A model generated the notes under the pieces. The model saw nothing but the letters and a program-made list of their open reading frames with translations, ran no database searches and was not told the DNA's origin. 64,000 nucleotides of DNA from Chloroflexota bacterium (GTDB lineage: Bacteria; Chloroflexota; Dehalococcoidia; DSTF01; JACRBR01), in the NCBI GenBank assembly GCA_028872875.1, contig JAGWOC010000006.1, positions 1 to 64,000 on the forward strand. Reading direction: 5' to 3'. The translations under genes were made by a program, and so were the position numbers. Shown in pieces: positions 1 through 64,000 of this stretch. Within the stretch, counting starts at the first letter, position 1; each line of letters starts with the position of its first letter.

Positions 1-1322
1 CTGACGGCCGTGCGGTGCTTCTCGACCTCCCAGCGCCGCATCGCCACGTAGTGGTCGACGAAGGCGTCGCCGAACCAGTCGCGCGCCAGGGCGCTCGCGT
101 CGAGCAGCTCGACCGCGGCCGCGAGCGTGCGGGGAAGGGGCGGCAGGCCTTCGCTCTCGTACACGTTACCCGCGGCCGGGGGCGGCGGCGTCAGCCCGCG
201 CTCGATGCCCGACAGCCCGCCCGCCAGGCACGCGGCAAAGCCGAGATAGGGGTTGACATCGGCCCCCGGCACGCGATGCTCGACGCGGATCGCCCGCTCA
301 GCACTGACGATCGCACGCAGCGCTGTCGTCCGGTTCTCGATGCCCCAGGCGGCGGCGGTGGGCGCCCAACTGCCGCTCACGTAGCGCTTGTAGGAGTTGA
401 TGTTCGGGGCGTAGAGCGCGAAGAGCTCCGGCAGCGTGTCGAGCGCGCCCGCGATGTAGGCGGCCATCGGCGCGGACACATGGTGCGCGGCAGAGGCGTC
501 CCAGAAGGCCGGCGCATCGCCGCGCCAGAGGCTCTGGTGGATGTGTCCGCTGCAGCCGTCCATCTGGTCGGAGTATTTCGCCATGAACGTGGGCACGGCG
601 CCGGCCTGCGCCAGCACCTCTTTGGCGCCGCTCTTGAAGAGCATGCCGCGGTCCGCCGCCTCGAGCGCCGGCGCGTAGCGGAGGTTCATCTCGTACATCC
701 CCTCGCCGTGCTCGCGGTTATAGCCCTCGACCTCGATGCCGTAGGCGTCCATCTGCCGGCGCAGGGCGCCGACGACGTCTTCGTCGATGCTGGCGTGGCT
801 GATCGAGTAGCAGTTGAAGCCGGGGTTGAGCGGCCGCAGGCCGCTGTAGCCCTTGGCGCGCAGGCTCTCCTGGTCCTCGCGGAAGATGCGGAACTCCAGC
901 TCGACCGCCATCTTCGGCTCGAACCCCATGCGCCGCGCGCGCTCGACGGCACGGCGCAGCACCGTGCGCGGCGAGACCCCGACGGGCTCACCGTGCTCGT
1001 CGTACACGTCGCAGACCACGGCGGCCGTCGTCGGCTCCCAGGGGACGAGGCGGAACGTCGCCAGGTCCGGGCGCAGCAGGACGTCGGCGAAACCGGTGTC
1101 GGCGCCGCCGATCGCCAGCCGCCGCCCGGTGACCACCTCTTCGGCGATGTCCCAGCCGAAGATCACATCGCACTGCGGGAAGCCGTCGCCCCCGCAGCCC
1201 GCGAGGAACTGCGCCGCGGAGACGCGCTTTCCGCGGAAGACGCCGTCGAGGTCCGGCGTGCCGATGCGGACGGTCTCGATGCCGTGCTGCTCGATGAGGC
1301 GGGCGACCTCGGTCCGGTCCAT
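1..1322 (-). CDS. Glutamine synthetase family protein (3' end outside window)
   Basis: Reverse frame from ATG at 1322: MDRTEVARLIEQHGIETVRIGTPDLDGVFRGKRVSAAQFL...MAVELEFRIF...SDQMDGCSGHIHQSLW...NINSYKRYVSGSWAPTAAAWGIENRTTALRAI...EHRVPGADVNPYLGFAACLAGG; GS catalytic-domain motifs. No stop before the window edge, so it is absent from the supplied ORF track. Confidence 0.9.
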   Translation of the reverse strand, partial: MDRTEVARLIEQHGIETVRIGTPDLDGVFRGKRVSAAQFLAGCGGDGFPQCDVIFGWDIAEEVVTGRRLAIGGADTGFADVLLRPDLATFRLVPWEPTTAAVVCDVYDEHGEPVGVSPRTVLRRAVERARRMGFEPKMAVELEFRIFREDQESLRAKGYSGLRPLNPGFNCYSISHASIDEDVVGALRRQMDAYGIEVEGYNREHGEGMYEMNLRYAPALEAADRGMLFKSGAKEVLAQAGAVPTFMAKYSDQMDGCSGHIHQSLWRGDAPAFWDASAAHHVSAPMAAYIAGALDTLPELFALYAPNINSYKRYVSGSWAPTAAAWGIENRTTALRAIVSAERAIRVEHRVPGADVNPYLGFAACLAGGLSGIERGLTPPPPAAGNVYESEGLPPLPRTLAAAVELLDASALARDWFGDAFVDHYVAMRRWEVEKHRTAV

Positions 1323-1641
1323 GGGGACGATGATAGCATTCGCCAGGGCACGGCCGAGCGCCGTCTCTCCGGTGCCGAGAGCACGCGCGGGCATCGTCCC
1401 CGCGCCGCGATCCTCCAGGTTCCACCTTGCGTTGTCGGGCCCGAGATGGAGCCGCCGTTCACTCGCGTGCAGACCATCTGTTCTGCCATACGCGATCCGT
1501 CCTGGCGGCCGCCTCGCCTCCAACACGTTTCCGGTACGCTGGTGCGCGGCGGCCATGGTAGGGTGCGGGCGAACGTCAAGCTGGCGGCGTCCGGGGGGCA
1601 GCGACAGGCGTATCCTTTTGTTCTCCCGATCAGATAACCAA

Positions 1642-2244
1642 TTGGAAGATGCGCGCACCGCAGCCACCGGCGAAGATGCCGGCCAGGGGGCCGACGCCGC
1701 CGAGGAGGCGCTTGTCGAGCGGGCGCGCGCGCTGGACGACGCGGCATGGGCGACGATCTACGAGCGTCATTCGGAGCAGGTGTACGCGTACATCTACTAC
1801 CGGCTGGGAGACCCGCACACGGCCGAGGACCTGACCGCGGACGTCTTCGTGAAGGCGGTCGCGGGCATCCGCGGCTACAGCTATCGCGGCACGCCGCTGC
1901 TCGCCTGGCTGTACCGGATCGCCCACAACGTGACGGTCGACCATCGGAAGTCGGCGGCGAAGCGAGCGCAACGGGCGGCGTCCGACGCGCTGGACAACGT
2001 CGAGGCGGCACGGGATGTGCTGCGGGAACGGGATGAGCGGAGCGACATGCTGGCAGCGATCCGCGGGCTGACGCCGGAGCAACAGCAGGTGGTCCTCTTG
2101 CGTTTCTATCACGGCATGAGCAACGCACAGGTGGCGCGCGTGGTGGGCAAGCCGGAAGGGGCGGTCAAGGCGCTGCAGGCGCGCGCCATCCGCTCGCTGC
2201 GCCGCATCCTCGAAGGCGGCAGGTCAGGAAGGGCGGCAGAGTGA
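1642..2244 (+). CDS. ECF-type RNA polymerase sigma factor
   Basis: WATIYERHSEQVYAYIYYRLGDPHTAEDLTADVFVKAV...TPLLAWLYRIAHNVTVDHRK...LTPEQQQVVLLRFYHGMSNAQVARVVGKPEGAVKALQARAIRSLRR: sigma region 2 and 4. Start assigned to TTG 1642 (uncertain); the ORF is open further upstream. Confidence 0.9.
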   Translation: MEDARTAATGEDAGQGADAAEEALVERARALDDAAWATIYERHSEQVYAYIYYRLGDPHTAEDLTADVFVKAVAGIRGYSYRGTPLLAWLYRIAHNVTVDHRKSAAKRAQRAASDALDNVEAARDVLRERDERSDMLAAIRGLTPEQQQVVLLRFYHGMSNAQVARVVGKPEGAVKALQARAIRSLRRILEGGRSGRAAE

Positions 2245-3233
2245 GCGGCGGCGAATCGTTCGACCAGGCCCTCGACGCGGCGATCGACGCCCTCCGGCGC
2301 GGCGCGCCGCTCGCCGACGTGCTCGCGGCACACGCGGAGCACGCCGCGGAGCTGGCGCCGCTGCTGCACGTGACCGCATCGCTCGAAGCCGCCGCGGCTC
2401 CGCCGCCGCCCTCGGCGCGGCTGGCACAGAACTTCCGCGACGTGCGCGCCGCCGTCCACAGGGCGCAGGCAGCGCGCGGGCCGGGCGCGCCCTGGTGGCG
2501 ACGGCCCGTATCGTTCGCTTCGTTGTCGGTGCCGGCCGGACTGCTCGCGCTCGCCGCGATCGGCGCCGCAGGCGCCGCCGCTGGCGGCGCCGTCGCCGTC
2601 ACGCGCACGCGCGGCGACCTGCCGGCGCGCGTGCACGAGATCGTCACCTTCGATTTCGGCAGCGCTCCCGCGGCAACGCCGCGGACGGCAACATCCGCGG
2701 CGGGCTCGGGCGAGGCGACCGCGGCGACGCACGGCACGGAGGCGGCCGGCGCGCCGGCCGGTGGCGGCATGTCCACGCCAGAGCGAGGGGGCGGCGTCGA
2801 CCTTGGCACGCGCCGCAGTGGCGAAGGAGGCACACCCGCCGTCGAGTCCACCGCGGGCGCCGGCATGCCGCATGACGAAGGCACGCCTTCTCCGGGCGGC
2901 GGCGCGCCCGTCGCGGTCGTCGTGTCCGGCACCATCAAGGACGTCGAAGGCCGGACCTTCACGCTCCGCACGCCCACAGGCGACTGGCACGTCCAGACGG
3001 ACAGCCAGACCACGATCAACGGCGTCATCGCAACGGACGCAGGCGCGACCGTCTCGGGCGTGTCCGGCGACGGCAAAGACATCCAGGCGACACGCGTCGA
3101 TGTCACGGCGCCGCCCGCCGGGGCGCCGACGCCCGGGCCCACGCGGCCGCCCGGCGACCACGAGGCGCCGGACCCCACATCCACGCCGATGCCTGGCGGC
3201 ATGGCGACCGTCACACCCAAGAAGGGCGACTGA
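2241..3233 (+). CDS. Putative membrane-anchored anti-sigma / DUF5666-like protein
   Basis: GTG start overlaps the sigma-factor stop by 4 nt; single TM segment (FASLSVPAGLLALAAIGAAGAAAGG), low-complexity linker, C-terminal beta-rich VSGTIKDVEGRTFTLRTPTGDWHVQTDSQTTINGVIATDAGATVSGVSGDGKDIQATRVDV. Confidence 0.65.
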   Translation: MSGGESFDQALDAAIDALRRGAPLADVLAAHAEHAAELAPLLHVTASLEAAAAPPPPSARLAQNFRDVRAAVHRAQAARGPGAPWWRRPVSFASLSVPAGLLALAAIGAAGAAAGGAVAVTRTRGDLPARVHEIVTFDFGSAPAATPRTATSAAGSGEATAATHGTEAAGAPAGGGMSTPERGGGVDLGTRRSGEGGTPAVESTAGAGMPHDEGTPSPGGGAPVAVVVSGTIKDVEGRTFTLRTPTGDWHVQTDSQTTINGVIATDAGATVSGVSGDGKDIQATRVDVTAPPAGAPTPGPTRPPGDHEAPDPTSTPMPGGMATVTPKKGD

Positions 3234-3394
3234 CCCGGGGCGCCGGCGCTCCTCCAGATCTGTTCGTGTTGCTGATCGAATCGCCATAACCGAGCCCCGG
3301 AAACGCGCGTTCCGGTGCTACACTTGCCGTGCCGATACTGGGGGTGGGGACAGGCGGCGGACCCGCGTCCGCCACAGGGGAGGTACGGACAACG

Positions 3395-5751
<2,357 letters not shown>

Positions 5752-5755
<4 letters not shown>

Positions 5756-6255
5756 ACTGGATCGATGCCGCGATCGTCATCATCTTCCTGTACTTCATGA
5801 TCACCGCGTTCTCGGCGGGGTTCGTGCGCGAGATCATCGGCATCGCGTCGGCGGTCCTCGGCATCGTGCTCGCGGGGCTCTTCTACAGCGACATCGGCAG
5901 CACCGTCTTCACGAGCATCGACAGCGTGACGACCCAGAACGTCGTGGGGTTCATGGTGATCCTCGTCGGCGTCTCCCTCGCCGGGCAGATCATCGGGATG
6001 CTGACCAAACCGGCGATCGCCGTGCTCCAGCTCGGCATCTTCGACCAGTTGGCCGGCGCCGCCCTGGGCCTGGTGAAGGCGTTCGTCCTCATCGAGGTCG
6101 TGCTGATCCTGTTCGTCACGTACCCGCGCTATCACCTCGACCAGCGGATCAAGGACTCGCAATTCGCACCCCGGATGCTCGATGCGGCACCGCCGCTGCT
6201 CAAGATCTTGCCCGATGTCTTCCACAGCAAGGTCAACCAGTTCACCGGCACGTAG
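5752..6255 (+). CDS. CvpA family membrane protein
   Basis: [45 protein letters not shown]; four TM segments; 4-nt overlap with lon. Confidence 0.85.
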
Positions 6256-6414
6256 CGCCATGCGTCGGTGGCGCCACGCGTCGGCGCGCGTGGGCGCGCG
6301 CCGACACGCTCCGAAACGGGACGTTTGGCGGTGCTGTTCCTTCCGTTTGGCCCGATTTCTCAGCCGCACTGGTAGATAACACTGTCCCTACTAGCAAAAG
6401 CGAGGAGGCTGACC

Positions 6415-7479
6415 TTGGAGAACGAGATCCTGAGACGGCCGCTGGGCAGGCGCCGGTTCCTGGGCCTGAGCGGCAGCATCGCCGCTGCCGGCGCGGTCGG
6501 CGCCGCGTGCGGGTACGGCGCGGGCAAGAATGTGTATGAGGCGGGCACCGCCACGGCGCTGGCCTCCGGCCCGACGCAGGCACCGCCCGCGCAGAGCACG
6601 CCGGCGGTGCCCTCCAGCGCCCGGCCGAAGGCGAGCGGCAAGCTCGCGACCGTTCGGGACGCCTCCCTGCCGCCCGCCGATCCGAACCCCAACAAGACGC
6701 TGGTGATCGAGGTCAAGGACGCGGTCGTCGAGGTGGCGGCTGGCGTGCAGATGAGCACGTGGACCTTCGATGGGCGCGTGCCGGGCAACGTCGTCCACGT
6801 GCGCCAGGGCGACACGATCAATTTTACGCTGCGCAACAACGGCACGATGGGGCACTCGATCGACTTCCACGCCGCGCAGACGCCGTGGAACATCAACTAC
6901 AAGACGATCCTCCCCGGCCAGGAGCTGAAGTTCGTCTGGAAGGCGAACTTCCCGGGCACGTTCGTCTACCACTGCGGGACCGCGCCTGTCCTGCAGCACA
7001 TCGGCAACGGCATGTATGGCGTGGTCGTCGTCGACCCCGCCACGCCGCTCGCGCCCGCCCGCGAGTACTGGTTGGAGCAGAGCGAGTTCTACCTGAAGGC
7101 GGCCTCACCCTCGGGCTGGGAGGGCGACCTGACCCGCATGCAGGCGGTGACGCCCGACTTTGTCGTCTTCAACGGCGCGGCGAACCAGTATCAGCAGCAG
7201 CCGCTGGCCGCCGCCGTCGGCGAGCGCATCCGGCTCTACGTCGCCAACATCGGCCCGACGCTCTTTTCCGCGTTCCACGTGATCGGCGCGATCTTCGACA
7301 AGGTGTACATCGACGGGAACCCGGCGAACGTGCTGCACGGCGTCTCCACCTATACCATCGCACCAGGCGGCGGGGCGACGTTCGAGCTGGTGATCCCGGA
7401 CGCCGGCCAGTACCCCTTCGTCACGCACGCCTTCGCCTACACCGGGCTGGGCGCCGTCGGCCTGATCGAGGTGAAGTAG
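6415..7479 (+). CDS. Two-domain multicopper oxidase, copper nitrite reductase (NirK)-like, Tat-type signal
   Basis: RRRFLGLSGSIAAAGAVGAACG signal; HSIDFHAA, FVYHCGTAPVLQHIGNGMYGVVVV and FVTHAFAYTGLGAVGLIEV match the type 1/type 2 Cu ligand pattern of two-domain NirK-like proteins. Confidence 0.8.
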   Translation: MENEILRRPLGRRRFLGLSGSIAAAGAVGAACGYGAGKNVYEAGTATALASGPTQAPPAQSTPAVPSSARPKASGKLATVRDASLPPADPNPNKTLVIEVKDAVVEVAAGVQMSTWTFDGRVPGNVVHVRQGDTINFTLRNNGTMGHSIDFHAAQTPWNINYKTILPGQELKFVWKANFPGTFVYHCGTAPVLQHIGNGMYGVVVVDPATPLAPAREYWLEQSEFYLKAASPSGWEGDLTRMQAVTPDFVVFNGAANQYQQQPLAAAVGERIRLYVANIGPTLFSAFHVIGAIFDKVYIDGNPANVLHGVSTYTIAPGGGATFELVIPDAGQYPFVTHAFAYTGLGAVGLIEVK

Positions 7480-7700
7480 CGGGCCGGGCCCGTGGTCGCA
7501 GCAACAGAGGACCTCCACGTGGCGGCGGAAGCGGGGGCGCACGAGCGCCCTCGCGCCGCGTCTGCGCGAGAAGCCGAGCCTGCCGGGACGGATGGTGGCC
7601 GTCCGGCAGCCGCCACACGGTCCGAACGGCGGCTGCGCTTCCCCAGCACAGCATGCCATGCTGTCCCCGTGCCACGGCATGCAGGACGGGAGGTGCGATC

Positions 7701-8456
7701 ATGGATGAACTGAAGGACAAGGTGGCGATCGTGACGGGCGCCGCCTCGGGCATCGGTCGGGCGGCCGTCGATCTCTTCGCGTCCGAGGGAGCGGTCGTCG
7801 TCGCGGCCGACGTCGCCGACGACGCGGGCCGCCAGATCGCCGACGGCCTGAGCGCTCGCGGCAGCACCTGCACCTACGTCCACGCCGACGTGTCGAGCGA
7901 GGGCGACGTGCAGGCGATGGTGCTGCTCGCGTTGAGCCGGTACGGACGGCTCGATGTGCTGTTCAACAATGCCGGCATCGAAGGCGAGTTCGCGCCCACG
8001 GCCGATGTCACGCTCGAGGCGTGGGAGCGCGTACTCGCCGTCAATCTGCGTGGCGTCTTTCTCGGCTGCAAGTACGGCGTCGAGGCGATGCTGCGCTCCG
8101 GCGGCGGCTCCATCATCAACAACGCCTCGGTGGCCGGCCTCGTTGGCTTTGCCGGAGCGGCGGCGTACTGCGCATCGAAGGGCGGTGTCGTGCAGCTCAC
8201 GAAGGCCGCGGCACTCGACTACGCGACGCTGGGCGTGCGCGTCAACTGCCTGTGCCCCGGCATCATCGACACGCCCATGGTCCGCCGGGCCACGCAGGCG
8301 CCGGGCATCGCGGAGCAGCTCGTGGCGGCCGAGCCCGTGGGGCGCCTGGGGACGCCTCGCGAGGTGGCCGAGCTCGCGCTCTTCCTGGCGTCCGACCGCT
8401 CGTCGTTCCTCACCGGCGCGGCGGTGCCGGTGGACGGCGGCTTCGTCGCGCGTTAG
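7701..8456 (+). CDS. SDR family oxidoreductase
   Basis: MDELKDKVAIVTGAASGIGRAAVDLF...NNAGIEGEF...AAYCASKGGVVQLTKAAALDYA...VPVDGGFVAR. Confidence 0.92.
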   Translation: MDELKDKVAIVTGAASGIGRAAVDLFASEGAVVVAADVADDAGRQIADGLSARGSTCTYVHADVSSEGDVQAMVLLALSRYGRLDVLFNNAGIEGEFAPTADVTLEAWERVLAVNLRGVFLGCKYGVEAMLRSGGGSIINNASVAGLVGFAGAAAYCASKGGVVQLTKAAALDYATLGVRVNCLCPGIIDTPMVRRATQAPGIAEQLVAAEPVGRLGTPREVAELALFLASDRSSFLTGAAVPVDGGFVAR

Positions 8457-8581
8457 CGTGGTGGTCTGGCGCTGCTGTCCTCGCCCGGATCGCGCCATTC
8501 GTCCCTTCGCCAACCACCCGAACGGCACCTGTCCCGAGGGATGCGGCGAGTGACCATGAGGGCGAGCGGGAGGAGATGCGC

Positions 8582-9160
8582 ATGAAGTCGTACGAACTGA
8601 CCGCCTACCCGAAGAACTTGACCCTGAGCGACGGACGCCAGGTCACGATCCGCACGCTCGCCGCCGACGACGCCGATGCGCTGCTCCGCTTCTTCCTCGG
8701 CCTGCCCGAGGCCGAGCGCTACTTTCTCAGAGACGATGTGACGTCGCCGGGGCTGATCGCCTCGTGGGCGGAACACCGCGACTACGCGCGGGCGCTGCCG
8801 CTGGTCGCCGTGTGCGGTGGCGAGATCGTGGCGGACGCGGTGTTGATCCGCAGCCGCCACGGCGCGTACCTGGAGCTGGCGGGCGTGCGCGTCGCCGTCG
8901 CTCCGGCGTTCCGGGAGCGCGGGCTGGGCACGGCGCTGCTGCGCGAGCTGTGCGATATCGCCGCCGATGCCGAGCTCGAGCGCGTCACCGCGGAGTTCGT
9001 CGCCGGCGTCCAGGACGACGCGATCGCGGCGGCCGAGCACCTCGGCTTCATCCGTGCGGCGACGGTGCACGAGCTGCTGCGCGACGAGCACCGGCGCCCC
9101 CATGACCTGGTCATCCTGATGCTGCCGCTCGGCAAGTGGTACCAGTGGGCGCGGTTCTAA
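8582..9160 (+). CDS. GNAT family N-acetyltransferase
   Basis: LSDGRQVTIRTLAADDADALLRFFLGLPE...GVRVAVAPAFRERGLGTALLRELCDIAADAELERVTAEF; aggag SD 6 nt before ATG 8582. Confidence 0.85.
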   Translation: MKSYELTAYPKNLTLSDGRQVTIRTLAADDADALLRFFLGLPEAERYFLRDDVTSPGLIASWAEHRDYARALPLVAVCGGEIVADAVLIRSRHGAYLELAGVRVAVAPAFRERGLGTALLRELCDIAADAELERVTAEFVAGVQDDAIAAAEHLGFIRAATVHELLRDEHRRPHDLVILMLPLGKWYQWARF

Positions 9161-9203
9161 CCCACATGTGATCGCCTGCGCGCGGTCCGCAGGGGAGGTT
9201 GCG

Positions 9204-10010
9204 ATGGAACCGAAGTTCAAGGACAGCGTGGTCGTCATCACCGGTGGTGGACGGGGCATCGGCCGCGCCATCGCGCTCGAGTTCGCGGGCGAGGGCGCCA
9301 CGGTAGTGCTCGCCGGACGCCGCATGGACGCGCTCGAGACCACCGCGCGCGAGGCGGTCACCGCCGGCGGTAACGCCGATGTCATGCACTGCGACGTCGC
9401 GAAGGAGGCGCACCTGCACGCGCTCGTCGGCCACACGATCCGTACGCGGGGTAAGATCGATGTGCTCGTCAACAACGCGGGCGTCGTCGCTGGCGGCCGG
9501 CTGGACGAGATCGGCCCGGACGACGTGCGGCGCATGGTCGAGGTGAACATCTGGGCGGCGGTCCGCCTGACGCAGCTCGCGCTGCCGCACATGCGCGAGG
9601 CGGGTGCCGGCACCATCGTCAACGTCTCGTCCGTCGCCGGGCGCATCGGCCTGCCGTACTACGCGGCGTACTGCGCGAGCAAGTTCGCCCTGCGCGGCTT
9701 CAGCGAGGCGCTGCGGCGCGAGGTGCGCCCGGACGGCGTCCACGTCGTGGCCGTCTACCCGGGCGGCACCGCCACGGACATGCTGGAGAACGTCGAGTTC
9801 GACCGCGTCGGCCTGCCCGTCGCCACGGCCGAGCAGGTCGCGCGCGCCGTCGTCCGAGGCGTGCGGCGCCGCCAGCCCGAGGTGTTCGTCGGCGCCGGCG
9901 ACGCGCTCATCTCCCGCTGGAACGACCTTGCGCCGTGGACCGTCGACCTGGGCGTTGACGCCGTGCGCGAGCGGGTGCATAGCGCCGTCGCCAACCAGCG
10001 CACGAGCTAG
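9204..10010 (+). CDS. SDR family oxidoreductase
   Basis: MEPKFKDSVVVITGGGRGIGRAIALEFAGEG...VNNAGVVAGG...YYAAYCASKFALRGFSEALRRE. Confidence 0.92.
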   Translation: MEPKFKDSVVVITGGGRGIGRAIALEFAGEGATVVLAGRRMDALETTAREAVTAGGNADVMHCDVAKEAHLHALVGHTIRTRGKIDVLVNNAGVVAGGRLDEIGPDDVRRMVEVNIWAAVRLTQLALPHMREAGAGTIVNVSSVAGRIGLPYYAAYCASKFALRGFSEALRREVRPDGVHVVAVYPGGTATDMLENVEFDRVGLPVATAEQVARAVVRGVRRRQPEVFVGAGDALISRWNDLAPWTVDLGVDAVRERVHSAVANQRTS

Positions 10011-10031
10011 CCGCGCGCCGGTCGCGCGCGC

Positions 10032-10967
10032 CTACGCCTGTTCCTCGGCCTTCTTCGCCGCCTCGCGCGCGGCGATCTCCGCGTCGTCCGGCCGCACGAG
10101 CAGCACCGGCGCCCGCGACTGCAGCATCCTGTCCGCCGTGCTGCCGAGCACCGTCCGCGCCAGCCCTTCGCGCCCGTGCGTCGACATCACGACGAGGTCG
10201 ATGCGCTCGCTCTCGACGAAGTCAATGAGTTTGTCGGTCGGGTCGCCGCGCTCGACATGCGTGTCGACGGCGCCGCCGAGCGCGGCCGCGCGGCCTTCCA
10301 TGTACGCCAGCGCATCGGATTCGAGTGCTTCGTCGATGGAAGGCACGTACGTTTCGGCCGCCGTGTACGGGTACATCTGCACGGCCCACGGCACGACGCG
10401 CATGAGGCTGAGGCGAGCACCGAGCGCCGCCGCCACCTCCGTCGCGACCGATAGCGCCGCCTCCGCGAACGCGGAGCCATTGAGCGGTACGAGCACGCGC
10501 GAGAACGACGGATGGTCGCCTGCCCGCTCGAGCGCGTGCGGCCCGACGGCCAGCACCGGCACGCGAGACGCCGCGACGACGTGCGACAGGTTGCTCCCGT
10601 AGGCCCAGCGGCGGATCCCCGCCCGGCCGTGGGTCGCCACGACGATCATCCGCGCGCCAGTCTCATCCGCGGCCCGCACGATCTCGTCCGGCGCCTCGCC
10701 CGGGCGGATGACGATGCGCGTTTCGGGATGTTGCAGGCGATCGCGCACCCGCTCGAGATACGCCGTGTAGTGGGTGCTGGCCGACTCGTCGAGCTGTACG
10801 ACGAGGTCGGGAAAGCGCTTCCCGAGTTCGCCTGCTGTCCCCTCCCAGATCGTGATCAGCACCAGGTGGGTGCGCAGCGCATGCGCGATCGCCGACGCAT
10901 ACGGCAGCGCGCCTTCCGCCAGCTCCGAGCCATCGAGCGGTACCAGGATCGGTCCGTGGTGTTGCAT
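10032..10967 (-). CDS. Universal stress protein, tandem UspA domains
   Basis: ILVPLDGSELAEGALPYASAIA...MIVVATHGRAGIRRWAYGSNLSHVVAASRVPVLAV; second domain VLVPLNGSAFAEAAL...LVVMSTHGREGLARTVLGSTADRMLQSRAPVLLV. Confidence 0.95.
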   Translation of the reverse strand: MQHHGPILVPLDGSELAEGALPYASAIAHALRTHLVLITIWEGTAGELGKRFPDLVVQLDESASTHYTAYLERVRDRLQHPETRIVIRPGEAPDEIVRAADETGARMIVVATHGRAGIRRWAYGSNLSHVVAASRVPVLAVGPHALERAGDHPSFSRVLVPLNGSAFAEAALSVATEVAAALGARLSLMRVVPWAVQMYPYTAAETYVPSIDEALESDALAYMEGRAAALGGAVDTHVERGDPTDKLIDFVESERIDLVVMSTHGREGLARTVLGSTADRMLQSRAPVLLVRPDDAEIAAREAAKKAEEQA

Positions 10968-11045
10968 CGTCGCTCCTCCTCTCGTCTACAAGCGTAACCG
11001 GGCGGCGCCGCAGAAGGATGGCCCGAGAGGACGGCCGCGAACGGG

Positions 11046-12485
11046 TCATTCGGCCTCTCGTACGGCCGCTGGTTGCTCCATCTCCTGCGCGAGGTCGTAC
11101 GCGGCGCCCAGGTGCGGCACGACCACGCGCATCGTGCCGGCATCGCCGAGCCGCGCGGCAAGCGCTGCCGAGGCAGCGGGCTCGCCATGCGTCACGAACA
11201 CCACGCGCGGCGGCTGCGGCGCCGTCCGCACCCAGCGCAGCAGCTCGTCCGCATCCGCATGCGCCGACAGGCTGTGCACGCACACGACGCGCGCACGTAC
11301 CGGCACGTCGTCGCCGTGGATGCGCACGACGGCCGCGCCGTCTTCGAGCTGGCGCCCCGGCGTCCCGGCCGCCTGGAACCCCACCATCAGCACGAGGTTC
11401 TTGGGCTCCGGCAGGAGCCGCCGCGCGTGATGCAGCACCCGCCCGCCCGTCAGCATCCCGCTCGCCGAGATGATGATGCGCGGCCCGCGCAGCCCGTTGA
11501 GCTGCTTCGACTCCTCGACCGTCCGATGGAAGCGCACGTTCGCGGGCGCCAGCCTGTCGACGCCGTGCGCCTCGAGGTCCGGGTCGAGCTGGCCGGAACC
11601 CGCGTAGCGGTCATAGATGTGCGTGACATCCACCGCCATCGGGCTGTCGATGTCGATCGGCACGACGGGCAGGTCGCCGGAGCGCATCAGGTCGCCGAGC
11701 ATGACCATCAGGAGCTGTGTGCGCGCGACGGCGAACGACGGGACCAGGACCGTGCCGCCGCGCGCGACCGTCTCGGCGACGGGCGCGCGGAGCGCATCGA
11801 CGAGGGGCGTCCGGTCGTGCAGCCGGTCGCCGTAGGTCGACTCCACAACCAGGACGTCGCAGGACGGCAGCGGCTCCGGGTCGACGTGCAGCGGCACGCC
11901 GTAGCGCCCGACGTCGCCGCTGAACACGATGGTCGTCGGCGCGTGCCCGGAGGCGCCGGAATCGATGCGCACCTCGATTGAAGCCGAGCCCAGGATGTGC
12001 CCGGCGTTGAGAAACCGCGCGCGGGCGCCCGCCCCGACGTTGAGCCACTCGTCGTAGTCCACGCCGCGCATCAGGCGCAGGGCCGCCCGCGCGTCGTCCG
12101 CCGTGAAGAGGGGCAGCGCCGGTTCGTGCCGGCTGTAGCGCTTGCGGTTCGCGTACGCCGCGTCCTCTTCCTGGAGCTTCGCCGCGTCCATGAGCAGGAT
12201 GCCGGCCAGCTCGCGGGTCGCGCGCGTGCAGACGATCTCGCCCCGGAAGCCCATCGCCGCGAGGCGCGGCAGGTAGCCCGCGTGGTCGATGTGGGTGTGC
12301 GTCAGCAGCACGCGTTCGACCGCCCGCGGCTCGAACGCCGGCCGGCGCCAGTTGAGCTGGCGCAGCTCTCTCGACCCCTGGAAGAGGCCGGCATCGATGA
12401 GCATTCGCCGGCCATCGGCCGCAAGCACGTAGCGCGACCCCGTCACCGTGCCAGCCGCGCCGTCGAATGTCAGTCGCACGCTCAT
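11046..12485 (-). CDS. MBL-fold beta-CASP family RNA exonuclease-like hydrolase
   Basis: HTHIDHAGYLPRLAAMGF...FSGDVGRYGVPLHVDP...ESTYGDRLHD...IIISASGMLTGGRVLHHARRLL...SLSAHADADELLRW. Confidence 0.93.
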   Translation of the reverse strand: MSVRLTFDGAAGTVTGSRYVLAADGRRMLIDAGLFQGSRELRQLNWRRPAFEPRAVERVLLTHTHIDHAGYLPRLAAMGFRGEIVCTRATRELAGILLMDAAKLQEEDAAYANRKRYSRHEPALPLFTADDARAALRLMRGVDYDEWLNVGAGARARFLNAGHILGSASIEVRIDSGASGHAPTTIVFSGDVGRYGVPLHVDPEPLPSCDVLVVESTYGDRLHDRTPLVDALRAPVAETVARGGTVLVPSFAVARTQLLMVMLGDLMRSGDLPVVPIDIDSPMAVDVTHIYDRYAGSGQLDPDLEAHGVDRLAPANVRFHRTVEESKQLNGLRGPRIIISASGMLTGGRVLHHARRLLPEPKNLVLMVGFQAAGTPGRQLEDGAAVVRIHGDDVPVRARVVCVHSLSAHADADELLRWVRTAPQPPRVVFVTHGEPAASAALAARLGDAGTMRVVVPHLGAAYDLAQEMEQPAAVREAE

Positions 12486-12495
12486 GCGCCGCCGC

Positions 12496-13254
12496 TCACT
12501 CTCCGAGCCACCAGCGGCGGGGCGCCGGCCGCCGCGCGTAGCGCAGCCCGAACTTCCGCACGGCCGCGTCGCGGATGTGCGCCACCGCCTCTTCGACCGA
12601 ATCCGTGAGCACCAGCGTGCCCGCGTCGCGCGCGTCGATCGCGCGCGCCGGCAGCAGGGTGCCGCGGATGAACGCCAGCAGCGGCGACCAGTAGTCGACG
12701 CCGATCAGGACGAGCGGGAAGTCCCTGATCTTGCCGGTCTGGACCAGCGTGGCCGTCTCGAAGATCTCGTCGAGTGTGCCGAAGCCGCCGGGCATGGCGA
12801 TGAAGGCGTACGAGTACTTCACCAGCATGACCTTCCGCACGAAGAAGTGCCGGAAGGTGATCCAGGTGTCGAGGTATGGGTTTGGCCGCTGCTCCTTCGG
12901 GAGTTCGATGTTGCAGCCGACCGTCCGGCCGCCGGCGTCCTTCGCGCCCCGGTTCGCGGCCTCCATGATCCCGGGTCCTCCGCCCGTCATCACCGTGAAC
13001 CCGGCACCCGCCAGCTCGCGGCCCACCTGCCTCGCCAGCGCGTAGTACGGGTGGTCCTCCGGGAGGCGCGCCGACCCGAACACCGTCACGCACGGCCCGA
13101 CGAAGTGCAGCGCCCGGAATCCCCGGATGAACTCGAAGAAGATGGCCAGCGCGTGCCAGAACTCCCGCTGCCGCGTCCGGGGCCCTTCGAGGAAGACCCG
13201 CTCGTCGCCGCGCGCCGCGGTCTTGCCCCACTGCTTCCCGTCCGTCCCGGACAT
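12496..13254 (-). CDS. LOG family (TIGR00730-like) Rossmann-fold protein
   Basis: VTVFGSARLPEDHPYYALARQVGRELAGAGFTVMTGGGPGIMEAANRGAKDAGG...FIAMPGGFGTLDEIFETATLVQTGK. Confidence 0.92.
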   Translation of the reverse strand: MSGTDGKQWGKTAARGDERVFLEGPRTRQREFWHALAIFFEFIRGFRALHFVGPCVTVFGSARLPEDHPYYALARQVGRELAGAGFTVMTGGGPGIMEAANRGAKDAGGRTVGCNIELPKEQRPNPYLDTWITFRHFFVRKVMLVKYSYAFIAMPGGFGTLDEIFETATLVQTGKIRDFPLVLIGVDYWSPLLAFIRGTLLPARAIDARDAGTLVLTDSVEEAVAHIRDAAVRKFGLRYARRPAPRRWWLGE

Positions 13255-13468
13255 CGCACCTCGTCGCTGCGGTCTGCCTCACGCACCCGCAGTGTACGGC
13301 CCGATGCCCGTACGCACGATGGGCGCCGCACGTGCCCACTGCCTGCACGCCGGCCGGCACGGCCGATGGGGCCGGTTGGTACCCCGATCCCTGCCGGATG
13401 GCCGGTGGAAGGCTTCCCCGCATGGCTCGACACTGGTGGTACGACATGATGATCGACTGGAGGCCGGC

Positions 13469-14005
13469 ATGAAGGTCATGGCCACGTTCGACGGTTCCGC
13501 GTTCTCCGAGTCCACGATCCCGCTCCTGCTCGAGATCGCGCGGCTACCCGATGTCGAGTTCCGGCTCGTCAGCTTTGCCGGCGAGCCCCACGGGCGGGCA
13601 CGCACCTCGCGCCAGCCGATGCCGGTCGCGGCCACGGTCATGAGCGGCGCCTCCGTCGTCGTCCCGCGACCCCCTACGCCCATCGCGGAGACGAAAGCGC
13701 AGGCGACCGAGCGCACCATCGCCGAGGTCAAGGAGTACCTGGACGAGATCGCCGCCCGCTTCCCGTCCAGCGCCAAGGTGCGCACCGAAGCCCACGTCGG
13801 CAACGATCCGGGCGAGGCGATCGTGCGGTGGGCGATCGCCGAACATCCCGCTGTCATCGTCATGGCGACGCACGGCCGGGCGGGCCTGTCGCGGGCGCTC
13901 TTCAGCGCGACGACCGAGCAGGTCGTGCGGTCCGGCGTGGCGCCCGTCTTGCTCGTCCATCCCGAACACGGCAGCGTGCGCGCACAGGGGTCCGACGAAG
14001 CCTGA
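13469..14005 (+). CDS. Universal stress protein
   Basis: MKVMATFDGSAFSESTIPLLLEIARL...VIVMATHGRAGLSRALFSATTEQVVRSGVAPVLLVHPE. Confidence 0.92.
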   Translation: MKVMATFDGSAFSESTIPLLLEIARLPDVEFRLVSFAGEPHGRARTSRQPMPVAATVMSGASVVVPRPPTPIAETKAQATERTIAEVKEYLDEIAARFPSSAKVRTEAHVGNDPGEAIVRWAIAEHPAVIVMATHGRAGLSRALFSATTEQVVRSGVAPVLLVHPEHGSVRAQGSDEA

Positions 14006-14172
14006 GCCGCCATGCGGCGCCCCGGGCCCGCGGCGTCGTGTCGGACACGCATCGCACGGGGCTGGGCCACCTGGTCCCCGCAGGGGGCCAAACGGCACGT
14101 TGTCCCAGCCGCCAGATGATGTAACTTAGTAGGTGCTAAATTAAAGCGACACGAGCAGGAGGACGCGGGCCC

Positions 14173-15228
14173 ATGACGACCACGACCGAAACGCTGAAGA
14201 CCGAGACACCGCTGCCGGAGGGCCTCGACCTGTCCTGGCTGCGCGCCCCCGGCGATTGGGGCATCCACGCGAAGCCCGGCAAGCGCGGCCTCACGCTGGA
14301 CGAGATCAACGCCGGGCCTTACGCGGAGATCCCCGACACCGCGTCCGGGCAGACGATGCGGCCACGCGGCGCTCAGGCTCGCGATGGCGTCCCGCACGTG
14401 GGCTACATGCTCCGCCGCAACGACATCTGGTCGAAGAACGCCACCCTCCTCTACGAAGAGGCCGTGCAGCGCCAGTGGAGCTCCGCCACCGACATCCCGT
14501 GGGACAAGCTCGAACCGCTCCCCGACGACATCGAGCTCGCGATGAGCCAGCTCTGCACGTTCCTGACCGAGGTCGAGTTCATCGCCGGCGACACGCCCGC
14601 GCAGTGGTTACCCACGATCAGCAATGACCACTACGAGATCAAGCTCTACCTCGCCTCGCAGATCATGGACGAGGCACGCCACCTCGACGTCTTCCGCAAG
14701 CGCGCACTCGCCAACGGGGGCGGGCTGATGAGCGGCGGTCCCGGCTCCGGCCTGCGCAGCATCATCGGCGCCCGCGACTTCACCGAGATGTCCGCGATCA
14801 TGCATATCATCGGCGAGGGCTTCATCCAGACGCTCTTCCGCTCCGGCGAGCTGCTCTCCCACAACGAAGCCGAGAAGTCGATGTTCCGCCTGGCGCTGCA
14901 GGATGAATCCCGCCACGTCGCGTTCGGCGTCATGCACATGAAGCACATCCTGGAGACTGAGCCCGAGCGGCGCGAGGAGGTCCACAACTACCTGGACGTC
15001 GGCGAGGACATCTTTGCCGGCACCGGCGTCACCGCCACCGGCGGCTCGATCGAGTCGCTCGCCATCCTGCTCGGCGGCGGCGTCCAGCACATGGACGAGG
15101 GGCTGAACACCCTGCTCGCCGTCCGCAAGCGCCAGGTGAACGAGTACATGCACCGCCTCGAGGTCGCCGGCCTGTCCGACCGCCGCGGCCGCATGACGGC
15201 GCAGTTCGCGCCGTTCCTCGCCGCCTGA
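14173..15228 (+). CDS. Ferritin-like / R2-like diiron protein
   Basis: FLTEVEFIAGDTPAQW...LASQIMDEARHLDVFRKR...IIGEGFIQTLF...ALQDESRHVAFGVMHMKHIL: paired EARH / ESRH diiron ligand helices. Confidence 0.85.
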   Translation: MTTTTETLKTETPLPEGLDLSWLRAPGDWGIHAKPGKRGLTLDEINAGPYAEIPDTASGQTMRPRGAQARDGVPHVGYMLRRNDIWSKNATLLYEEAVQRQWSSATDIPWDKLEPLPDDIELAMSQLCTFLTEVEFIAGDTPAQWLPTISNDHYEIKLYLASQIMDEARHLDVFRKRALANGGGLMSGGPGSGLRSIIGARDFTEMSAIMHIIGEGFIQTLFRSGELLSHNEAEKSMFRLALQDESRHVAFGVMHMKHILETEPERREEVHNYLDVGEDIFAGTGVTATGGSIESLAILLGGGVQHMDEGLNTLLAVRKRQVNEYMHRLEVAGLSDRRGRMTAQFAPFLAA

Positions 15229-15256
15229 GGCGACGGCCGCCCGGCCAACGATCACC

Positions 15257-15284
15257 AAGAGAGCGCTCGTGTGAGCGCTCTCTT
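15257..15284 (+). terminator. Rho-independent-type terminator hairpin
   Basis: AAGAGAGCGCTC-gtgt-GAGCGCTCTCTT, perfect 12-bp stem after the diiron CDS. Confidence 0.8.
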
Positions 15285-15322
15285 GTTCGCTGTCCGCTGG
15301 TGCGCCGTTACAGGCGCCGAGT

Positions 15323-15625
15323 CTACTCCACGCCCTGGAAGTCGTGCTGGACGTCGACGCCGTCCGCGTCGGCGTGGCCGCCGCCCGGGAGCTGCGGCTC
15401 GTTCGCCTCGGTGGTCTCGGCCTTCGCGCCCTCCGGCGCGTTCGTCGTCTCCGCTGTGTCAGGCGTCTGGTTCGCCGGAGCGTTCTGCGTCACGACGGGC
15501 GTGTTGGTCGGCGTCTGGGCGGCTGTCGACGTGATGCCCAGCAGCGCCGCCCCACCGGCTGCGGAGCCGATCAGCATCAGGCCGGCACCGGCCCCCAGCA
15601 GCTTCGCCTTCGTGCTCTCAAACAT
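15323..15625 (-). CDS. Hypothetical small secreted/membrane-anchored protein
   Basis: MFESTKAKLLGAGAGLMLIGSAAGGAALLGITSTAAQTPTNTP...; hydrophobic N-terminus, SD-like ggaagggagag upstream. Confidence 0.6.
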   Translation of the reverse strand: MFESTKAKLLGAGAGLMLIGSAAGGAALLGITSTAAQTPTNTPVVTQNAPANQTPDTAETTNAPEGAKAETTEANEPQLPGGGHADADGVDVQHDFQGVE

Positions 15626-15850
15626 GCGTGCCTCTCCCTTCCCACTCATCTGCCCGAGGCCACATGCTGCCTCGCTGCGTCCAGCGTAGGGACCGACCGT
15701 GAACGCTGGATGAACACACCCTGAAGATCCGCTTCATGAATCGCCGCCCTGCCTCGAAATCCCCTTCCAACACTGCGTCCTTGCCCCGCCGGAACACCGG
15801 CTGTACGCTCGCACGGATCGCCGCCGCCCGGGTGGCGCACCGCGCGGAAG

Positions 15851-16465
15851 GTGCCTGTGCCGCCGTTCACACTCGTCCCCCACAAGGTCTCGGCGCGCGT
15901 CACCGACCCGATCGTCGCGCCGCTGGCGGCGATCGGCGTGACGCCGAACATGATCTCCGTGCTCGGCTTCGCTGGAAACGTCCTGGCCGCCGCCCTCGCC
16001 GCCGGCGGCCACTTCCTCGCCGCCGGCCTCGTCATGCTCGCCGCCAGCGCGCTCGACCTCCTCGATGGCGCGCTCGCCCGCAAGACCAACACGGTCACGA
16101 AGTTCGGCGCCGTCTTCGACTCCGTGCTCGACCGCATGTCCGAGGCCGCCGTGCTCGCCGGCCTCCTCTTCCACTACACCCAGGCCGGCAGCCGCACGCA
16201 GGAGGTCCTCCTCATCTACGCCGCCGTCGTCGGGTCGATCCTGGTCAGCTACGTGCGCGCCCGCGCCGAGGGCATCGGCATCGCCCTGCGCGAGGGGCTG
16301 TTCACGCGCGCCGAGCGCGTGCTCCTGCTCGGCATCGCGCTGATCGTTGGCCACGGCGCTGTGCCGGTCGCGCTCTGGATCCTGGCCGTGCTGGCGAACC
16401 TGACCGCGGTGCAGCGCGTCTTCGTTGTCTGGCAGAAGCTGCGCGAAGAAGGCCCGGACCGATGA
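15851..16465 (+). CDS. CDP-alcohol phosphatidyltransferase family protein
   Basis: GVTPNMISVLGFAGN...ALDLLDGALARKTNTVTKFGAVFDSVLDRMSEA: DG-AR-G-D-D motif. Confidence 0.92.
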   Translation: MPVPPFTLVPHKVSARVTDPIVAPLAAIGVTPNMISVLGFAGNVLAAALAAGGHFLAAGLVMLAASALDLLDGALARKTNTVTKFGAVFDSVLDRMSEAAVLAGLLFHYTQAGSRTQEVLLIYAAVVGSILVSYVRARAEGIGIALREGLFTRAERVLLLGIALIVGHGAVPVALWILAVLANLTAVQRVFVVWQKLREEGPDR

Positions 16466-17718
16466 CCACGGCGATCGTCGGCGCGACGCTGATCGACGGC
16501 ACCGGCGCCGATCCCGTCCCGGACGCGACGGTGATCGTCGATGAGCACGGCCGCATCGTGCGGGCCGGCCTGGGCATCGACCCGCCGCGCGACGCCGAAG
16601 TCATCGACGCCGCGGGCGGCACGCTGATGCCCGGCATGATCGACTGCCACGTGCACCTGTACGGGAAGGTGGCGCCGCTGCAGGAGCGCCTCCTCACGCC
16701 GCCGAGCCTCGCGCTCTTCTATGGCGCCCGCAACGCCCTCCGCACGCTCGACGCCGGCATCACCACCGTGCGCGACGCCGGGGGCTCGCCGGCGGGATTC
16801 AAGATGGCGATCGAACGCGGGCTCATCCCGGGCCCGCGTATCCGCATCGCCGTCGCCATGCTCTCGCAGACGGGCGGCCACGGCGACGCGATGATGCCCT
16901 CCGGCGCAGCGACGGGCGCGCGGGCGGGGCCCGAGTGGCCCGAGCACGTCGTCGATGGCGCGGACGAGGTGCGCCGCGCCGTGCGCCAGCTCCTGCGCGC
17001 GGGGGCCGACTTCATCAAGCTGGCCGCGAGCGGCGGCGTCCTGTCGCCCAGCGACGAGCCCGGCCACACCGCCTTCACCCCAGAGGAGATCGCGGTCATG
17101 GTCTACGAGGCGCGCGCGGCCGGCAAGACGTGCATGGCGCACGCCCAGGGCACCGAAGGCATCCGCAACGCCGTCGAGGCCGGCGTCGAATCGATCGAGC
17201 ACGGCATCTTCCTCGACGACGCCGCGATCGCCGAGATGCGGCGCCGGCGCACATTCCTCGTGCCGACGCTCGTCGCGCCGGTGTGGGTGCTGCGCCACGC
17301 CGAGCGTGCGCCCGGCAGCGTGCTGCCACAGGCCGTCCGCAAGACCAGGGAAGTGATGGATGCGCACAAGGCAAGCTTCGTGCGCGCGGCGGCCGCCGGC
17401 GTGCGCATCGCCATGGGCACCGACAGCGGCGTCGGGCACCACGGCTCGAACGCCGAAGAGCTCGAACGCATGGTCGAAGGCGGCCTGACGCCCATGCAGG
17501 CGATCGTCGCGGCGACGAAGGCCGCCAGCGAGTGCGTCCACATGCAGCACGAGGTCGGCACGATCGAGCCCGGCAAGCTCGCGGACCTCCTCATCATCGA
17601 GGGCGACCCGCTCGCGGAGATCGGCATCCTGCGCGACGCGAAACGCCTCGCGCTGATCATGCAGGGCGGCCGCGCCCACAAGAACCGCCTGCCCACGCGG
17701 CCAGGCGCTACCGCGTAG
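16462..17718 (+). CDS. Amidohydrolase family protein (imidazolonepropionase-like)
   Basis: VIDAAGGTLMPGMIDCHVHLYG...DAGITTVRDAGG...FIKLAASGG...VEAGVESIEHGIFLDD...GTDSGVGHHG...GTIEPGKLADLLIIEGDPL; ATGA overlap with the preceding gene. Confidence 0.93.
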   Translation: MTTAIVGATLIDGTGADPVPDATVIVDEHGRIVRAGLGIDPPRDAEVIDAAGGTLMPGMIDCHVHLYGKVAPLQERLLTPPSLALFYGARNALRTLDAGITTVRDAGGSPAGFKMAIERGLIPGPRIRIAVAMLSQTGGHGDAMMPSGAATGARAGPEWPEHVVDGADEVRRAVRQLLRAGADFIKLAASGGVLSPSDEPGHTAFTPEEIAVMVYEARAAGKTCMAHAQGTEGIRNAVEAGVESIEHGIFLDDAAIAEMRRRRTFLVPTLVAPVWVLRHAERAPGSVLPQAVRKTREVMDAHKASFVRAAAAGVRIAMGTDSGVGHHGSNAEELERMVEGGLTPMQAIVAATKAASECVHMQHEVGTIEPGKLADLLIIEGDPLAEIGILRDAKRLALIMQGGRAHKNRLPTRPGATA

Positions 17719-17746
17719 CCGGACATCGCGAACGAAAGGGTGATAC

Positions 17747-18700
17747 TTGGCCATCGAGATCACACCGCACATCATCAGCCTGCACGTCGATCTGCCGTGG
17801 TTCCCGCAGCCCTACCCGCCCAACGTCTTCCTGATCCGCGACGGCGGCGAGGCCGCGCTCATCGATAGCGGCTTCAGCGACGACGACTCGTACGACAAGC
17901 GCATCGCACTGCTGGGCGAGTTGGGCATCAGGATGCGCGACGGTGCAGCCCCGGCCCGGTCCGCGCTGACGTACATCATCCTGACGCACCACCACTACGA
18001 CCACGCGAGCGGCGCCTACCGCCTGCGCGCCGCGACGGGCGCGCAGGTCGTCGTCCACCGCGACGAAGAGGCGCTGCTCCTCTCGCCCGAGGACGAGACG
18101 GGCGACCTGGAGATCCCGGAGGACCAGAAGGAGGCGCGCGCGCGGGCGAAGCAGTGGCGGGAAGACGCGGCGAAGGCCACGCCCGACGTGCGCGTCGCCG
18201 ATGGCGATGTGCTGCGCGTCGGCGCGCTGCACCTGCGCTGTGTGCACGCGCCGGGCCACACCGCCGGCCACCTCTGCATCTTCCTCGAAGAAGAGCGCGC
18301 GCTGTTCGCCGGTGACAACGTGCTCGGCGTCGGCACCGCCGCGATCTCGCCGCCGCCGCACGGCGACATGGCGGAGTACATCCGCTCGCTGCGCAAGATG
18401 CAGGCGCTCGATGCGGCGCTGCTCCTGCCCGGCCACGGACCCGTGGTGAGGGAGCCGAACCGCAAGATCCAGGAGCTCATCGACCATCGGCGACAGCGCG
18501 AGGACCAGATCGTCGCGCTCATCGCGCAGGGCAAGGACAGCGTCAAGACGCTGGTGAAGGCGATCTACCCGGAGCTCGACAAGCGCCTCAACGGCATGGC
18601 CACGGGCCAGATCATCTCCCACCTTCACAAGCTCCAGTCCGAGGGCAAGCTGCGGCTCGAAGGCAAGGGCGAGGAGATGCGGGTGGTGGGCCGGCAGTAG
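17747..18700 (+). CDS. MBL-fold metallo-hydrolase
   Basis: FLIRDGGEAALIDSGF...LTHHHYDHASGAYRL...VHAPGHTAGHLCIFLEEERALFAGDNVLG. Confidence 0.93.
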   Translation: MAIEITPHIISLHVDLPWFPQPYPPNVFLIRDGGEAALIDSGFSDDDSYDKRIALLGELGIRMRDGAAPARSALTYIILTHHHYDHASGAYRLRAATGAQVVVHRDEEALLLSPEDETGDLEIPEDQKEARARAKQWREDAAKATPDVRVADGDVLRVGALHLRCVHAPGHTAGHLCIFLEEERALFAGDNVLGVGTAAISPPPHGDMAEYIRSLRKMQALDAALLLPGHGPVVREPNRKIQELIDHRRQREDQIVALIAQGKDSVKTLVKAIYPELDKRLNGMATGQIISHLHKLQSEGKLRLEGKGEEMRVVGRQ

Positions 18701-18707
18701 CGATGGC

Positions 18708-18760
18708 GGGCGGGCACATGGGCCCGCCGGGCGGGCAACGGGCGGGCACATGGGCCCGCC
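18708..18760. repeat. Two copies of a 21-bp palindromic element
   Basis: GGGCGGGCACATGGGCCCGCC at 18708-18728 and 18740-18760; each is an interrupted palindrome. Confidence 0.85.
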
Positions 18761-18828
18761 CCTACGGTGTGCGCGGGCGCAGGCCGGGCTGGCCCGGCCT
18801 CTCACCTCTAACCTCTAACCTCCAACAT

Positions 18829-20103
18829 CTAGATCAGGTGGCCCATCTTCGTGCGCTTCGTCTCGAGGTAGCGCAGGTTGTGCGGGTTGGGTTCCGCGAT
18901 CACGGACACGCGCTCGACGACGCGCAGGCCGTAGCCCTCGAGCCCCGCGCGCTTCTCCGGGTTGTTCGTGATCAGTCGCAGGTCGCGCAGGCCCAGGTCG
19001 ACGAGGATCTGCATGCCGATGCCGTAGTCGCGGCGGTCGGCGGGGAAGCCCAGCGCCTCGTTCGCCTCCACGGTGTCCATGCCCTTGTCCTGCAGGTTGT
19101 ACGCCTTGATCTTGTTGTGGAGGCCGATGCCGCGGCCCTCCTGGCGCATGTACACCACGACGCCGCGCCCCGCCGCCTCGATCATGCGCATCGCCAGGTG
19201 GAGCTGCTCGCCGCAGTCGCAGCGCCGCGAGCCGAAGACGTCGCCCGTCACGCACTGGCTGTGGACGCGCACCAGCACGGGCTCGTCTCCGCCCACGTCG
19301 CCGAACACGAGCGCCACGTGCTCGTCGGGGTCCGTCAGCGCCCTGTAGGCGATGCACTGCCACTCGCCGTACTCCGTCGGCAGTACGGTCTCGGCGACGC
19401 GCCGCACCAGCTTCTCCTTGTGCATCCGGTACTGGATGAGCTGCGTGACGCTGATGATCTTCAGGCTGTGCTTCTTCCCGAAGCGCTTGAGCTGCGGCAG
19501 GCGCGACATCGTCCCGTCGTCGTTCATGATCTCGCACAGCACACCCGCCGGGTACAGCCCCGCGAGCTTGCAGAGGTCAACCGTCGCCTCGGTCTGGCCC
19601 GCCCGCACCAGCACGCCGCCCTCGCGCGCCCGCAGCGGGAAGATGTGGCCCGGCATCACGAGGTCGTTCGGTCGCGTCTTCGGGTCGATGAGCACCTGCG
19701 CCGTGCGCGCGCGGTCCGCGGCCGAGATGCCCGTCGTGACGCCGTAGCGCGCCTCGACACCGACGGTGAACGGCGTGCCGAAGTGCGAGTCGTTGTGGTT
19801 CACCATCATCGGGATGTGGAGCTGTTCGAGCCGCTCCGCGGTCATCGGCACGCAGACAAGGCCGCGGCCGTAGCGCGCCATGAAGTTGATCGCCTCGGGC
19901 GTGCAGAACTGGGCGGGGATCGTCAGGTCGCCTTCGTTCTCGCGGTCCTCATCGTCGATGATGATCACGAAGCGGCCGTTGCGGTACTCCTCGATGGCCT
20001 CCTCGACCGTGGCGAGCCCCTTCGCGCGAAGCGCTTCCTTCCGGCTGATCCGCGGCAGTTCCTGTTGCACGTCTCCTTCCCGGTTCGTAGGTGGATCCGT
20101 CAC
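18829..20103 (-). CDS. ribBA: Bifunctional 3,4-dihydroxy-2-butanone-4-phosphate synthase / GTP cyclohydrolase II
   Basis: [39 protein letters not shown]... and [30 protein letters not shown]...[22 protein letters not shown]...[18 protein letters not shown]. Confidence 0.97.
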
Positions 20104-20699
20104 GAAGACACCGCCGCCCCGCGACGATCCGCGACCATCTGCTCCACGTAGCGTGCGATGATGTCCGTCTCGATATTCACCCGATCCCCCGGCCGCCGCA
20201 CGTGCAGGTTGGTGTGATCCTGCGTGTACTGCACGAGCGACACCGCGAACGAGCGGTCGTCCTTGTCCACCACCGTCAGACTGATGCCGTCAATCGCCAC
20301 CGGCCCCTTGACGATCATGTGCCGCAGGATGTCCGGCGGGGCGTCGAAGCGCGCCACGATCGCCTCGCCCTCCCGCGTGAACGACGCGACCGTCGCCGTC
20401 GCCTCGACGACGCCGCGCACGAGGTGGCCGCTGACGCGCCCGGCGAGCTGCAGCGAGCGCTCGAGGTTCACCGGGTCGCCCGGCTTGAGGTCGCCGAGGT
20501 TGCTGCGGCGGTAGGTCTCCGGCATCACGTTCGCCGAGAAGCCCTCCTCGTCGAAGTGCTTCGCCGTCAGGTCCACGCCGTTGACCGAGATGCTGTCGCC
20601 GAGGTTCGTGCCCCACAGCACCTTCTTCGCGGCGATCTTCAGCTCGCCCTCGCGGGCGCTGCGGACGCTGCCGACCTCTTCGATGATGCCGGTGAACAT
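20100..20699 (-). CDS. ribE: Riboflavin synthase alpha chain
   Basis: [28 protein letters not shown]...[16 protein letters not shown]...[10 protein letters not shown]...[11 protein letters not shown]; overlaps ribBA start by 4 nt. Confidence 0.97.
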
Positions 20700-20720
20700 C
20701 AACCCTCCGGAGTTCGTGTC

Positions 20721-20749
20721 ATGCTAACAATAAGTACCCAACGCGTCAA
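20721..20749 (-). promoter_or_regulatory. Candidate sigma70-type promoter for ribE-ribBA
   Basis: Reverse strand TTGACG (20749-20744), 17-nt spacer, TAGCAT (20726-20721), about 22 nt before the ribE ATG. Confidence 0.5.
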
Positions 20750-20961
20750 TCGCTGGCCGACGGTCCTGCGGAAATCGCAGGGGCCAACCGATCACCGGGC
20801 GAAAACCTTCGCATTGCCACTGCAGCCGGATCTTCGAGCGCCCTGCCGCCGTCCCTCATTGTACCCGTCACGCCGGCACGGCACGACGGGGCCAGATTGA
20901 CAGCACACGCCCATCGATGGGAAGCTGACGCCCAACTACAGGGCTGTGCAGGAGGATCATC

Positions 20962-22275
20962 ATGGACTGGCGCACACGCTATGCGGATCGCCTGGTGGCC
21001 GCCGAGGACGCGGCGCGCGTCGTGGCCTCCGGCGACAAGGTGTGGGTCGGCATGTTCACCAGCAACCCGGAGACGCTCGCGACCGCACTCTACGCGCGCA
21101 AGGACGAGCTGCGCGGCGTGACGATCCACCACTACGTCTCGCCGTTCGTCTGGGCGACCCCCGAATCCGCCGGCGCGTTCACGCTCGTCAGCGCGTTCAC
21201 GACGCCGGCCGACCGCGGCCAGGTAAACGCCGGCACGGCCGAGTATCTGCCGCTCGGCAACTTCCGCGAGAGCTGGATCAAGGAGGCGGTCGGCCCCTTC
21301 GATGTCGCGCTTGTCAAGACGTCGCCGCCGGACGAGCACGGCTACATGAGCTTCGGCAGCGCGCTCTGGGCAAACCGCACGATGTGCGACGTTTCGCGCC
21401 AGATCGTCTGCGAGGTCGACGAGCGCCTCATCCGCACCTACGGCGAGAACTACCTGCACATCTCCGAGGTCACGCGACTCGCCGAGCACCGCGTGGCCGA
21501 CGACCGGGAGCCGCCGATCCCGCCGCGCACGGACGAGGTGATCCTGGCCGCCGAGGTGATCTGCACCCTCGTCGCGAGCGAGCTGGTGCGCGACGGCGAC
21601 ACGTTGCAGATGGGCATCGGCGACGTCACGTCCGCGATGGCGCTCTATCTTGGCGACAAGCATGACCTGGGCATCCAGACGGAGCTGATCACCGGCGGCG
21701 TGGCCGCGCTCGTCGAGCAGGGCGTGGTGACGGGCAGGCGCAAGGACGTCGCGCCGGGCAGGGTCGTCGGGTCGGCCCTGGTGCAGGTGCCGCGCGAGGA
21801 GCTGGAGATGGTGCATCAGAACCCCCGGTTCGAGCTGTGGGACTTCTGCCACACCGACGACCTGCGCACCCTCGTCCGCGAGACGAACCTCGTCGCCATC
21901 AACAACGCGCTCCAGATCGACCTCACCGGCCAGGTCACCGCCGAGACCCTGAACGGACAGGTCTACAGCGGGCCGGGCGGGCAGAGCGTGTTCGCGGCCG
22001 CGGCATCGTACAGCGAGGGCGGGCGCTCGATCATCGCTGTGCCGTCCAGCTCGACGGTGGCGGGCGAGCGCTGCTCCCGCATCGTCCCGTTTCTGGCGCC
22101 GGGCTCGATGGTGACGGTGCCGCGCACGTTCGTCGACTACGTGGTGACCGAACACGGCATCGCCACGCTCCGCGGCAAGACCGTGCGTCAGCGCACGGAG
22201 GAGATGATCGCCATCGCGCACCCGGACTTCCGCGCCGAGCTGCGGACCGAGGCCCAGCGGCTACGCTACCTCTGA
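20962..22275 (+). CDS. Acetyl-CoA hydrolase/transferase family (4-hydroxybutyrate CoA-transferase-like)
   Basis: SGDKVWVGMFTSNPETLATALYARKDEL...GIGDVTSAMALYLGDKHDLGIQTELITGGVAALVEQGVVTGRRK...INNALQIDLTGQVTAETLNGQVYSGPGGQSVFAAAASYSEGGRSIIAVPSS...YVVTEHGIATLRGKTVRQR. Confidence 0.93.
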   Translation: MDWRTRYADRLVAAEDAARVVASGDKVWVGMFTSNPETLATALYARKDELRGVTIHHYVSPFVWATPESAGAFTLVSAFTTPADRGQVNAGTAEYLPLGNFRESWIKEAVGPFDVALVKTSPPDEHGYMSFGSALWANRTMCDVSRQIVCEVDERLIRTYGENYLHISEVTRLAEHRVADDREPPIPPRTDEVILAAEVICTLVASELVRDGDTLQMGIGDVTSAMALYLGDKHDLGIQTELITGGVAALVEQGVVTGRRKDVAPGRVVGSALVQVPREELEMVHQNPRFELWDFCHTDDLRTLVRETNLVAINNALQIDLTGQVTAETLNGQVYSGPGGQSVFAAAASYSEGGRSIIAVPSSSTVAGERCSRIVPFLAPGSMVTVPRTFVDYVVTEHGIATLRGKTVRQRTEEMIAIAHPDFRAELRTEAQRLRYL

Positions 22276-22284
22276 GGCCGGGCG

Positions 22285-23388
22285 TCAGGCATCGCCGCGC
22301 GCCGCGACGTACCCCACGATCGCGACGTCATCACCGAGGCGCTGTACCTCCACGTCGTGCAGCGCGATCGCGTCCGCCATGCGCGCGACGCCCGTCCCGG
22401 CCACCGCCGGGTAGCGCATGCCGCCGACGATCTTCGGCGCGATAATCGCGTGCACCTTATCGGCGAGCCCGGCGGCGAACAGGCTCGCGTGCAGCACGCC
22501 GCCGCCCTCGACCAGCAGCGTCAGCACGCCGCGCTCGCCCAGCGCGCGCAGCAGCGCCGCCAGGTCGACGCGCCCGCGCGCGTCCGGCGGCAGCACGAGC
22601 GCCTCCGCGCCCGCGCGCTCGACCGCCGCGCGCCAGTCCGGCGGCGAAGCCCCGGTCGTCGCGATCAGCGTCGCTCCGCCCGGGCTGAGCACCTTCGCGT
22701 CGAGCGGCGTGCGCCCGCGCGAGTCGGCGACGACGCGCAGCGGCTGCCGCGCGGCGGCGACGCCCCCCGGCCGCGCGGTGAGCCGCGGGTCGTCGAGGAG
22801 CACGTTGTTGACGCCGCACAGGATCGCGTCGACGCGCGTGCGAAACTCGTGCGCCCAGGCGCGCGCCGCCTCGCCCGCGACCCAGCGCGAGTCCCCGCTC
22901 GATGCCGCGATCTTGCCGTCGAGCGTAGCCGCGAACTTCGCGACGACGAACGGCAGTCCGGTCGCGCAGTACTTCACGTACCCCTCGAGCAGCCGGCGCG
23001 ACTCCGCCTCGCCGTCGCCGACCGTGACCTCGATGCCGGCCGCACGCAGCGCGTCCACGCCGCGCCCCGCGACCAGCGGGTTCGGGTCGAGCGTCGCCGC
23101 GTGCACCGCGCGCACACCGGCCGCGATCAGCGCGTCGGTGCACGGCGGCGTGCGCCCGGTATGCGCGTGGGGCTCGAGCGTGACGTACGCGACGGCGCCG
23201 CGCGCGGCGTCGCCAGCCGCGCGCAGCGCCACCACCTCGGCGTGCGCCTGTCCGGGTGGCTGCGTCGCGCCCTCGCCGACGACGCGGCCTTCGCGCACGA
23301 GGACGCAGCCGACGCTCGGGTTCGGACTCGTGCTGCCCAGCACGGAGGCCGCCAGCTCCAGCGCCCGCCGCATGTACTCCGATGTCAT
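22285..23388 (-). CDS. ribD: Riboflavin biosynthesis deaminase/reductase
   Basis: MRRALELAASVLGSTSPNPSVGCVLVREGRVVGEG...HAEVVALR...VTLEPHAHTGRTPPCTDALIAAGV...FAATLDGKIAASSGDSRWVAGEAAR...LLVEGGGVLHASLFAAGL. Confidence 0.95.
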   Translation of the reverse strand: MTSEYMRRALELAASVLGSTSPNPSVGCVLVREGRVVGEGATQPPGQAHAEVVALRAAGDAARGAVAYVTLEPHAHTGRTPPCTDALIAAGVRAVHAATLDPNPLVAGRGVDALRAAGIEVTVGDGEAESRRLLEGYVKYCATGLPFVVAKFAATLDGKIAASSGDSRWVAGEAARAWAHEFRTRVDAILCGVNNVLLDDPRLTARPGGVAAARQPLRVVADSRGRTPLDAKVLSPGGATLIATTGASPPDWRAAVERAGAEALVLPPDARGRVDLAALLRALGERGVLTLLVEGGGVLHASLFAAGLADKVHAIIAPKIVGGMRYPAVAGTGVARMADAIALHDVEVQRLGDDVAIVGYVAARGDA

Positions 23389-23428
23389 GCTCGCAGGATA
23401 ACCCGCCCGCGCGCCACGCCCTTGCGGC

Positions 23429-24664
23429 TCATGGACGAAGCGGCGGCGAGCCCGTGGCCAGCCGCCGGTACAGCGCGTCCATCTTCGCCATCTCGCGCTC
23501 GTTCAGCCCTCGCTCCTCGACGATCCGCCGGTTCAGCTCTACCGCCCGCCTGCGCAGCCCGCTGTCGCGCAGCGCCCGCTCGATGCGCCCGGCGAGCAGG
23601 TCCTGACGATGCAGGGGCACGCGAAGGCCGTTGACGCCGTCCTCGACCAGTTCGCGCTGCGTCGGCAGGTCCGACACGATCGGGAAGCAGCCGGCGGCCA
23701 TCGCCTGCAGGAGCGCAACCGAGGTCCCGTCCGACGACGGCACTGAAACGAAGACGTCGGCGGCGTGCAGGGCATCGCGGAACGACGCCCGGTCGAGGAA
23801 TCCGGCGAACTCGACCGCAGCGCCCAGCGCCGCCGCCGCGCGCCGCAGCTCCGCGGTCTGCGACCCGCCGTGCGCGACGACGAGCCTCGCGCCCGGCGCT
23901 GCCGCGCGCACGCGCGCGAACGCCGCGATGATCTCGTCGACGTTGTAGAGCGGCTCGTGGGCGCGCGTGCTCAGCACGCACGGCGTCCGCGACGGCTCCG
24001 GCGGGCGCACGTTGACCGAACGTCCGACCTCCTCCATGAAGAAGCGGTCAGCGCCGAGCGTCACCAGCTCGACGCGCTCTCGCGGCGCGCCAAGCGCGAC
24101 AAGCCGCTCCGCCATGTAACCGTTGTTCGACGTCAGCAGGTCCGCCCGCCGGATCGTCCACTTCGCGATCGCGCGCGACAGCGGATCACGCTCGGGCTCG
24201 ACGAGCACATCCGATCCCCAGCACGTCACGACGTACGGATGGAAGCCCGCCGCCGCGCCGTAGAACCCGTGCTCGACGAGGAAGTGGGCGTGCAGCACAT
24301 CCGGCGCGATCGCGCGCACGACGCGCGCCAGTCCCGCGCGCCGGTAGCGCAGCGCCTGCGCCAGCCGGAGGAGCCCGCGCGGCACGCGGGCGAGCATCGG
24401 CGAAGCACCGCCGGCCGGCCGCGCGGCGTACGCGCCTCGCGGCCCCGGCCGCAGCACGTGCACCGTGACGCCGTCGAGCGGCTCCGCCGGCTCGTAGAAG
24501 CTGATCGCGTGCACGTCGTGCCCGCGGTCGACGGACGAGCGCAGCCACGCGCGCGTGTGCACGCCGTCGAAGTCGCCGAGCACGGCGATCCGCAGCCCGG
24601 GCGGGCCGCCGACAGGCCCGTCTGGGTATGACTTCCTCGCCGGAGTCTCGCCTGCCGCCGCCAA
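23429..24664 (-). CDS. Glycosyltransferase family 4 protein
   Basis: LRIAVLGDFDGVHTRAWLRSSVDRGHDVHAISF...DVLHAHFLVEHGF...DVFVSVPSSDGTSVALLQAMAAGCFPIVSDLPTQRELVEDGVNGLRVPLH. Start uncertain (TTG 24664). Confidence 0.9.
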   Translation of the reverse strand: MAAAGETPARKSYPDGPVGGPPGLRIAVLGDFDGVHTRAWLRSSVDRGHDVHAISFYEPAEPLDGVTVHVLRPGPRGAYAARPAGGASPMLARVPRGLLRLAQALRYRRAGLARVVRAIAPDVLHAHFLVEHGFYGAAAGFHPYVVTCWGSDVLVEPERDPLSRAIAKWTIRRADLLTSNNGYMAERLVALGAPRERVELVTLGADRFFMEEVGRSVNVRPPEPSRTPCVLSTRAHEPLYNVDEIIAAFARVRAAAPGARLVVAHGGSQTAELRRAAAALGAAVEFAGFLDRASFRDALHAADVFVSVPSSDGTSVALLQAMAAGCFPIVSDLPTQRELVEDGVNGLRVPLHRQDLLAGRIERALRDSGLRRRAVELNRRIVEERGLNEREMAKMDALYRRLATGSPPLRP

Positions 24665-24666
24665 CG

Positions 24667-26118
24667 TCAGCCACCCGCCCGGCCATACGGCCCGTCCGGG
24701 CGCGCCGCTTCCGGCTCTGCCGCCGACGGGCGCCCGAACCGCGAGACCACGCCGCGCGCCGCGTCGATGTAGAGCCGGGCGTCGCCGGCGCGCGGCACGA
24801 CCGCGCCGAGCACCGGCTGCCCCGAGATCCGCCGGTATGCGTACAGCGCCACGCAGAAGTGCGCCGTGTACGCCAGCGACGACGCCCCCGCCGCGCCGTT
24901 CACGCCGAAGGCCGGCACCAGCACGAACAGCGCGACCAGCGTGACCGCGAGCGACGCCACCGTGATCATCGTGTTCACCAGCGGCCGTCCCTGGCTGAAG
25001 ATGTAGCTCGTCAGCACCTTCGAACCGGTGAGCGCCACCGTCCCCGGCAGCAGCCACCACAGCGCCTGTACCGAGCCGCGGAAGCCGCTGCCGAACACCG
25101 CCGGGATGACGAATGCCGCGGCCGCGGCGAGCGCCGCCGCGCCGAGCGCCGCGACCAGCATCGTGTTGCGGCAGGCCACCGGCGCGATCGCGCGCGCCTC
25201 ATCGGGGTCGGCCGAGGTGAGCCGCGGCACCAGCACGATCGCCACCGCGTTCGCCAGCAGGAACACCGCCTCGCTCATCGATACGCCGACCGCGTAGATG
25301 CCCACGCCCGCCAGCCCGACGAAGCCGCGGACGATGTACTGGTCGAGCCGGTAGTTCAGCATCTGCAGCGCGTTCCCGCTCTCGCCCTGCACGCCGAAGC
25401 GCGCCAGCCGCCGGATCGTCGCGAGCCTCGGCCGCACGATCTGCGCCACGTCGACGTTCCGCAGGCCGATGCGCAGCAGCGCGAAGCCGGCCACGCAGAC
25501 GTGCGCGCCCGTCCAGAAGACGATCACCTGCTCCGGCGTCGGGCTGCCCACGCCCATCGCGACCGCCACGAGCGTCAGCACGACGAGCGGCTGGATCACC
25601 GTCGCGATGCCCATCTCGACGAAGCGGCTCAGTCCCTGCAGGATCAGCCGCAGTATCGCCGAGTACACCAGCGCCGGCACCGCGAAGATGAACAGCCAGA
25701 CCGGCACGCCACCGCCGATTGCGCCCGTGCCGATGAACGGCGCCACCGCCGCGACGAGCGCCGCCGTCACCGCCAGTGACCACAGCACGCTGACGTGCGC
25801 CGCCGCGACGATGTCGCGCAGCGCCATCTCGCGCCGGTTGATGTAGTAGATCGCCGCGCTGCCGATCCCCAGCCCGAGCACGAGCTGCGCGAAGCCCGCC
25901 GACAGCACGAAGATCGCGTAGACGCCGCGCCCGCTCGGCCCCAGCGCCCGCGCGACGAGCGCGCCCTGCGCGAACGCCAGCGCCCCGTCGACCGCATACG
26001 TCGCCAGCACGACGTTGACGTGCCGGAGGAACGAAGGTGCGGGCAGTGGCGCCGTTTCGGGCAGATCCTCGGTCATCGCCGGGATTGTATCGGGCGGACA
26101 GGAGGCGCGACGCGGCAC
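24667..26118 (-). CDS. Oligosaccharide flippase / polysaccharide biosynthesis membrane protein
   Basis: About 12-14 TM segments; ALVARALGPSGRGVYAIFVLSAGFAQLVLGLGIGSAAIYYINR... MOP/Wzx-like. Confidence 0.88.
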   Translation of the reverse strand: MPRRASCPPDTIPAMTEDLPETAPLPAPSFLRHVNVVLATYAVDGALAFAQGALVARALGPSGRGVYAIFVLSAGFAQLVLGLGIGSAAIYYINRREMALRDIVAAAHVSVLWSLAVTAALVAAVAPFIGTGAIGGGVPVWLFIFAVPALVYSAILRLILQGLSRFVEMGIATVIQPLVVLTLVAVAMGVGSPTPEQVIVFWTGAHVCVAGFALLRIGLRNVDVAQIVRPRLATIRRLARFGVQGESGNALQMLNYRLDQYIVRGFVGLAGVGIYAVGVSMSEAVFLLANAVAIVLVPRLTSADPDEARAIAPVACRNTMLVAALGAAALAAAAAFVIPAVFGSGFRGSVQALWWLLPGTVALTGSKVLTSYIFSQGRPLVNTMITVASLAVTLVALFVLVPAFGVNGAAGASSLAYTAHFCVALYAYRRISGQPVLGAVVPRAGDARLYIDAARGVVSRFGRPSAAEPEAARPDGPYGRAGG

Positions 26119-26133
26119 ACCGGCCCCGTGGGG

Positions 26134-27477
26134 CTACGCGCCGACGCCGCGAGGCGGCCGCACCAGCTCCTCGACCGCCGCGATCTCCGCCCCCATGCGC
26201 TGCTCCCACGTCCAGAAGTGCAGCCGCGCGTACGCCGACGCGGCCGCCCCCAGACGCTCGCGCTGCGCGTCATCACCGGCCAGCGTCACGAGCAGGTCCG
26301 CCAGCCGCTCTTCCATGGGCTTCACGACGCCGGACCGCTGCGAACTGTCGATGAGCCGCCCCGTCGCGCCGTCGGCGATCAGCTCGCGCGTGTCGCCCGC
26401 GTCCACCGCGACGATGCACATCCCGCACGCCATCGCCTCCAGCAGCGGGTTGCCGACGTTCGACAGGTCCGCCACCGCCAGGAACACGTCCGATGCGTGC
26501 ATGAAGCGCATCACGTCGCGCTGCGGCACCGCGCCGGCGAAGCGTACCGCGTCCGCGACGCCGAGCGACCGCGCCAGGGCCTCGAGCCGCGCGCGCTCCT
26601 CGCCGTCGCCCACGACGAGCAGCGTCGCGCCCGGCACCCAGGCGCGCACCCGCGGCAGCGCCCGCACCGCCCGGTCGACGCGCTTCCACGCCGCCAGCCG
26701 CGACGCCGTCAGCATGACGAACCCGTCCGGGGCGATGCCCAGCGACGCCCGCGCGGCCGCGCGCTCCTCCGCCGTCGCCGGATGCAGCCGGTCGAGGTCG
26801 AGCCCGTTGCGCCAGAACCGCACGCGCCCCTTCGATGCCGGGTTCAGCCGCGCCAGCACCTCGTCCCCCTGCGTCCCGTCGTCCGTCATGATGTAGAGGC
26901 CGGCGCGCGTCTTGAGCGCCAGCGCCTCCTCGTACCGGCGCCAGTACAGCAGCCGGTCGCTGAGTGCGGGGTACATCACGGTCCCCTGGAAGCGCGCGAC
27001 GAGCGGCAGCCGGAAGCCCCGCCGCCGCAACACGCGCGCCGCCAGCACCGCGTGCGCCTCGTACGCGTACAGGACGTCAAACGCGCCCGGTTCCGCGCCC
27101 AGCAGGTGCTCCGCGCGCTTCGCCGCAAGCCACGGGAACGCCACCGCGAACCGCAGCTTCTGGTCGATGCGCTCGACCGCCGCCCAGACGGACCGAGCGG
27201 CGGGCAGCCGCGGCAGCGCCGGCACCCGCTCGTGCAGGTCGCGCACGCTCGGCATGTGGAAGGTGTGGAAGCGGACGTTCGCGATCTCCGGCCGCGACTC
27301 CGGCGAAGGCTTCGGCTTCGCTGCTTCGTAGAAGTGGTTCGCGCCGATGTCCGGCAGCACCGCATCGACCGTGTGCCCTGCCTCGCCGTACGCCCGCAGC
27401 GTGCGTTCGAGCGTCGGCGCCCCCTTCCCCTGGTCGAGCGACCACACGTCGAGCGCGCAGATCATGAGGATTCGCAT
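26134..27477 (-). CDS. Glycosyltransferase family 4 protein
   Basis: MRILMICALDVWSLDQGKGAPTLERTLRAYGEAGHTVDAVLP...VMLTASRLAAWKRVDRAVRALPRV...LLVVGDGEERARLEALARSLGVADAVRFAGAVPQRDVMRFMHASDVFLAVADLSNVGNPLLEAMACG. Confidence 0.95.
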   Translation of the reverse strand: MRILMICALDVWSLDQGKGAPTLERTLRAYGEAGHTVDAVLPDIGANHFYEAAKPKPSPESRPEIANVRFHTFHMPSVRDLHERVPALPRLPAARSVWAAVERIDQKLRFAVAFPWLAAKRAEHLLGAEPGAFDVLYAYEAHAVLAARVLRRRGFRLPLVARFQGTVMYPALSDRLLYWRRYEEALALKTRAGLYIMTDDGTQGDEVLARLNPASKGRVRFWRNGLDLDRLHPATAEERAAARASLGIAPDGFVMLTASRLAAWKRVDRAVRALPRVRAWVPGATLLVVGDGEERARLEALARSLGVADAVRFAGAVPQRDVMRFMHASDVFLAVADLSNVGNPLLEAMACGMCIVAVDAGDTRELIADGATGRLIDSSQRSGVVKPMEERLADLLVTLAGDDAQRERLGAAASAYARLHFWTWEQRMGAEIAAVEELVRPPRGVGA

Positions 27478-27518
27478 GTCAATGGCCGCGGGAAGCGGTG
27501 CCGGCGGTTTGCTGTCTG

Positions 27519-27546
27519 TCTGTTGTCTGTCGTCTGTTGTCTGTCG
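27519..27546. repeat. Perfect 2 x 14-bp tandem repeat
   Basis: TCTGTTGTCTGTCG repeated exactly, embedded in a T/G-rich TGTCTG-type tract (27508-27550). Confidence 0.9.
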
Positions 27547-27613
27547 TGCGCCGTCTGCGCATTGGCGCCTGCGTCCGTCGTCTGCCGCCGTTTGTTCTCG
27601 TGTTCTCTGTTCT

Positions 27614-28573
27614 TTACCCGTCGTCGCCCGCGCGGCCGCCGCCCGCGCCGCGCGCGCGGAACGCCGGCCGCGCGTCGATCGGCTCCGGCGACGACGTGAC
27701 GCCGCGCCGCCGCGCCGCGACGTCGAGCGCCAGCGCCCCCAGCACCCCCGCGAGCAAACCGATCGCCACCGCCGCTCCCAGCCGCCCCGGCGTCGAGCCT
27801 AATCCCGTCCGCTCCTCGCGCGCCGGAATCGGAAACACCGCCTGCGCCGTCATCGTCCGCGCGACGACCTCGTACGACTGGGCGAGCTGCGACGCCGTCT
27901 CGTAGTTCGCCTCGGCCGCCTTGAGCTGCTGCTGCGCGGCCGTGTCGCCCGGCGCCGCCGCAGCCGCGGCCGCCTGCTGCTCAAGCTGCGCCCGCGCCTC
28001 ATCGAGCTGGCGCGCGTACGGCGCCGCGAGCAGCCGCTCGAGCGCCGGCGTCTGCTGTGCCGCGGCGTCCGCGAACGCCTGCTGCCACGCCCGCGCGATA
28101 CCGAGCGCCCCGGCGCCGGTCACCCGGAACTCGATCTCCGGCCGGTTGAACTGCGCCTGGGCCGAGAGCCGCGGCTGTAGTTGCGCGGTGGCGAGCCCCG
28201 TCCGCTGCGCGACGTCTCGCAGCACCTGGTCGCTCGTCGCCAGCTTGGCGTAGTCGAAGGGCGAAGGCAGCACCGCCGGCCCGAAGAGCGGCGGCAGCGC
28301 GTCAACGAGCACCGTCGAGCGGAACCGCGCGTCGCCCGATGTGGGCCACAACGCTCCGGTGATCAGCGCAACCGCGACCGCGACGGCAACGGCGGCGACG
28401 GGGAGCCAGAGATAGCGCCGGATCGCGCCCCAATCGCGCGACACGCCGCCCGCGCGTCCCTGCCCGATGCCTGCTCTCAAGCCCTGCTCCTGCCCGCCGC
28501 GTTCGAGTGTAGGGGCAAGCGGATCGATCGTCAATCGGCCAGGCGCCGCACGCGGCTGCACCGGCGGCGCCAC
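27614..28573 (-). CDS. Wzz-like chain-length determinant family membrane protein
   Basis: DWGAIRRYLWLPVAAVAVAVAVALITGALWP N-terminal TM, coiled-coil region, second TM LGAAVAIGLLAGVLGALALDVAARRR; follows the GT/flippase genes. N-terminal start uncertain. Confidence 0.7.
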   Translation of the reverse strand: MAPPVQPRAAPGRLTIDPLAPTLERGGQEQGLRAGIGQGRAGGVSRDWGAIRRYLWLPVAAVAVAVAVALITGALWPTSGDARFRSTVLVDALPPLFGPAVLPSPFDYAKLATSDQVLRDVAQRTGLATAQLQPRLSAQAQFNRPEIEFRVTGAGALGIARAWQQAFADAAAQQTPALERLLAAPYARQLDEARAQLEQQAAAAAAAPGDTAAQQQLKAAEANYETASQLAQSYEVVARTMTAQAVFPIPAREERTGLGSTPGRLGAAVAIGLLAGVLGALALDVAARRRGVTSSPEPIDARPAFRARGAGGGRAGDDG

Positions 28574-28705
28574 CCGCCGTTGTCCTGCCGGCGGCCCCTA
28601 TGCTACGATCGGCATCGCCACGTATTGGTGTTCCCCGATCCTCAGAAGCGAGCCTGCGCCCGAAGCCTGCTTCGCGCGGCAGCGACAGAACGAGTGGCTT
28701 CGGCG

Positions 28706-29286
28706 ATGCGATGCGCACTGGCGGCCGTGCTGGCTCTCACCTTCGTCGCCGGAGGCTCCGGCGTTGGCGCGCACGCGACGGGCGCGATCGCCCCGACGAT
28801 CGTGAGCCGTCTGGCCGACGCGTCCCGGCACGAGATCACCGGTGGCGAGATCGCCAGCGGCGAAGCCCTGCTCGTTCTCGCCACCGTCGGCGGTAGCGGC
28901 GCCCCATCTACAGGCGGCGTCACCGTCGACCGCTACGACGCCGCCGATTGCTCCGGCCCGGCGACGAGCGGCGCCTCCGTCCCGCTCACCACCCAGGGCG
29001 TCCCGGCCGCTCACGCGGCGGATCTCTCGAACGCCGCCGGCTGGGACAGCGCCACCACCTGGAACTCGAACAGCCAGGATGCGCCGTCATGCGCGCCGAC
29101 GTGAACGGCGACGGCGTCGCCAACATCCTCGACCTTGCGGCCACCGCATCGCAGTACAGCCAGGCCGTGCCGCCGGCGCGCGCCCGCTACGACCAGGGCC
29201 GGCCGCCCTTCGACTGCGTGATCAACATTCTCGACCTGGCGAAGATGGCCGCGGTCTATGGCCAGAGCGTCACCGGTTGCCCGTAG
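28706..29286 (+). pseudogene. Frame-disrupted secreted protein with C-terminal dockerin-like repeats
   Basis: Frame 2 MRCALAAVLALTFVAGGSGVGAHATG... stops at 29104; frame 1 continues ADVNGDGVANILDLAATASQYSQ...CVINILDLAKMAAVYGQSVTGCP to 29286. Confidence 0.6.
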
Positions 29287-29368
29287 GCGCGCACTTTCCG
29301 GCTCCCCGCCACACAGGCCAAAGAACGCACCGTGGGCTGGTGTCCCACCGGCGGTCGCGCCGTGGACG

Positions 29369-29698
29369 ATCACCGACGTGTTGAGCGGCCACAAGCAGAT
29401 CGCCAACGCAGTCATCAGGGCGATGATCGCGCGGGCGGGGGAGATCAGCGAGCAACCGGGACACTGGTGGTCCGATCAACGCAACAACCACGACGCAGTC
29501 GGTGGTTACCAGGCGCTCGGTGAGGAGATCTGGCGGCAATCGGATGGCCGGGTGGACGCGTTCGTGCACATAGTGGCTACGGTCGTGGCGGCGCTGCGCG
29601 TCGCGGAGCGGATCGGCGCGCGCGCGCGCGTGGCGACGCGGATCGTGGACTCCGGGTGCGGGTACCTCAGCACCGGCGTGTACGCGCGGGTTCCGTAG
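29369..29698 (+). pseudogene. Remnant of cysteine synthase-like PLP-dependent enzyme (internal deletion)
   Basis: AMIARAGEISEQPGHWWSDQRNNHDAVGGYQALGEEIWRQSDGRVDAFVHIVATV joined directly to LRVAERIGARARVATRIVDSGCGYLSTGVYARVP (C-terminal DSG-YLST block). Confidence 0.6.
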
Positions 29699-29758
29699 CC
29701 GCCTCTGGCCCACGGGCGGATCGCCACTCCACCAGCCGGACCGGGAACCACGCGCAGC

Positions 29759-30751
29759 TCACACCCGCTTGCGCCGCTCCGCGAACACGCCGAACACTGC
29801 GATCACTGCCAGCCCTCCGACGATGCCGGCGAACGCGATGATGGCGGGCGCAAACGACGAGGGCTTGCGGACGATCTTCTCGCCGGAGATCTGCAGATCG
29901 ACGAACTGCGACACCGACTTGATGCCATCGCGCTGACCGTCGCTGCCGTTCCAGACTGCGAACGCCGCGTTCGTCTTGCCACCGGGGGCGAATGATGGGG
30001 AGCCCTCGGCTCCCGCCAACGAGCGGACGAAGAGCACGCGCCAGCGGCCGTCCTTCCAGCGACCGACGCCACCTACGTCCTGCACGTCCGCGTTTGTCAG
30101 TGTGCCGAACTGAGCGGCAACAAGGTTCTCGACCGGCGACCCGTGTTTCTGAGCCGAGAGCGGGTTGCCGGCGGCGAGCCCCGTCTGGAACGTCGTGTCG
30201 CCGTCCTGGGGATAGAGGTCGACCTGCATGTTGGCGTAGCGCGCCCGGTTCGTGGCGAAGCCGCTGTCAACATCACGTTGCCACGCTGCCTTCCAATGCC
30301 AGATGTTGACGCCGGCGCCCGGGTCGCCCATGCAGAACGACGGGATACGGGTCGTGCCTGCCGCCGGGAACTCCACCGCGGCAGCGTCGGTGAACGATGT
30401 TGTCGTGTCGATAGCAGCGTCCTGCGTAGCGTCGGACCATTCGCTTAGAATGTACAGACGCTTGCCATCATGTGCGGCGCGCAGTTGCACAGCGGCGACC
30501 GTACCGCCGCCCATGGGACGCGTGATGTTCTGCGCGGAGAGTGCCACATCAACGGGTTGGACGTTGTTCCAGAATGCCGCGAACGGATCATCACGAGGCA
30601 CGGAGGGCGCGGCGCGGACCTGCACGACCTGCGCCTGGGATGAGGCGGGCATGACGCCGAGGAAGCCCGTCGTCGCGGCCACGACGGCCGCCGCAAGGAC
30701 GATAGCGAGGCCGGCGGCGAACCCGCGCGACGGGACTCTACGGCTCATCAT
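29759..30751 (-). CDS. Type II DMSO reductase-family gamma subunit (heme b; ethylbenzene dehydrogenase-related domain)
   Basis: Signal peptide; VALSAQNITRPMGGGTVAAVQLRAAHDGKRLYILSEWSDATQDA...FCMGDPGAGVNIWHWKAAWQRDVD...GRWKDGRWRVLFVRSL; C-terminal TM. Confidence 0.85.
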   Translation of the reverse strand: MMSRRVPSRGFAAGLAIVLAAAVVAATTGFLGVMPASSQAQVVQVRAAPSVPRDDPFAAFWNNVQPVDVALSAQNITRPMGGGTVAAVQLRAAHDGKRLYILSEWSDATQDAAIDTTTSFTDAAAVEFPAAGTTRIPSFCMGDPGAGVNIWHWKAAWQRDVDSGFATNRARYANMQVDLYPQDGDTTFQTGLAAGNPLSAQKHGSPVENLVAAQFGTLTNADVQDVGGVGRWKDGRWRVLFVRSLAGAEGSPSFAPGGKTNAAFAVWNGSDGQRDGIKSVSQFVDLQISGEKIVRKPSSFAPAIIAFAGIVGGLAVIAVFGVFAERRKRV

Positions 30752-31478
30752 GTTCGCCTCCAGCTAGCTCGCCCGCCATGCACGGCGGATCTTCGCCCGG
30801 CTCCTCGGGCCGGTAGGGTTGATCCGGAAGGGCCGCGAGCGCCCCGACCCGCAGGTGCCGCCGTTCCCATGCAAGGAACGCCTTCAAGAGCGCGCCTGCG
30901 GCACCGATGACGCCCTCCGGATCCGCGACCACCATGCGGTCGCCGATCGCGTAGCCCCACCGGCCAAGGTGGTCGCGAAAGAACGCGCGTCCAGCCTTTC
31001 TACAGATGGCGACCTGGGCGCGGCCGTGATGTTCGAGCGCGTACGCTTCTTTGAGCGCGAGCAGATAGGCGAACTCCAATTCCATGGCCAATCCGTCGGG
31101 CCGCTGGCCATGCGCCTCGACGCCGAAGGCGCGGTAAAAGCCGGCGACGTCCGCCATCTGCTCGGATGCCTGGAAAAGATGCTTCGCGGTGTACGCGGTC
31201 TCGTACGCGGGGCAGATGGTCGATGTCGTCATCGTGAAGACGGTCGTGTGCGCGCGTTCCAGTGCTTCGTCGTCGCACGCATCCAGCGCGACGCGCAGAT
31301 GTTGCACGTCGTCCGCGACGCCAGCATCGATGACGCCTGCGGCCTCGGTAGCGGCCGCGGCGACGCCGCGGAGGGCCTGGCACGTGTCGGGCGTGGGGTA
31401 GGCGCACGCGAGCGAGAGCAGCCTGTACACGACGGCGCGGCTCAGCGTGACCTCGTCGGCGGCGACGGTGGCATTCAT
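30738..31478 (-). CDS. TorD/DmsD-like chaperone (delta subunit)
   Basis: SRAVVYRLLSLACAYPTPDT...TTVFTMTTSTICPAYETAYTAKHLFQASEQMADVAGFYRAFGV...DGLAMELEFAYLLALKEAYA. Confidence 0.88.
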   Translation of the reverse strand: MNATVAADEVTLSRAVVYRLLSLACAYPTPDTCQALRGVAAAATEAAGVIDAGVADDVQHLRVALDACDDEALERAHTTVFTMTTSTICPAYETAYTAKHLFQASEQMADVAGFYRAFGVEAHGQRPDGLAMELEFAYLLALKEAYALEHHGRAQVAICRKAGRAFFRDHLGRWGYAIGDRMVVADPEGVIGAAGALLKAFLAWERRHLRVGALAALPDQPYRPEEPGEDPPCMAGELAGGEHDEP

Positions 31479-31492
31479 CAGTGTCGACCTCT

Positions 31493-32740
31493 CTAGATGG
31501 TGTTCAGGTACTTCGGACCGCGATCGTGCAACGGCTCCATGACGCTCTGTCGCACGATCTCCTTGCCGTTCCGGTCGAAGCCGACCACGGTATCGTTGAA
31601 CAGCTCCATCGTCTTCCCGGCGACGTTCATCTCGCCGATCTTGTGCCCGTTGACGACCTCGAAGCGGTGGACGATGCGCTGCGTCGTCCGGAACAGTTGC
31701 AGTACGGCCTGCAAACGGCGCGACGGTGCGGCGTACCGCTCGATCGCGGCATCGGCGCCCGGGCCGAACATCTGGTGCAGATACGGCCGCGGCACCCATC
31801 GGGGCGGGATGTAGTAGATGTTGGGTTCGGTGCCGAACTGTGGGTAGAGCGGCAGCGCCACCTGCTCCTCGCGCACCATGTAGTACAGCGGGTTATCCGG
31901 GTTGACGGCCCATCTGCCGTCCGCTCCGACCTCGATCAGCCCCTGGAGCCGGATCTTGCCGACGCAGGCGGACATGCAGCGCGTCTCCATCGGCTCGCCC
32001 TCAGAGATGGGGTCGGTCCCTTCGATGCGCGGGTAGCACGCGATGCACTTCTCCGACACCCGCGTCGTGCTGCGGAACATGGGCTTTTTATACGGGCACT
32101 GCTCGACGCACTTGCGGTAGCCGCGGCACCGCTGCTCATCAATCAGGACGATGCCATCCTCCGGGCGCTTGTAGATAGCGTTGCGGGGACACGCCGCCAG
32201 GCACGCCGGGTACGTGCAGTGGTTGCAGATGCGCTGCAGGTAGAAGAACCAGGTGCGGTGCTCGGGAAGGCTCGTCGCTTGCAACTCGCTCTCCCTGCGG
32301 TTGCGCGGTGTGTCCTCGAAGATGTTGGGTGCCGTCCATTCATCGTCTGTAGGCAGGTAACCGATTGCCTCATCCGTCTTGCCGAGGGCGGCGGCGGCCT
32401 CAAAGATCGTCTTGCCGGTGAACTGACCGTAGGGCGCGGCCGGCGTCGCCGTCCGGCCATCCCACTTCTGCCCGCCGGGATCCGCCTTGTCGAGGAGCTT
32501 GAGGGTGTTGACATCCCAGTGGTGCGGGTAGCCGCCGTAGGGCTTCGTCTCCACGTTGTTCCACCACATGTGCTCCTGGCCCTCGGAGAAGGTCCACGTG
32601 GACTTGCACGCCATGGTGCACGTCTGGCAGGCGATGCAGCGGTTAATGTTAAACACCGCCGCGAACTGCCATTTCGGGTGCGCTTCGCGGAAGCGGTAGG
32701 TCATCGGGCGGCCGAGTTGCCAGTTGTACACGTCAGGCAT
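31493..32740 (-). CDS. Nitrite oxidoreductase-like / type II DMSO reductase beta subunit, Fe-S protein
   Basis: MPDVYNWQLGRPMTYRFREAHPKWQFAAVFNINRCIACQTCTMACKSTWTFSEGQEHMWWNNVETKPYGGYP...YLQRICNHCTYPACLAACPRNAIYKRPEDGIVLIDEQRCRGYRKCVEQCPYKKPMFRSTTRVSEKCIACYPRIEG; four Cys clusters. Confidence 0.93.
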   Translation of the reverse strand: MPDVYNWQLGRPMTYRFREAHPKWQFAAVFNINRCIACQTCTMACKSTWTFSEGQEHMWWNNVETKPYGGYPHHWDVNTLKLLDKADPGGQKWDGRTATPAAPYGQFTGKTIFEAAAALGKTDEAIGYLPTDDEWTAPNIFEDTPRNRRESELQATSLPEHRTWFFYLQRICNHCTYPACLAACPRNAIYKRPEDGIVLIDEQRCRGYRKCVEQCPYKKPMFRSTTRVSEKCIACYPRIEGTDPISEGEPMETRCMSACVGKIRLQGLIEVGADGRWAVNPDNPLYYMVREEQVALPLYPQFGTEPNIYYIPPRWVPRPYLHQMFGPGADAAIERYAAPSRRLQAVLQLFRTTQRIVHRFEVVNGHKIGEMNVAGKTMELFNDTVVGFDRNGKEIVRQSVMEPLHDRGPKYLNTI

Positions 32741-33017
32741 GACGGACCTCTTGCGCAGGAGCAACGCACAGGACGTCGTCGAGCAGGCTGTGGATGAATG
32801 CTTCGCCGCGCTGGTGATAGACGGCGTGGGTCCCGGCGTACCTCGGGTTTTCAAACAGGCGCAGGATGCGCTCGCGGGGCCAGCCCATCATCGCGTACTC
32901 CTCGATGAAGGCGCGCGCCATGGCCGCGGCGCCGTCGTAGCCGGGCGGGCCGTCGACGAACACCGCCATTGCCTCGAACGGGTCTTCGGCCTCCGCGCCC
33001 TTGTGGAACTCCGCCAT
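32733..33017 (-). CDS. Small conserved-looking 94-aa protein in the molybdoenzyme locus
   Basis: MAEFHKGAEAEDPFEAMAVFVDGPPGYDGAAAMARAFIEEYAMMGWPRERILRLFENPRYAGTHAVYHQRGEAFIHSLLDDVL; 8-nt overlap with beta, 4 nt from alpha stop. Confidence 0.8.
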   Translation of the reverse strand: MAEFHKGAEAEDPFEAMAVFVDGPPGYDGAAAMARAFIEEYAMMGWPRERILRLFENPRYAGTHAVYHQRGEAFIHSLLDDVLCVAPAQEVRHA

Positions 33018-33021
33018 GTGC

Positions 33022-36000
33022 TTAACTCCTCACCACGTTCATGGCGCCGCCGTCCAGGTAGCGCTCCATGAAGTTGTCCTCGCCCCCGGGAGACATGCCG
33101 GTGGTGCCGGGCGTCCAGACGCCCTGCCCGCCCATGCCGCCTGGTTCCGCCTTCGTGATGCGCACGAGCGTTTCCTTGGGGACGGTGTTGATCGCGTGGT
33201 TGTCGGCCTCGCCGCCGAACATGAACGACGTGAAGATCTTCTTCTTGTGGAACAGGGTGTCCGTCTGGTGCATCGGCATCGCCCAGTCGCGCGTGATGCT
33301 CTGCTGCGACCCGTAACGGAAGCTGGCTTGGTAGCCGGTGTCCTCTGACACGGCGCGTCCGTCGGCACGCGTCTCGTGGCCCTTCACAGATTTCTCTGTG
33401 GCGATGAAGGTGCCGTGCTTGGTCATGACCGTGTGGTATGGATATGCCGGGTTGTACTTCACCCGCAGCATCAGCCGCGCCACGTGGTAGAACGGGTCCT
33501 CCGGGTGATCTTCGTGGCCCGGATAAGGCCGGTCGGTGGGGTTGGCGTCGACGTAGACGTAATCGCCGTCCGCTAGCCCCAGGTCGCGGGCGGCCTGCGG
33601 ATTCATGTGCAACTGCTGGTCCCCGACCCCGGGCTGCCGCTTCTCGACGCGGCGCGGATCGCCAAAGTTGCTCGCCCAGATGACGTTCCAGTCCGTGACC
33701 GCCCAGCCCGAGTGCACCGTGTGGCGCGTCTTCGGCGTCAAGCAATAGAACTGGAAGCCCTGCTCCCAGAGCGGGTTCTTCGTGTTCTTCACCTCCCGCC
33801 ACGGCAACCGGATGTTGCGCACCGTCCGCATCTCGGCATCGAGCTCGTCACGCGCGATGCCGTAGTCCTCGGGCCTGATGAGTTCGTTCGAGCTGACGAT
33901 GACGTTCGGCAGATACGGCGTCGCCTCCGGACCCTCCCGGTGGACGATGAAGTTCTCGCCGTATTCGATCGCCTCCGGGATGTCGCAGTAGGAGTTCAGC
34001 CGCCCGGTGTCGGTCCAGAACGGGTCGTTGTCATGGATCTGGTCCCAGAACGGGATACGGGGATATGTACGGAACATCATCAGCGCCGCGCCGGGCTCGC
34101 CGTACTTCCCGTCGAGAATGTCCTGCACCTTGTAGCCCTTCGTGGTCGCCGATGCGTCCAGCAGCCGCTGCAGGTACACGCGGCCCTTTCCCTCCAGCGC
34201 GAACTTCCAGTAGTCCGCGATGCGCTGGTCGCCAATCTCCCCGGCCAGCTTCTCGGCCACGGCGGCCATGATCCGCAGGTCGTCCTTGGTGTCGTGCAGC
34301 GGCTTGAGGCCGGTCTGCCCCCAGATCTGGAGGAACGGGTTGGAGCAGGACGCCGTCACCTCCAGCTCCTGGAACTCGGACCACGAGTTCGCCGGAAGGA
34401 TGACGTCGGAATACTCGCAGGAGGCCGTCATTTCGATGTCCTGCGTGACGATCATGTCGACCTTCGGGTTGACATCGCGGAGCATGTGGTACGCCCACTT
34501 GGCGTTGTTGAAGAGATTGACGTTGGTCGTCCAGATCACCTTCGTGGGCGACGGCATGTGGCTCTTGCCCGTGAATACCTTACGGCCGAGCTTGGGCGTA
34601 TCGACGATCAGCGCCTGGTCGCCGTGGTCCCAGTACGCGGGCTCTTCGTCCTTGGTGTAGGCATGCGCCTTGATGTCGGAGCCCGACGCGTTCTCGTCGA
34701 GGTTCATGTCGAACGGATCCTCAGCGATCCAGCCCTTGAAGCCGGGGCCGGATTCCGGCGTGGACTGGAAGAGGGCCGCCTTGTAGTTGCCGGCCCAGGA
34801 GTGGCTACCCGCCCCGGGGATACCGATGTTGCCGGTGAGCATGAGCGGCAGGTACGTCGCGCGGTTGTGCTGCGTGGCGTGAAAATAGTGGTTCACGCCC
34901 TCACCGGTGTGGATCGAGACGGGTTTCATCGTCGCGATGTCGTCGGCCAGCCGCCGGATCAGTTCCTTCGGCGCGCCAGTGATCTCCGCCGTCGTATCGA
35001 GGTCGTAGTCGCGCAGGTGGTTGCGGTACGCCTCCCAGAGCGTCAGCACCGCGACGCTCTTCCCATCGGCGAGCTGGATCGTGGCGCGATAGTCAAGCTT
35101 CGGGTCGATGTTCGCGGCCCTCATGCGCTCACCCAGGTCGTCCCGGGTGATGGCGCGCAGCTTGCCACTCGCGGCGTTGAAGACCACGTAATCGCCGAGT
35201 TGCGCGTACTGTTCCTTCGTCAGCCCCTGCCGCGTGAAGCTCGGTCCGTTTGCCGGGAGGCTCGGCTGGTAGCCGGGGAAGACATCGGCGGCGGACAAGC
35301 GCTTCAGCGTGTCGGTACGGATGAGGAGTGGCAGGTCCGTGTACTTCTTCACGAAATCGGCGTCGTACTTGTTCTCATCCATCAAGATCCGGGTGATCGC
35401 GAGGAAGATCGAAGTGTCCGACAGGCCCGGCCGCACAGGGATCCAGTAGTCGGACTTCGTCGCGGGCGGGCTGTACTCCGGGCAGATCGTCACGATCTTC
35501 CCGCCGCGCTCCAGCGCGTCGTGCAGGAAGTGCGATTCGGGCATCTTGTTCTCAACCAGGTTCTTGCCCACCTGGATGAGCAGCCTGCTATAGCGCAGGT
35601 CGTTGAAGTCGACATCCGAGTTCTGCAGGCCGTGGACAAACGGATGTCCCGGCGCCTGGTCACCGTGCCACGTGTAGTTCGACCAGTTCCGGCCAGCCCT
35701 AGCGTCTTCGCGGCCGACACCGCGCACGTGCGCATCGAGCAACGCCAGGGTGTTGGACATGCGGTACATGCCGTACTTGCCGATGACGCCGGTCAGGCCC
35801 ATGCCGCCTCGCAGCTTCATCGTCTGCGTGCCAGCGCCGTGCATGTCGGCGATCATCTCCGGCTGGTAGCCCTCGGCCGTCAGCCGCTTCGCTCCGTCCT
35901 CGCCGCTGTAGGCCCGGGCGATGCTCACGAGGCCGCGGGCAACGTATCGCGTGGCTTCGTCCCAACTGGCGCGCACGAACGTGTCGGTGCCGCGAGATGT

Positions 36001-36477
36001 GAACTTGTACTTCGCGCGATTCTCAGCGTTCAGCTCCGGGAACCCGGCGTCAGCCCAGCGCTTCCAACCCGCCCGCACCATCGGGAACTTCAGCCGGTAC
36101 GGCCCGTATAGCCGGCGCGTGAACGTAAAGCCTTTGAGGCAGCCCCGGGGGTTCCAGGCGGCCGTCGCGGTGTTGCCACGTTGGTCCGCGTAGCGCTGGA
36201 CGTCGTAGTTCTGCTCGATACGCATGAGCACGCCGTTGCGGGTGAAGGCGCGGAGGCGGCAGTTGTGCGTGTCGTTCGGAGCGCAGACATAGGTGAAGCT
36301 ACCGTCGTAGTGATACTGGTCCCGGTACACTTTCTCCCAGCCACGGTTGGGGTAGGACTCCAGCGGGTTGACGACGTTGACCGGCACCTGCAGGTTGCGC
36401 AAATAGGGATAGGCTGCGGCTCCCACCGCCACTACCGCTCCGGCCTTCAGGAAATCTCGTCGTGAAATCGGTTTCAT
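33022..36477 (-). CDS. Tat-exported molybdopterin oxidoreductase alpha subunit, NxrA-like
   Basis: MKPISRRDFLKAGAVVAVGAAAYPYL Tat signal; YRDQYHYDGSFTYVCAPNDTHNCRLRAF...GCLKGFTF; WSNYTWHGDQAPGHPFVHGLQNSDVDFNDLRYSRL; GEGVNHYFHATQ...TGNIGIPGAGSHSWAGNYKAALFQSTP; EAIEYGENFIVHREGPEATPYLPN; SVKGHETRADGRAVSEDTGYQASFRYGSQQSITR. Confidence 0.93.
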   Translation of the reverse strand: MKPISRRDFLKAGAVVAVGAAAYPYLRNLQVPVNVVNPLESYPNRGWEKVYRDQYHYDGSFTYVCAPNDTHNCRLRAFTRNGVLMRIEQNYDVQRYADQRGNTATAAWNPRGCLKGFTFTRRLYGPYRLKFPMVRAGWKRWADAGFPELNAENRAKYKFTSRGTDTFVRASWDEATRYVARGLVSIARAYSGEDGAKRLTAEGYQPEMIADMHGAGTQTMKLRGGMGLTGVIGKYGMYRMSNTLALLDAHVRGVGREDARAGRNWSNYTWHGDQAPGHPFVHGLQNSDVDFNDLRYSRLLIQVGKNLVENKMPESHFLHDALERGGKIVTICPEYSPPATKSDYWIPVRPGLSDTSIFLAITRILMDENKYDADFVKKYTDLPLLIRTDTLKRLSAADVFPGYQPSLPANGPSFTRQGLTKEQYAQLGDYVVFNAASGKLRAITRDDLGERMRAANIDPKLDYRATIQLADGKSVAVLTLWEAYRNHLRDYDLDTTAEITGAPKELIRRLADDIATMKPVSIHTGEGVNHYFHATQHNRATYLPLMLTGNIGIPGAGSHSWAGNYKAALFQSTPESGPGFKGWIAEDPFDMNLDENASGSDIKAHAYTKDEEPAYWDHGDQALIVDTPKLGRKVFTGKSHMPSPTKVIWTTNVNLFNNAKWAYHMLRDVNPKVDMIVTQDIEMTASCEYSDVILPANSWSEFQELEVTASCSNPFLQIWGQTGLKPLHDTKDDLRIMAAVAEKLAGEIGDQRIADYWKFALEGKGRVYLQRLLDASATTKGYKVQDILDGKYGEPGAALMMFRTYPRIPFWDQIHDNDPFWTDTGRLNSYCDIPEAIEYGENFIVHREGPEATPYLPNVIVSSNELIRPEDYGIARDELDAEMRTVRNIRLPWREVKNTKNPLWEQGFQFYCLTPKTRHTVHSGWAVTDWNVIWASNFGDPRRVEKRQPGVGDQQLHMNPQAARDLGLADGDYVYVDANPTDRPYPGHEDHPEDPFYHVARLMLRVKYNPAYPYHTVMTKHGTFIATEKSVKGHETRADGRAVSEDTGYQASFRYGSQQSITRDWAMPMHQTDTLFHKKKIFTSFMFGGEADNHAINTVPKETLVRITKAEPGGMGGQGVWTPGTTGMSPGGEDNFMERYLDGGAMNVVRS

Positions 36478-36489
36478 CGCAATCTTCCG

Positions 36490-37572
36490 CTAACGCACTA
36501 CGCTGCCGGCCGCCATGACGATCCTTGTTGATTCGGACGTTTCCGCCTCGCGCTCCATGCGCTCCTCGCTGACAGCGGTCTCCAGCGGCGACGCCTCCGG
36601 CCCGAGCACCAGGATCGCCATCCCGATAAGGGCCGCAAGGTTGTACTGGGTTACCGTTGGTTGCACGCCTGCGACGAGCAGCAGCACCATCCCCACAGCA
36701 AGATGCCTGGTGCCGGGTTCCCTCGCGAATGCGACGGCTGCCCCGACCGCCGCCCCCAGGGCTGCGACGTACACGGGGGCCGGGAATGACATAGTGACGC
36801 CGGTGCCCCAGAGGGACAGGATGGCCACGGTCGAAGGCGCGCGTACCCACATGGCGCCCACGGCGATTGCGGCAGCCGAGCCGATCAGTAGCGGCGTGCG
36901 GCCAGTCCCCTGACGCCACGGGTGCGCGCCGATGAACAGCATGATGGGCGTCGCAACCACCGCCGCTTCGGCGATGGTGAGCGCCGCGGCGACTCCGGGC
37001 AACGCGGACTGGGTGAGATCGCCCGCGCGCGCCGCCATCAGCGGGTATTGGCCCGCGAGCAGCGCCAGGCCGGCCGACAGCGCCGCCACGCGGAACGGCC
37101 ACGCCCGTGCGCTACCGGCGGCGAGGCCCATCAGGAGTGCAAGCGCTCCCCCGTACACGGCGTTCACGGCCAGGCCCAGGTGAGGATCGTCCCAACGGAT
37201 CGTCATGGTGTCGATGACGACCAGCGTGAGGATCGCCGCGCCGATCACCCGCCGATCCTGCTGTCGCGACGAGGCGAGATGCAAGGCCGCGGCGACGGCC
37301 GCGAATGCGGCGAGGACCATCACGTACCGGAAGGCGCCATCACCGATGGCGGTGGCGCCCTGGTAGGCCGACATGACCGAAGCGTCTTTGGGGACGTGGA
37401 TGCCGATGCGATAGATGATGCGCTCGAACAGCAGATCCAGCATGCCGGCGAGCGCGAGCACGATCACCGGCAGCGCGATCACGGAAGGAAAGGCGATCTG
37501 CTCGGCGGCGATCCTGCCCTCGCCGCGTGTGGGATCGCTGGAGTGCGGACCGGCCGCCCGGCTGCGCCTCAT
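36490..37572 (-). CDS. Multi-pass integral membrane protein of unknown family in the molybdoenzyme locus
   Basis: Multiple hydrophobic helices (VIALPVIVLALAGMLDLLF; YVMVLAAFAAVAAALHLA; PVYVAALGAAVGAAVAFA; LAVGMVLLLVAG); 12 nt from alpha-1. Confidence 0.75.
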   Translation of the reverse strand: MRRSRAAGPHSSDPTRGEGRIAAEQIAFPSVIALPVIVLALAGMLDLLFERIIYRIGIHVPKDASVMSAYQGATAIGDGAFRYVMVLAAFAAVAAALHLASSRQQDRRVIGAAILTLVVIDTMTIRWDDPHLGLAVNAVYGGALALLMGLAAGSARAWPFRVAALSAGLALLAGQYPLMAARAGDLTQSALPGVAAALTIAEAAVVATPIMLFIGAHPWRQGTGRTPLLIGSAAAIAVGAMWVRAPSTVAILSLWGTGVTMSFPAPVYVAALGAAVGAAVAFAREPGTRHLAVGMVLLLVAGVQPTVTQYNLAALIGMAILVLGPEASPLETAVSEERMEREAETSESTRIVMAAGSVVR

Positions 37573-37834
37573 GCTCTCGCGCCCTCGACGATGAATCCAC
37601 GCACAGTGCCGCTGATCGCTGCGGCGAAGGTAGTCGAGGTACAGATCCGCGGGGTAGTGCCACAATGGCCCGAGGGAACATGCCGTTCGGCATGTTCGTG
37701 CGCTCTCACACAAACTGCGGGCACCCGTCTCGTGGGCCGGACGGTCTCGGAGGGTGGTTGCGCTTTATTTGCAGTCAGGCGGGCGTCCTGCCTGATTGGG
37801 CCGGTGAATCACCGAGCGACATGGCCGCGGTCAT

Positions 37835-40621
37835 TCACCGCACCCTCGCCACCTCCACCCTCGTATCGCGATCGTTGTGGCCGGGCTGCAGGATCGCGGG
37901 CGCGGGCTGGATGTGGAAGTAGCCGCCGGCCAGCTCGACGGGGTTCATCGGCGTGGCGATCACGTTGCGATGCCCCATGCCGCCTTCGAACTGGTAGTTC
38001 TCCCAGGCGTGGTAGACGATCACCTGCCCCGGCCGCACGCCGGGCGCGATCTTGGCCCGTATGAGAAACGAACCGATCTCGTTGTGCACTCGCACCAGGT
38101 CGCCATCCGCGATCTCCCGATCGCGCGCGTCGATCTTCGACATGAAGATGGCCGGTTCGCCCCGCTCCAACTGCAGCATCAGCGGATTCGTGCGAAGCGC
38201 CGCATGGATGCTGTGGCGGTTGTGGCCGCCGGTCATGATGAGCGGGAAATCGCCGCCCGACGTCACCGGATCCTTGTGGACGGGCAACTCTTCTCCGAGT
38301 TCCATGTAGAGCGACTGGTCGATGTAGAACTGCATGCGGCGGGTCAGCGTGGGCCAGGGCATCTTCTTCTCGGTGCGCCAGGTGTGGGGCGTGAACGGCT
38401 GATCCTCGCGCATGTCGCCGGCGTTGCTCTTGTTGCCGGGGTGCGAACCCAGCCCCGTGAACCGCACGAAGCCCTTCCGCTTGAAGTCCTCCCAGTCCGG
38501 CTTTCCAACGTGCGTTGATGCGTCGATGACCGCCCTTGCGACCTGTTCGTGATCTTCGGCGCCGAACTTGCCGCGAAACGTCATCCTGCGCACCAGATCA
38601 TCGCAGCGGTAGCGCTTGCCTCGTCCGGAGTACGATGCTACGCCCCGCGATTTGGCGCGCTCTTGCACCTTCTGCGCGAGCAGCACCATGATCTCCCACT
38701 CCGGTTTTGCCTCGCCCGGAGGCTTCACCGCCGCCGTCGTCACGTGGGCAAACGGCGCCAGGGGCGTGTACCACTCGTTGACATCCGTCTTCTCGTACGA
38801 TGCGGCCGCGGGCAGCACGTAGTCCGCATTCAGCGCGGTGGAGCTCATGCGGATGTCGGTGGCGACGAGCAGGTCGAGCTTTGGCAGCATCTCCTCGAAC
38901 AAGCGGTGCCCGCCGCGCACGCGCCGGAGCGGATTGCTCCCGGTGGCGAAGAGGATCTTCGGCGTCGTCATCGATGGCAGCGGTTGCCACCCGCGCCGCA
39001 CCGAGTCCGCCATGTACTCGTCGACATCCTTCGTCAGATACGGATCCCATTCCTTGCTCCGGCCGCTGATCTCCCGCAGGCCGCCGTGGTGGTACCAGAA
39101 CATGACGGCGCTGGTGCCGCCCCAGGCGCTCACTTTGCGCCCGAGCTGGAACATCGCCAGTTCGTCCGTGTACCCCTTCATCTTCATGCCGATGAACGGC
39201 AGAATGGCCGGCGCGAGCACCTTGAGCGTGTCCAGCCGACCGAGTCCGTCTCGGTATGGCATGGTCAGCGTGCCATCGACGATAAAGAACGGCAGAGTGT
39301 CGAAGCCTGCGCCTTTGCGTCCCATTTGGCCACAGAGCGCGAACAGCAGGATCTGCGCGCGCATCATCAGGTCGCCGTGGTAGTACTTGGAGATGCTGGC
39401 GCCGGCCACGCCGGACGCCGCCCTGGCCGCCGCAAATTCCCGCGCGACGTCGCGGATCACGCCGGGATGGACGCCGCACACGGCCGACGCTTTCTCAGGC
39501 GTGTAGTCGCGGTCGAGGCGCTCCTTCAGCACCTGGAACACCGGCTTCACCTTCACGTCTCCGTCCTTCGTCCTCACGTCGTACTCGCCGTCGAGCGCCG
39601 GAGCGATCTTGCCGAGCCTGAGCGTCTTCTGCGGGGCCTTTACGGCGCGGTTCTCATTCACGTCGTACATGAAGAACACGTCGTCCTTGCCGCCGCGCCG
39701 CATGTCGGAATCGCGCAGGAAGGTGCCCGTGTCGCTGCGCAGCAGGAAGGGCAGGTCGGTCTGTTCGCGCACGAAATGCGCGGCGGCGAGGCCTTCGGAG
39801 ATGATGACCTGCGCCATGGCGAGCGCCAGCGCCGCATCGGTGCCGGGCTTGACGGAGATCCAGCGGTCGGCGTGCACGGCGGATGCGTTGAAGTCGGGGC
39901 TGATCGCGACGATGCGGGCACCGTTGTACCGGGCCTCGGTCAGAAAGTGGAAGTTCGGGATCTGCGTGTACGCCGGGTTGCCGCCCCAGATGAGGATGAA
40001 GTCGGAGTGGAAGAAGTCGTCGGCGGATCGGCTCGCGACCGGGATGCCGAACGTGACGGCCGCCCCCTGCTGCTCGTCGCCGACTTCGGTGTTGAGATCG
40101 AGCACGACGGCCCCGAGCAGGTTCGTGAGCCGGTTGACGGCGACCCAGGAAGCAACACCGGTCGCGTTGCCATCGAAGACGATCGCGTCCGGCGCGTCGC
40201 GCTCCAGGTTGTCGACGATGCGGTCCGCGATCTCGGTCAGCGCTTCGTCCCACGTCACCTGCTGCCATTTGCCCTCGCCGCGCTCGCCCGCGCGCTTCAG
40301 CGGATGGGTCAGGCGCAGGCTGTCCGTCATCGTGAGCGAGTAGCAGGCGCCCTTCTGGCAGCCGCGCGGGTTGTAGTCCGGGACGGATGCGTTGGTCTGC
40401 GAATAGGTGCCCGATGCCTCCTCGTAGACAACGGCGCCGTCCTTCACGAAGACGTTGTACGCGCAGCTACGCTGATACCAGCAGTTCATCAGGTGCGTGC
40501 CCTTCGACACGCTGTCCCACTGCCAGCGCTCGCGGTACGGGTCGGCGGCGGATGGACGCCGTTGTTCTTCCTCTGACGCCGGCGTCTGGTGAGTCGGCCC
40601 GGAGCTACCTTCTGACTCCAT
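37835..40621 (-). CDS. Second molybdopterin oxidoreductase alpha subunit (type II DMSO reductase family), no evident Tat signal
   Basis: YRERWQWDSVSKGTHLMNCWYQRSCAYNVFVKDGAVVYEEASGTYSQTNASVPDYNPRGCQKGACYS...HPLKRAGERGEGKWQQVTWDEALTEIADRI...LDLNTEVGDEQQGAAVTFG...SDFILIWGGNPAYTQIPNFHFLTEARYNGARIVAISPDFNASAVHAD...TGGHNRHSIHAALRTNPLML. Confidence 0.9.
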   Translation of the reverse strand: MESEGSSGPTHQTPASEEEQRRPSAADPYRERWQWDSVSKGTHLMNCWYQRSCAYNVFVKDGAVVYEEASGTYSQTNASVPDYNPRGCQKGACYSLTMTDSLRLTHPLKRAGERGEGKWQQVTWDEALTEIADRIVDNLERDAPDAIVFDGNATGVASWVAVNRLTNLLGAVVLDLNTEVGDEQQGAAVTFGIPVASRSADDFFHSDFILIWGGNPAYTQIPNFHFLTEARYNGARIVAISPDFNASAVHADRWISVKPGTDAALALAMAQVIISEGLAAAHFVREQTDLPFLLRSDTGTFLRDSDMRRGGKDDVFFMYDVNENRAVKAPQKTLRLGKIAPALDGEYDVRTKDGDVKVKPVFQVLKERLDRDYTPEKASAVCGVHPGVIRDVAREFAAARAASGVAGASISKYYHGDLMMRAQILLFALCGQMGRKGAGFDTLPFFIVDGTLTMPYRDGLGRLDTLKVLAPAILPFIGMKMKGYTDELAMFQLGRKVSAWGGTSAVMFWYHHGGLREISGRSKEWDPYLTKDVDEYMADSVRRGWQPLPSMTTPKILFATGSNPLRRVRGGHRLFEEMLPKLDLLVATDIRMSSTALNADYVLPAAASYEKTDVNEWYTPLAPFAHVTTAAVKPPGEAKPEWEIMVLLAQKVQERAKSRGVASYSGRGKRYRCDDLVRRMTFRGKFGAEDHEQVARAVIDASTHVGKPDWEDFKRKGFVRFTGLGSHPGNKSNAGDMREDQPFTPHTWRTEKKMPWPTLTRRMQFYIDQSLYMELGEELPVHKDPVTSGGDFPLIMTGGHNRHSIHAALRTNPLMLQLERGEPAIFMSKIDARDREIADGDLVRVHNEIGSFLIRAKIAPGVRPGQVIVYHAWENYQFEGGMGHRNVIATPMNPVELAGGYFHIQPAPAILQPGHNDRDTRVEVARVR

Positions 40622-40638
40622 GTTCGTCTCCAGTTCCC

Positions 40639-41457
40639 TTATTCGACCAACCGCCCGGCCTCGACGTACGGGTGCGGGCCATCGAAGTCGCCGATGAACG
40701 CCGTGTGACTCACGAGCTGCGCGCCGTCCCAGTAGTGCAGTTGATATCCAGGCGGCTCCATCACGAAGCCGGCGGCCGTGTTGGGACGGAGTTCGAGTTC
40801 CGTCTGGTGTGCTGCGCCCGGGCAGGTCGAGGCGAGCGTGCCGCGAAACCGTGCGTGGATCGCCCGGTGCAGGTGCCCGCACAAGATGCGCTCCACCTGC
40901 GAGTGCCGTGCCACGACCTCTCCGAACGCATCGATGTCGGCAAGGCCGATGAAGTCCATGATTGCGATGCCGGTCTTGAACGGCGGATGATGCATGAAGA
41001 TGACGGTCGGCTTCTCCGGCGCCTCAGCAAGGCGCGCTTCGAGCCAGCGCAGGCGTTCGGCACACAGGACGCCGCCCCCCAGCCCCGGCACGACCGAGTC
41101 GAGGCCGATCAGACGCAGCGGGTACTGGTCGATGGTGTAGTGCAGGAACTCGCCGGCTTGCGGCAGGTAGTCGTGATCCCGGAACGCGTCGCGCAGCGCG
41201 CCGCGCTCATCGTGGTTGCCAGGAATGACGTAGACCGGCATCGTCAGCGGCGCCAGCAGCGTGCGCAGGTGGCGATACTCCTCCGGCCGGCCCTTGTCGG
41301 TCAGGTCGCCGGTGACGAGCACGACATCCGGAAGCGGGTCGAGCCGCATCACCTGCGCGATGCAGCGTTCCAGATGCGCCGCCGTGTCAACCCTGCGATA
41401 GGCGAGCGTGCCGGGTTCACGAATGTGCGTGTCCGTGATCTGGGCGATCAGCATCAC
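40639..41457 (-). CDS. Metallophosphoesterase (CpdA / 3',5'-cyclic-nucleotide phosphodiesterase-like)
   Basis: MMLIAQITDTHIREPG...VVLVTGDLTDKGRPEEY...VYVIPGNHDERGAL...VIFMHHPPFKTG...RILCGHLHRAI. Confidence 0.9.
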   Translation of the reverse strand: MMLIAQITDTHIREPGTLAYRRVDTAAHLERCIAQVMRLDPLPDVVLVTGDLTDKGRPEEYRHLRTLLAPLTMPVYVIPGNHDERGALRDAFRDHDYLPQAGEFLHYTIDQYPLRLIGLDSVVPGLGGGVLCAERLRWLEARLAEAPEKPTVIFMHHPPFKTGIAIMDFIGLADIDAFGEVVARHSQVERILCGHLHRAIHARFRGTLASTCPGAAHQTELELRPNTAAGFVMEPPGYQLHYWDGAQLVSHTAFIGDFDGPHPYVEAGRLVE

Positions 41458-42134
41458 GTCGCCTCCTCGTCAGGGCCTTCGGCCCCTTGCCTGCCGGCGC
41501 CTGACGCGCGGATGAACTGCACGAGCATCGCCACTTCTTCGGTCAGTCGTCCGCGGAAGTCGGGCCCGGAGAACGGCAGATGGCCGTCCGAGGCGCGCAG
41601 GGTGAGCATCCTGTCCATGAAGGCGCCAAACACGAGATCGACGAGCATGCGCGAAAACGGCGCCGCCAGGCTCGCGTCGGCCTGGCCGCGCTCCGCGTAC
41701 TTGAGGAAGAGCCGTTCCACGCCTCTTCGCCAGCGGTCCATGAACGACTGATGCACCTCGAGGGCGAGTGAATCGCCGACGAGCACCTCCGTGAAGACCA
41801 CCCGCAGGAAGTCGGCGTTCTGCGCCCAGAGGTCGGCGCTCGCGAGGGCGTTCAACTGGAACTGCCGCTCCATCGCGATTGCACCGGGCAGATGCTCAAG
41901 GAGGTCGAGCGCCTGCGGGAACCCTCGCTCTTCGTACAGCGCCTCCAGGATCTCCCGCTTCGACGCGAAGTGGTTGTAGAGCGACGCGTCGGTGACGCCG
42001 ACGGCCGCGGCAAGCTGCTTCATCGACGTGTTCGCGTAGCCGCGGTCGGCGAAGAGCCGCTCGGCGGCGGAGATGATGGCGCGCCGGCGGTCCCTGGGCC
42101 GCCTGCGCGGGCTGAGTGGCGTTTGTCGGGTCAC
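41454..42134 (-). CDS. TetR/AcrR family transcriptional regulator
   Basis: RRAIISAAERLFADRGYANTSMKQLAAAVGVTDASLYNHFASKREILEALYEE; GTG start; 4-nt overlap with the metallophosphoesterase. Confidence 0.95.
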   Translation of the reverse strand: MTRQTPLSPRRRPRDRRRAIISAAERLFADRGYANTSMKQLAAAVGVTDASLYNHFASKREILEALYEERGFPQALDLLEHLPGAIAMERQFQLNALASADLWAQNADFLRVVFTEVLVGDSLALEVHQSFMDRWRRGVERLFLKYAERGQADASLAAPFSRMLVDLVFGAFMDRMLTLRASDGHLPFSGPDFRGRLTEEVAMLVQFIRASGAGRQGAEGPDEEAT

Positions 42135-42146
42135 GAGGCTAGCTTT

Positions 42147-42161
42147 CTAAGCGTTCGCTAG
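42147..42161. promoter_or_regulatory. Candidate TetR operator 1
   Basis: CTAAGCGTTCGCTAG imperfect palindrome 13 nt upstream of the tetR start. Confidence 0.65.
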
Positions 42162-42204
42162 TTTAGACCAGCAGCGATCGGCATGTCAAACCTGAAATTG
42201 GGGA

Positions 42205-42233
42205 TTGACAGCCGGCGTCTGGCGGCCATAAAC
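42205..42233 (+). promoter_or_regulatory. Candidate sigma70-type promoter for acyl-CoA cluster
   Basis: TTGACA (42205-42210), 16-17 nt spacer, CATAAA/ATAAAC. Confidence 0.55.
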
Positions 42234-42247
42234 TAGCGCACGCTAAC
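42233..42247. promoter_or_regulatory. Candidate TetR operator 2
   Basis: CTAGCGCACGCTAAC; matches reverse complement of operator 1 (CTAGCGAACGCTTAG) and abuts the -10. Confidence 0.65.
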
Positions 42248-42267
42248 TTGCCGCTCAGGATCCAACC

Positions 42268-43812
42268 ATGCAGAGCCCCTGGCACACGCTTCAGCCCTAC
42301 CCCGAGTTCCCGCTCTTCCACTTCCTGGAGACGGCGGCCGCGGGCCCTTCCGATCGGCCGGCGCTGCTGACGCCCGACGGCGAGCGCTGGACATTCGGCC
42401 AGGTCTGTGACGGGGCGCGCCGGGTGGCGCAGATGCTCCGGCCGTACGTTGGCCGGGGCGACCGCGTGCTATTCCTCGCGCCCAACTCGCCCGCGTACGC
42501 GACGGCGGTGTACGGCGCGATGATGGCGGGCGGCACGGCGGTGCCGTTGAATCCGCTCCTGAAGCCCGACGAACTGCGCCGCATCGCCGCCGACGTCGAG
42601 CCGGCGGTGGCCTTCGTCGCGGGAGGCGCACAGGCGCTGGTAGAGTCGCTCCGTCCGGAACTGCCGTCGCTGCGGAGCGTCTTCGATCTCGGCACCCTCT
42701 GGAGCGACCTTGAAGGCGTGCCCGCGAGAGCGGACAGCGTGCCGCTGGACGCGCGCGAGGATCTCGCGGCGCTGCCCTTCTCGAGCGGTACCACGGGACT
42801 GCCGAAAGGGGTGATGCTCTCCCATTTCAACCTCGTCGCCAACGTCCGCCAAACGCTGGCGACTGGCATGACGCCGCCGTACAACACGCTCCTCAACTAT
42901 ATGCCGTTCTTCCACGTCTACGGATTCGCCTCGCTGATGGGCATGGCGTTCGCGCTGGGCGTGCCCCAGGTGATCGTGTCCCGCTTCGACCCTGAGTTGA
43001 TCCTCCGCCTGGCCGCGCTCCACGAGGTACACACACTCTACGCGCCGCCGCCGGCGCTGCGCGCGCTGGTGGCCGCGCGGCGGGCGGGCGGCCAGGCTAC
43101 GCCCTCCGTGCGTGCGATCGTCACGGGCGCCGCGCCCACGCCGCTCGATCTCGCGCGCGAAGCGGCGGAGGCGTTCGGCGTCGCGGTGGCGCAGCCATAC
43201 GGTCTGTCCGAGGCGACAGCGGCCACGAACATGAACCCGTTTCATCGCATCAAGCCCGTTACGGTTGGCCCGCCGCTGCCCGACACCGAGGAGAAGATCG
43301 TCGATCCGGAAACCGGGGCCGAGCAGCGGACAGGATCCGTTGGCGAGGTTTGGATCCGCGGCCCGCAGGTGATGCGCGGCTACTGGCGGCAGCCCGAGGC
43401 GACAGCCGCCTGTCTGATGCCTGACGGCTGGCTCCGCACCGGCGATCTGGGCAAGCTCGACGAAGACGGCTACCTGCAGATCGTCGACCGGCTGAAGGAC
43501 ATGATCCGCTACAAGGGACACCAGGTGGCACCGTTCGAACTGGAGAGCGTGCTGCTCGAACATCCCGCCGTCGCCGACGTATGCGTCATCCCCAGGCCTG
43601 ACGTCGACGCCGGAGAGGTCCCGAAGGCGTGCGTCGTGCTCGAGCCGGGAGCCGCCGCTACGGCCGAGGCGCTGATGGCCTTCGTCGCCGAGCGCGTGAA
43701 CCCGATGAGCCGCATCCGCGACGTGGAGTTCATCGATGCGATCCCGCGCAATCCATCCGGCAAAGTCCTGCGCCGCGAGCTCATCGAGCGCGAGCGCGCC
43801 AGAACAGCGTGA
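42268..43812 (+). CDS. AMP-binding acyl-CoA synthetase
   Basis: LPFSSGTTGLPKGVMLSHFNL...QPYGLSEATAATNMNP...GYWRQPEATAACLMPDGWLRTGDLGKLDEDGYLQIVDRLKDMIRYKGHQVAPFELE...PRNPSGKVLRREL. Confidence 0.96.
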   Translation: MQSPWHTLQPYPEFPLFHFLETAAAGPSDRPALLTPDGERWTFGQVCDGARRVAQMLRPYVGRGDRVLFLAPNSPAYATAVYGAMMAGGTAVPLNPLLKPDELRRIAADVEPAVAFVAGGAQALVESLRPELPSLRSVFDLGTLWSDLEGVPARADSVPLDAREDLAALPFSSGTTGLPKGVMLSHFNLVANVRQTLATGMTPPYNTLLNYMPFFHVYGFASLMGMAFALGVPQVIVSRFDPELILRLAALHEVHTLYAPPPALRALVAARRAGGQATPSVRAIVTGAAPTPLDLAREAAEAFGVAVAQPYGLSEATAATNMNPFHRIKPVTVGPPLPDTEEKIVDPETGAEQRTGSVGEVWIRGPQVMRGYWRQPEATAACLMPDGWLRTGDLGKLDEDGYLQIVDRLKDMIRYKGHQVAPFELESVLLEHPAVADVCVIPRPDVDAGEVPKACVVLEPGAAATAEALMAFVAERVNPMSRIRDVEFIDAIPRNPSGKVLRRELIERERARTA

Positions 43813-43836
43813 CAAGTTCCGTGAAGGAGACTGCCC

Positions 43837-44637
43837 GTGCCTGATTACAGCGACTACCAGTATCTGACCGTCGAACGCCGGGACGGCGGCGTGGCGGTGC
43901 TGACGTTGAACCGCCCGGAGAAGCGCAACGCCATCAACAACGATATGCACTCCGAGCTCGAGCGAGTCTTCCTCCAGATCGGCGCCGACGAGCAGGTCCG
44001 CGCGCTCGTGTTGACGGGCGCCGGCACGGCGTTCTGCGCGGGCGGAGACGCCCGGTCGATGGAGGACGGGTCGTTCGTGCCATCCGGTCCGGCGACGCCG
44101 TTCCGCGCGGTGCGCACGCTGCTCCACAACCTGCTGGAGATCGAACAGCCGGTCGTGGCCGCCGTCAACGGCGACGCCGCCGGTCTCGGCGCGAACATCG
44201 CGCTGTACTGCGACGTGATCATCGCGTCGGAGACGGCGCGCTTCGCCGACACGCACACCCGCATGGGACTCGTCGCCGGGGATGGCGGCGTCATCATCTG
44301 GCCGCTGCTCATCGGCTGGGCGAAGGCGAAGGAGTACCTGCTTACCGGCGACTGGATTACCGGCGCGCAGGGACAGCAGATGGGACTCGTCAACTACGCC
44401 GTGCCTCAGGATCAGGTCATACCCACGGCGATGGAGTGGGCGCAGCGTCTGGCAGCGGGCGCGCCAAAGGCAATGCGCTGGACGAAGTACTCGATGAACC
44501 GCATCCTTCGCGACCAGATCAACCTCGCGCTCGACGTCTCCACGTTCTTGGAGGCGGCCACGATGTACAGCGCCGACCTCAAGGAAGCCGCGTCGGCGTT
44601 CTTCGAGAAGCGTGCGCCCAAGTTCACGGGAGAGTAG
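43837..44637 (+). CDS. Enoyl-CoA hydratase/isomerase family protein
   Basis: VAVLTLNRPEKRNAINNDMHSEL...VLTGAGTAFCAGGD...AAVNGDAAGLGANIALYCDVIIASETARFADTHTRMGLVAGDGG. Confidence 0.94.
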   Translation: MPDYSDYQYLTVERRDGGVAVLTLNRPEKRNAINNDMHSELERVFLQIGADEQVRALVLTGAGTAFCAGGDARSMEDGSFVPSGPATPFRAVRTLLHNLLEIEQPVVAAVNGDAAGLGANIALYCDVIIASETARFADTHTRMGLVAGDGGVIIWPLLIGWAKAKEYLLTGDWITGAQGQQMGLVNYAVPQDQVIPTAMEWAQRLAAGAPKAMRWTKYSMNRILRDQINLALDVSTFLEAATMYSADLKEAASAFFEKRAPKFTGE

Positions 44638-44648
44638 GAGTCGCGACC

Positions 44649-45620
44649 ATGATCCGCACACCCATCACCGAACTGCTCGGCATCGAGCACCCGATCATCC
44701 AGGCCGGCATGGGGAGCGTCGCCGGGTCCGAACTGGCGGCCGCCGTCTGCAACGCGGGCGGGCTCGGTGTGCTCGGCGCGGCGTTCTGGCCGCCCGACCA
44801 GCTCCGCAGCGAGATCCGCCGTGTCAAGTCGCTCACCGACAAGCCGTACGCCGTCGATCTGCTCGTCGCCGAGGGCGCGCCGGGGATGGAAGAGCTGTTG
44901 AAGGTGATCTTCGACGAGCAGGTTCCCGTGTTCATCTCCGGGCTCGGCAGCCCGGGCGCGGTCGTCAGCGAAATGCACCGCCGCGGCATGAAGGTGCTGG
45001 CGATGGTCGGGACGGTGCGCCACGCGCGGCGCTGCGTCGACGCCGGCGTCGACGCAGTCGTGGCGCAGGGCACGGAGGCGGGCGGCCACACCGGCCGCGT
45101 CGCGACGTTCCCGCTCGTGCCTGCGGTCGTGGACGCCGTGAGGCCGGTGCCGGTCGCCGCCGCGGGCGGCATCGCGGACGGGCGCGGTCTTGTGGCGGCG
45201 CTGGCGCTCGGTGCATCGGCCGCAGTCGTCGGCACGCGCTTCGTCGCCACGCGGGAGGCGCACGGACACGAAGCCTACAAGCAACGCATCGTCGCCGCGT
45301 CGGAGGAGGACACCGTGGTGACGAAGGTCTACACCGGCAAGAGCTGCCGGGTCATCCCGAACGGCTACATCGACGGATGGGCCGGGCGAGAAGGCGAAGT
45401 CGAGCGCTTCCCGGCGCAGCTTCTGAAGAATTGGGCGCACATGGAGGCCGCGATCGAAGGCGGCGACACCGATACGGGCATCATGCCAGCCGGCCAGATT
45501 TCTGGCGTCGTCCGGTCGGTCGAAAGCGCCGGCGACATCGTGCGCCGGATGATGGCGGAGGCCGAGGCGATCATCACCGGCCTCGCCAGCGCACGGCTGA
45601 CCGCAGCGGGCAAAGGATAG
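44649..45620 (+). CDS. Nitronate monooxygenase / NPD-like FMN oxidoreductase
   Basis: TPITELLGIEHPIIQAGMGSVAGSELAAAVCNAGGLGVLGAAF...GVDAVVAQGTEAGGHTGRV...VPVAAAGGIADGRGLVAALALGASAAVVGTRFVAT. Confidence 0.93.
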   Translation: MIRTPITELLGIEHPIIQAGMGSVAGSELAAAVCNAGGLGVLGAAFWPPDQLRSEIRRVKSLTDKPYAVDLLVAEGAPGMEELLKVIFDEQVPVFISGLGSPGAVVSEMHRRGMKVLAMVGTVRHARRCVDAGVDAVVAQGTEAGGHTGRVATFPLVPAVVDAVRPVPVAAAGGIADGRGLVAALALGASAAVVGTRFVATREAHGHEAYKQRIVAASEEDTVVTKVYTGKSCRVIPNGYIDGWAGREGEVERFPAQLLKNWAHMEAAIEGGDTDTGIMPAGQISGVVRSVESAGDIVRRMMAEAEAIITGLASARLTAAGKG

Positions 45621-45626
45621 CGGCGC

Positions 45627-46409
45627 GTGGAGTCGAAGCACGTCCTGTTCGAACGGCGGGACCGCGTGGCGCTGATCACCGTCAACCGGCCCGACCGGAT
45701 GAACGCCATCGATCCGGCGACGAGCGCCGAGCTGTTGCGAGCCTTCGAGGCGTTCCGCGATGACGACGCATTGTGGGCAGCGGTGCTGACCGGCGCGGGC
45801 GACCGCGCGTTCTCCGCCGGCGCCGACCTGGTGGCCATGGCGGCAGCCAGCGCGCGCGGCGAAGCGCCCGACCTGCGCGTGCCGTTCGGCGGCATCACCC
45901 GGAAGTTCGACTGCTGGAAGCCGATCGTCGCGGCGATCAACGGGCACTGCCTCGCCGGCGGACTGGAACTCGCGCTCTGCTGCGACATCCGCATCGCCGC
46001 CGGGCACGCGCAGTTCGGCCTGCCGGAGGTGACGCGCGCGATCATCCCAGGCGCCGGCGGCACGCAGCGGCTGCTTCGCGCCATCCCGTCCGCGGCAGCC
46101 ATGCAACTGCTGCTCACGGGCGGCCGCTTCGACGCGCAGTGGGCGCTGCGCGTTGGTCTGGTGTCGGAAGTTGTCGCCGCGGACCGTCTCCTGCCGCGCG
46201 CGCTCGAGATCGCGGATGAGATCTGCCGCAACGGACCGCTCGCCGTGCGGGCGGCGAAGGAAGCCGCGCTGCGGGGCCGTGAGACGACGATTGAAGAGGG
46301 CCTGCGGATCGAAAACGAGAAGGGCCGCGAGGTGATCGCGACCGCGGACGCCCGCGAGGGCCCCAGGGCATTCGCCGAAAAGCGCGCGCCACGCTACGAG
46401 GGCCGCTGA
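45627..46409 (+). CDS. Enoyl-CoA hydratase/isomerase family protein
   Basis: VALITVNRPDRMNAIDPATSAEL...AVLTGAGDRAFSAGADL...AAINGHCLAGGLELALCCDIRIAAGHAQFGLPEVTRAIIPGAGGTQRL. Confidence 0.95.
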   Translation: MESKHVLFERRDRVALITVNRPDRMNAIDPATSAELLRAFEAFRDDDALWAAVLTGAGDRAFSAGADLVAMAAASARGEAPDLRVPFGGITRKFDCWKPIVAAINGHCLAGGLELALCCDIRIAAGHAQFGLPEVTRAIIPGAGGTQRLLRAIPSAAAMQLLLTGGRFDAQWALRVGLVSEVVAADRLLPRALEIADEICRNGPLAVRAAKEAALRGRETTIEEGLRIENEKGREVIATADAREGPRAFAEKRAPRYEGR

Positions 46410-46410
46410 G

Positions 46411-47457
46411 TTGGAGACGACGATGCTGGCCGCCCGCTTCTATGCGCCCGGCGAACCACTTCGCGTCGAGGAGGTGCCGATGCCGGCGGCCGGCCCCGGC
46501 CAGGTGCTCGTTCGCGTGACCGCGTGCGGCATCTGCGGGTCGGACGTTCACTTTGTCGAGGGGCGTGCGCTGGTCGCCGCGACGCCGATTACGCTCGGGC
46601 ACGAGCCAGCCGGGGTCGTCGTCGAGACGGGTGCGGACGTGACTGACATCGCGCCCGGCCAGCGGGTCGTTGTCCGCCCGGGCGCGGGCTGCGGCCGCTG
46701 CCGCGCCTGCGCATCCGGGCGGGACAGCCTGTGCGAGCGCACGCGCGTGTTGGGCATGCACGTGGATGGCGGGCTCGCGGAGTACCTGGCTGCGGACGCG
46801 TTGAGCCTTATTCCCGTGCCGGACGGTGTGCCGCTGGAACAAGCGGCGATCATCAGCGACGCAGTCGCGACGCCGTATCACGCACTCGTCGAACGAGGCG
46901 CGTTACAGGCCGGCGAGTCCGTGGCCGTCTTCGGCTGCGGCGGGTTGGGCACGCACGCCGTGCAACTGGCCCGGCTTGCGGGCGCGGCGACGGTGATCGC
47001 CGTCGACGTGCGCGCGTCGGCGCTGGATCGGGCGCGCCGTGCCGGCGCCGACATCGCGATCGACCCGAACCAGGAGCGCCCGGCGCGCCGCATCCGCGAG
47101 CTTGTTGGAGGCGTTGACCTGGCGCTGGAGTGCGTCGGTCGCGCGGATACGATCGGCGAGGCGGTCAAGAGCCTTTGCCGCGGCGGGCGAGCGGTCGTCG
47201 TGGGCATGGGGCCGGACGCGATCCAGTTGCCGCCGCCCAACGTGTTCACCTGGAGTGAGCACGCGCTCATCGGCTCGTTCGGCAGCACTGCGGCCCACGT
47301 GCGGCGCCTGCTGGGCATGGCCGCGTCGGGCCGTCTCGATCTTTCGGCCTCGGTGACAGCGGTGCTCCCACTGAGCGACGTCAACGCCGGCCTCGACATG
47401 CTGCGGGCGCCCGGCGGCGACGCGGGGCGAGTCGTCGTGCAGCCCGGGCGAGAGTAG
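46411..47457 (+). CDS. Zinc-dependent medium-chain alcohol dehydrogenase
   Basis: VRVTACGICGSDVHFVEGRALVAATPITLGHEPAGVVVETGADVTDIAPGQRVVVRPGAGCGRCRACASGRDSLCER...VAVFGCGGLGTHAVQLARLAGA. Start TTG 46411 or ATG 46423. Confidence 0.95.
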   Translation: METTMLAARFYAPGEPLRVEEVPMPAAGPGQVLVRVTACGICGSDVHFVEGRALVAATPITLGHEPAGVVVETGADVTDIAPGQRVVVRPGAGCGRCRACASGRDSLCERTRVLGMHVDGGLAEYLAADALSLIPVPDGVPLEQAAIISDAVATPYHALVERGALQAGESVAVFGCGGLGTHAVQLARLAGAATVIAVDVRASALDRARRAGADIAIDPNQERPARRIRELVGGVDLALECVGRADTIGEAVKSLCRGGRAVVVGMGPDAIQLPPPNVFTWSEHALIGSFGSTAAHVRRLLGMAASGRLDLSASVTAVLPLSDVNAGLDMLRAPGGDAGRVVVQPGRE

Positions 47458-47466
47458 GGGACGCCT

Positions 47467-48324
47467 ATGCGGAAGTACGAGCTGACCCCGCCGTCACGCC
47501 ACATCGGACACTACGTGGAGAGCGGCGACTGGAGCGACTACTGGCGCACAGCTATCAGCCTCGCGCGCGACGGCCGCATCCTGGTCCGCGGCTATCCGGT
47601 CGAGGAGATCATCGAACGCCTGACATCGACGGAAGCCCACTGGCTGCTGCTCAAAGGGGAACTGCCGACGGTGCGGGAGGCCGCGATCTTCGATGCGTGC
47701 CTCCGCTCCGGCATGGACCAGCAGTTCATCAGCTCGGCGGCCGCCGCGACCCGCTTCGCGGCGTCCGCATCGCAATCGCCCGTGAGCGCCGTCGCTGCCG
47801 GCATGCTGGCGACCGGAACCGTGACCGGATCGCCGCGTCCCGCCATGGAGCTGTTGTACGCGGCGGCGGCGAGGATGGCCGAGCAGGACCTCGCGCGTGA
47901 GGAGGCGGCACTCGCGATCGTCGCGGAGTACCGGGCGCGCCGCGAACTCGTACCAGGCTTCGGCCACCCACTGCATCGTGCCGGCGACGAGCCGCGCGCC
48001 GCCGCGCTGCGCCGCGTCGTCGAGCGCACCGGCGGATGGGGCGAGCACGGCCTGCTGCTCGACGCGATCCACGCGGCCCTCGAGGAGGCGCTGTCCCGCC
48101 CCCTGACCATCAACCTGGCAGGCATGCTTGCCGCGGTGTACAGCGACCTGGACTTCGACCCGCTGATGGCGGAAGGCATCTCGGCTATCGAATACGGATG
48201 GGCGCTCGTCGCGCACGCCGTCGAGGAAATCCGCGATGGTGTGCCATTGCGGATCATCCCGGACGCGCTCGGCGCGGAGTACACGGGTCCACCGGAGCGG
48301 CACATTCCTGATCGAAACGGCTGA
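47467..48324 (+). CDS. Citrate synthase-like / citryl-CoA lyase family protein
   Basis: GRILVRGYPVEEIIERLTSTEAHWLLLKGELPT...LVPGFGHPLHRAGDEPRAAALRRVVERTGGWGEHGLLLDAIHAALEEALSRPLTINLAGMLAAVYSDLDFDPLMAEGIS. Confidence 0.82.
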   Translation: MRKYELTPPSRHIGHYVESGDWSDYWRTAISLARDGRILVRGYPVEEIIERLTSTEAHWLLLKGELPTVREAAIFDACLRSGMDQQFISSAAAATRFAASASQSPVSAVAAGMLATGTVTGSPRPAMELLYAAAARMAEQDLAREEAALAIVAEYRARRELVPGFGHPLHRAGDEPRAAALRRVVERTGGWGEHGLLLDAIHAALEEALSRPLTINLAGMLAAVYSDLDFDPLMAEGISAIEYGWALVAHAVEEIRDGVPLRIIPDALGAEYTGPPERHIPDRNG

Positions 48325-48351
48325 GACGCGCGAGCGAAAGGATCGAGCAAC

Positions 48352-49137
48352 ATGAGCTTCAAGAACATCCTCCTGGAAGAGAATCAGTCAATAAGGACCA
48401 TCACGTTGAACCGGCCCGAACGCATGAACGCCATCAGCACGGACACCGTGCCCGAGCTGATCGAAGCGCTCCGCATCGTCGCAGCCGATGAGGAGGCGCG
48501 CGTGCTCGTCATCACTGGCGCGGGCGACCGCGCCTTCTCGGCAGGCGCCGACGTGTCCGACATGGTGCGCCGCACGGCACCTGAGGCCGCCGCGATCGTT
48601 CGCCTGTATCTGGACTACATCCGGGCGATCCGCGAGTTGCCCATTCCCGTCATCGCGAAGGTGAACGGCGTCGCCGCCGGCGGCGGCTGCTGCACCGCGC
48701 TCGCGAGCGATATCCGCATCGCGTCGGACCGCGCTCGCTTCGGCTTCGTATTCGTGCGCGTGGGGCTCACCGGGGCGGATATGGGCGCCACGTACTTCCT
48801 GCCGCGACTCGTCGGCTTCGGCCGGGCGACCGAGCTGCTCCTGAACGGCGACGTGATAGACGCGCAGGAGGCGTATCGCATCGGCCTCGCGAACCGCGTT
48901 GTACCGCACGAGGACCTCGATCGTGTCGTCGACGAGTACGCGAGCCGGCTCGCGGCCGGGCCGCCCCTGGCCCTGAAGCTGACGAAGTCCGCGCTGAACG
49001 CCAGCCTCGACCGTGACATGGCGGCCGAGTTCGACTTCGAGACGTACGCACAGACGCTCTGCATCATCTCGGAAGACCATCTGGAGGGCGCGCAGGCGTT
49101 TCGCGAGAAGCGCGCGCCGGCGTTCGTAGGGCGCTGA
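48352..49137 (+). CDS. Enoyl-CoA hydratase/isomerase family protein
   Basis: IRTITLNRPERMNAISTDTVPEL...VITGAGDRAFSAGADVSD...AKVNGVAAGGGCCTALASDIRIASDRARFGFVFVRVGLTGADMGATYFLPRLVG. Confidence 0.95.
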   Translation: MSFKNILLEENQSIRTITLNRPERMNAISTDTVPELIEALRIVAADEEARVLVITGAGDRAFSAGADVSDMVRRTAPEAAAIVRLYLDYIRAIRELPIPVIAKVNGVAAGGGCCTALASDIRIASDRARFGFVFVRVGLTGADMGATYFLPRLVGFGRATELLLNGDVIDAQEAYRIGLANRVVPHEDLDRVVDEYASRLAAGPPLALKLTKSALNASLDRDMAAEFDFETYAQTLCIISEDHLEGAQAFREKRAPAFVGR

Positions 49138-49147
49138 CGGAGGTGCG

Positions 49148-50290
49148 ATGATCGACTTTTCTCTCACGGAGGAGCAGGAGCTGTTCCGCAAGGCCATCAG
49201 GACTTTCGCCGAGCAGGAAGTCGCCCCGATCGCCCGCGAGTACGACGAGCGAGAGGAATACCCGGTGCACGTCCTCAAGAAACTCGGCGAACTCGGATAC
49301 CTCGGCGCCTCACTCCCGGCCGATGCGGGCGGCGGAGGCGGCGGCATGATCGCCGCCGCGATCATGTCCGAGGAGATGGGGTACGTTTCCGCTGGCATCT
49401 ATCTGGGCGTGTACGTCCACGTGTTCCTGGCGCTCAACGCCATCGCACGCTTCGGTAGCGATGCGCAGCGACAGCGCTACCTTGAGCCAGGCATCCGCGG
49501 GGAAACGATCGGCGCCTGGGGATTCGCCGAGCCCGACGCCGGGTCCGACCCAGGGTCGATGACGACGCGCGCCGTCCGGGATGGCGACGACTACGTGATC
49601 AACGGCACCAAGATGTACATCACCAACGGTTCGATCGCCGACTTCGTCGTCGCGACGGCCGTGACGGACCCGAAGCTCGGCATGAAGGGACTGAGCCTCT
49701 TCGTCGTCGACACGGACACGCCGGGGTTCTCCGTCGCGCGAAAGCTGAAGAAGCTGGGCGTGCGGGCCTCGGACACCGCGGAACTCGCCTTTCAGGACTG
49801 TCGCGTGAGCAAGAAGGCGCTCCTGGGCGAGGAGAACGTGGGCTTCGCCAACGCCATGAAGACCCTGACTGCCGGCCGCATCGTCTCGGCCGCCTTCGCG
49901 CTCGGCACGGCGCGCGCCGCGTTCGATCAGTCCCTCGCGCACGTGAAGGGGCGGCACGCCTTCGGTCGGCCGGTCGGGCAGTTCCAGGGGATCCAGTGGC
50001 AGCTTGCGGACATGGCGCTGGAGATCGAGGCGGCGAGGCTGCTGATGCTCAAGGCGGCGTGGCTCTCTGATCGCGGCCTGCCGCACATCAAGGAAGCGTC
50101 GATGGCAAAACTGTACGCCACCGAGATGTGCGCGCGGATCACCGGTCAGGCCGTACTGCTCCACGGCGGCTCGGGCTACATGATGGACTCCGACATCCAG
50201 CGCTTCTACCGTGACGTCAAAGTCATGGAGATCGGCGAAGGGACGTCGCACATTCAGCGAAACACCATAGCGCGGCAGCTGGGGGTCTAG
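49148..50290 (+). CDS. Acyl-CoA dehydrogenase
   Basis: MIDFSLTEEQELFRKAIRTFAEQEVAPIAREYDEREEYP...GAWGFAEPDAGSDPGSMTTRAVRDGDDYVINGTKMYITNG...AFGRPVGQFQGIQWQLADMALEIEAARLL...LHGGSGYMMDSDIQRFYRDVKVMEIGEGTSHIQRNTIARQLG. Confidence 0.97.
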   Translation: MIDFSLTEEQELFRKAIRTFAEQEVAPIAREYDEREEYPVHVLKKLGELGYLGASLPADAGGGGGGMIAAAIMSEEMGYVSAGIYLGVYVHVFLALNAIARFGSDAQRQRYLEPGIRGETIGAWGFAEPDAGSDPGSMTTRAVRDGDDYVINGTKMYITNGSIADFVVATAVTDPKLGMKGLSLFVVDTDTPGFSVARKLKKLGVRASDTAELAFQDCRVSKKALLGEENVGFANAMKTLTAGRIVSAAFALGTARAAFDQSLAHVKGRHAFGRPVGQFQGIQWQLADMALEIEAARLLMLKAAWLSDRGLPHIKEASMAKLYATEMCARITGQAVLLHGGSGYMMDSDIQRFYRDVKVMEIGEGTSHIQRNTIARQLGV

Positions 50291-50321
50291 CCCTCGCAGC
50301 ATACGAAAGGAGAGCGACCCG

Positions 50322-50981
50322 GTGGCGTACCAACTGGCGAACCTGGAGCGCGACGGCAAGGTCGCGATCCTCACGCTCAACCGTCCGGAGAAGCGCAATG
50401 CGTTGAACACCGCGCTGCGCGACGAGATTCGGGCCGCCCTGGAAGAGCTGGAGGCGGACGACGCCATCAGCATCGCCGTCATCACGGGAGCCGGGCCGGT
50501 ATTCTGCGCCGGATTCGACACCAGCGAGTTCGCGACGGTGTCGCCGGCCGAGGTCTTCGCCGGCGAGTCGTCGCGCCGCTATCATCACCGGCTGCAGCAC
50601 TTCGACAAGCCGCTGGTCGCCGCCGTCAACGGCCCGGCCATGGGCGGCGGCTTCGACATCGCCACGCTGTGCGACATCCGCATCGCCGCCGAAGGCGCGG
50701 CGTTCGGGCACCCGGAGATCAAGTTCGGCGCGCCCACGCTGTTCGGGCCGCTGGCCGCGATCATCGGGGGCGGCATCGCCCGCGACCTGTGTTTGAGCGG
50801 CCGCCGCGTCGAGGCGCAAGAGGCGTGGCGCATCGGCCTCGTCAGCAAGGTCGTGCCCACGGAGCATCTGCTCGATGAGGCGAAGACCGTCGCCCGCACG
50901 ATCGCCGAGGCGCCCGCGGCCACGCTGCGGAGCGTGAAGACGAACATCCTCGAAGCGACGCCCTGGAAGTTCGGCGAGTGA
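50322..50981 (+). CDS. Enoyl-CoA hydratase/isomerase family protein (short, 219 aa)
   Basis: VAILTLNRPEKRNALNTALRDEI...VITGAGPVFCAGFD...AAVNGPAMGGGFDIATLCDIRIAAEGAAFGHPEIKFGAPTLFGPLAAIIG. Confidence 0.93.
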   Translation: MAYQLANLERDGKVAILTLNRPEKRNALNTALRDEIRAALEELEADDAISIAVITGAGPVFCAGFDTSEFATVSPAEVFAGESSRRYHHRLQHFDKPLVAAVNGPAMGGGFDIATLCDIRIAAEGAAFGHPEIKFGAPTLFGPLAAIIGGGIARDLCLSGRRVEAQEAWRIGLVSKVVPTEHLLDEAKTVARTIAEAPAATLRSVKTNILEATPWKFGE

Positions 50982-52162
50982 GCGGCCCGCTCGATGGCAT
51001 CCGGGTCTGCGACCTCACCATCGCGCAGTTCGGCGCACATGCCACCATGATGCTCGCCGACATGGGCGCCGACGTCGTCAAGATCGAGTCGCCGCGCGGC
51101 GGGGATCCCGGGCGCGGCATCGCGCTCCAGCCGGATGGAACATCCGCGTTCTTCCTCGCACACAACCGCAACAAGCGGAGCGTTGCGGTGAACCTGCGAC
51201 GTCCGGCAGGCAAGGAGATCGCCCGGCGGCTCGCGGCGCGGTCTGACATCTTCGTGCAGAGCTGGAAGCCCGGCGTGATCGAGCGATTGGAGCTCGACTA
51301 CGACAACATCAGGCGTGTGAAGCCGGACATCATCTACGCATCGGCAAGCGGCTTCGGTCCGCGCGGTCCGCGCGCGCACTTGGCGGCCATGGACATGGTC
51401 GCCCAGGCAGTCGGTGGGCTCGCGCTTGCGAACACGCCGCCCGGGTCGGACGAGCCGTCACCCGTCGGACCCACCATCGCGGACCAGACCGGCTCTCTCC
51501 TGCTGGCGTACGGCATCGTCCTGGCGTTGTTGCACCGCCTGCGCACGGGCGAGGGACAGCAGGTCGATGTCTCGCTGCTCGGCGCGCAGATGACGCTCCA
51601 GGCGTGGAACATCGCCAACTTCTTCCTCAGCGGCGAGCAGACGCGCGGGGGACGCAGGGACGCGATCTCACCACTGTTCACGTTTTATCGTGCCAGCGAC
51701 GGTTGGTTCGCCATCGCCATCATCGACGAGCGGCAGTGGCCGAAGCTGTGCCAGATCGTCGGGCGGCCCGAGCTCGCGACCGACACGCGTTTCGATGGAC
51801 GAGACGGGCGGGAGCGGCACAAGGGCGAGCTCATGGCCGAGCTGGATGCCGCGTTCGGCAGGCGGCCGCGAGACGCATGGCTCCGTGCCTTCGAGGCCGC
51901 CGATATCCCTTCTGGTCCCGTCAATGCATACGGCGACCTCGCCGCCGATCCGCAGGTGATCGCGAACGGCTATCTGGTCGAAACAATCGCCGGGACGCGC
52001 TCGACGCGTCTCGTCGGCCCCGCCGTCGAGCTCAGCGCGAGCCCCGCCAGCATCCGCCCGAAAGCTCCAGAACTGGGTCAGCACACCGAGGAGGTGCTCC
52101 TGAATCTCGGGTACGAATGGGACGAGATCTCCGCGCTCCGCGAAGAGCGCGTCATCCTTTGA
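50978..52162 (+). CDS. CaiB/BaiF family CoA-transferase
   Basis: GPLDGIRVCDLTIAQFGAHATMMLADMGADVVKIESPRGGDPGRGI...NRNKRSVAVNLRRPAGKEIARRLAARSDIFVQSWKPGVIERLELDYDNIRRVKPDIIYASASGFGPRGP. Confidence 0.96.
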   Translation: MSGPLDGIRVCDLTIAQFGAHATMMLADMGADVVKIESPRGGDPGRGIALQPDGTSAFFLAHNRNKRSVAVNLRRPAGKEIARRLAARSDIFVQSWKPGVIERLELDYDNIRRVKPDIIYASASGFGPRGPRAHLAAMDMVAQAVGGLALANTPPGSDEPSPVGPTIADQTGSLLLAYGIVLALLHRLRTGEGQQVDVSLLGAQMTLQAWNIANFFLSGEQTRGGRRDAISPLFTFYRASDGWFAIAIIDERQWPKLCQIVGRPELATDTRFDGRDGRERHKGELMAELDAAFGRRPRDAWLRAFEAADIPSGPVNAYGDLAADPQVIANGYLVETIAGTRSTRLVGPAVELSASPASIRPKAPELGQHTEEVLLNLGYEWDEISALREERVIL

Positions 52163-52200
52163 ATGGCATCGCAAGTTGTGAGAAGCAGGGAGGAACACCG

Positions 52201-52584
52201 ATGACCACAGCCAACGAAGCGACGATCCGCGAGTTCTGCGCCGCGTTCGCCCGGCGCGACGTGGATGAGCTGCTGACGTTCTTCACCGACGACGCCGTCT
52301 ATCACAACATGCCGATGCGCCCGGTGCAGGGCGAGGCGGCGATCCGCGGCGTGCTCGAGATGTTCCTCAAGCCGGCGCAATCGGTGGAGTTCGCGGTGCT
52401 CACGATTGGCTCGGCTGGCGACACCGTCTTCACTGAGCGCCTCGACACCTTCCTGATGGGCGACCGCCGAGTGGAACTGCCGATCGCAGGCGTATTCGAC
52501 TTGCGCGGCGGCAAGATCGCGGCATGGCGCGACTACTTCGACCTGGCCACCTGGACGAAACAGGCGAGCCCTCCGGCGGGCTAA
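52201..52584 (+). CDS. Limonene-1,2-epoxide hydrolase-like / SnoaL-like protein
   Basis: IREFCAAFARRDVDELLTFFTDDAVYHNMPMRPVQGEAAIRGVLEMFLKPAQSVEFAVLTIGSAGDTVFTERLDTFLMGDRRVELPIAGVFDLRGGKIAAWRDYFDLATW. Confidence 0.82.
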   Translation: MTTANEATIREFCAAFARRDVDELLTFFTDDAVYHNMPMRPVQGEAAIRGVLEMFLKPAQSVEFAVLTIGSAGDTVFTERLDTFLMGDRRVELPIAGVFDLRGGKIAAWRDYFDLATWTKQASPPAG

Positions 52585-52647
52585 GGAGGAGGCGATGGAG
52601 CAAGGAGCGATTCGTGTTCCCGTCAATGCGCCCGGCGGCGTACTCGG

Positions 52648-52890
52648 GGTGACTCCGGCGACGAGCTGCTGACGGAGGCGATGGCGTTCGCGCGGCGGCT
52701 CGCCGAGGGGCCGGCGGTGGCGATGCAGCTCGCGCAGCGGCTCGTCTACCGCGGCGCCGAGGGGACGGGCTGGCTGGAGGCGCTGGAACAGGCGAACACG
52801 GCGATGGCGATCGTCCAGTCGACGGAGGACGCGCGGGAGGGCCCGCGAGCGTTCGCGGAGAGCCGGGCGCCTAAGTTCACCGGGCGGTAG
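52648..52890 (+). pseudogene. Truncated duplicate of the 3' end of an enoyl-CoA hydratase gene (cf. 60790-61605)
   Basis: MAFARRLAEGPAVAMQLAQRLVYRGAEGTGWLEALEQANTAMAIVQSTEDAREGPRAFAESRAPKFTGR nearly identical to the C-terminus of the 60790-61605 protein; no upstream two-thirds of the gene. Confidence 0.85.
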
Positions 52891-53030
52891 CGCGGCGTTT
52901 CGGCCATCGGCGCCGTCGCGGGCGCTGGAGGGTGGAGGCGCAGGGCCGGTGGAGTTGGCGCCCCGCCGTGGCCGCGGCGGGGCCGTTGGCCCCTTGACCC
53001 ACGGGCGGGCGGCGATCAGGCTAGACACGC

Positions 53031-54032
53031 ATGGAACCGGAGCAGATCGCGGCGTACCTGCGCGCGCAGATGCCCGATGCGCGCGATGTCGCGGTGTCGG
53101 ACCTGGCGCGCATCCCGGGCGGGGCGTCGCGCGAGACGTGGATGTTCGACGCGCGCTGGTCGCGCGGCGGCGTGGCCGAGGAGCACGCGCTGATCCTGCG
53201 GCGCGACCCGCCGGCGAGCCTGCTCGAGAGCAACATCGGCCTGGAGTTCGCGCTGTACACGGCGCTGGCCGGGAGCGGCATCCCCGTGCCGCGCGTGCTC
53301 TGGCTCGAACGGGACGGCGCGGCGCTCGAGCGCCCGTTCTACGTCATGGAGCGCCTGCCGGGGGCGACGGACGCGCGCACGCTCGCCACGTCGCCGGAGT
53401 GGGCGGACGTGCGGCCGCTGGTAGCGCGCCAGAAGGCCGATATCCTGGCGAGGATCCACGCGTTCGACATCGCACGGCTGCCATCGCTCGAGCAGCCGGC
53501 GTCGCGCGAGGCGTGCGCGCCGCACGAGGTCGCGCGCTGGGAGCGCACGATGCGCGAGGACAGCCTGGAGCCGCAGCCGGTGCTGGAGATGGCGCTGAGC
53601 TGGCTCAAGCGTCACGAGCCACCGGCGCCGGAGCGGCTGGCGCTGGTACACGCGGACTATCGCACGGGCAACTTCCTGTACGACCGCAGCGGCATCACGG
53701 GCATCCTCGACTGGGAGATGGCGCACGCGGGAGACCCCATCGAGGACATCGGCTGGGTGTGCGTGAAGTCGTGGCGCTGGGCGGGCGATGATCGCGTCGG
53801 CGGGCTCTGCGGGCGCGACGAGTTCATCGCGACGTACGAAGCCGCCGGCGGCGTCAAGGTCGACCGCGACGCGCTGAAGTTCTGGGAGGTGCTCGGGAAC
53901 GTCAAGCTTGCCGTGATCTTCATCACCGCCACGAAGGCCGTCGTCCTGGGGCAGTCGCCGGACCTGTTGCTGGCCGTCACCTCCTTCATCAACCCGGGCA
54001 TCGAGGCGGAGATCATGGAGCTGATCGCGTGA
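53031..54032 (+). CDS. Aminoglycoside-phosphotransferase-like (APH/ACAD10-like) family protein
   Basis: RPFYVMERLPGATDARTL...LALVHADYRTGNFLYDRSGITGILDWEMAHAGDPIEDIGWVCVKSWRW. Confidence 0.93.
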   Translation: MEPEQIAAYLRAQMPDARDVAVSDLARIPGGASRETWMFDARWSRGGVAEEHALILRRDPPASLLESNIGLEFALYTALAGSGIPVPRVLWLERDGAALERPFYVMERLPGATDARTLATSPEWADVRPLVARQKADILARIHAFDIARLPSLEQPASREACAPHEVARWERTMREDSLEPQPVLEMALSWLKRHEPPAPERLALVHADYRTGNFLYDRSGITGILDWEMAHAGDPIEDIGWVCVKSWRWAGDDRVGGLCGRDEFIATYEAAGGVKVDRDALKFWEVLGNVKLAVIFITATKAVVLGQSPDLLLAVTSFINPGIEAEIMELIA

Positions 54033-54502
54033 GGCCGTATCCGGAGGAGGTGCTGCGGGCGGTGCAGGTCGGCATCATGGCGCACCTCGCGCCCGAGGTG
54101 CGTTCGGCGTACGGGCAGGCGCAGATCGCGTTCTCGATGCTGCTATTCATGGTCGTGCAGCGCGATGCCGACAGCGCCGCTGCCGACCTCGTCGACGACA
54201 GCCGGGCGTTGCGGGGGCTGCTGGCGGATGCGGACGCCGCGCTCGCGGCCGTCCACCGCGACGACGCGCGGGCCGCGCGCGAGCGGCTCGCGGCCCTCCC
54301 GGGCGCCGCGGCGACGCTGCGGCTGTCGGACCTGCGGGCGGAGAACACGGCGCTGCGCGGGGCGCTCGCCGATCTGGCACCGCTCATCGAGCCGGCCGCG
54401 GACGACGCCGCGCTGGCGCCCCTGCGGGACGTGCGGGCGGCCGTCTTCGACTATCTGACGGCCGACGCGAAGCGCCGCACGGTGCCGATCCTCAGCGGCT
54501 GA
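54029..54502 (+). CDS. Hypothetical protein, co-transcribed with APH-like gene
   Basis: 157-aa ORF with 4-nt overlap to the upstream gene; no recognised family. Confidence 0.65.
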   Translation: MRPYPEEVLRAVQVGIMAHLAPEVRSAYGQAQIAFSMLLFMVVQRDADSAAADLVDDSRALRGLLADADAALAAVHRDDARAARERLAALPGAAATLRLSDLRAENTALRGALADLAPLIEPAADDAALAPLRDVRAAVFDYLTADAKRRTVPILSG

Positions 54503-54533
54503 CGTACGCGGCGCGCGGCCCTACACTGGTCTT

Positions 54534-55100
54534 ATGATCGAGCAGGTTCGCGCGCGGCTGGCGGGCTACCAGCCGCGGTACATCGACGAGCCGGCACTGG
54601 CGCGCGCGGCGGTGCTGCTGCCGCTGTACGAAAACGGCGGCGAGACGCACGTGCTGTTCACCAGGCGGTCGGAGCTGGTGGAGCATCACAAGGGCCAGAT
54701 CTCGTTCCCGGGGGGCGGCTACGACGCGGCGGACGGCGACCTGCGGGTGACGGCGCTGCGCGAGACGTGGGAGGAGATCGGCGTGGCGCAGGACCACGTC
54801 GAGGTGCTGGGGCAGCTCGACGAGATGGTGACGGTGTCGGACTTCCTGGTGCGGCCGTTCGTGGGGCTGATCACCGAGCCGGGGCCGTACCCGTTCGTCC
54901 ACAGCGAGCACGAGGTCGCCGAGATCATCGAGGTGCCGCTGCGCCACCTGCGGGATGGCGCGAACGCCGTCGCGGAGCCGCGCACGTACCAGGGCCGCAC
55001 GGCCATGGCGTACACGTACCGGTACGGTGATCATGTGATCTGGGGGGCGACCGCGCGCATCCTGCACCAATTTCTGGAGCTCATCGCTCACGACGCATAG
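54534..55100 (+). CDS. NUDIX hydrolase, CoA pyrophosphatase (NudL)-like
   Basis: VLFTRRSELVEHHKGQISFPGGGYDAADGDLRVTALRETWEEIGV Nudix box. Confidence 0.93.
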   Translation: MIEQVRARLAGYQPRYIDEPALARAAVLLPLYENGGETHVLFTRRSELVEHHKGQISFPGGGYDAADGDLRVTALRETWEEIGVAQDHVEVLGQLDEMVTVSDFLVRPFVGLITEPGPYPFVHSEHEVAEIIEVPLRHLRDGANAVAEPRTYQGRTAMAYTYRYGDHVIWGATARILHQFLELIAHDA

Positions 55101-55136
55101 GCAGGAGTTCGCGGGCGGAGCCCGAGGAGGCAGTGC

Positions 55137-55319
55137 ATGGATCTGGTGTTGCAGTCGAGCGAGGTCGCGTTGCTGCTTCGCGTGCTGACGGAGGAGATCG
55201 GCGACCTCCGGGTGGAGATCGGGAAGACGGAGAGCCACGACCTGCGCGAATCGCTCAAGCGCGACGAGGCGGCGCTCCGGAACATCGTGCGGCGGCTGGA
55301 CCCGGCGTCGACGCTGTAG
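55137..55319 (+). CDS. Hypothetical 60-aa protein
   Basis: MDLVLQSSEVALLLRVLTEEIGDLRVEIGKTESHDLRESLKRDEAALRNIVRRLDPASTL; amphipathic helical; aggaggc upstream. Confidence 0.55.
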   Translation: MDLVLQSSEVALLLRVLTEEIGDLRVEIGKTESHDLRESLKRDEAALRNIVRRLDPASTL

Positions 55320-55340
55320 CGGCGGAGCTTCATCTCCGCC
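55316..55340. repeat. Short intergenic hairpin element (GTAGC-stem family), copy 1
   Basis: gtagcGGCGGAGcttcatCTCCGCC. Confidence 0.6.
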
Positions 55341-55352
55341 CTCGCGGAGCCT

Positions 55353-58202
55353 TCAGACGTCGAGGCGGAAGCCTTGGCCGCGCAGCGTGACGATGTAGCG
55401 GCGCTCGCCGCCGGCTTGGACGATGCGTTCGCGCACGCGCCGGACGAGCGCATCGAGCGCCTCCTCGGAGACGCCTTCGACGTGGGCATCGGGCCAGACG
55501 TGCGTGACGAGCTCCTCTCGGCCGATCACCTTCCCCCTGCGCTCGTAGAGGTACGCGAGCAGCCGGAACTGCTCATTGGACAGCCCCGGCCGCGCCTCGC
55601 TGCCGTGCACGTAGACGCGGCGCGTCTCCATATCGACGTGGAGCGCGGGCGGCGTCGCAGGTGGCGGCGGCGTGACAGGCGCAAGCGCATCCGGCGCCTC
55701 GCCGCCGGATGCGGACGCGCCCGCCGCGGCAGGACCGTGGCGGCGCCGGTACACGACGCCCCCGACGACGGCCGCGGCGATGGCGGCGAGCGCGATGGGG
55801 ATGCCGATGGCGAGCAGCATGCCGGTGCCGCGTGAACTGCGGCCCGCTGTCACCGCGACGGTCGACGGCGCGACGGACGTCGGCGGCGCGGCGGCGCCGA
55901 CCGTGAGCGCCAGCGCCTTCGAGGTGATGTCGGCGATGCTGGCGGTCACGGTGTACTTGCCGGGGCCGCCGGCGGCGACCTCGGCTACCGCCATGCCGTC
56001 GACGGTCTTCGCCGATCCGCCGGTGCTGACGCCGGATGCGTCCGTCAGGGTGAAGGACACGGCAGAACCATCGGGCACGGGGTCGCCGTTCATATCGACG
56101 ATGGGCCCGGCGACGAGCGGCAGCGTGCGCAGGTTGGCGACGGCGTTGGGGTTCTGCCCGTAGACGCTGACCCGGATGTCCTGCGACGGGTCGGGGCGGA
56201 CCGCGTCGTTGACGTTGTAGAAGATGCCGGCGATGTTGACCGGCGAGTGCCCCTTCGGCGTGATGTCGCCGTAGAGCGCGCGAAAGCCTGCCTCGATGGC
56301 GGCCTGCGTCTTGTTGTAGACGGCGAAGAACGCGGTGAGGCTGCTCAGCTCGGTGGAGCCGAGGTCGTACGGGACGTTGTAGGCGATCGCCACCATCGTC
56401 TTGTTGCGCAGGTCGACCGGCGGCGCATCGAGGAAGCGCTTGACGGCGCCGGATGCCGGGCGGGCATCGGGGTTGTATTCGGCAAGCGCGAAGATCAGCC
56501 ACGACGCATCGCCGACGGCTTTCGCCGTGGCGGCGTTCGCGGGGTCGGCGGGCTTGCTGAGCCAGGCGTCGAGCTCCCCGAAGCTGATGGTCGAGACATC
56601 CTCCGGTTTCAGGCGGCCCTGGCCGGCCGGGCCGTACAACGCGAGCAGCGTGTTCTGCAGGTCGAGCTTGGACTTGATGCGATAGGGGTAGCAGTCCGCC
56701 CAGCACTCGACGATCAGCACCTTCTCCGGCGAGATGGGGCCGCGCGGCAGGCGGGCGCGCAGCTCGCTGACGCTGGCCGGCTGCACGAGGGTCAGCGCGT
56801 CCTCGGCGAGCGACCGCATCTCGGCGTCGCCCTGGCCGGCGGCTGCGGTGGCGGCCGTGGGGTCGGCGAGCACCTGGCTGAGCTGGAGCTTCGGGTAGAG
56901 CTTGAGTTTGGCGGCGATGATGTGGCGGACGGCGTCATCGACGCGGCGCCGGAAGTCGGGGTCGGCGGCGTACTGCTGGCGCATGTAGAGGATGCTGTCC
57001 TGGATGACGGGGAGCTGGTTGTCCCTCCATCCGGGGTGCGCCGGGTCGTGGTAGAACTCGACGAACGGCAGCAGGTCGCTGCCGGCCATGAGCGCGTCGC
57101 GCACAACGGTGCGGTTCGGGAAGTCGGGTTGCCCCTGCTCCTGGGCGTACCACTTCTTGATCGCCGGCACGCCGAGCGAGTCGCTCATCATGAAGTGGTT
57201 GGCGCGCCAGCTCGAGAACTCGGGGAGCTGGAGCAGGGTCGTCAGCGCGGCGCGGTCGAGCGAGATCGGGCGGGTGAAGGGCGCGGGCGACGACGGCACG
57301 AAGTTCCGGTAGCGGATGTGCGAGACCATCATGCCGTCGGTCGTGCCGAGCGATGCGCCGGCCGCGACGCGGTCGACCTCGGCGAAGGGGGCGAGCTCCG
57401 TCTGGCGGAGCTGGTCGAGGGACTTGTTGACGGTCGGCACCTGGTCGTCCGTCGAGCGGTCGCTTTCGCCGTGGCCGGGGAAGTGCTTGGCGACGGTGAG
57501 CATGCGGCCGGCGCTGCCCTCGTGGACGCCGCGGACGAAGGCGCGGCCGAGCTCGCCGACCCAGGTGGCGTTGCCGCCGAACGAGCGTACGCCGATGTCG
57601 CCGCCGCCGCCCGAGCGCGGCGTATCGAGCACATCGACCGCGGGACCGAGGAGCATGTTGATGCCGGCCGCGGAGAGCTCCTTGCCGACGATCTGGCCGG
57701 TCGCCTCGGCGTGCTTCTTGCTCCAGGTGGCGCCGATGGTCATGTTGTCCGGGATCGCCGTGTAGCCGTTCGTCACGTTGGTGAGCGGGTAGAGGTCGCC
57801 TTCGTTGTCGGTCGCGATGAGGAGCGGGATGAAGTAGGGGTTGGCGGCGTCGCCGCGCCGCGTGGCCTCGTAGGCGCGCTGCTGGAGGCCGTTGGTGAGC
57901 GCCGCGATCTGGGCGGGCGTGTCGCCCCGGTTGACGATGTTGCCGTTGCTGGCGGTGACGAGGACCGAGCCCACCTTGAAGTCGCGGATGAGGGACGCGA
58001 TATCGGACGTCGCGGAGACGTCGCTACCGACGAAGTTGACCATCACGAGCTGCCCGACGCGCTCATCCACGGTGAGCGAGGAGACGACGCGATCGATCAT
58101 CGCGCTGTCGGGCCCGGGGGTCTGCGCGCGGGTGACAGCGGGGCGGTGCGCGCCGGCCAGTGCGAGCGCGAGCGCAACGGCGGCGAGCAACGCAAGGCGC
58201 AT
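55353..58202 (-). CDS. Signal peptide-GH3-Ig-like-TM-winged-helix (OmpR/PhoB-type DNA-binding) fusion protein
   Basis: MRLALLAAVALALALAGAHRP...; GH3 VAKHFPGHGESDRSTDDQVPTV and MMSDSLGVPAIKKW; Ig-like region; TM GMLLAIGIPIALAAIAAAVVGGVVYRRRHG; C-term LSNEQFRLLAYLYERRGKVIGREELVTHVWPDAHVEGVSEEALDALVRRVRERIVQAGGERRYIVTLRGQGFRL. ORF open to 58268. Confidence 0.9.
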   Translation of the reverse strand: MRLALLAAVALALALAGAHRPAVTRAQTPGPDSAMIDRVVSSLTVDERVGQLVMVNFVGSDVSATSDIASLIRDFKVGSVLVTASNGNIVNRGDTPAQIAALTNGLQQRAYEATRRGDAANPYFIPLLIATDNEGDLYPLTNVTNGYTAIPDNMTIGATWSKKHAEATGQIVGKELSAAGINMLLGPAVDVLDTPRSGGGGDIGVRSFGGNATWVGELGRAFVRGVHEGSAGRMLTVAKHFPGHGESDRSTDDQVPTVNKSLDQLRQTELAPFAEVDRVAAGASLGTTDGMMVSHIRYRNFVPSSPAPFTRPISLDRAALTTLLQLPEFSSWRANHFMMSDSLGVPAIKKWYAQEQGQPDFPNRTVVRDALMAGSDLLPFVEFYHDPAHPGWRDNQLPVIQDSILYMRQQYAADPDFRRRVDDAVRHIIAAKLKLYPKLQLSQVLADPTAATAAAGQGDAEMRSLAEDALTLVQPASVSELRARLPRGPISPEKVLIVECWADCYPYRIKSKLDLQNTLLALYGPAGQGRLKPEDVSTISFGELDAWLSKPADPANAATAKAVGDASWLIFALAEYNPDARPASGAVKRFLDAPPVDLRNKTMVAIAYNVPYDLGSTELSSLTAFFAVYNKTQAAIEAGFRALYGDITPKGHSPVNIAGIFYNVNDAVRPDPSQDIRVSVYGQNPNAVANLRTLPLVAGPIVDMNGDPVPDGSAVSFTLTDASGVSTGGSAKTVDGMAVAEVAAGGPGKYTVTASIADITSKALALTVGAAAPPTSVAPSTVAVTAGRSSRGTGMLLAIGIPIALAAIAAAVVGGVVYRRRHGPAAAGASASGGEAPDALAPVTPPPPATPPALHVDMETRRVYVHGSEARPGLSNEQFRLLAYLYERRGKVIGREELVTHVWPDAHVEGVSEEALDALVRRVRERIVQAGGERRYIVTLRGQGFRLDV

Positions 58203-58348
58203 CCCGGTCCGAGTGCGCGAGCGGCGGGACGGCGTGCGGCAGGACGCGGTGGACATGCGTGCGGCCACGTGTGCGATTATGCCACTCCGGCGCGCTCGGG
58301 GGTATGTCGCATCCGAAGGACGACGCCGCGGTCAGCAGGCGCGTTGCG

Positions 58349-59200
58349 TCAGCCGCGGGGGCGTTCGCCGTAATCGCCGAAGGGTGCGTCGCGGCGGCGC
58401 ACGGCCTCGCGAAAGCCCTCGCGCATCGCCGTGTCGCGCCAGGCGATGCCCTCGGGCGTGTGGCGGGCGATGCCGTCAAAGACGGTGCCGATGAGCTGCG
58501 TGGTGCGCAGCCCCATGTTCTCGTACGCCTGGTTGACGAGCAGCTTGCTCATCACGAGCTGGTTCAGCGGGATCGTCGCGAGTCGCCGGGCCATCGCCGT
58601 CACGGCGGCCGGCAGCTCGTCGGCCGGGAGCGCCTTCGACGCGAGCCCCAGCCGCTCGGCTTCGGCGCCGGACAGCGCCTCGCCCGTGAGCATGAGGCGC
58701 TTGGCGTGCTCGAGCCCCAGCCGGTAGACCCACATGACGGTCGTCGGCTCGCCCCAGATGCGCGCGGGCGGGTAGCCGATCTGCGCGTCCTCGGCCATGA
58801 AGATGAGGTCGCAGCAGAGGGCGAGGTCGGTGCCGCCGCCAACGCACCAGCCGTGTACCTGCGCGATCACGGGTTTCGGGCTCTCCCAGAGGGCCATGTA
58901 GGCGCGCACGTTGCGGGACATCCCCAGATAGTCGCGGACGGGGTCCCACTGGCCGGACATGGCGCGCTGAGAGGCGTCCTCGGCCTTCGTGCCCCAGTCG
59001 AGGTCGTAGCCGGCGCAGAAGGCGCGCCCGGCGCCGCTGAGCACGAGCACGCGCACGTCGGGGTCGTCGTTCGCCGCCGCGACGGCGGCGCGGACATCGG
59101 CCACGAGCTGCGTGTTGATGGCGTTCAGGCGTGCCGGCCGGTTGAGGACGACGCGGGCGATGCCGTCGGCCGCGCTGTAATCGACCGTCTCGTAGCTCAC
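58349..59200 (-). CDS. Enoyl-CoA hydratase/isomerase family protein
   Basis: IARVVLNRPARLNAINTQLVADV...VLSGAGRAFCAGYDLDW...AQVHGWCVGGGTDLALCCDLIFMAEDAQIGYPPARIWGEP. GTG start 59200 proposed. Confidence 0.94.
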   Translation of the reverse strand: MSYETVDYSAADGIARVVLNRPARLNAINTQLVADVRAAVAAANDDPDVRVLVLSGAGRAFCAGYDLDWGTKAEDASQRAMSGQWDPVRDYLGMSRNVRAYMALWESPKPVIAQVHGWCVGGGTDLALCCDLIFMAEDAQIGYPPARIWGEPTTVMWVYRLGLEHAKRLMLTGEALSGAEAERLGLASKALPADELPAAVTAMARRLATIPLNQLVMSKLLVNQAYENMGLRTTQLIGTVFDGIARHTPEGIAWRDTAMREGFREAVRRRDAPFGDYGERPRG

Positions 59201-59475
59201 GGCTGCGTCCTCTCGTAGACCTCGGGCGGTGCTATCCTGCACATGCGAGCGTATCCAGGATACTTCGCGCTGGTCGCCGCGATGAGGTGGACGTCTCGCA
59301 TGCTGGGCCTCCGGGCGCGGGGTCAGGGTGCGCCCTGATTGCGGGAGGCATCCCCGCGCCGTATACTACGGTATCAGCATCTTCAGTACACGTCCGCTGC
59401 GATTGCCCCCCATCGAGCCGGTGTCGCCTTTCGCACTGGTCGTCGAGAAGAAATCTTCTGACGAAAGGTATCTGC

Positions 59476-60699
59476 TTGTCATCCTTCAGTGAATTCGCGT
59501 TGAGGCCATCGAGCCTCAAGGCGCTGGCTTCGATGCATATCGAGACGCCGACGCCCATCCAGGCATCATCCATCCCCCCACTCCTCGAAGGGCGCGACGT
59601 CATCGGCCAGGCCTTCACGGGCTCGGGCAAGACGCTGGCCTTCGGGCTGCCGCTGATCGAGCGGATTGACATCCAGCACAAGTGGCTGCAGGCGCTCGTG
59701 CTCGTACCGACGCGCGAGCTGGCGTTGCAGGTCGGCGGGGTGTTGGAGAAGCTGGCGAAGCCGGCCGGCATCTTCACGACGCTGATCTTCGGCGGACGGG
59801 CCTTCGGGCCGCAGCAGGACGACATCTACGCCGGCGCGCAGGTCGTCGTCGGCACGCCGGGCCGCGTGCTCGACCATCTGAGCCGCGGGTCGATGCGGCT
59901 CGACGGCGTCACCTACCTGGTGCTCGACGAGGCGGACGAGATGCTCGACCGGGGCTTCGCGCCGGACGTCGAGCGGATCCTCGGCTACGCCGTGGGGGAG
60001 CGGCAGACGTCGCTCTTCTCGGCGACGACGCCGTCGTGGGTGCACAAGGTCTCGACGAAGTACCTCAAGGACCCGGTGGTGATCGAGTCACACGCGGACG
60101 AAGAGGCGGCGCCGGACATCGACCACTTCGTGTTCGAGCTGGGGCGCGAGGACCGCTTCGCGGCGCTCTGCCGGCTGCTCGACGAGCCGACCGACGGCAC
60201 GACGCTTGTCTTCGGACGGACGAAGCACGGCGTACGCAACCTGGGGCTGAAGCTCGAGCGGATGGGCTACCAGGTGGACGTGCTGCAGGGGAACCTGAGC
60301 CAGGGCCAGCGCGAGCGCGTCATCGGCAAGTTCCGCGCGGGCAAGACGCCCGTGCTGCTTGCGACCAACGTGGCGGCGCGCGGCCTCGACGTGCTGCACA
60401 TCAGCCGGGTGATCAACTACGAGCTGCCGGAGACGCACGAGCTGTTCACGCACCGCGTCGGCCGCACGGGCCGCATGGGGCGCTCCGGGCGGGCGATCAC
60501 GCTGATCGGCCCGGGCGACCTGCCGAAGTGGCACGAGATCGAGCGGGGAATCGGGAGGAAGCTGCCGCGCATCGGCGCCGACGGGCAGGAGATCAAGGTC
60601 GTGGCGCCGGCGAACGGCGCGAAGCCCGGCGCGGGCGTCGGCGGCGGCAACCGCGGCTTCGGCCGCCGGCGGCGCACGCACGCCGGTGCGTGGCGGTAG
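59476..60699 (+). CDS. DEAD/DEAH-box ATP-dependent RNA helicase
   Basis: PTPIQASSIPPLLEGRDVIGQAFTGSGKTLAFGLPLIE...VLVPTRELALQVG...VVGTPGRVLDHL...LVLDEADEMLDRGF...TSLFSATTP...HRVGRTGRMGRSGRAITL. TTG start 59476. Confidence 0.97.
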   Translation: MSSFSEFALRPSSLKALASMHIETPTPIQASSIPPLLEGRDVIGQAFTGSGKTLAFGLPLIERIDIQHKWLQALVLVPTRELALQVGGVLEKLAKPAGIFTTLIFGGRAFGPQQDDIYAGAQVVVGTPGRVLDHLSRGSMRLDGVTYLVLDEADEMLDRGFAPDVERILGYAVGERQTSLFSATTPSWVHKVSTKYLKDPVVIESHADEEAAPDIDHFVFELGREDRFAALCRLLDEPTDGTTLVFGRTKHGVRNLGLKLERMGYQVDVLQGNLSQGQRERVIGKFRAGKTPVLLATNVAARGLDVLHISRVINYELPETHELFTHRVGRTGRMGRSGRAITLIGPGDLPKWHEIERGIGRKLPRIGADGQEIKVVAPANGAKPGAGVGGGNRGFGRRRRTHAGAWR

Positions 60700-60721
60700 G
60701 CGATACGCGCGTCAGCGCAGC

Positions 60722-60749
60722 AGCGCCCGGCGGTGAACCGCCGGGCGCT
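60722..60749 (+). terminator. Rho-independent-type terminator
   Basis: AGCGCCCGGCGG-tgaa-CCGCCGGGCGCT followed by ttgtttgttcc. Confidence 0.85.
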
Positions 60750-60789
60750 TTGTTTGTTCCTTCGACAATGAGATCCCGCCTGCGCCGCG

Positions 60790-61605
60790 CTACCGCCCGG
60801 TGAACTTCGGCGGCCGCGACTCCGCGAACGCGCGCGGACCTTCGCGGGCGTCCTCGGTCGACAGGGCGATCGCCATCGCCGTGTTCGCCTGTTCCAGCGC
60901 CTCCAGCCAGCCCGTCCCCTCGGCGCCACGATAGACGAGGCGCTTCGCGAGCTGCATCGCCACCGCCGGCCCCTCGGCGAGCCGGCGCGCGAACGCCATC
61001 GCCTCCGTCAGCAGCTCGTCGCCGGACGTCACCTTCGTCACGTAGCCGATGCGCAGCGCCTCCCGCGCGTCGATGAAGTCGCCCGTCCAGATCAGCTCCA
61101 GCGCCCGCGCGATGCCGACGATCTTCGGCAGGAAGTAGCAGCCGCCATCGCCCGGCACCAGCCCCACCTTCACATACGACATCGCGAAGCGCGCGTGCTC
61201 CGACGCGATGCGGATGTCCGCCATCGACGCCATATCCATGCCCGCGCCGACCGCCGCCCCGTTGACCGCGGCGATGTACGGCTTGTCGAGGAGCTGCACC
61301 GCGCGCGGCACCGCGTGGACGCCGTCGCGGAGCCAGTTGCGCCGGTCCGCGGCCGACGGCGGCGTCTCCGCGCGCGCCGTCTCCGCGACGCCGGAGCCGC
61401 CCCGCAGGTCCGCCCCGGCGCAGAACCCGCGCCCCGCTCCCGTCACGATCACGCAGCGCACGTCGCGGTCGACCCGCGCGTCATCGAGCGCCTGCGCCCA
61501 CTCTTGGATCATCACGTCCGTGAACGCGTTCATGCGCTCCGGCCGGTTCAGCGTGATCGTCGCCACGCCGTCCTGCTTCTCGTAGAGGATCTGCTCGAAG
61601 TCCAT
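60790..61605 (-). CDS. Enoyl-CoA hydratase/isomerase family protein
   Basis: VATITLNRPERMNAFTDVMIQEWAQAL...VTGAGRGFCAGADLRGG...AAVNGAAVGAGMDMASMADIRIASEHARFAMSYVKVGLVPGDGGCYFLPKIVG. Confidence 0.95.
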   Translation of the reverse strand: MDFEQILYEKQDGVATITLNRPERMNAFTDVMIQEWAQALDDARVDRDVRCVIVTGAGRGFCAGADLRGGSGVAETARAETPPSAADRRNWLRDGVHAVPRAVQLLDKPYIAAVNGAAVGAGMDMASMADIRIASEHARFAMSYVKVGLVPGDGGCYFLPKIVGIARALELIWTGDFIDAREALRIGYVTKVTSGDELLTEAMAFARRLAEGPAVAMQLAKRLVYRGAEGTGWLEALEQANTAMAIALSTEDAREGPRAFAESRPPKFTGR

Positions 61606-61798
61606 AGGCCCCTCCGCACCTGCCAGTGACCGGCACCAGAGAGGCAGCGTGGCACACCCGCCTCATTGGTTCCAGGTTCCCGATCCCCGGGTTCCGGCTC
61701 GTGCCGCCCGCAAGGGCCGCATGGCCGTTGACCTCAACCCGGCCCCGCCACACAATGCAGCGATCCGCAGGACGCCCGCATCCCGGGAGGCGCACGCC

Positions 61799-62587
61799 AT
61801 GGAATACAAGGAAGTCGTCGGCCGCAGGCGGTCGATCCGGTTCTTCGACCCCGACCGGCCCGTCGAGCGGGAGAAGATCCAGAAGATGCTCGAGGCGGCC
61901 CGCCTCGCCTCGTGCGCGGTCAACGCGCAGTGGCAGCGCGCCATCGTCAGCTTCCGCGACGACCTCACCGAGGACCAGCTCTCCCGCCTCAAGACGCCGG
62001 TCGCCGCCCTCAACGTCGAGCTGGCGCCGGTGCACATCCACTGGTTCAACGACCTCAGCATCGTCAACAAGATCCAGGGCTCGCGGCTCAAGGAGCTGGT
62101 CGATGTCGGCGCCCTGGCCCCGACGCACGGCTGGAGCCACAAGTTCGTCGACGACTTCGTCTACCCGCAGATCCTCAAGCCGATGACCCAGAACCCCGGC
62201 TACCCGGTGCCGTCGACGATGGACGTCGGCATCGCGATGTGCCAGGCGCTGCTCACCGGCGTCGATGAGGGCCTGGGCGTCGGGCTGGTGACGCTCAACG
62301 GCGCCGTGCTCAAGGAAGTCTTCAAGGTGCCGGAGGAGTGGATCCCGCTCTCTACGATCCTCGTCGGCTACCCGGCCGAGTCGTGGGAGGCCGGCGGCCA
62401 GCGCCCGCGCCCGCCGTTCGAAGAGCTGTACTTCGAAGGCGCCTACGGCAAGCCTTTCCCGCGCGACCCGAAGGTCGTCGAGGAGCTGAAGGCGGCGAAG
62501 ATGATCCAGGAGCCCGCGAAGCCCAACGACCCGAAGCGCATCGCCGAGATCAAGGCGCTCGCGGAGAAGTACGGCCTGCCCATGTGA
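61799..62587 (+). CDS. Nitroreductase family protein
   Basis: MEYKEVVGRRRSIRFFDPDRPVEREKIQKMLEAARLASCAVNAQWQRAIV...GIAMCQALLTGVDEGLGVGLVTL. Confidence 0.9.
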   Translation: MEYKEVVGRRRSIRFFDPDRPVEREKIQKMLEAARLASCAVNAQWQRAIVSFRDDLTEDQLSRLKTPVAALNVELAPVHIHWFNDLSIVNKIQGSRLKELVDVGALAPTHGWSHKFVDDFVYPQILKPMTQNPGYPVPSTMDVGIAMCQALLTGVDEGLGVGLVTLNGAVLKEVFKVPEEWIPLSTILVGYPAESWEAGGQRPRPPFEELYFEGAYGKPFPRDPKVVEELKAAKMIQEPAKPNDPKRIAEIKALAEKYGLPM

Positions 62588-62640
62588 TGGAGGTGAGAGG
62601 CCGGAGGTCAGAGGTCAGGGGCACGCCCGACCGCCACGTC

Positions 62641-62700
62641 GTCGTAGCGAAGGAGCTTTAGCTCCGTTCTCCGCTGTGGCACGCCGCCCCGTAGGGACAG
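62641..62700. repeat. Approx. 60-bp intergenic repeat with hairpin, copy A
   Basis: gtcgtagcgaaGGAGCtttaGCTCCgttctccgctgtggcacgccgccccgtagggacag. Confidence 0.75.
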
Positions 62701-62758
62701 GCCTTCAGACGTGTCCGCCCGTGCGCGCCCTGGGGCTCGCGAAAGGCCGCTGCGGTTC

Positions 62759-62818
62759 GTCGTAGCGAAGGAGCGTTAGCTCCGTCCCCCGGTGTCGCAC
62801 CCCGCACCGTGGGGACAG
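62759..62818. repeat. Approx. 60-bp intergenic repeat with hairpin, copy B
   Basis: gtcgtagcgaaGGAGCgttaGCTCCgtcccccggtgtcgcaccccgcaccgtggggacag; direct repeat of 62641-62700. Confidence 0.75.
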
Positions 62819-62826
62819 GAGTGTAC

Positions 62827-63207
62827 ATGACCATCGACGCTGCCGAAGAACAGCCCGTCGCGCTGCGGCCGATGCTCGACTACGCTTCGGTGCGCACCTG
62901 GCTCGACGGCCTCCGCCAGCACTGGGGCGGCGACCCCGCGACCGACGACCCCGAGCGCCTGCCCGTCCTCGAAGCGTTCTGCCGCTACGCCAACCGCGAC
63001 CCCGACCAGATCATCAAGGAGACGACGATGATCAAGGACGGCGACAAGCGCATCCGCATCAAGGGCCGCAACAAGTACGCCGCCCTGATCGACGGGTGGC
63101 AGGCCGGCGTCGAGGGCTCCCGCATCCGCAAAGCGAAGTGGGGCAACACCGTCCGCAGCTTCCTCATCCACAACGGCGTCCTGCTTCAGTCGGGGGTGCA
63201 GACGTAA
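62827..63207 (+). CDS. Hypothetical protein, possible stand-alone integrase SAM-like (core-binding) domain
   Basis: LDYASVRTWLDGLRQHWGGDPATDDPERLPVLEAFCRYANRDPDQIIKE...IKGRNKYAALIDGWQAGVEGSRIRKAKWGNTVRSFLIHNGVLL; no catalytic domain follows. Confidence 0.55.
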   Translation: MTIDAAEEQPVALRPMLDYASVRTWLDGLRQHWGGDPATDDPERLPVLEAFCRYANRDPDQIIKETTMIKDGDKRIRIKGRNKYAALIDGWQAGVEGSRIRKAKWGNTVRSFLIHNGVLLQSGVQT

Positions 63208-63213
63208 CGCGAA

Positions 63214-63236
63214 GGGGCGCGCCCGCGGCGCGCCCC
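63214..63236. terminator. GC-rich hairpin between convergent genes
   Basis: GGGGCGCGC-ccgcg-GCGCGCCCC; no long T tract, so terminator function is tentative. Confidence 0.5.
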
Positions 63237-63276
63237 CTGAACTACTCACTTTGAACTATAAACGGCGAACTCCCCC

Positions 63277-63576
63277 TTACGCCCGCCGCCGCTCCGACAG
63301 CACCACCGTCAGCCGCACGTCCTTGAGCACCGCCCGCGCCGCTTCGCCCTGGCCGATGTCGAGGCAATCGCAGTAGGCGGAGAAGATCGAGCGGTCGAGC
63401 AGCCTGAGCCCGGCCTCGTTCAGCTCGTCGAAGTGGTCCCGCCGCAGCCGCAGCAGGCGGCGCAGCCGGCTCAGGTAGCCGTCCTTGAGCTGCTCGGGGC
63501 GCGCCTTCGCGATCTCCGGGATCATCGCGCGCACGTCCTTCGCCGTCCGTGTCCTCGTCGTCTGGGCGCGCGCCAT
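63277..63576 (-). CDS. Hypothetical 99-aa protein
   Basis: Start codon overlaps the stop of the LuxR-type regulator; basic helical protein. Confidence 0.6.
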   Translation of the reverse strand: MARAQTTRTRTAKDVRAMIPEIAKARPEQLKDGYLSRLRRLLRLRRDHFDELNEAGLRLLDRSIFSAYCDCLDIGQGEAARAVLKDVRLTVVLSERRRA

Positions 63577-64000
63577 CAGCCGACCGCCGTCTCTTCCACG
63601 CCCAGCTCCGGCCCGCTGTCCAGTCCGACGATGCCCTTGCGGATCGCGTAGCGGATCAGGTCCGTGCGGTTCTGCGCGTGCAGCTTCGACATGATGTGCG
63701 CCTTGTGCGCCTCCACCGTCTTCACGCTGATGAACAGCTCGCCGGCGATCTTCTGGTTCGAGTACCCCTCGGCGATCAGTTGCAGCACCTCGCGCTCGCG
63801 GCTGGTCAGCAGGTCGAAGCCGGTCTTCGACTCAGGCTTCTTCGCCTGCCACAGGTAGTCCTGCACCGCGTCGCCGTCGCTGATCGACGAGCTGAAGTAC
63901 GTGTTGCCGCGGTGCACCGACTGGATGCCGAGCAGCAGCTCCTGGACGTCCGACTTCTTGACGACGTAGCCACTGGCGCCCGCCCGCAGCGCGGCGAGGA
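63576..64000 (-). CDS. LuxR/NarL-type response regulator (5' end outside window)
   Basis: LRAGASGYVVKKSDVQELLLGIQSVHRGNTYFSSSI...LTSREREVLQLIAEGYSNQKIAGELFISVKTVEAHKAHIMSKLHAQNRTDLIRYAIRKGIV. Confidence 0.93.
   Translation of the reverse strand, partial: LAALRAGASGYVVKKSDVQELLLGIQSVHRGNTYFSSSISDGDAVQDYLWQAKKPESKTGFDLLTSREREVLQLIAEGYSNQKIAGELFISVKTVEAHKAHIMSKLHAQNRTDLIRYAIRKGIVGLDSGPELGVEETAVG

Follow-up and report, generated by a model that had tools for sequence, protein, structure and literature searches.

What does a glycosidase-type domain do on the same polypeptide as a DNA-binding winged helix? In the window (the whole 64,000-nucleotide stretch of Chloroflexota DNA analyzed here), one minus-strand gene had been predicted from the letters alone to encode a signal peptide, a glycoside hydrolase family 3 (GH3) domain, an Ig-like segment, a single transmembrane (TM) helix and a C-terminal OmpR/PhoB-type winged helix (wHTH), and had been proposed to be a one-component sensor of glycans or muropeptides. 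The analysis below makes it likely that the product is a membrane-tethered one-component transcription regulator, formed by merging the GH3 sensor and the winged helix of a three-gene relay. Regulators of this kind are already known; a GH3 ectodomain on one of them, and the three-gene cluster behind it, are apparently undescribed. The literature searched, which excluded most subscription journals, held no report of the cluster or of a combination of GH3 with Trans_reg_C.

One reading frame links a GH3 ectodomain to a winged helix

The minus-strand frame from 58268 to 55356 comprises 971 codons and is free of internal stops in the window sequence. The original prediction placed the gene at 55353-58202; its single open frame stands, while the ATG at 58202 gives way to a GTG at 58268 as the probable start. 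This GTG is favored because a CATAAT hexamer precedes it by 7 nt, with similar elements ahead of the starts of most relatives. Judged from these elements, transcripts of the fusion gene are probably leaderless. The features of the gene are as follows.

55353..58268, minus strand: whole gene (GTG start, 971 aa; 949 aa if the ATG at 58202 is used)
58276..58281, minus strand: CATAAT, -10-like hexamer, 7 nt before the GTG (read from the sequence)
58149..58211, minus strand: N-terminal hydrophobic helix, residues 20-40, signal peptide or signal anchor (TM/signal prediction, model)
57069..58073, minus strand: GH3 N-terminal (alpha/beta)8 barrel, NagZ type (Pfam, Foldseek, PDB profile search)
57447..57455, minus strand: S-T-D, residues 272-274, at the place of the NagZ Asp-[Ser/Thr]-His dyad, which is absent (alignment)
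57180..57182, minus strand: Asp363, at the place of the GH3 catalytic nucleophile, kept (alignment)
56199..56726, minus strand: GH3_C-like alpha/beta sandwich, residues 515-690 (weak Pfam match; model)
55899..56153, minus strand: Ig-like (Big_1-like) membrane-proximal domain, residues 706-790 (Pfam 18 bits, below cut-off; all-beta in the model)
55737..55826, minus strand: single TM helix, residues 815-844, with an Arg cluster at its end (TM prediction, model)
55644..55736, minus strand: Ala/Pro-rich unstructured linker, residues 845-875 (pLDDT 35-43)
55356..55643, minus strand: OmpR/PhoB-type winged helix, residues 876-971, complete, predicted cytoplasmic (Pfam, tree, model, dN/dS)

Pfam identifies Glyco_hydro_3 (E 2.6e-41, 142.5 bits, cut-off 27) and Trans_reg_C (E 2.7e-16, 59.8 bits, cut-off 26.2), with weak matches to Glyco_hydro_3_C and Big_1 under the cut-off. 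An AlphaFold2 model of the fusion protein, built on an alignment of 46 relatives (mean pLDDT 87, pTM 0.79), reveals in order the N-terminal helix, barrel, sandwich, beta domain, TM helix 815-844, a low-confidence linker and the winged helix 876-971. Assignment to the GH3 fold family is further supported by Foldseek, whose best solved match is the two-domain Bacillus subtilis NagZ with GlcNAc-MurNAc (E 3e-32, target TM-score 0.77), and a PDB profile search of the fusion protein agrees, placing B. subtilis NagZ near the top. Pfam, TM prediction and the model thus bear out the domains named beforehand and their order, including its reversal relative to ToxR/CadC regulators. That list was incomplete, since it noted neither the GH3_C-like sandwich between the barrel and the Ig-like domain nor the loss of the Asp-His dyad.

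The TM helix is rich in Ala and Gly, and an Arg cluster follows on its C-terminal side in five of five full-length fusion copies. Its recurrence in each copy predicts an orientation with the winged helix in the cytoplasm and the GH3 domain outside. This N-out/C-in topology is well supported by the sequences, and the concern that the winged helix might be exported is thereby answered. With a DNA-binding domain and a TM region in one protein (Pfam, TM prediction, model), the fusion has the architecture of a transmembrane transcription regulator, and would be expected to bind specific DNA from the membrane. It is not a PhoB/OmpR response regulator, since Pfam finds no receiver domain in it and its winged helix falls outside those of response regulators in the tree described below.

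The fusion recurs and its winged helix is under purifying selection

An artefact (a frameshift, a chimeric contig or two separate genes) would be in keeping with the origin of the sequence from a MAG and with the copy in genome G104 (48% identity; L016 / L045), which has three stop codons in its GH3 part and an open winged-helix part, and which may be either a decayed pseudogene or the result of sequence or assembly errors. Against such an origin, open full-length frames occur in five genomes at 41-71% identity to that of the window, with full-length fusions in G016 (71% identity), G191 (68%), G051 (64%) and G100 (41%), and further fragments are cut by contig edges in G231 (94%) and G119 (39%). 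Recurrence of the same fusion in independent genomes rules out an assembly join or frameshift; the fusion is real, and we regard an artefact as next to impossible. In fact, every long homologue in our sample of the window's class is fused. Phage records match the GH3 part only, all at less than 40% identity.

The winged helix is the best-conserved region of the protein, with 79-82% identity within the family and 53% at the greatest distance, and its dN/dS of 0.05-0.20 indicates purifying selection. The TM helix and linker evolve fastest (dN/dS 0.3-0.6).

The surroundings of the fused gene differ in each genome, and no synteny was found between the fusion genomes. Their neighborhoods hold no glycan-related genes near the fused gene, the fusion loci yielded no target promoter or conserved neighbor, and the DNA upstream of the fused genes gave no convincing candidate for a shared operator. 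We note a long regulator-like gene with a MalT-like N-terminal sequence near the fused gene in two relatives (L049:13567-16809, L044:4009-7263), which may be chance.

The GH3 domain has lost the catalytic dyad of NagZ

In NagZ enzymes, an Asp-His dyad on a barrel loop serves as acid/base (PMC5104943). All 14 soluble GH3 proteins sampled from the class and phylum carry this dyad, as against none of 52 relatives (5 fusions and the 47 cluster relatives described below). The fusion therefore lacks this hallmark of a NagZ-type beta-N-acetylglucosaminidase, and it retains the nucleophile and the pocket: Asp154, Arg228, Lys261, His262 and Asp363 are conserved in all five fusions. The cluster relatives have lost pocket residues, with Asp154 kept in 4/47, Lys261 in 28/47 and the nucleophile in 43/47.

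The fusions carry Asp or Glu where the dyad His stood, and acidic acid/bases function in other GH3 enzymes. NagZ chemistry as known would be unavailable to the fusion, and catalysis itself may still be possible. An active cell-surface beta-N-acetylhexosaminidase or other glycosidase, whose turnover is read out by the winged helix and whose acid is Asp/Glu274 or a residue of the GH3_C-like domain, would explain why Asp363 and the sugar-binding residues are invariant in the fusions and why the fusion is the only GH3 protein of the window's genome. The absence of the dyad from all 52 proteins and the decay of the pocket in the kinase-linked relatives, as expected of a receptor lineage, make such an enzyme improbable. 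The dyad loss points instead to sensing over NagZ catalysis, and the fold of NagZ, an enzyme of peptidoglycan recycling, together with the retained pocket residues makes the sensing of glycans or muropeptides plausible.

Relatives outside the class adjoin a kinase and an FHA-winged-helix gene

We searched the family profile over 400 genomes of the phylum and read the surrounding DNA at all 47 loci with a long GH3 homologue outside the window's class. These homologues have no winged helix; two or three predicted TM helices close the chain. At 25 of the 47 loci, which span eight families in the resource's numbering, a Ser/Thr kinase gene comes after the GH3 gene, usually in the opposite orientation, with an FHA-winged-helix gene next in line. 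Of the remaining loci, three have the kinase without the FHA-winged-helix gene, contig ends truncate another three, and ten of one genus and six others are without both neighbors. A histidine kinase and a response regulator had been the partners first expected beside the GH3 relatives; Pfam gave a Ser/Thr kinase and an FHA-wHTH protein instead, identities that were confirmed on four example loci.

The cluster kinases share 48-81% identity with one another, and in 26 of 28 the frame stops at the terminal TM helix, so that they are tail-anchored and without an ectodomain. Because the cluster kinase itself lacks an outside part, the GH3 protein is a natural candidate for the role of its outside sensor. 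If true, the gene clusters predict in the GH3 protein the missing sensor of a kinase without one.

Three further observations concern these loci. The divergent promoter region between the kinase and FHA-wHTH genes carries the element TTCGGCGT (pattern [AT][CT]TCGGCGT), always in one orientation, in 13 of 25 cases as against at most 2/25 in shuffles, a count in which genome relatedness is uncontrolled (L080, L082, L083, L085-L087, L090, L091, L118, L120-L122 and L137); it is a candidate operator or promoter element. At 31/47 loci the GH3 gene has a glycerophosphodiester phosphodiesterase-like gene upstream, and at 25 of the 47 a MoxR-like ATPase gene (e.g., L086:8724-9476 and 9551-10927), both named by sequence appearance.

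The fused winged helix is kin to that of the three-gene cluster

In a tree of 50 winged helices, the eight fused ones cluster together (98/90), and they make up a larger group (99/97) with the GH3-linked FHA-winged helices. Response-regulator winged helices of the window's genome and other FHA-winged helices of the class fall outside this larger group. Both the GH3 and the winged-helix parts of the fusion are homologous to those of the three-gene cluster, and the recognition-helix region closely resembles its counterpart in the FHA-wHTH partners. This similarity and the strong purifying selection on the domain speak against a winged helix that has lost DNA binding and acts as the cytoplasmic protein-contact module of a surface glycosidase; winged helices can in general bind proteins, and we nonetheless consider such a module very unlikely here.

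In the window's genome (95.5% complete), Pfam finds no FHA match, no further GH3 protein and no Pkinase match that reaches the cut-off; a direct fusion stands in place of the separate kinase and FHA domain of the cluster. Similarly, a kinase homologue at E < 1e-20 is missing from five of the six fusion genomes of the order, and the match in the sixth reaches 31-35% identity, as compared with the range given above among cluster kinases. In two genomes of the same order without the fusion, G137 and G070 (L145, L146), other FHA-wHTH genes adjoin kinase-like genes.

The simplest account, given the winged-helix kinship and the absence of kinase and FHA domain from the window's genome, is that the fusion most likely joined the GH3 sensor to the DNA-binding end of the relay, dropping the kinase and FHA steps. 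The GH3 tree alone does not fix the direction, from separate genes to fusion or the reverse. The fusion is favored as the derived state, since FHA-winged helices also occur outside this winged-helix group.

Signaling by the fusion protein

The one-component sensor put forward in the original prediction is well supported, as the GH3 protein elsewhere adjoins a kinase and an FHA-winged-helix protein and the fused winged helix is kin to that of this regulator. We propose that such a sensor would work in four steps: (I) the outside two-domain NagZ-type GH3 receptor would bind a glycan, for which an amino-sugar or a fragment of peptidoglycan is the likeliest candidate, (II) binding would change the ectodomain or its pairing, (III) the signal would travel inward along the Ig-like stalk and through the lone TM helix, and (IV) the flexibly tethered winged helices would bind DNA near the membrane, at tandem sites as for OmpR-type domains. 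How a signal would pass a single TM helix and a 30-residue disordered linker is not evident, which is a point against the one-component model.

A protein cut in its TM helix by a rhomboid-type or other intramembrane protease upon ligand binding, from which the winged helix moves to the DNA as in Notch-like type I proteins, would be compatible with the Ala/Gly-rich TM helix, the disordered linker, and the single rhomboid and several M50 proteases that the window's genome encodes. Such proteases are near universal (14/14 control genomes) and hence nonspecific, and the N-out/C-in topology is the wrong orientation for site-2 proteases. These release factors of the RsgI or RseA type, to which, on general grounds, this orientation appears unsuited. 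Proteolytic release, raised in the original prediction, is possible but unsupported, and we judge it unlikely.

Returning to the tethered regulator, we lean modestly towards placing it in an undescribed family of membrane glycan receptors, in which a catalytically retired NagZ fold would, in Chloroflexota, feed an ectodomain-less kinase and an FHA-winged-helix protein or, when fused, the same winged helix directly, converting a phospho-relay into a one-component switch. If true, a phylum with little-studied signaling would gain a cell-wall-type sugar sensor, and the fusion would provide an example of a Ser/Thr-kinase pathway collapsed into one protein as well as a ToxR-like scaffold in reversed order.

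Comparison with known systems

Transmembrane transcription regulators abound, with 50,302 listed in a single survey (PMC10269533). Like ToxR and CadC, the fusion combines a cytoplasmic OmpR-type winged helix, one TM helix and an outside sensor in one polypeptide (PMC10269533). In contrast to their N-terminal cytoplasmic winged helix and C-terminal outside sensor, it has an N-terminal sensor and a C-terminal winged helix in an N-out arrangement, its ectodomain is a GH3/NagZ-fold assembly of about 750 residues, and its winged helix descends with FHA-wHTH relatives. By analogy, the fusion may work like ToxR/CadC regulators; since domain order and winged-helix descent differ, it is no member of their family.

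RsgI6 of Clostridium thermocellum is an anti-sigma factor whose outside GH10 domain has very low activity and acts as a polysaccharide sensor (PMC4711584, PMC12203970). It likewise uses a glycosidase-fold ectodomain to sense across one TM helix and control transcription, but belongs to an unrelated GH family, has N-in topology, carries no DNA-binding domain and acts via a sigma factor and intramembrane proteolysis. B. subtilis NagZ (YbbD; PDB 3bmx/4gyj) shares the two-domain GH3 fold, but is an enzyme with an intact Asp-His dyad and without the TM-winged-helix part. The three-gene relatives resemble EmbR-PknH of Mycobacterium (PMC4601284), where an OmpR-type winged helix and an FHA domain also stand under a Ser/Thr kinase; EmbR differs in its reverse order (wHTH-BTAD-FHA), PknH has its own ectodomain, and the pair has no GH3 partner.
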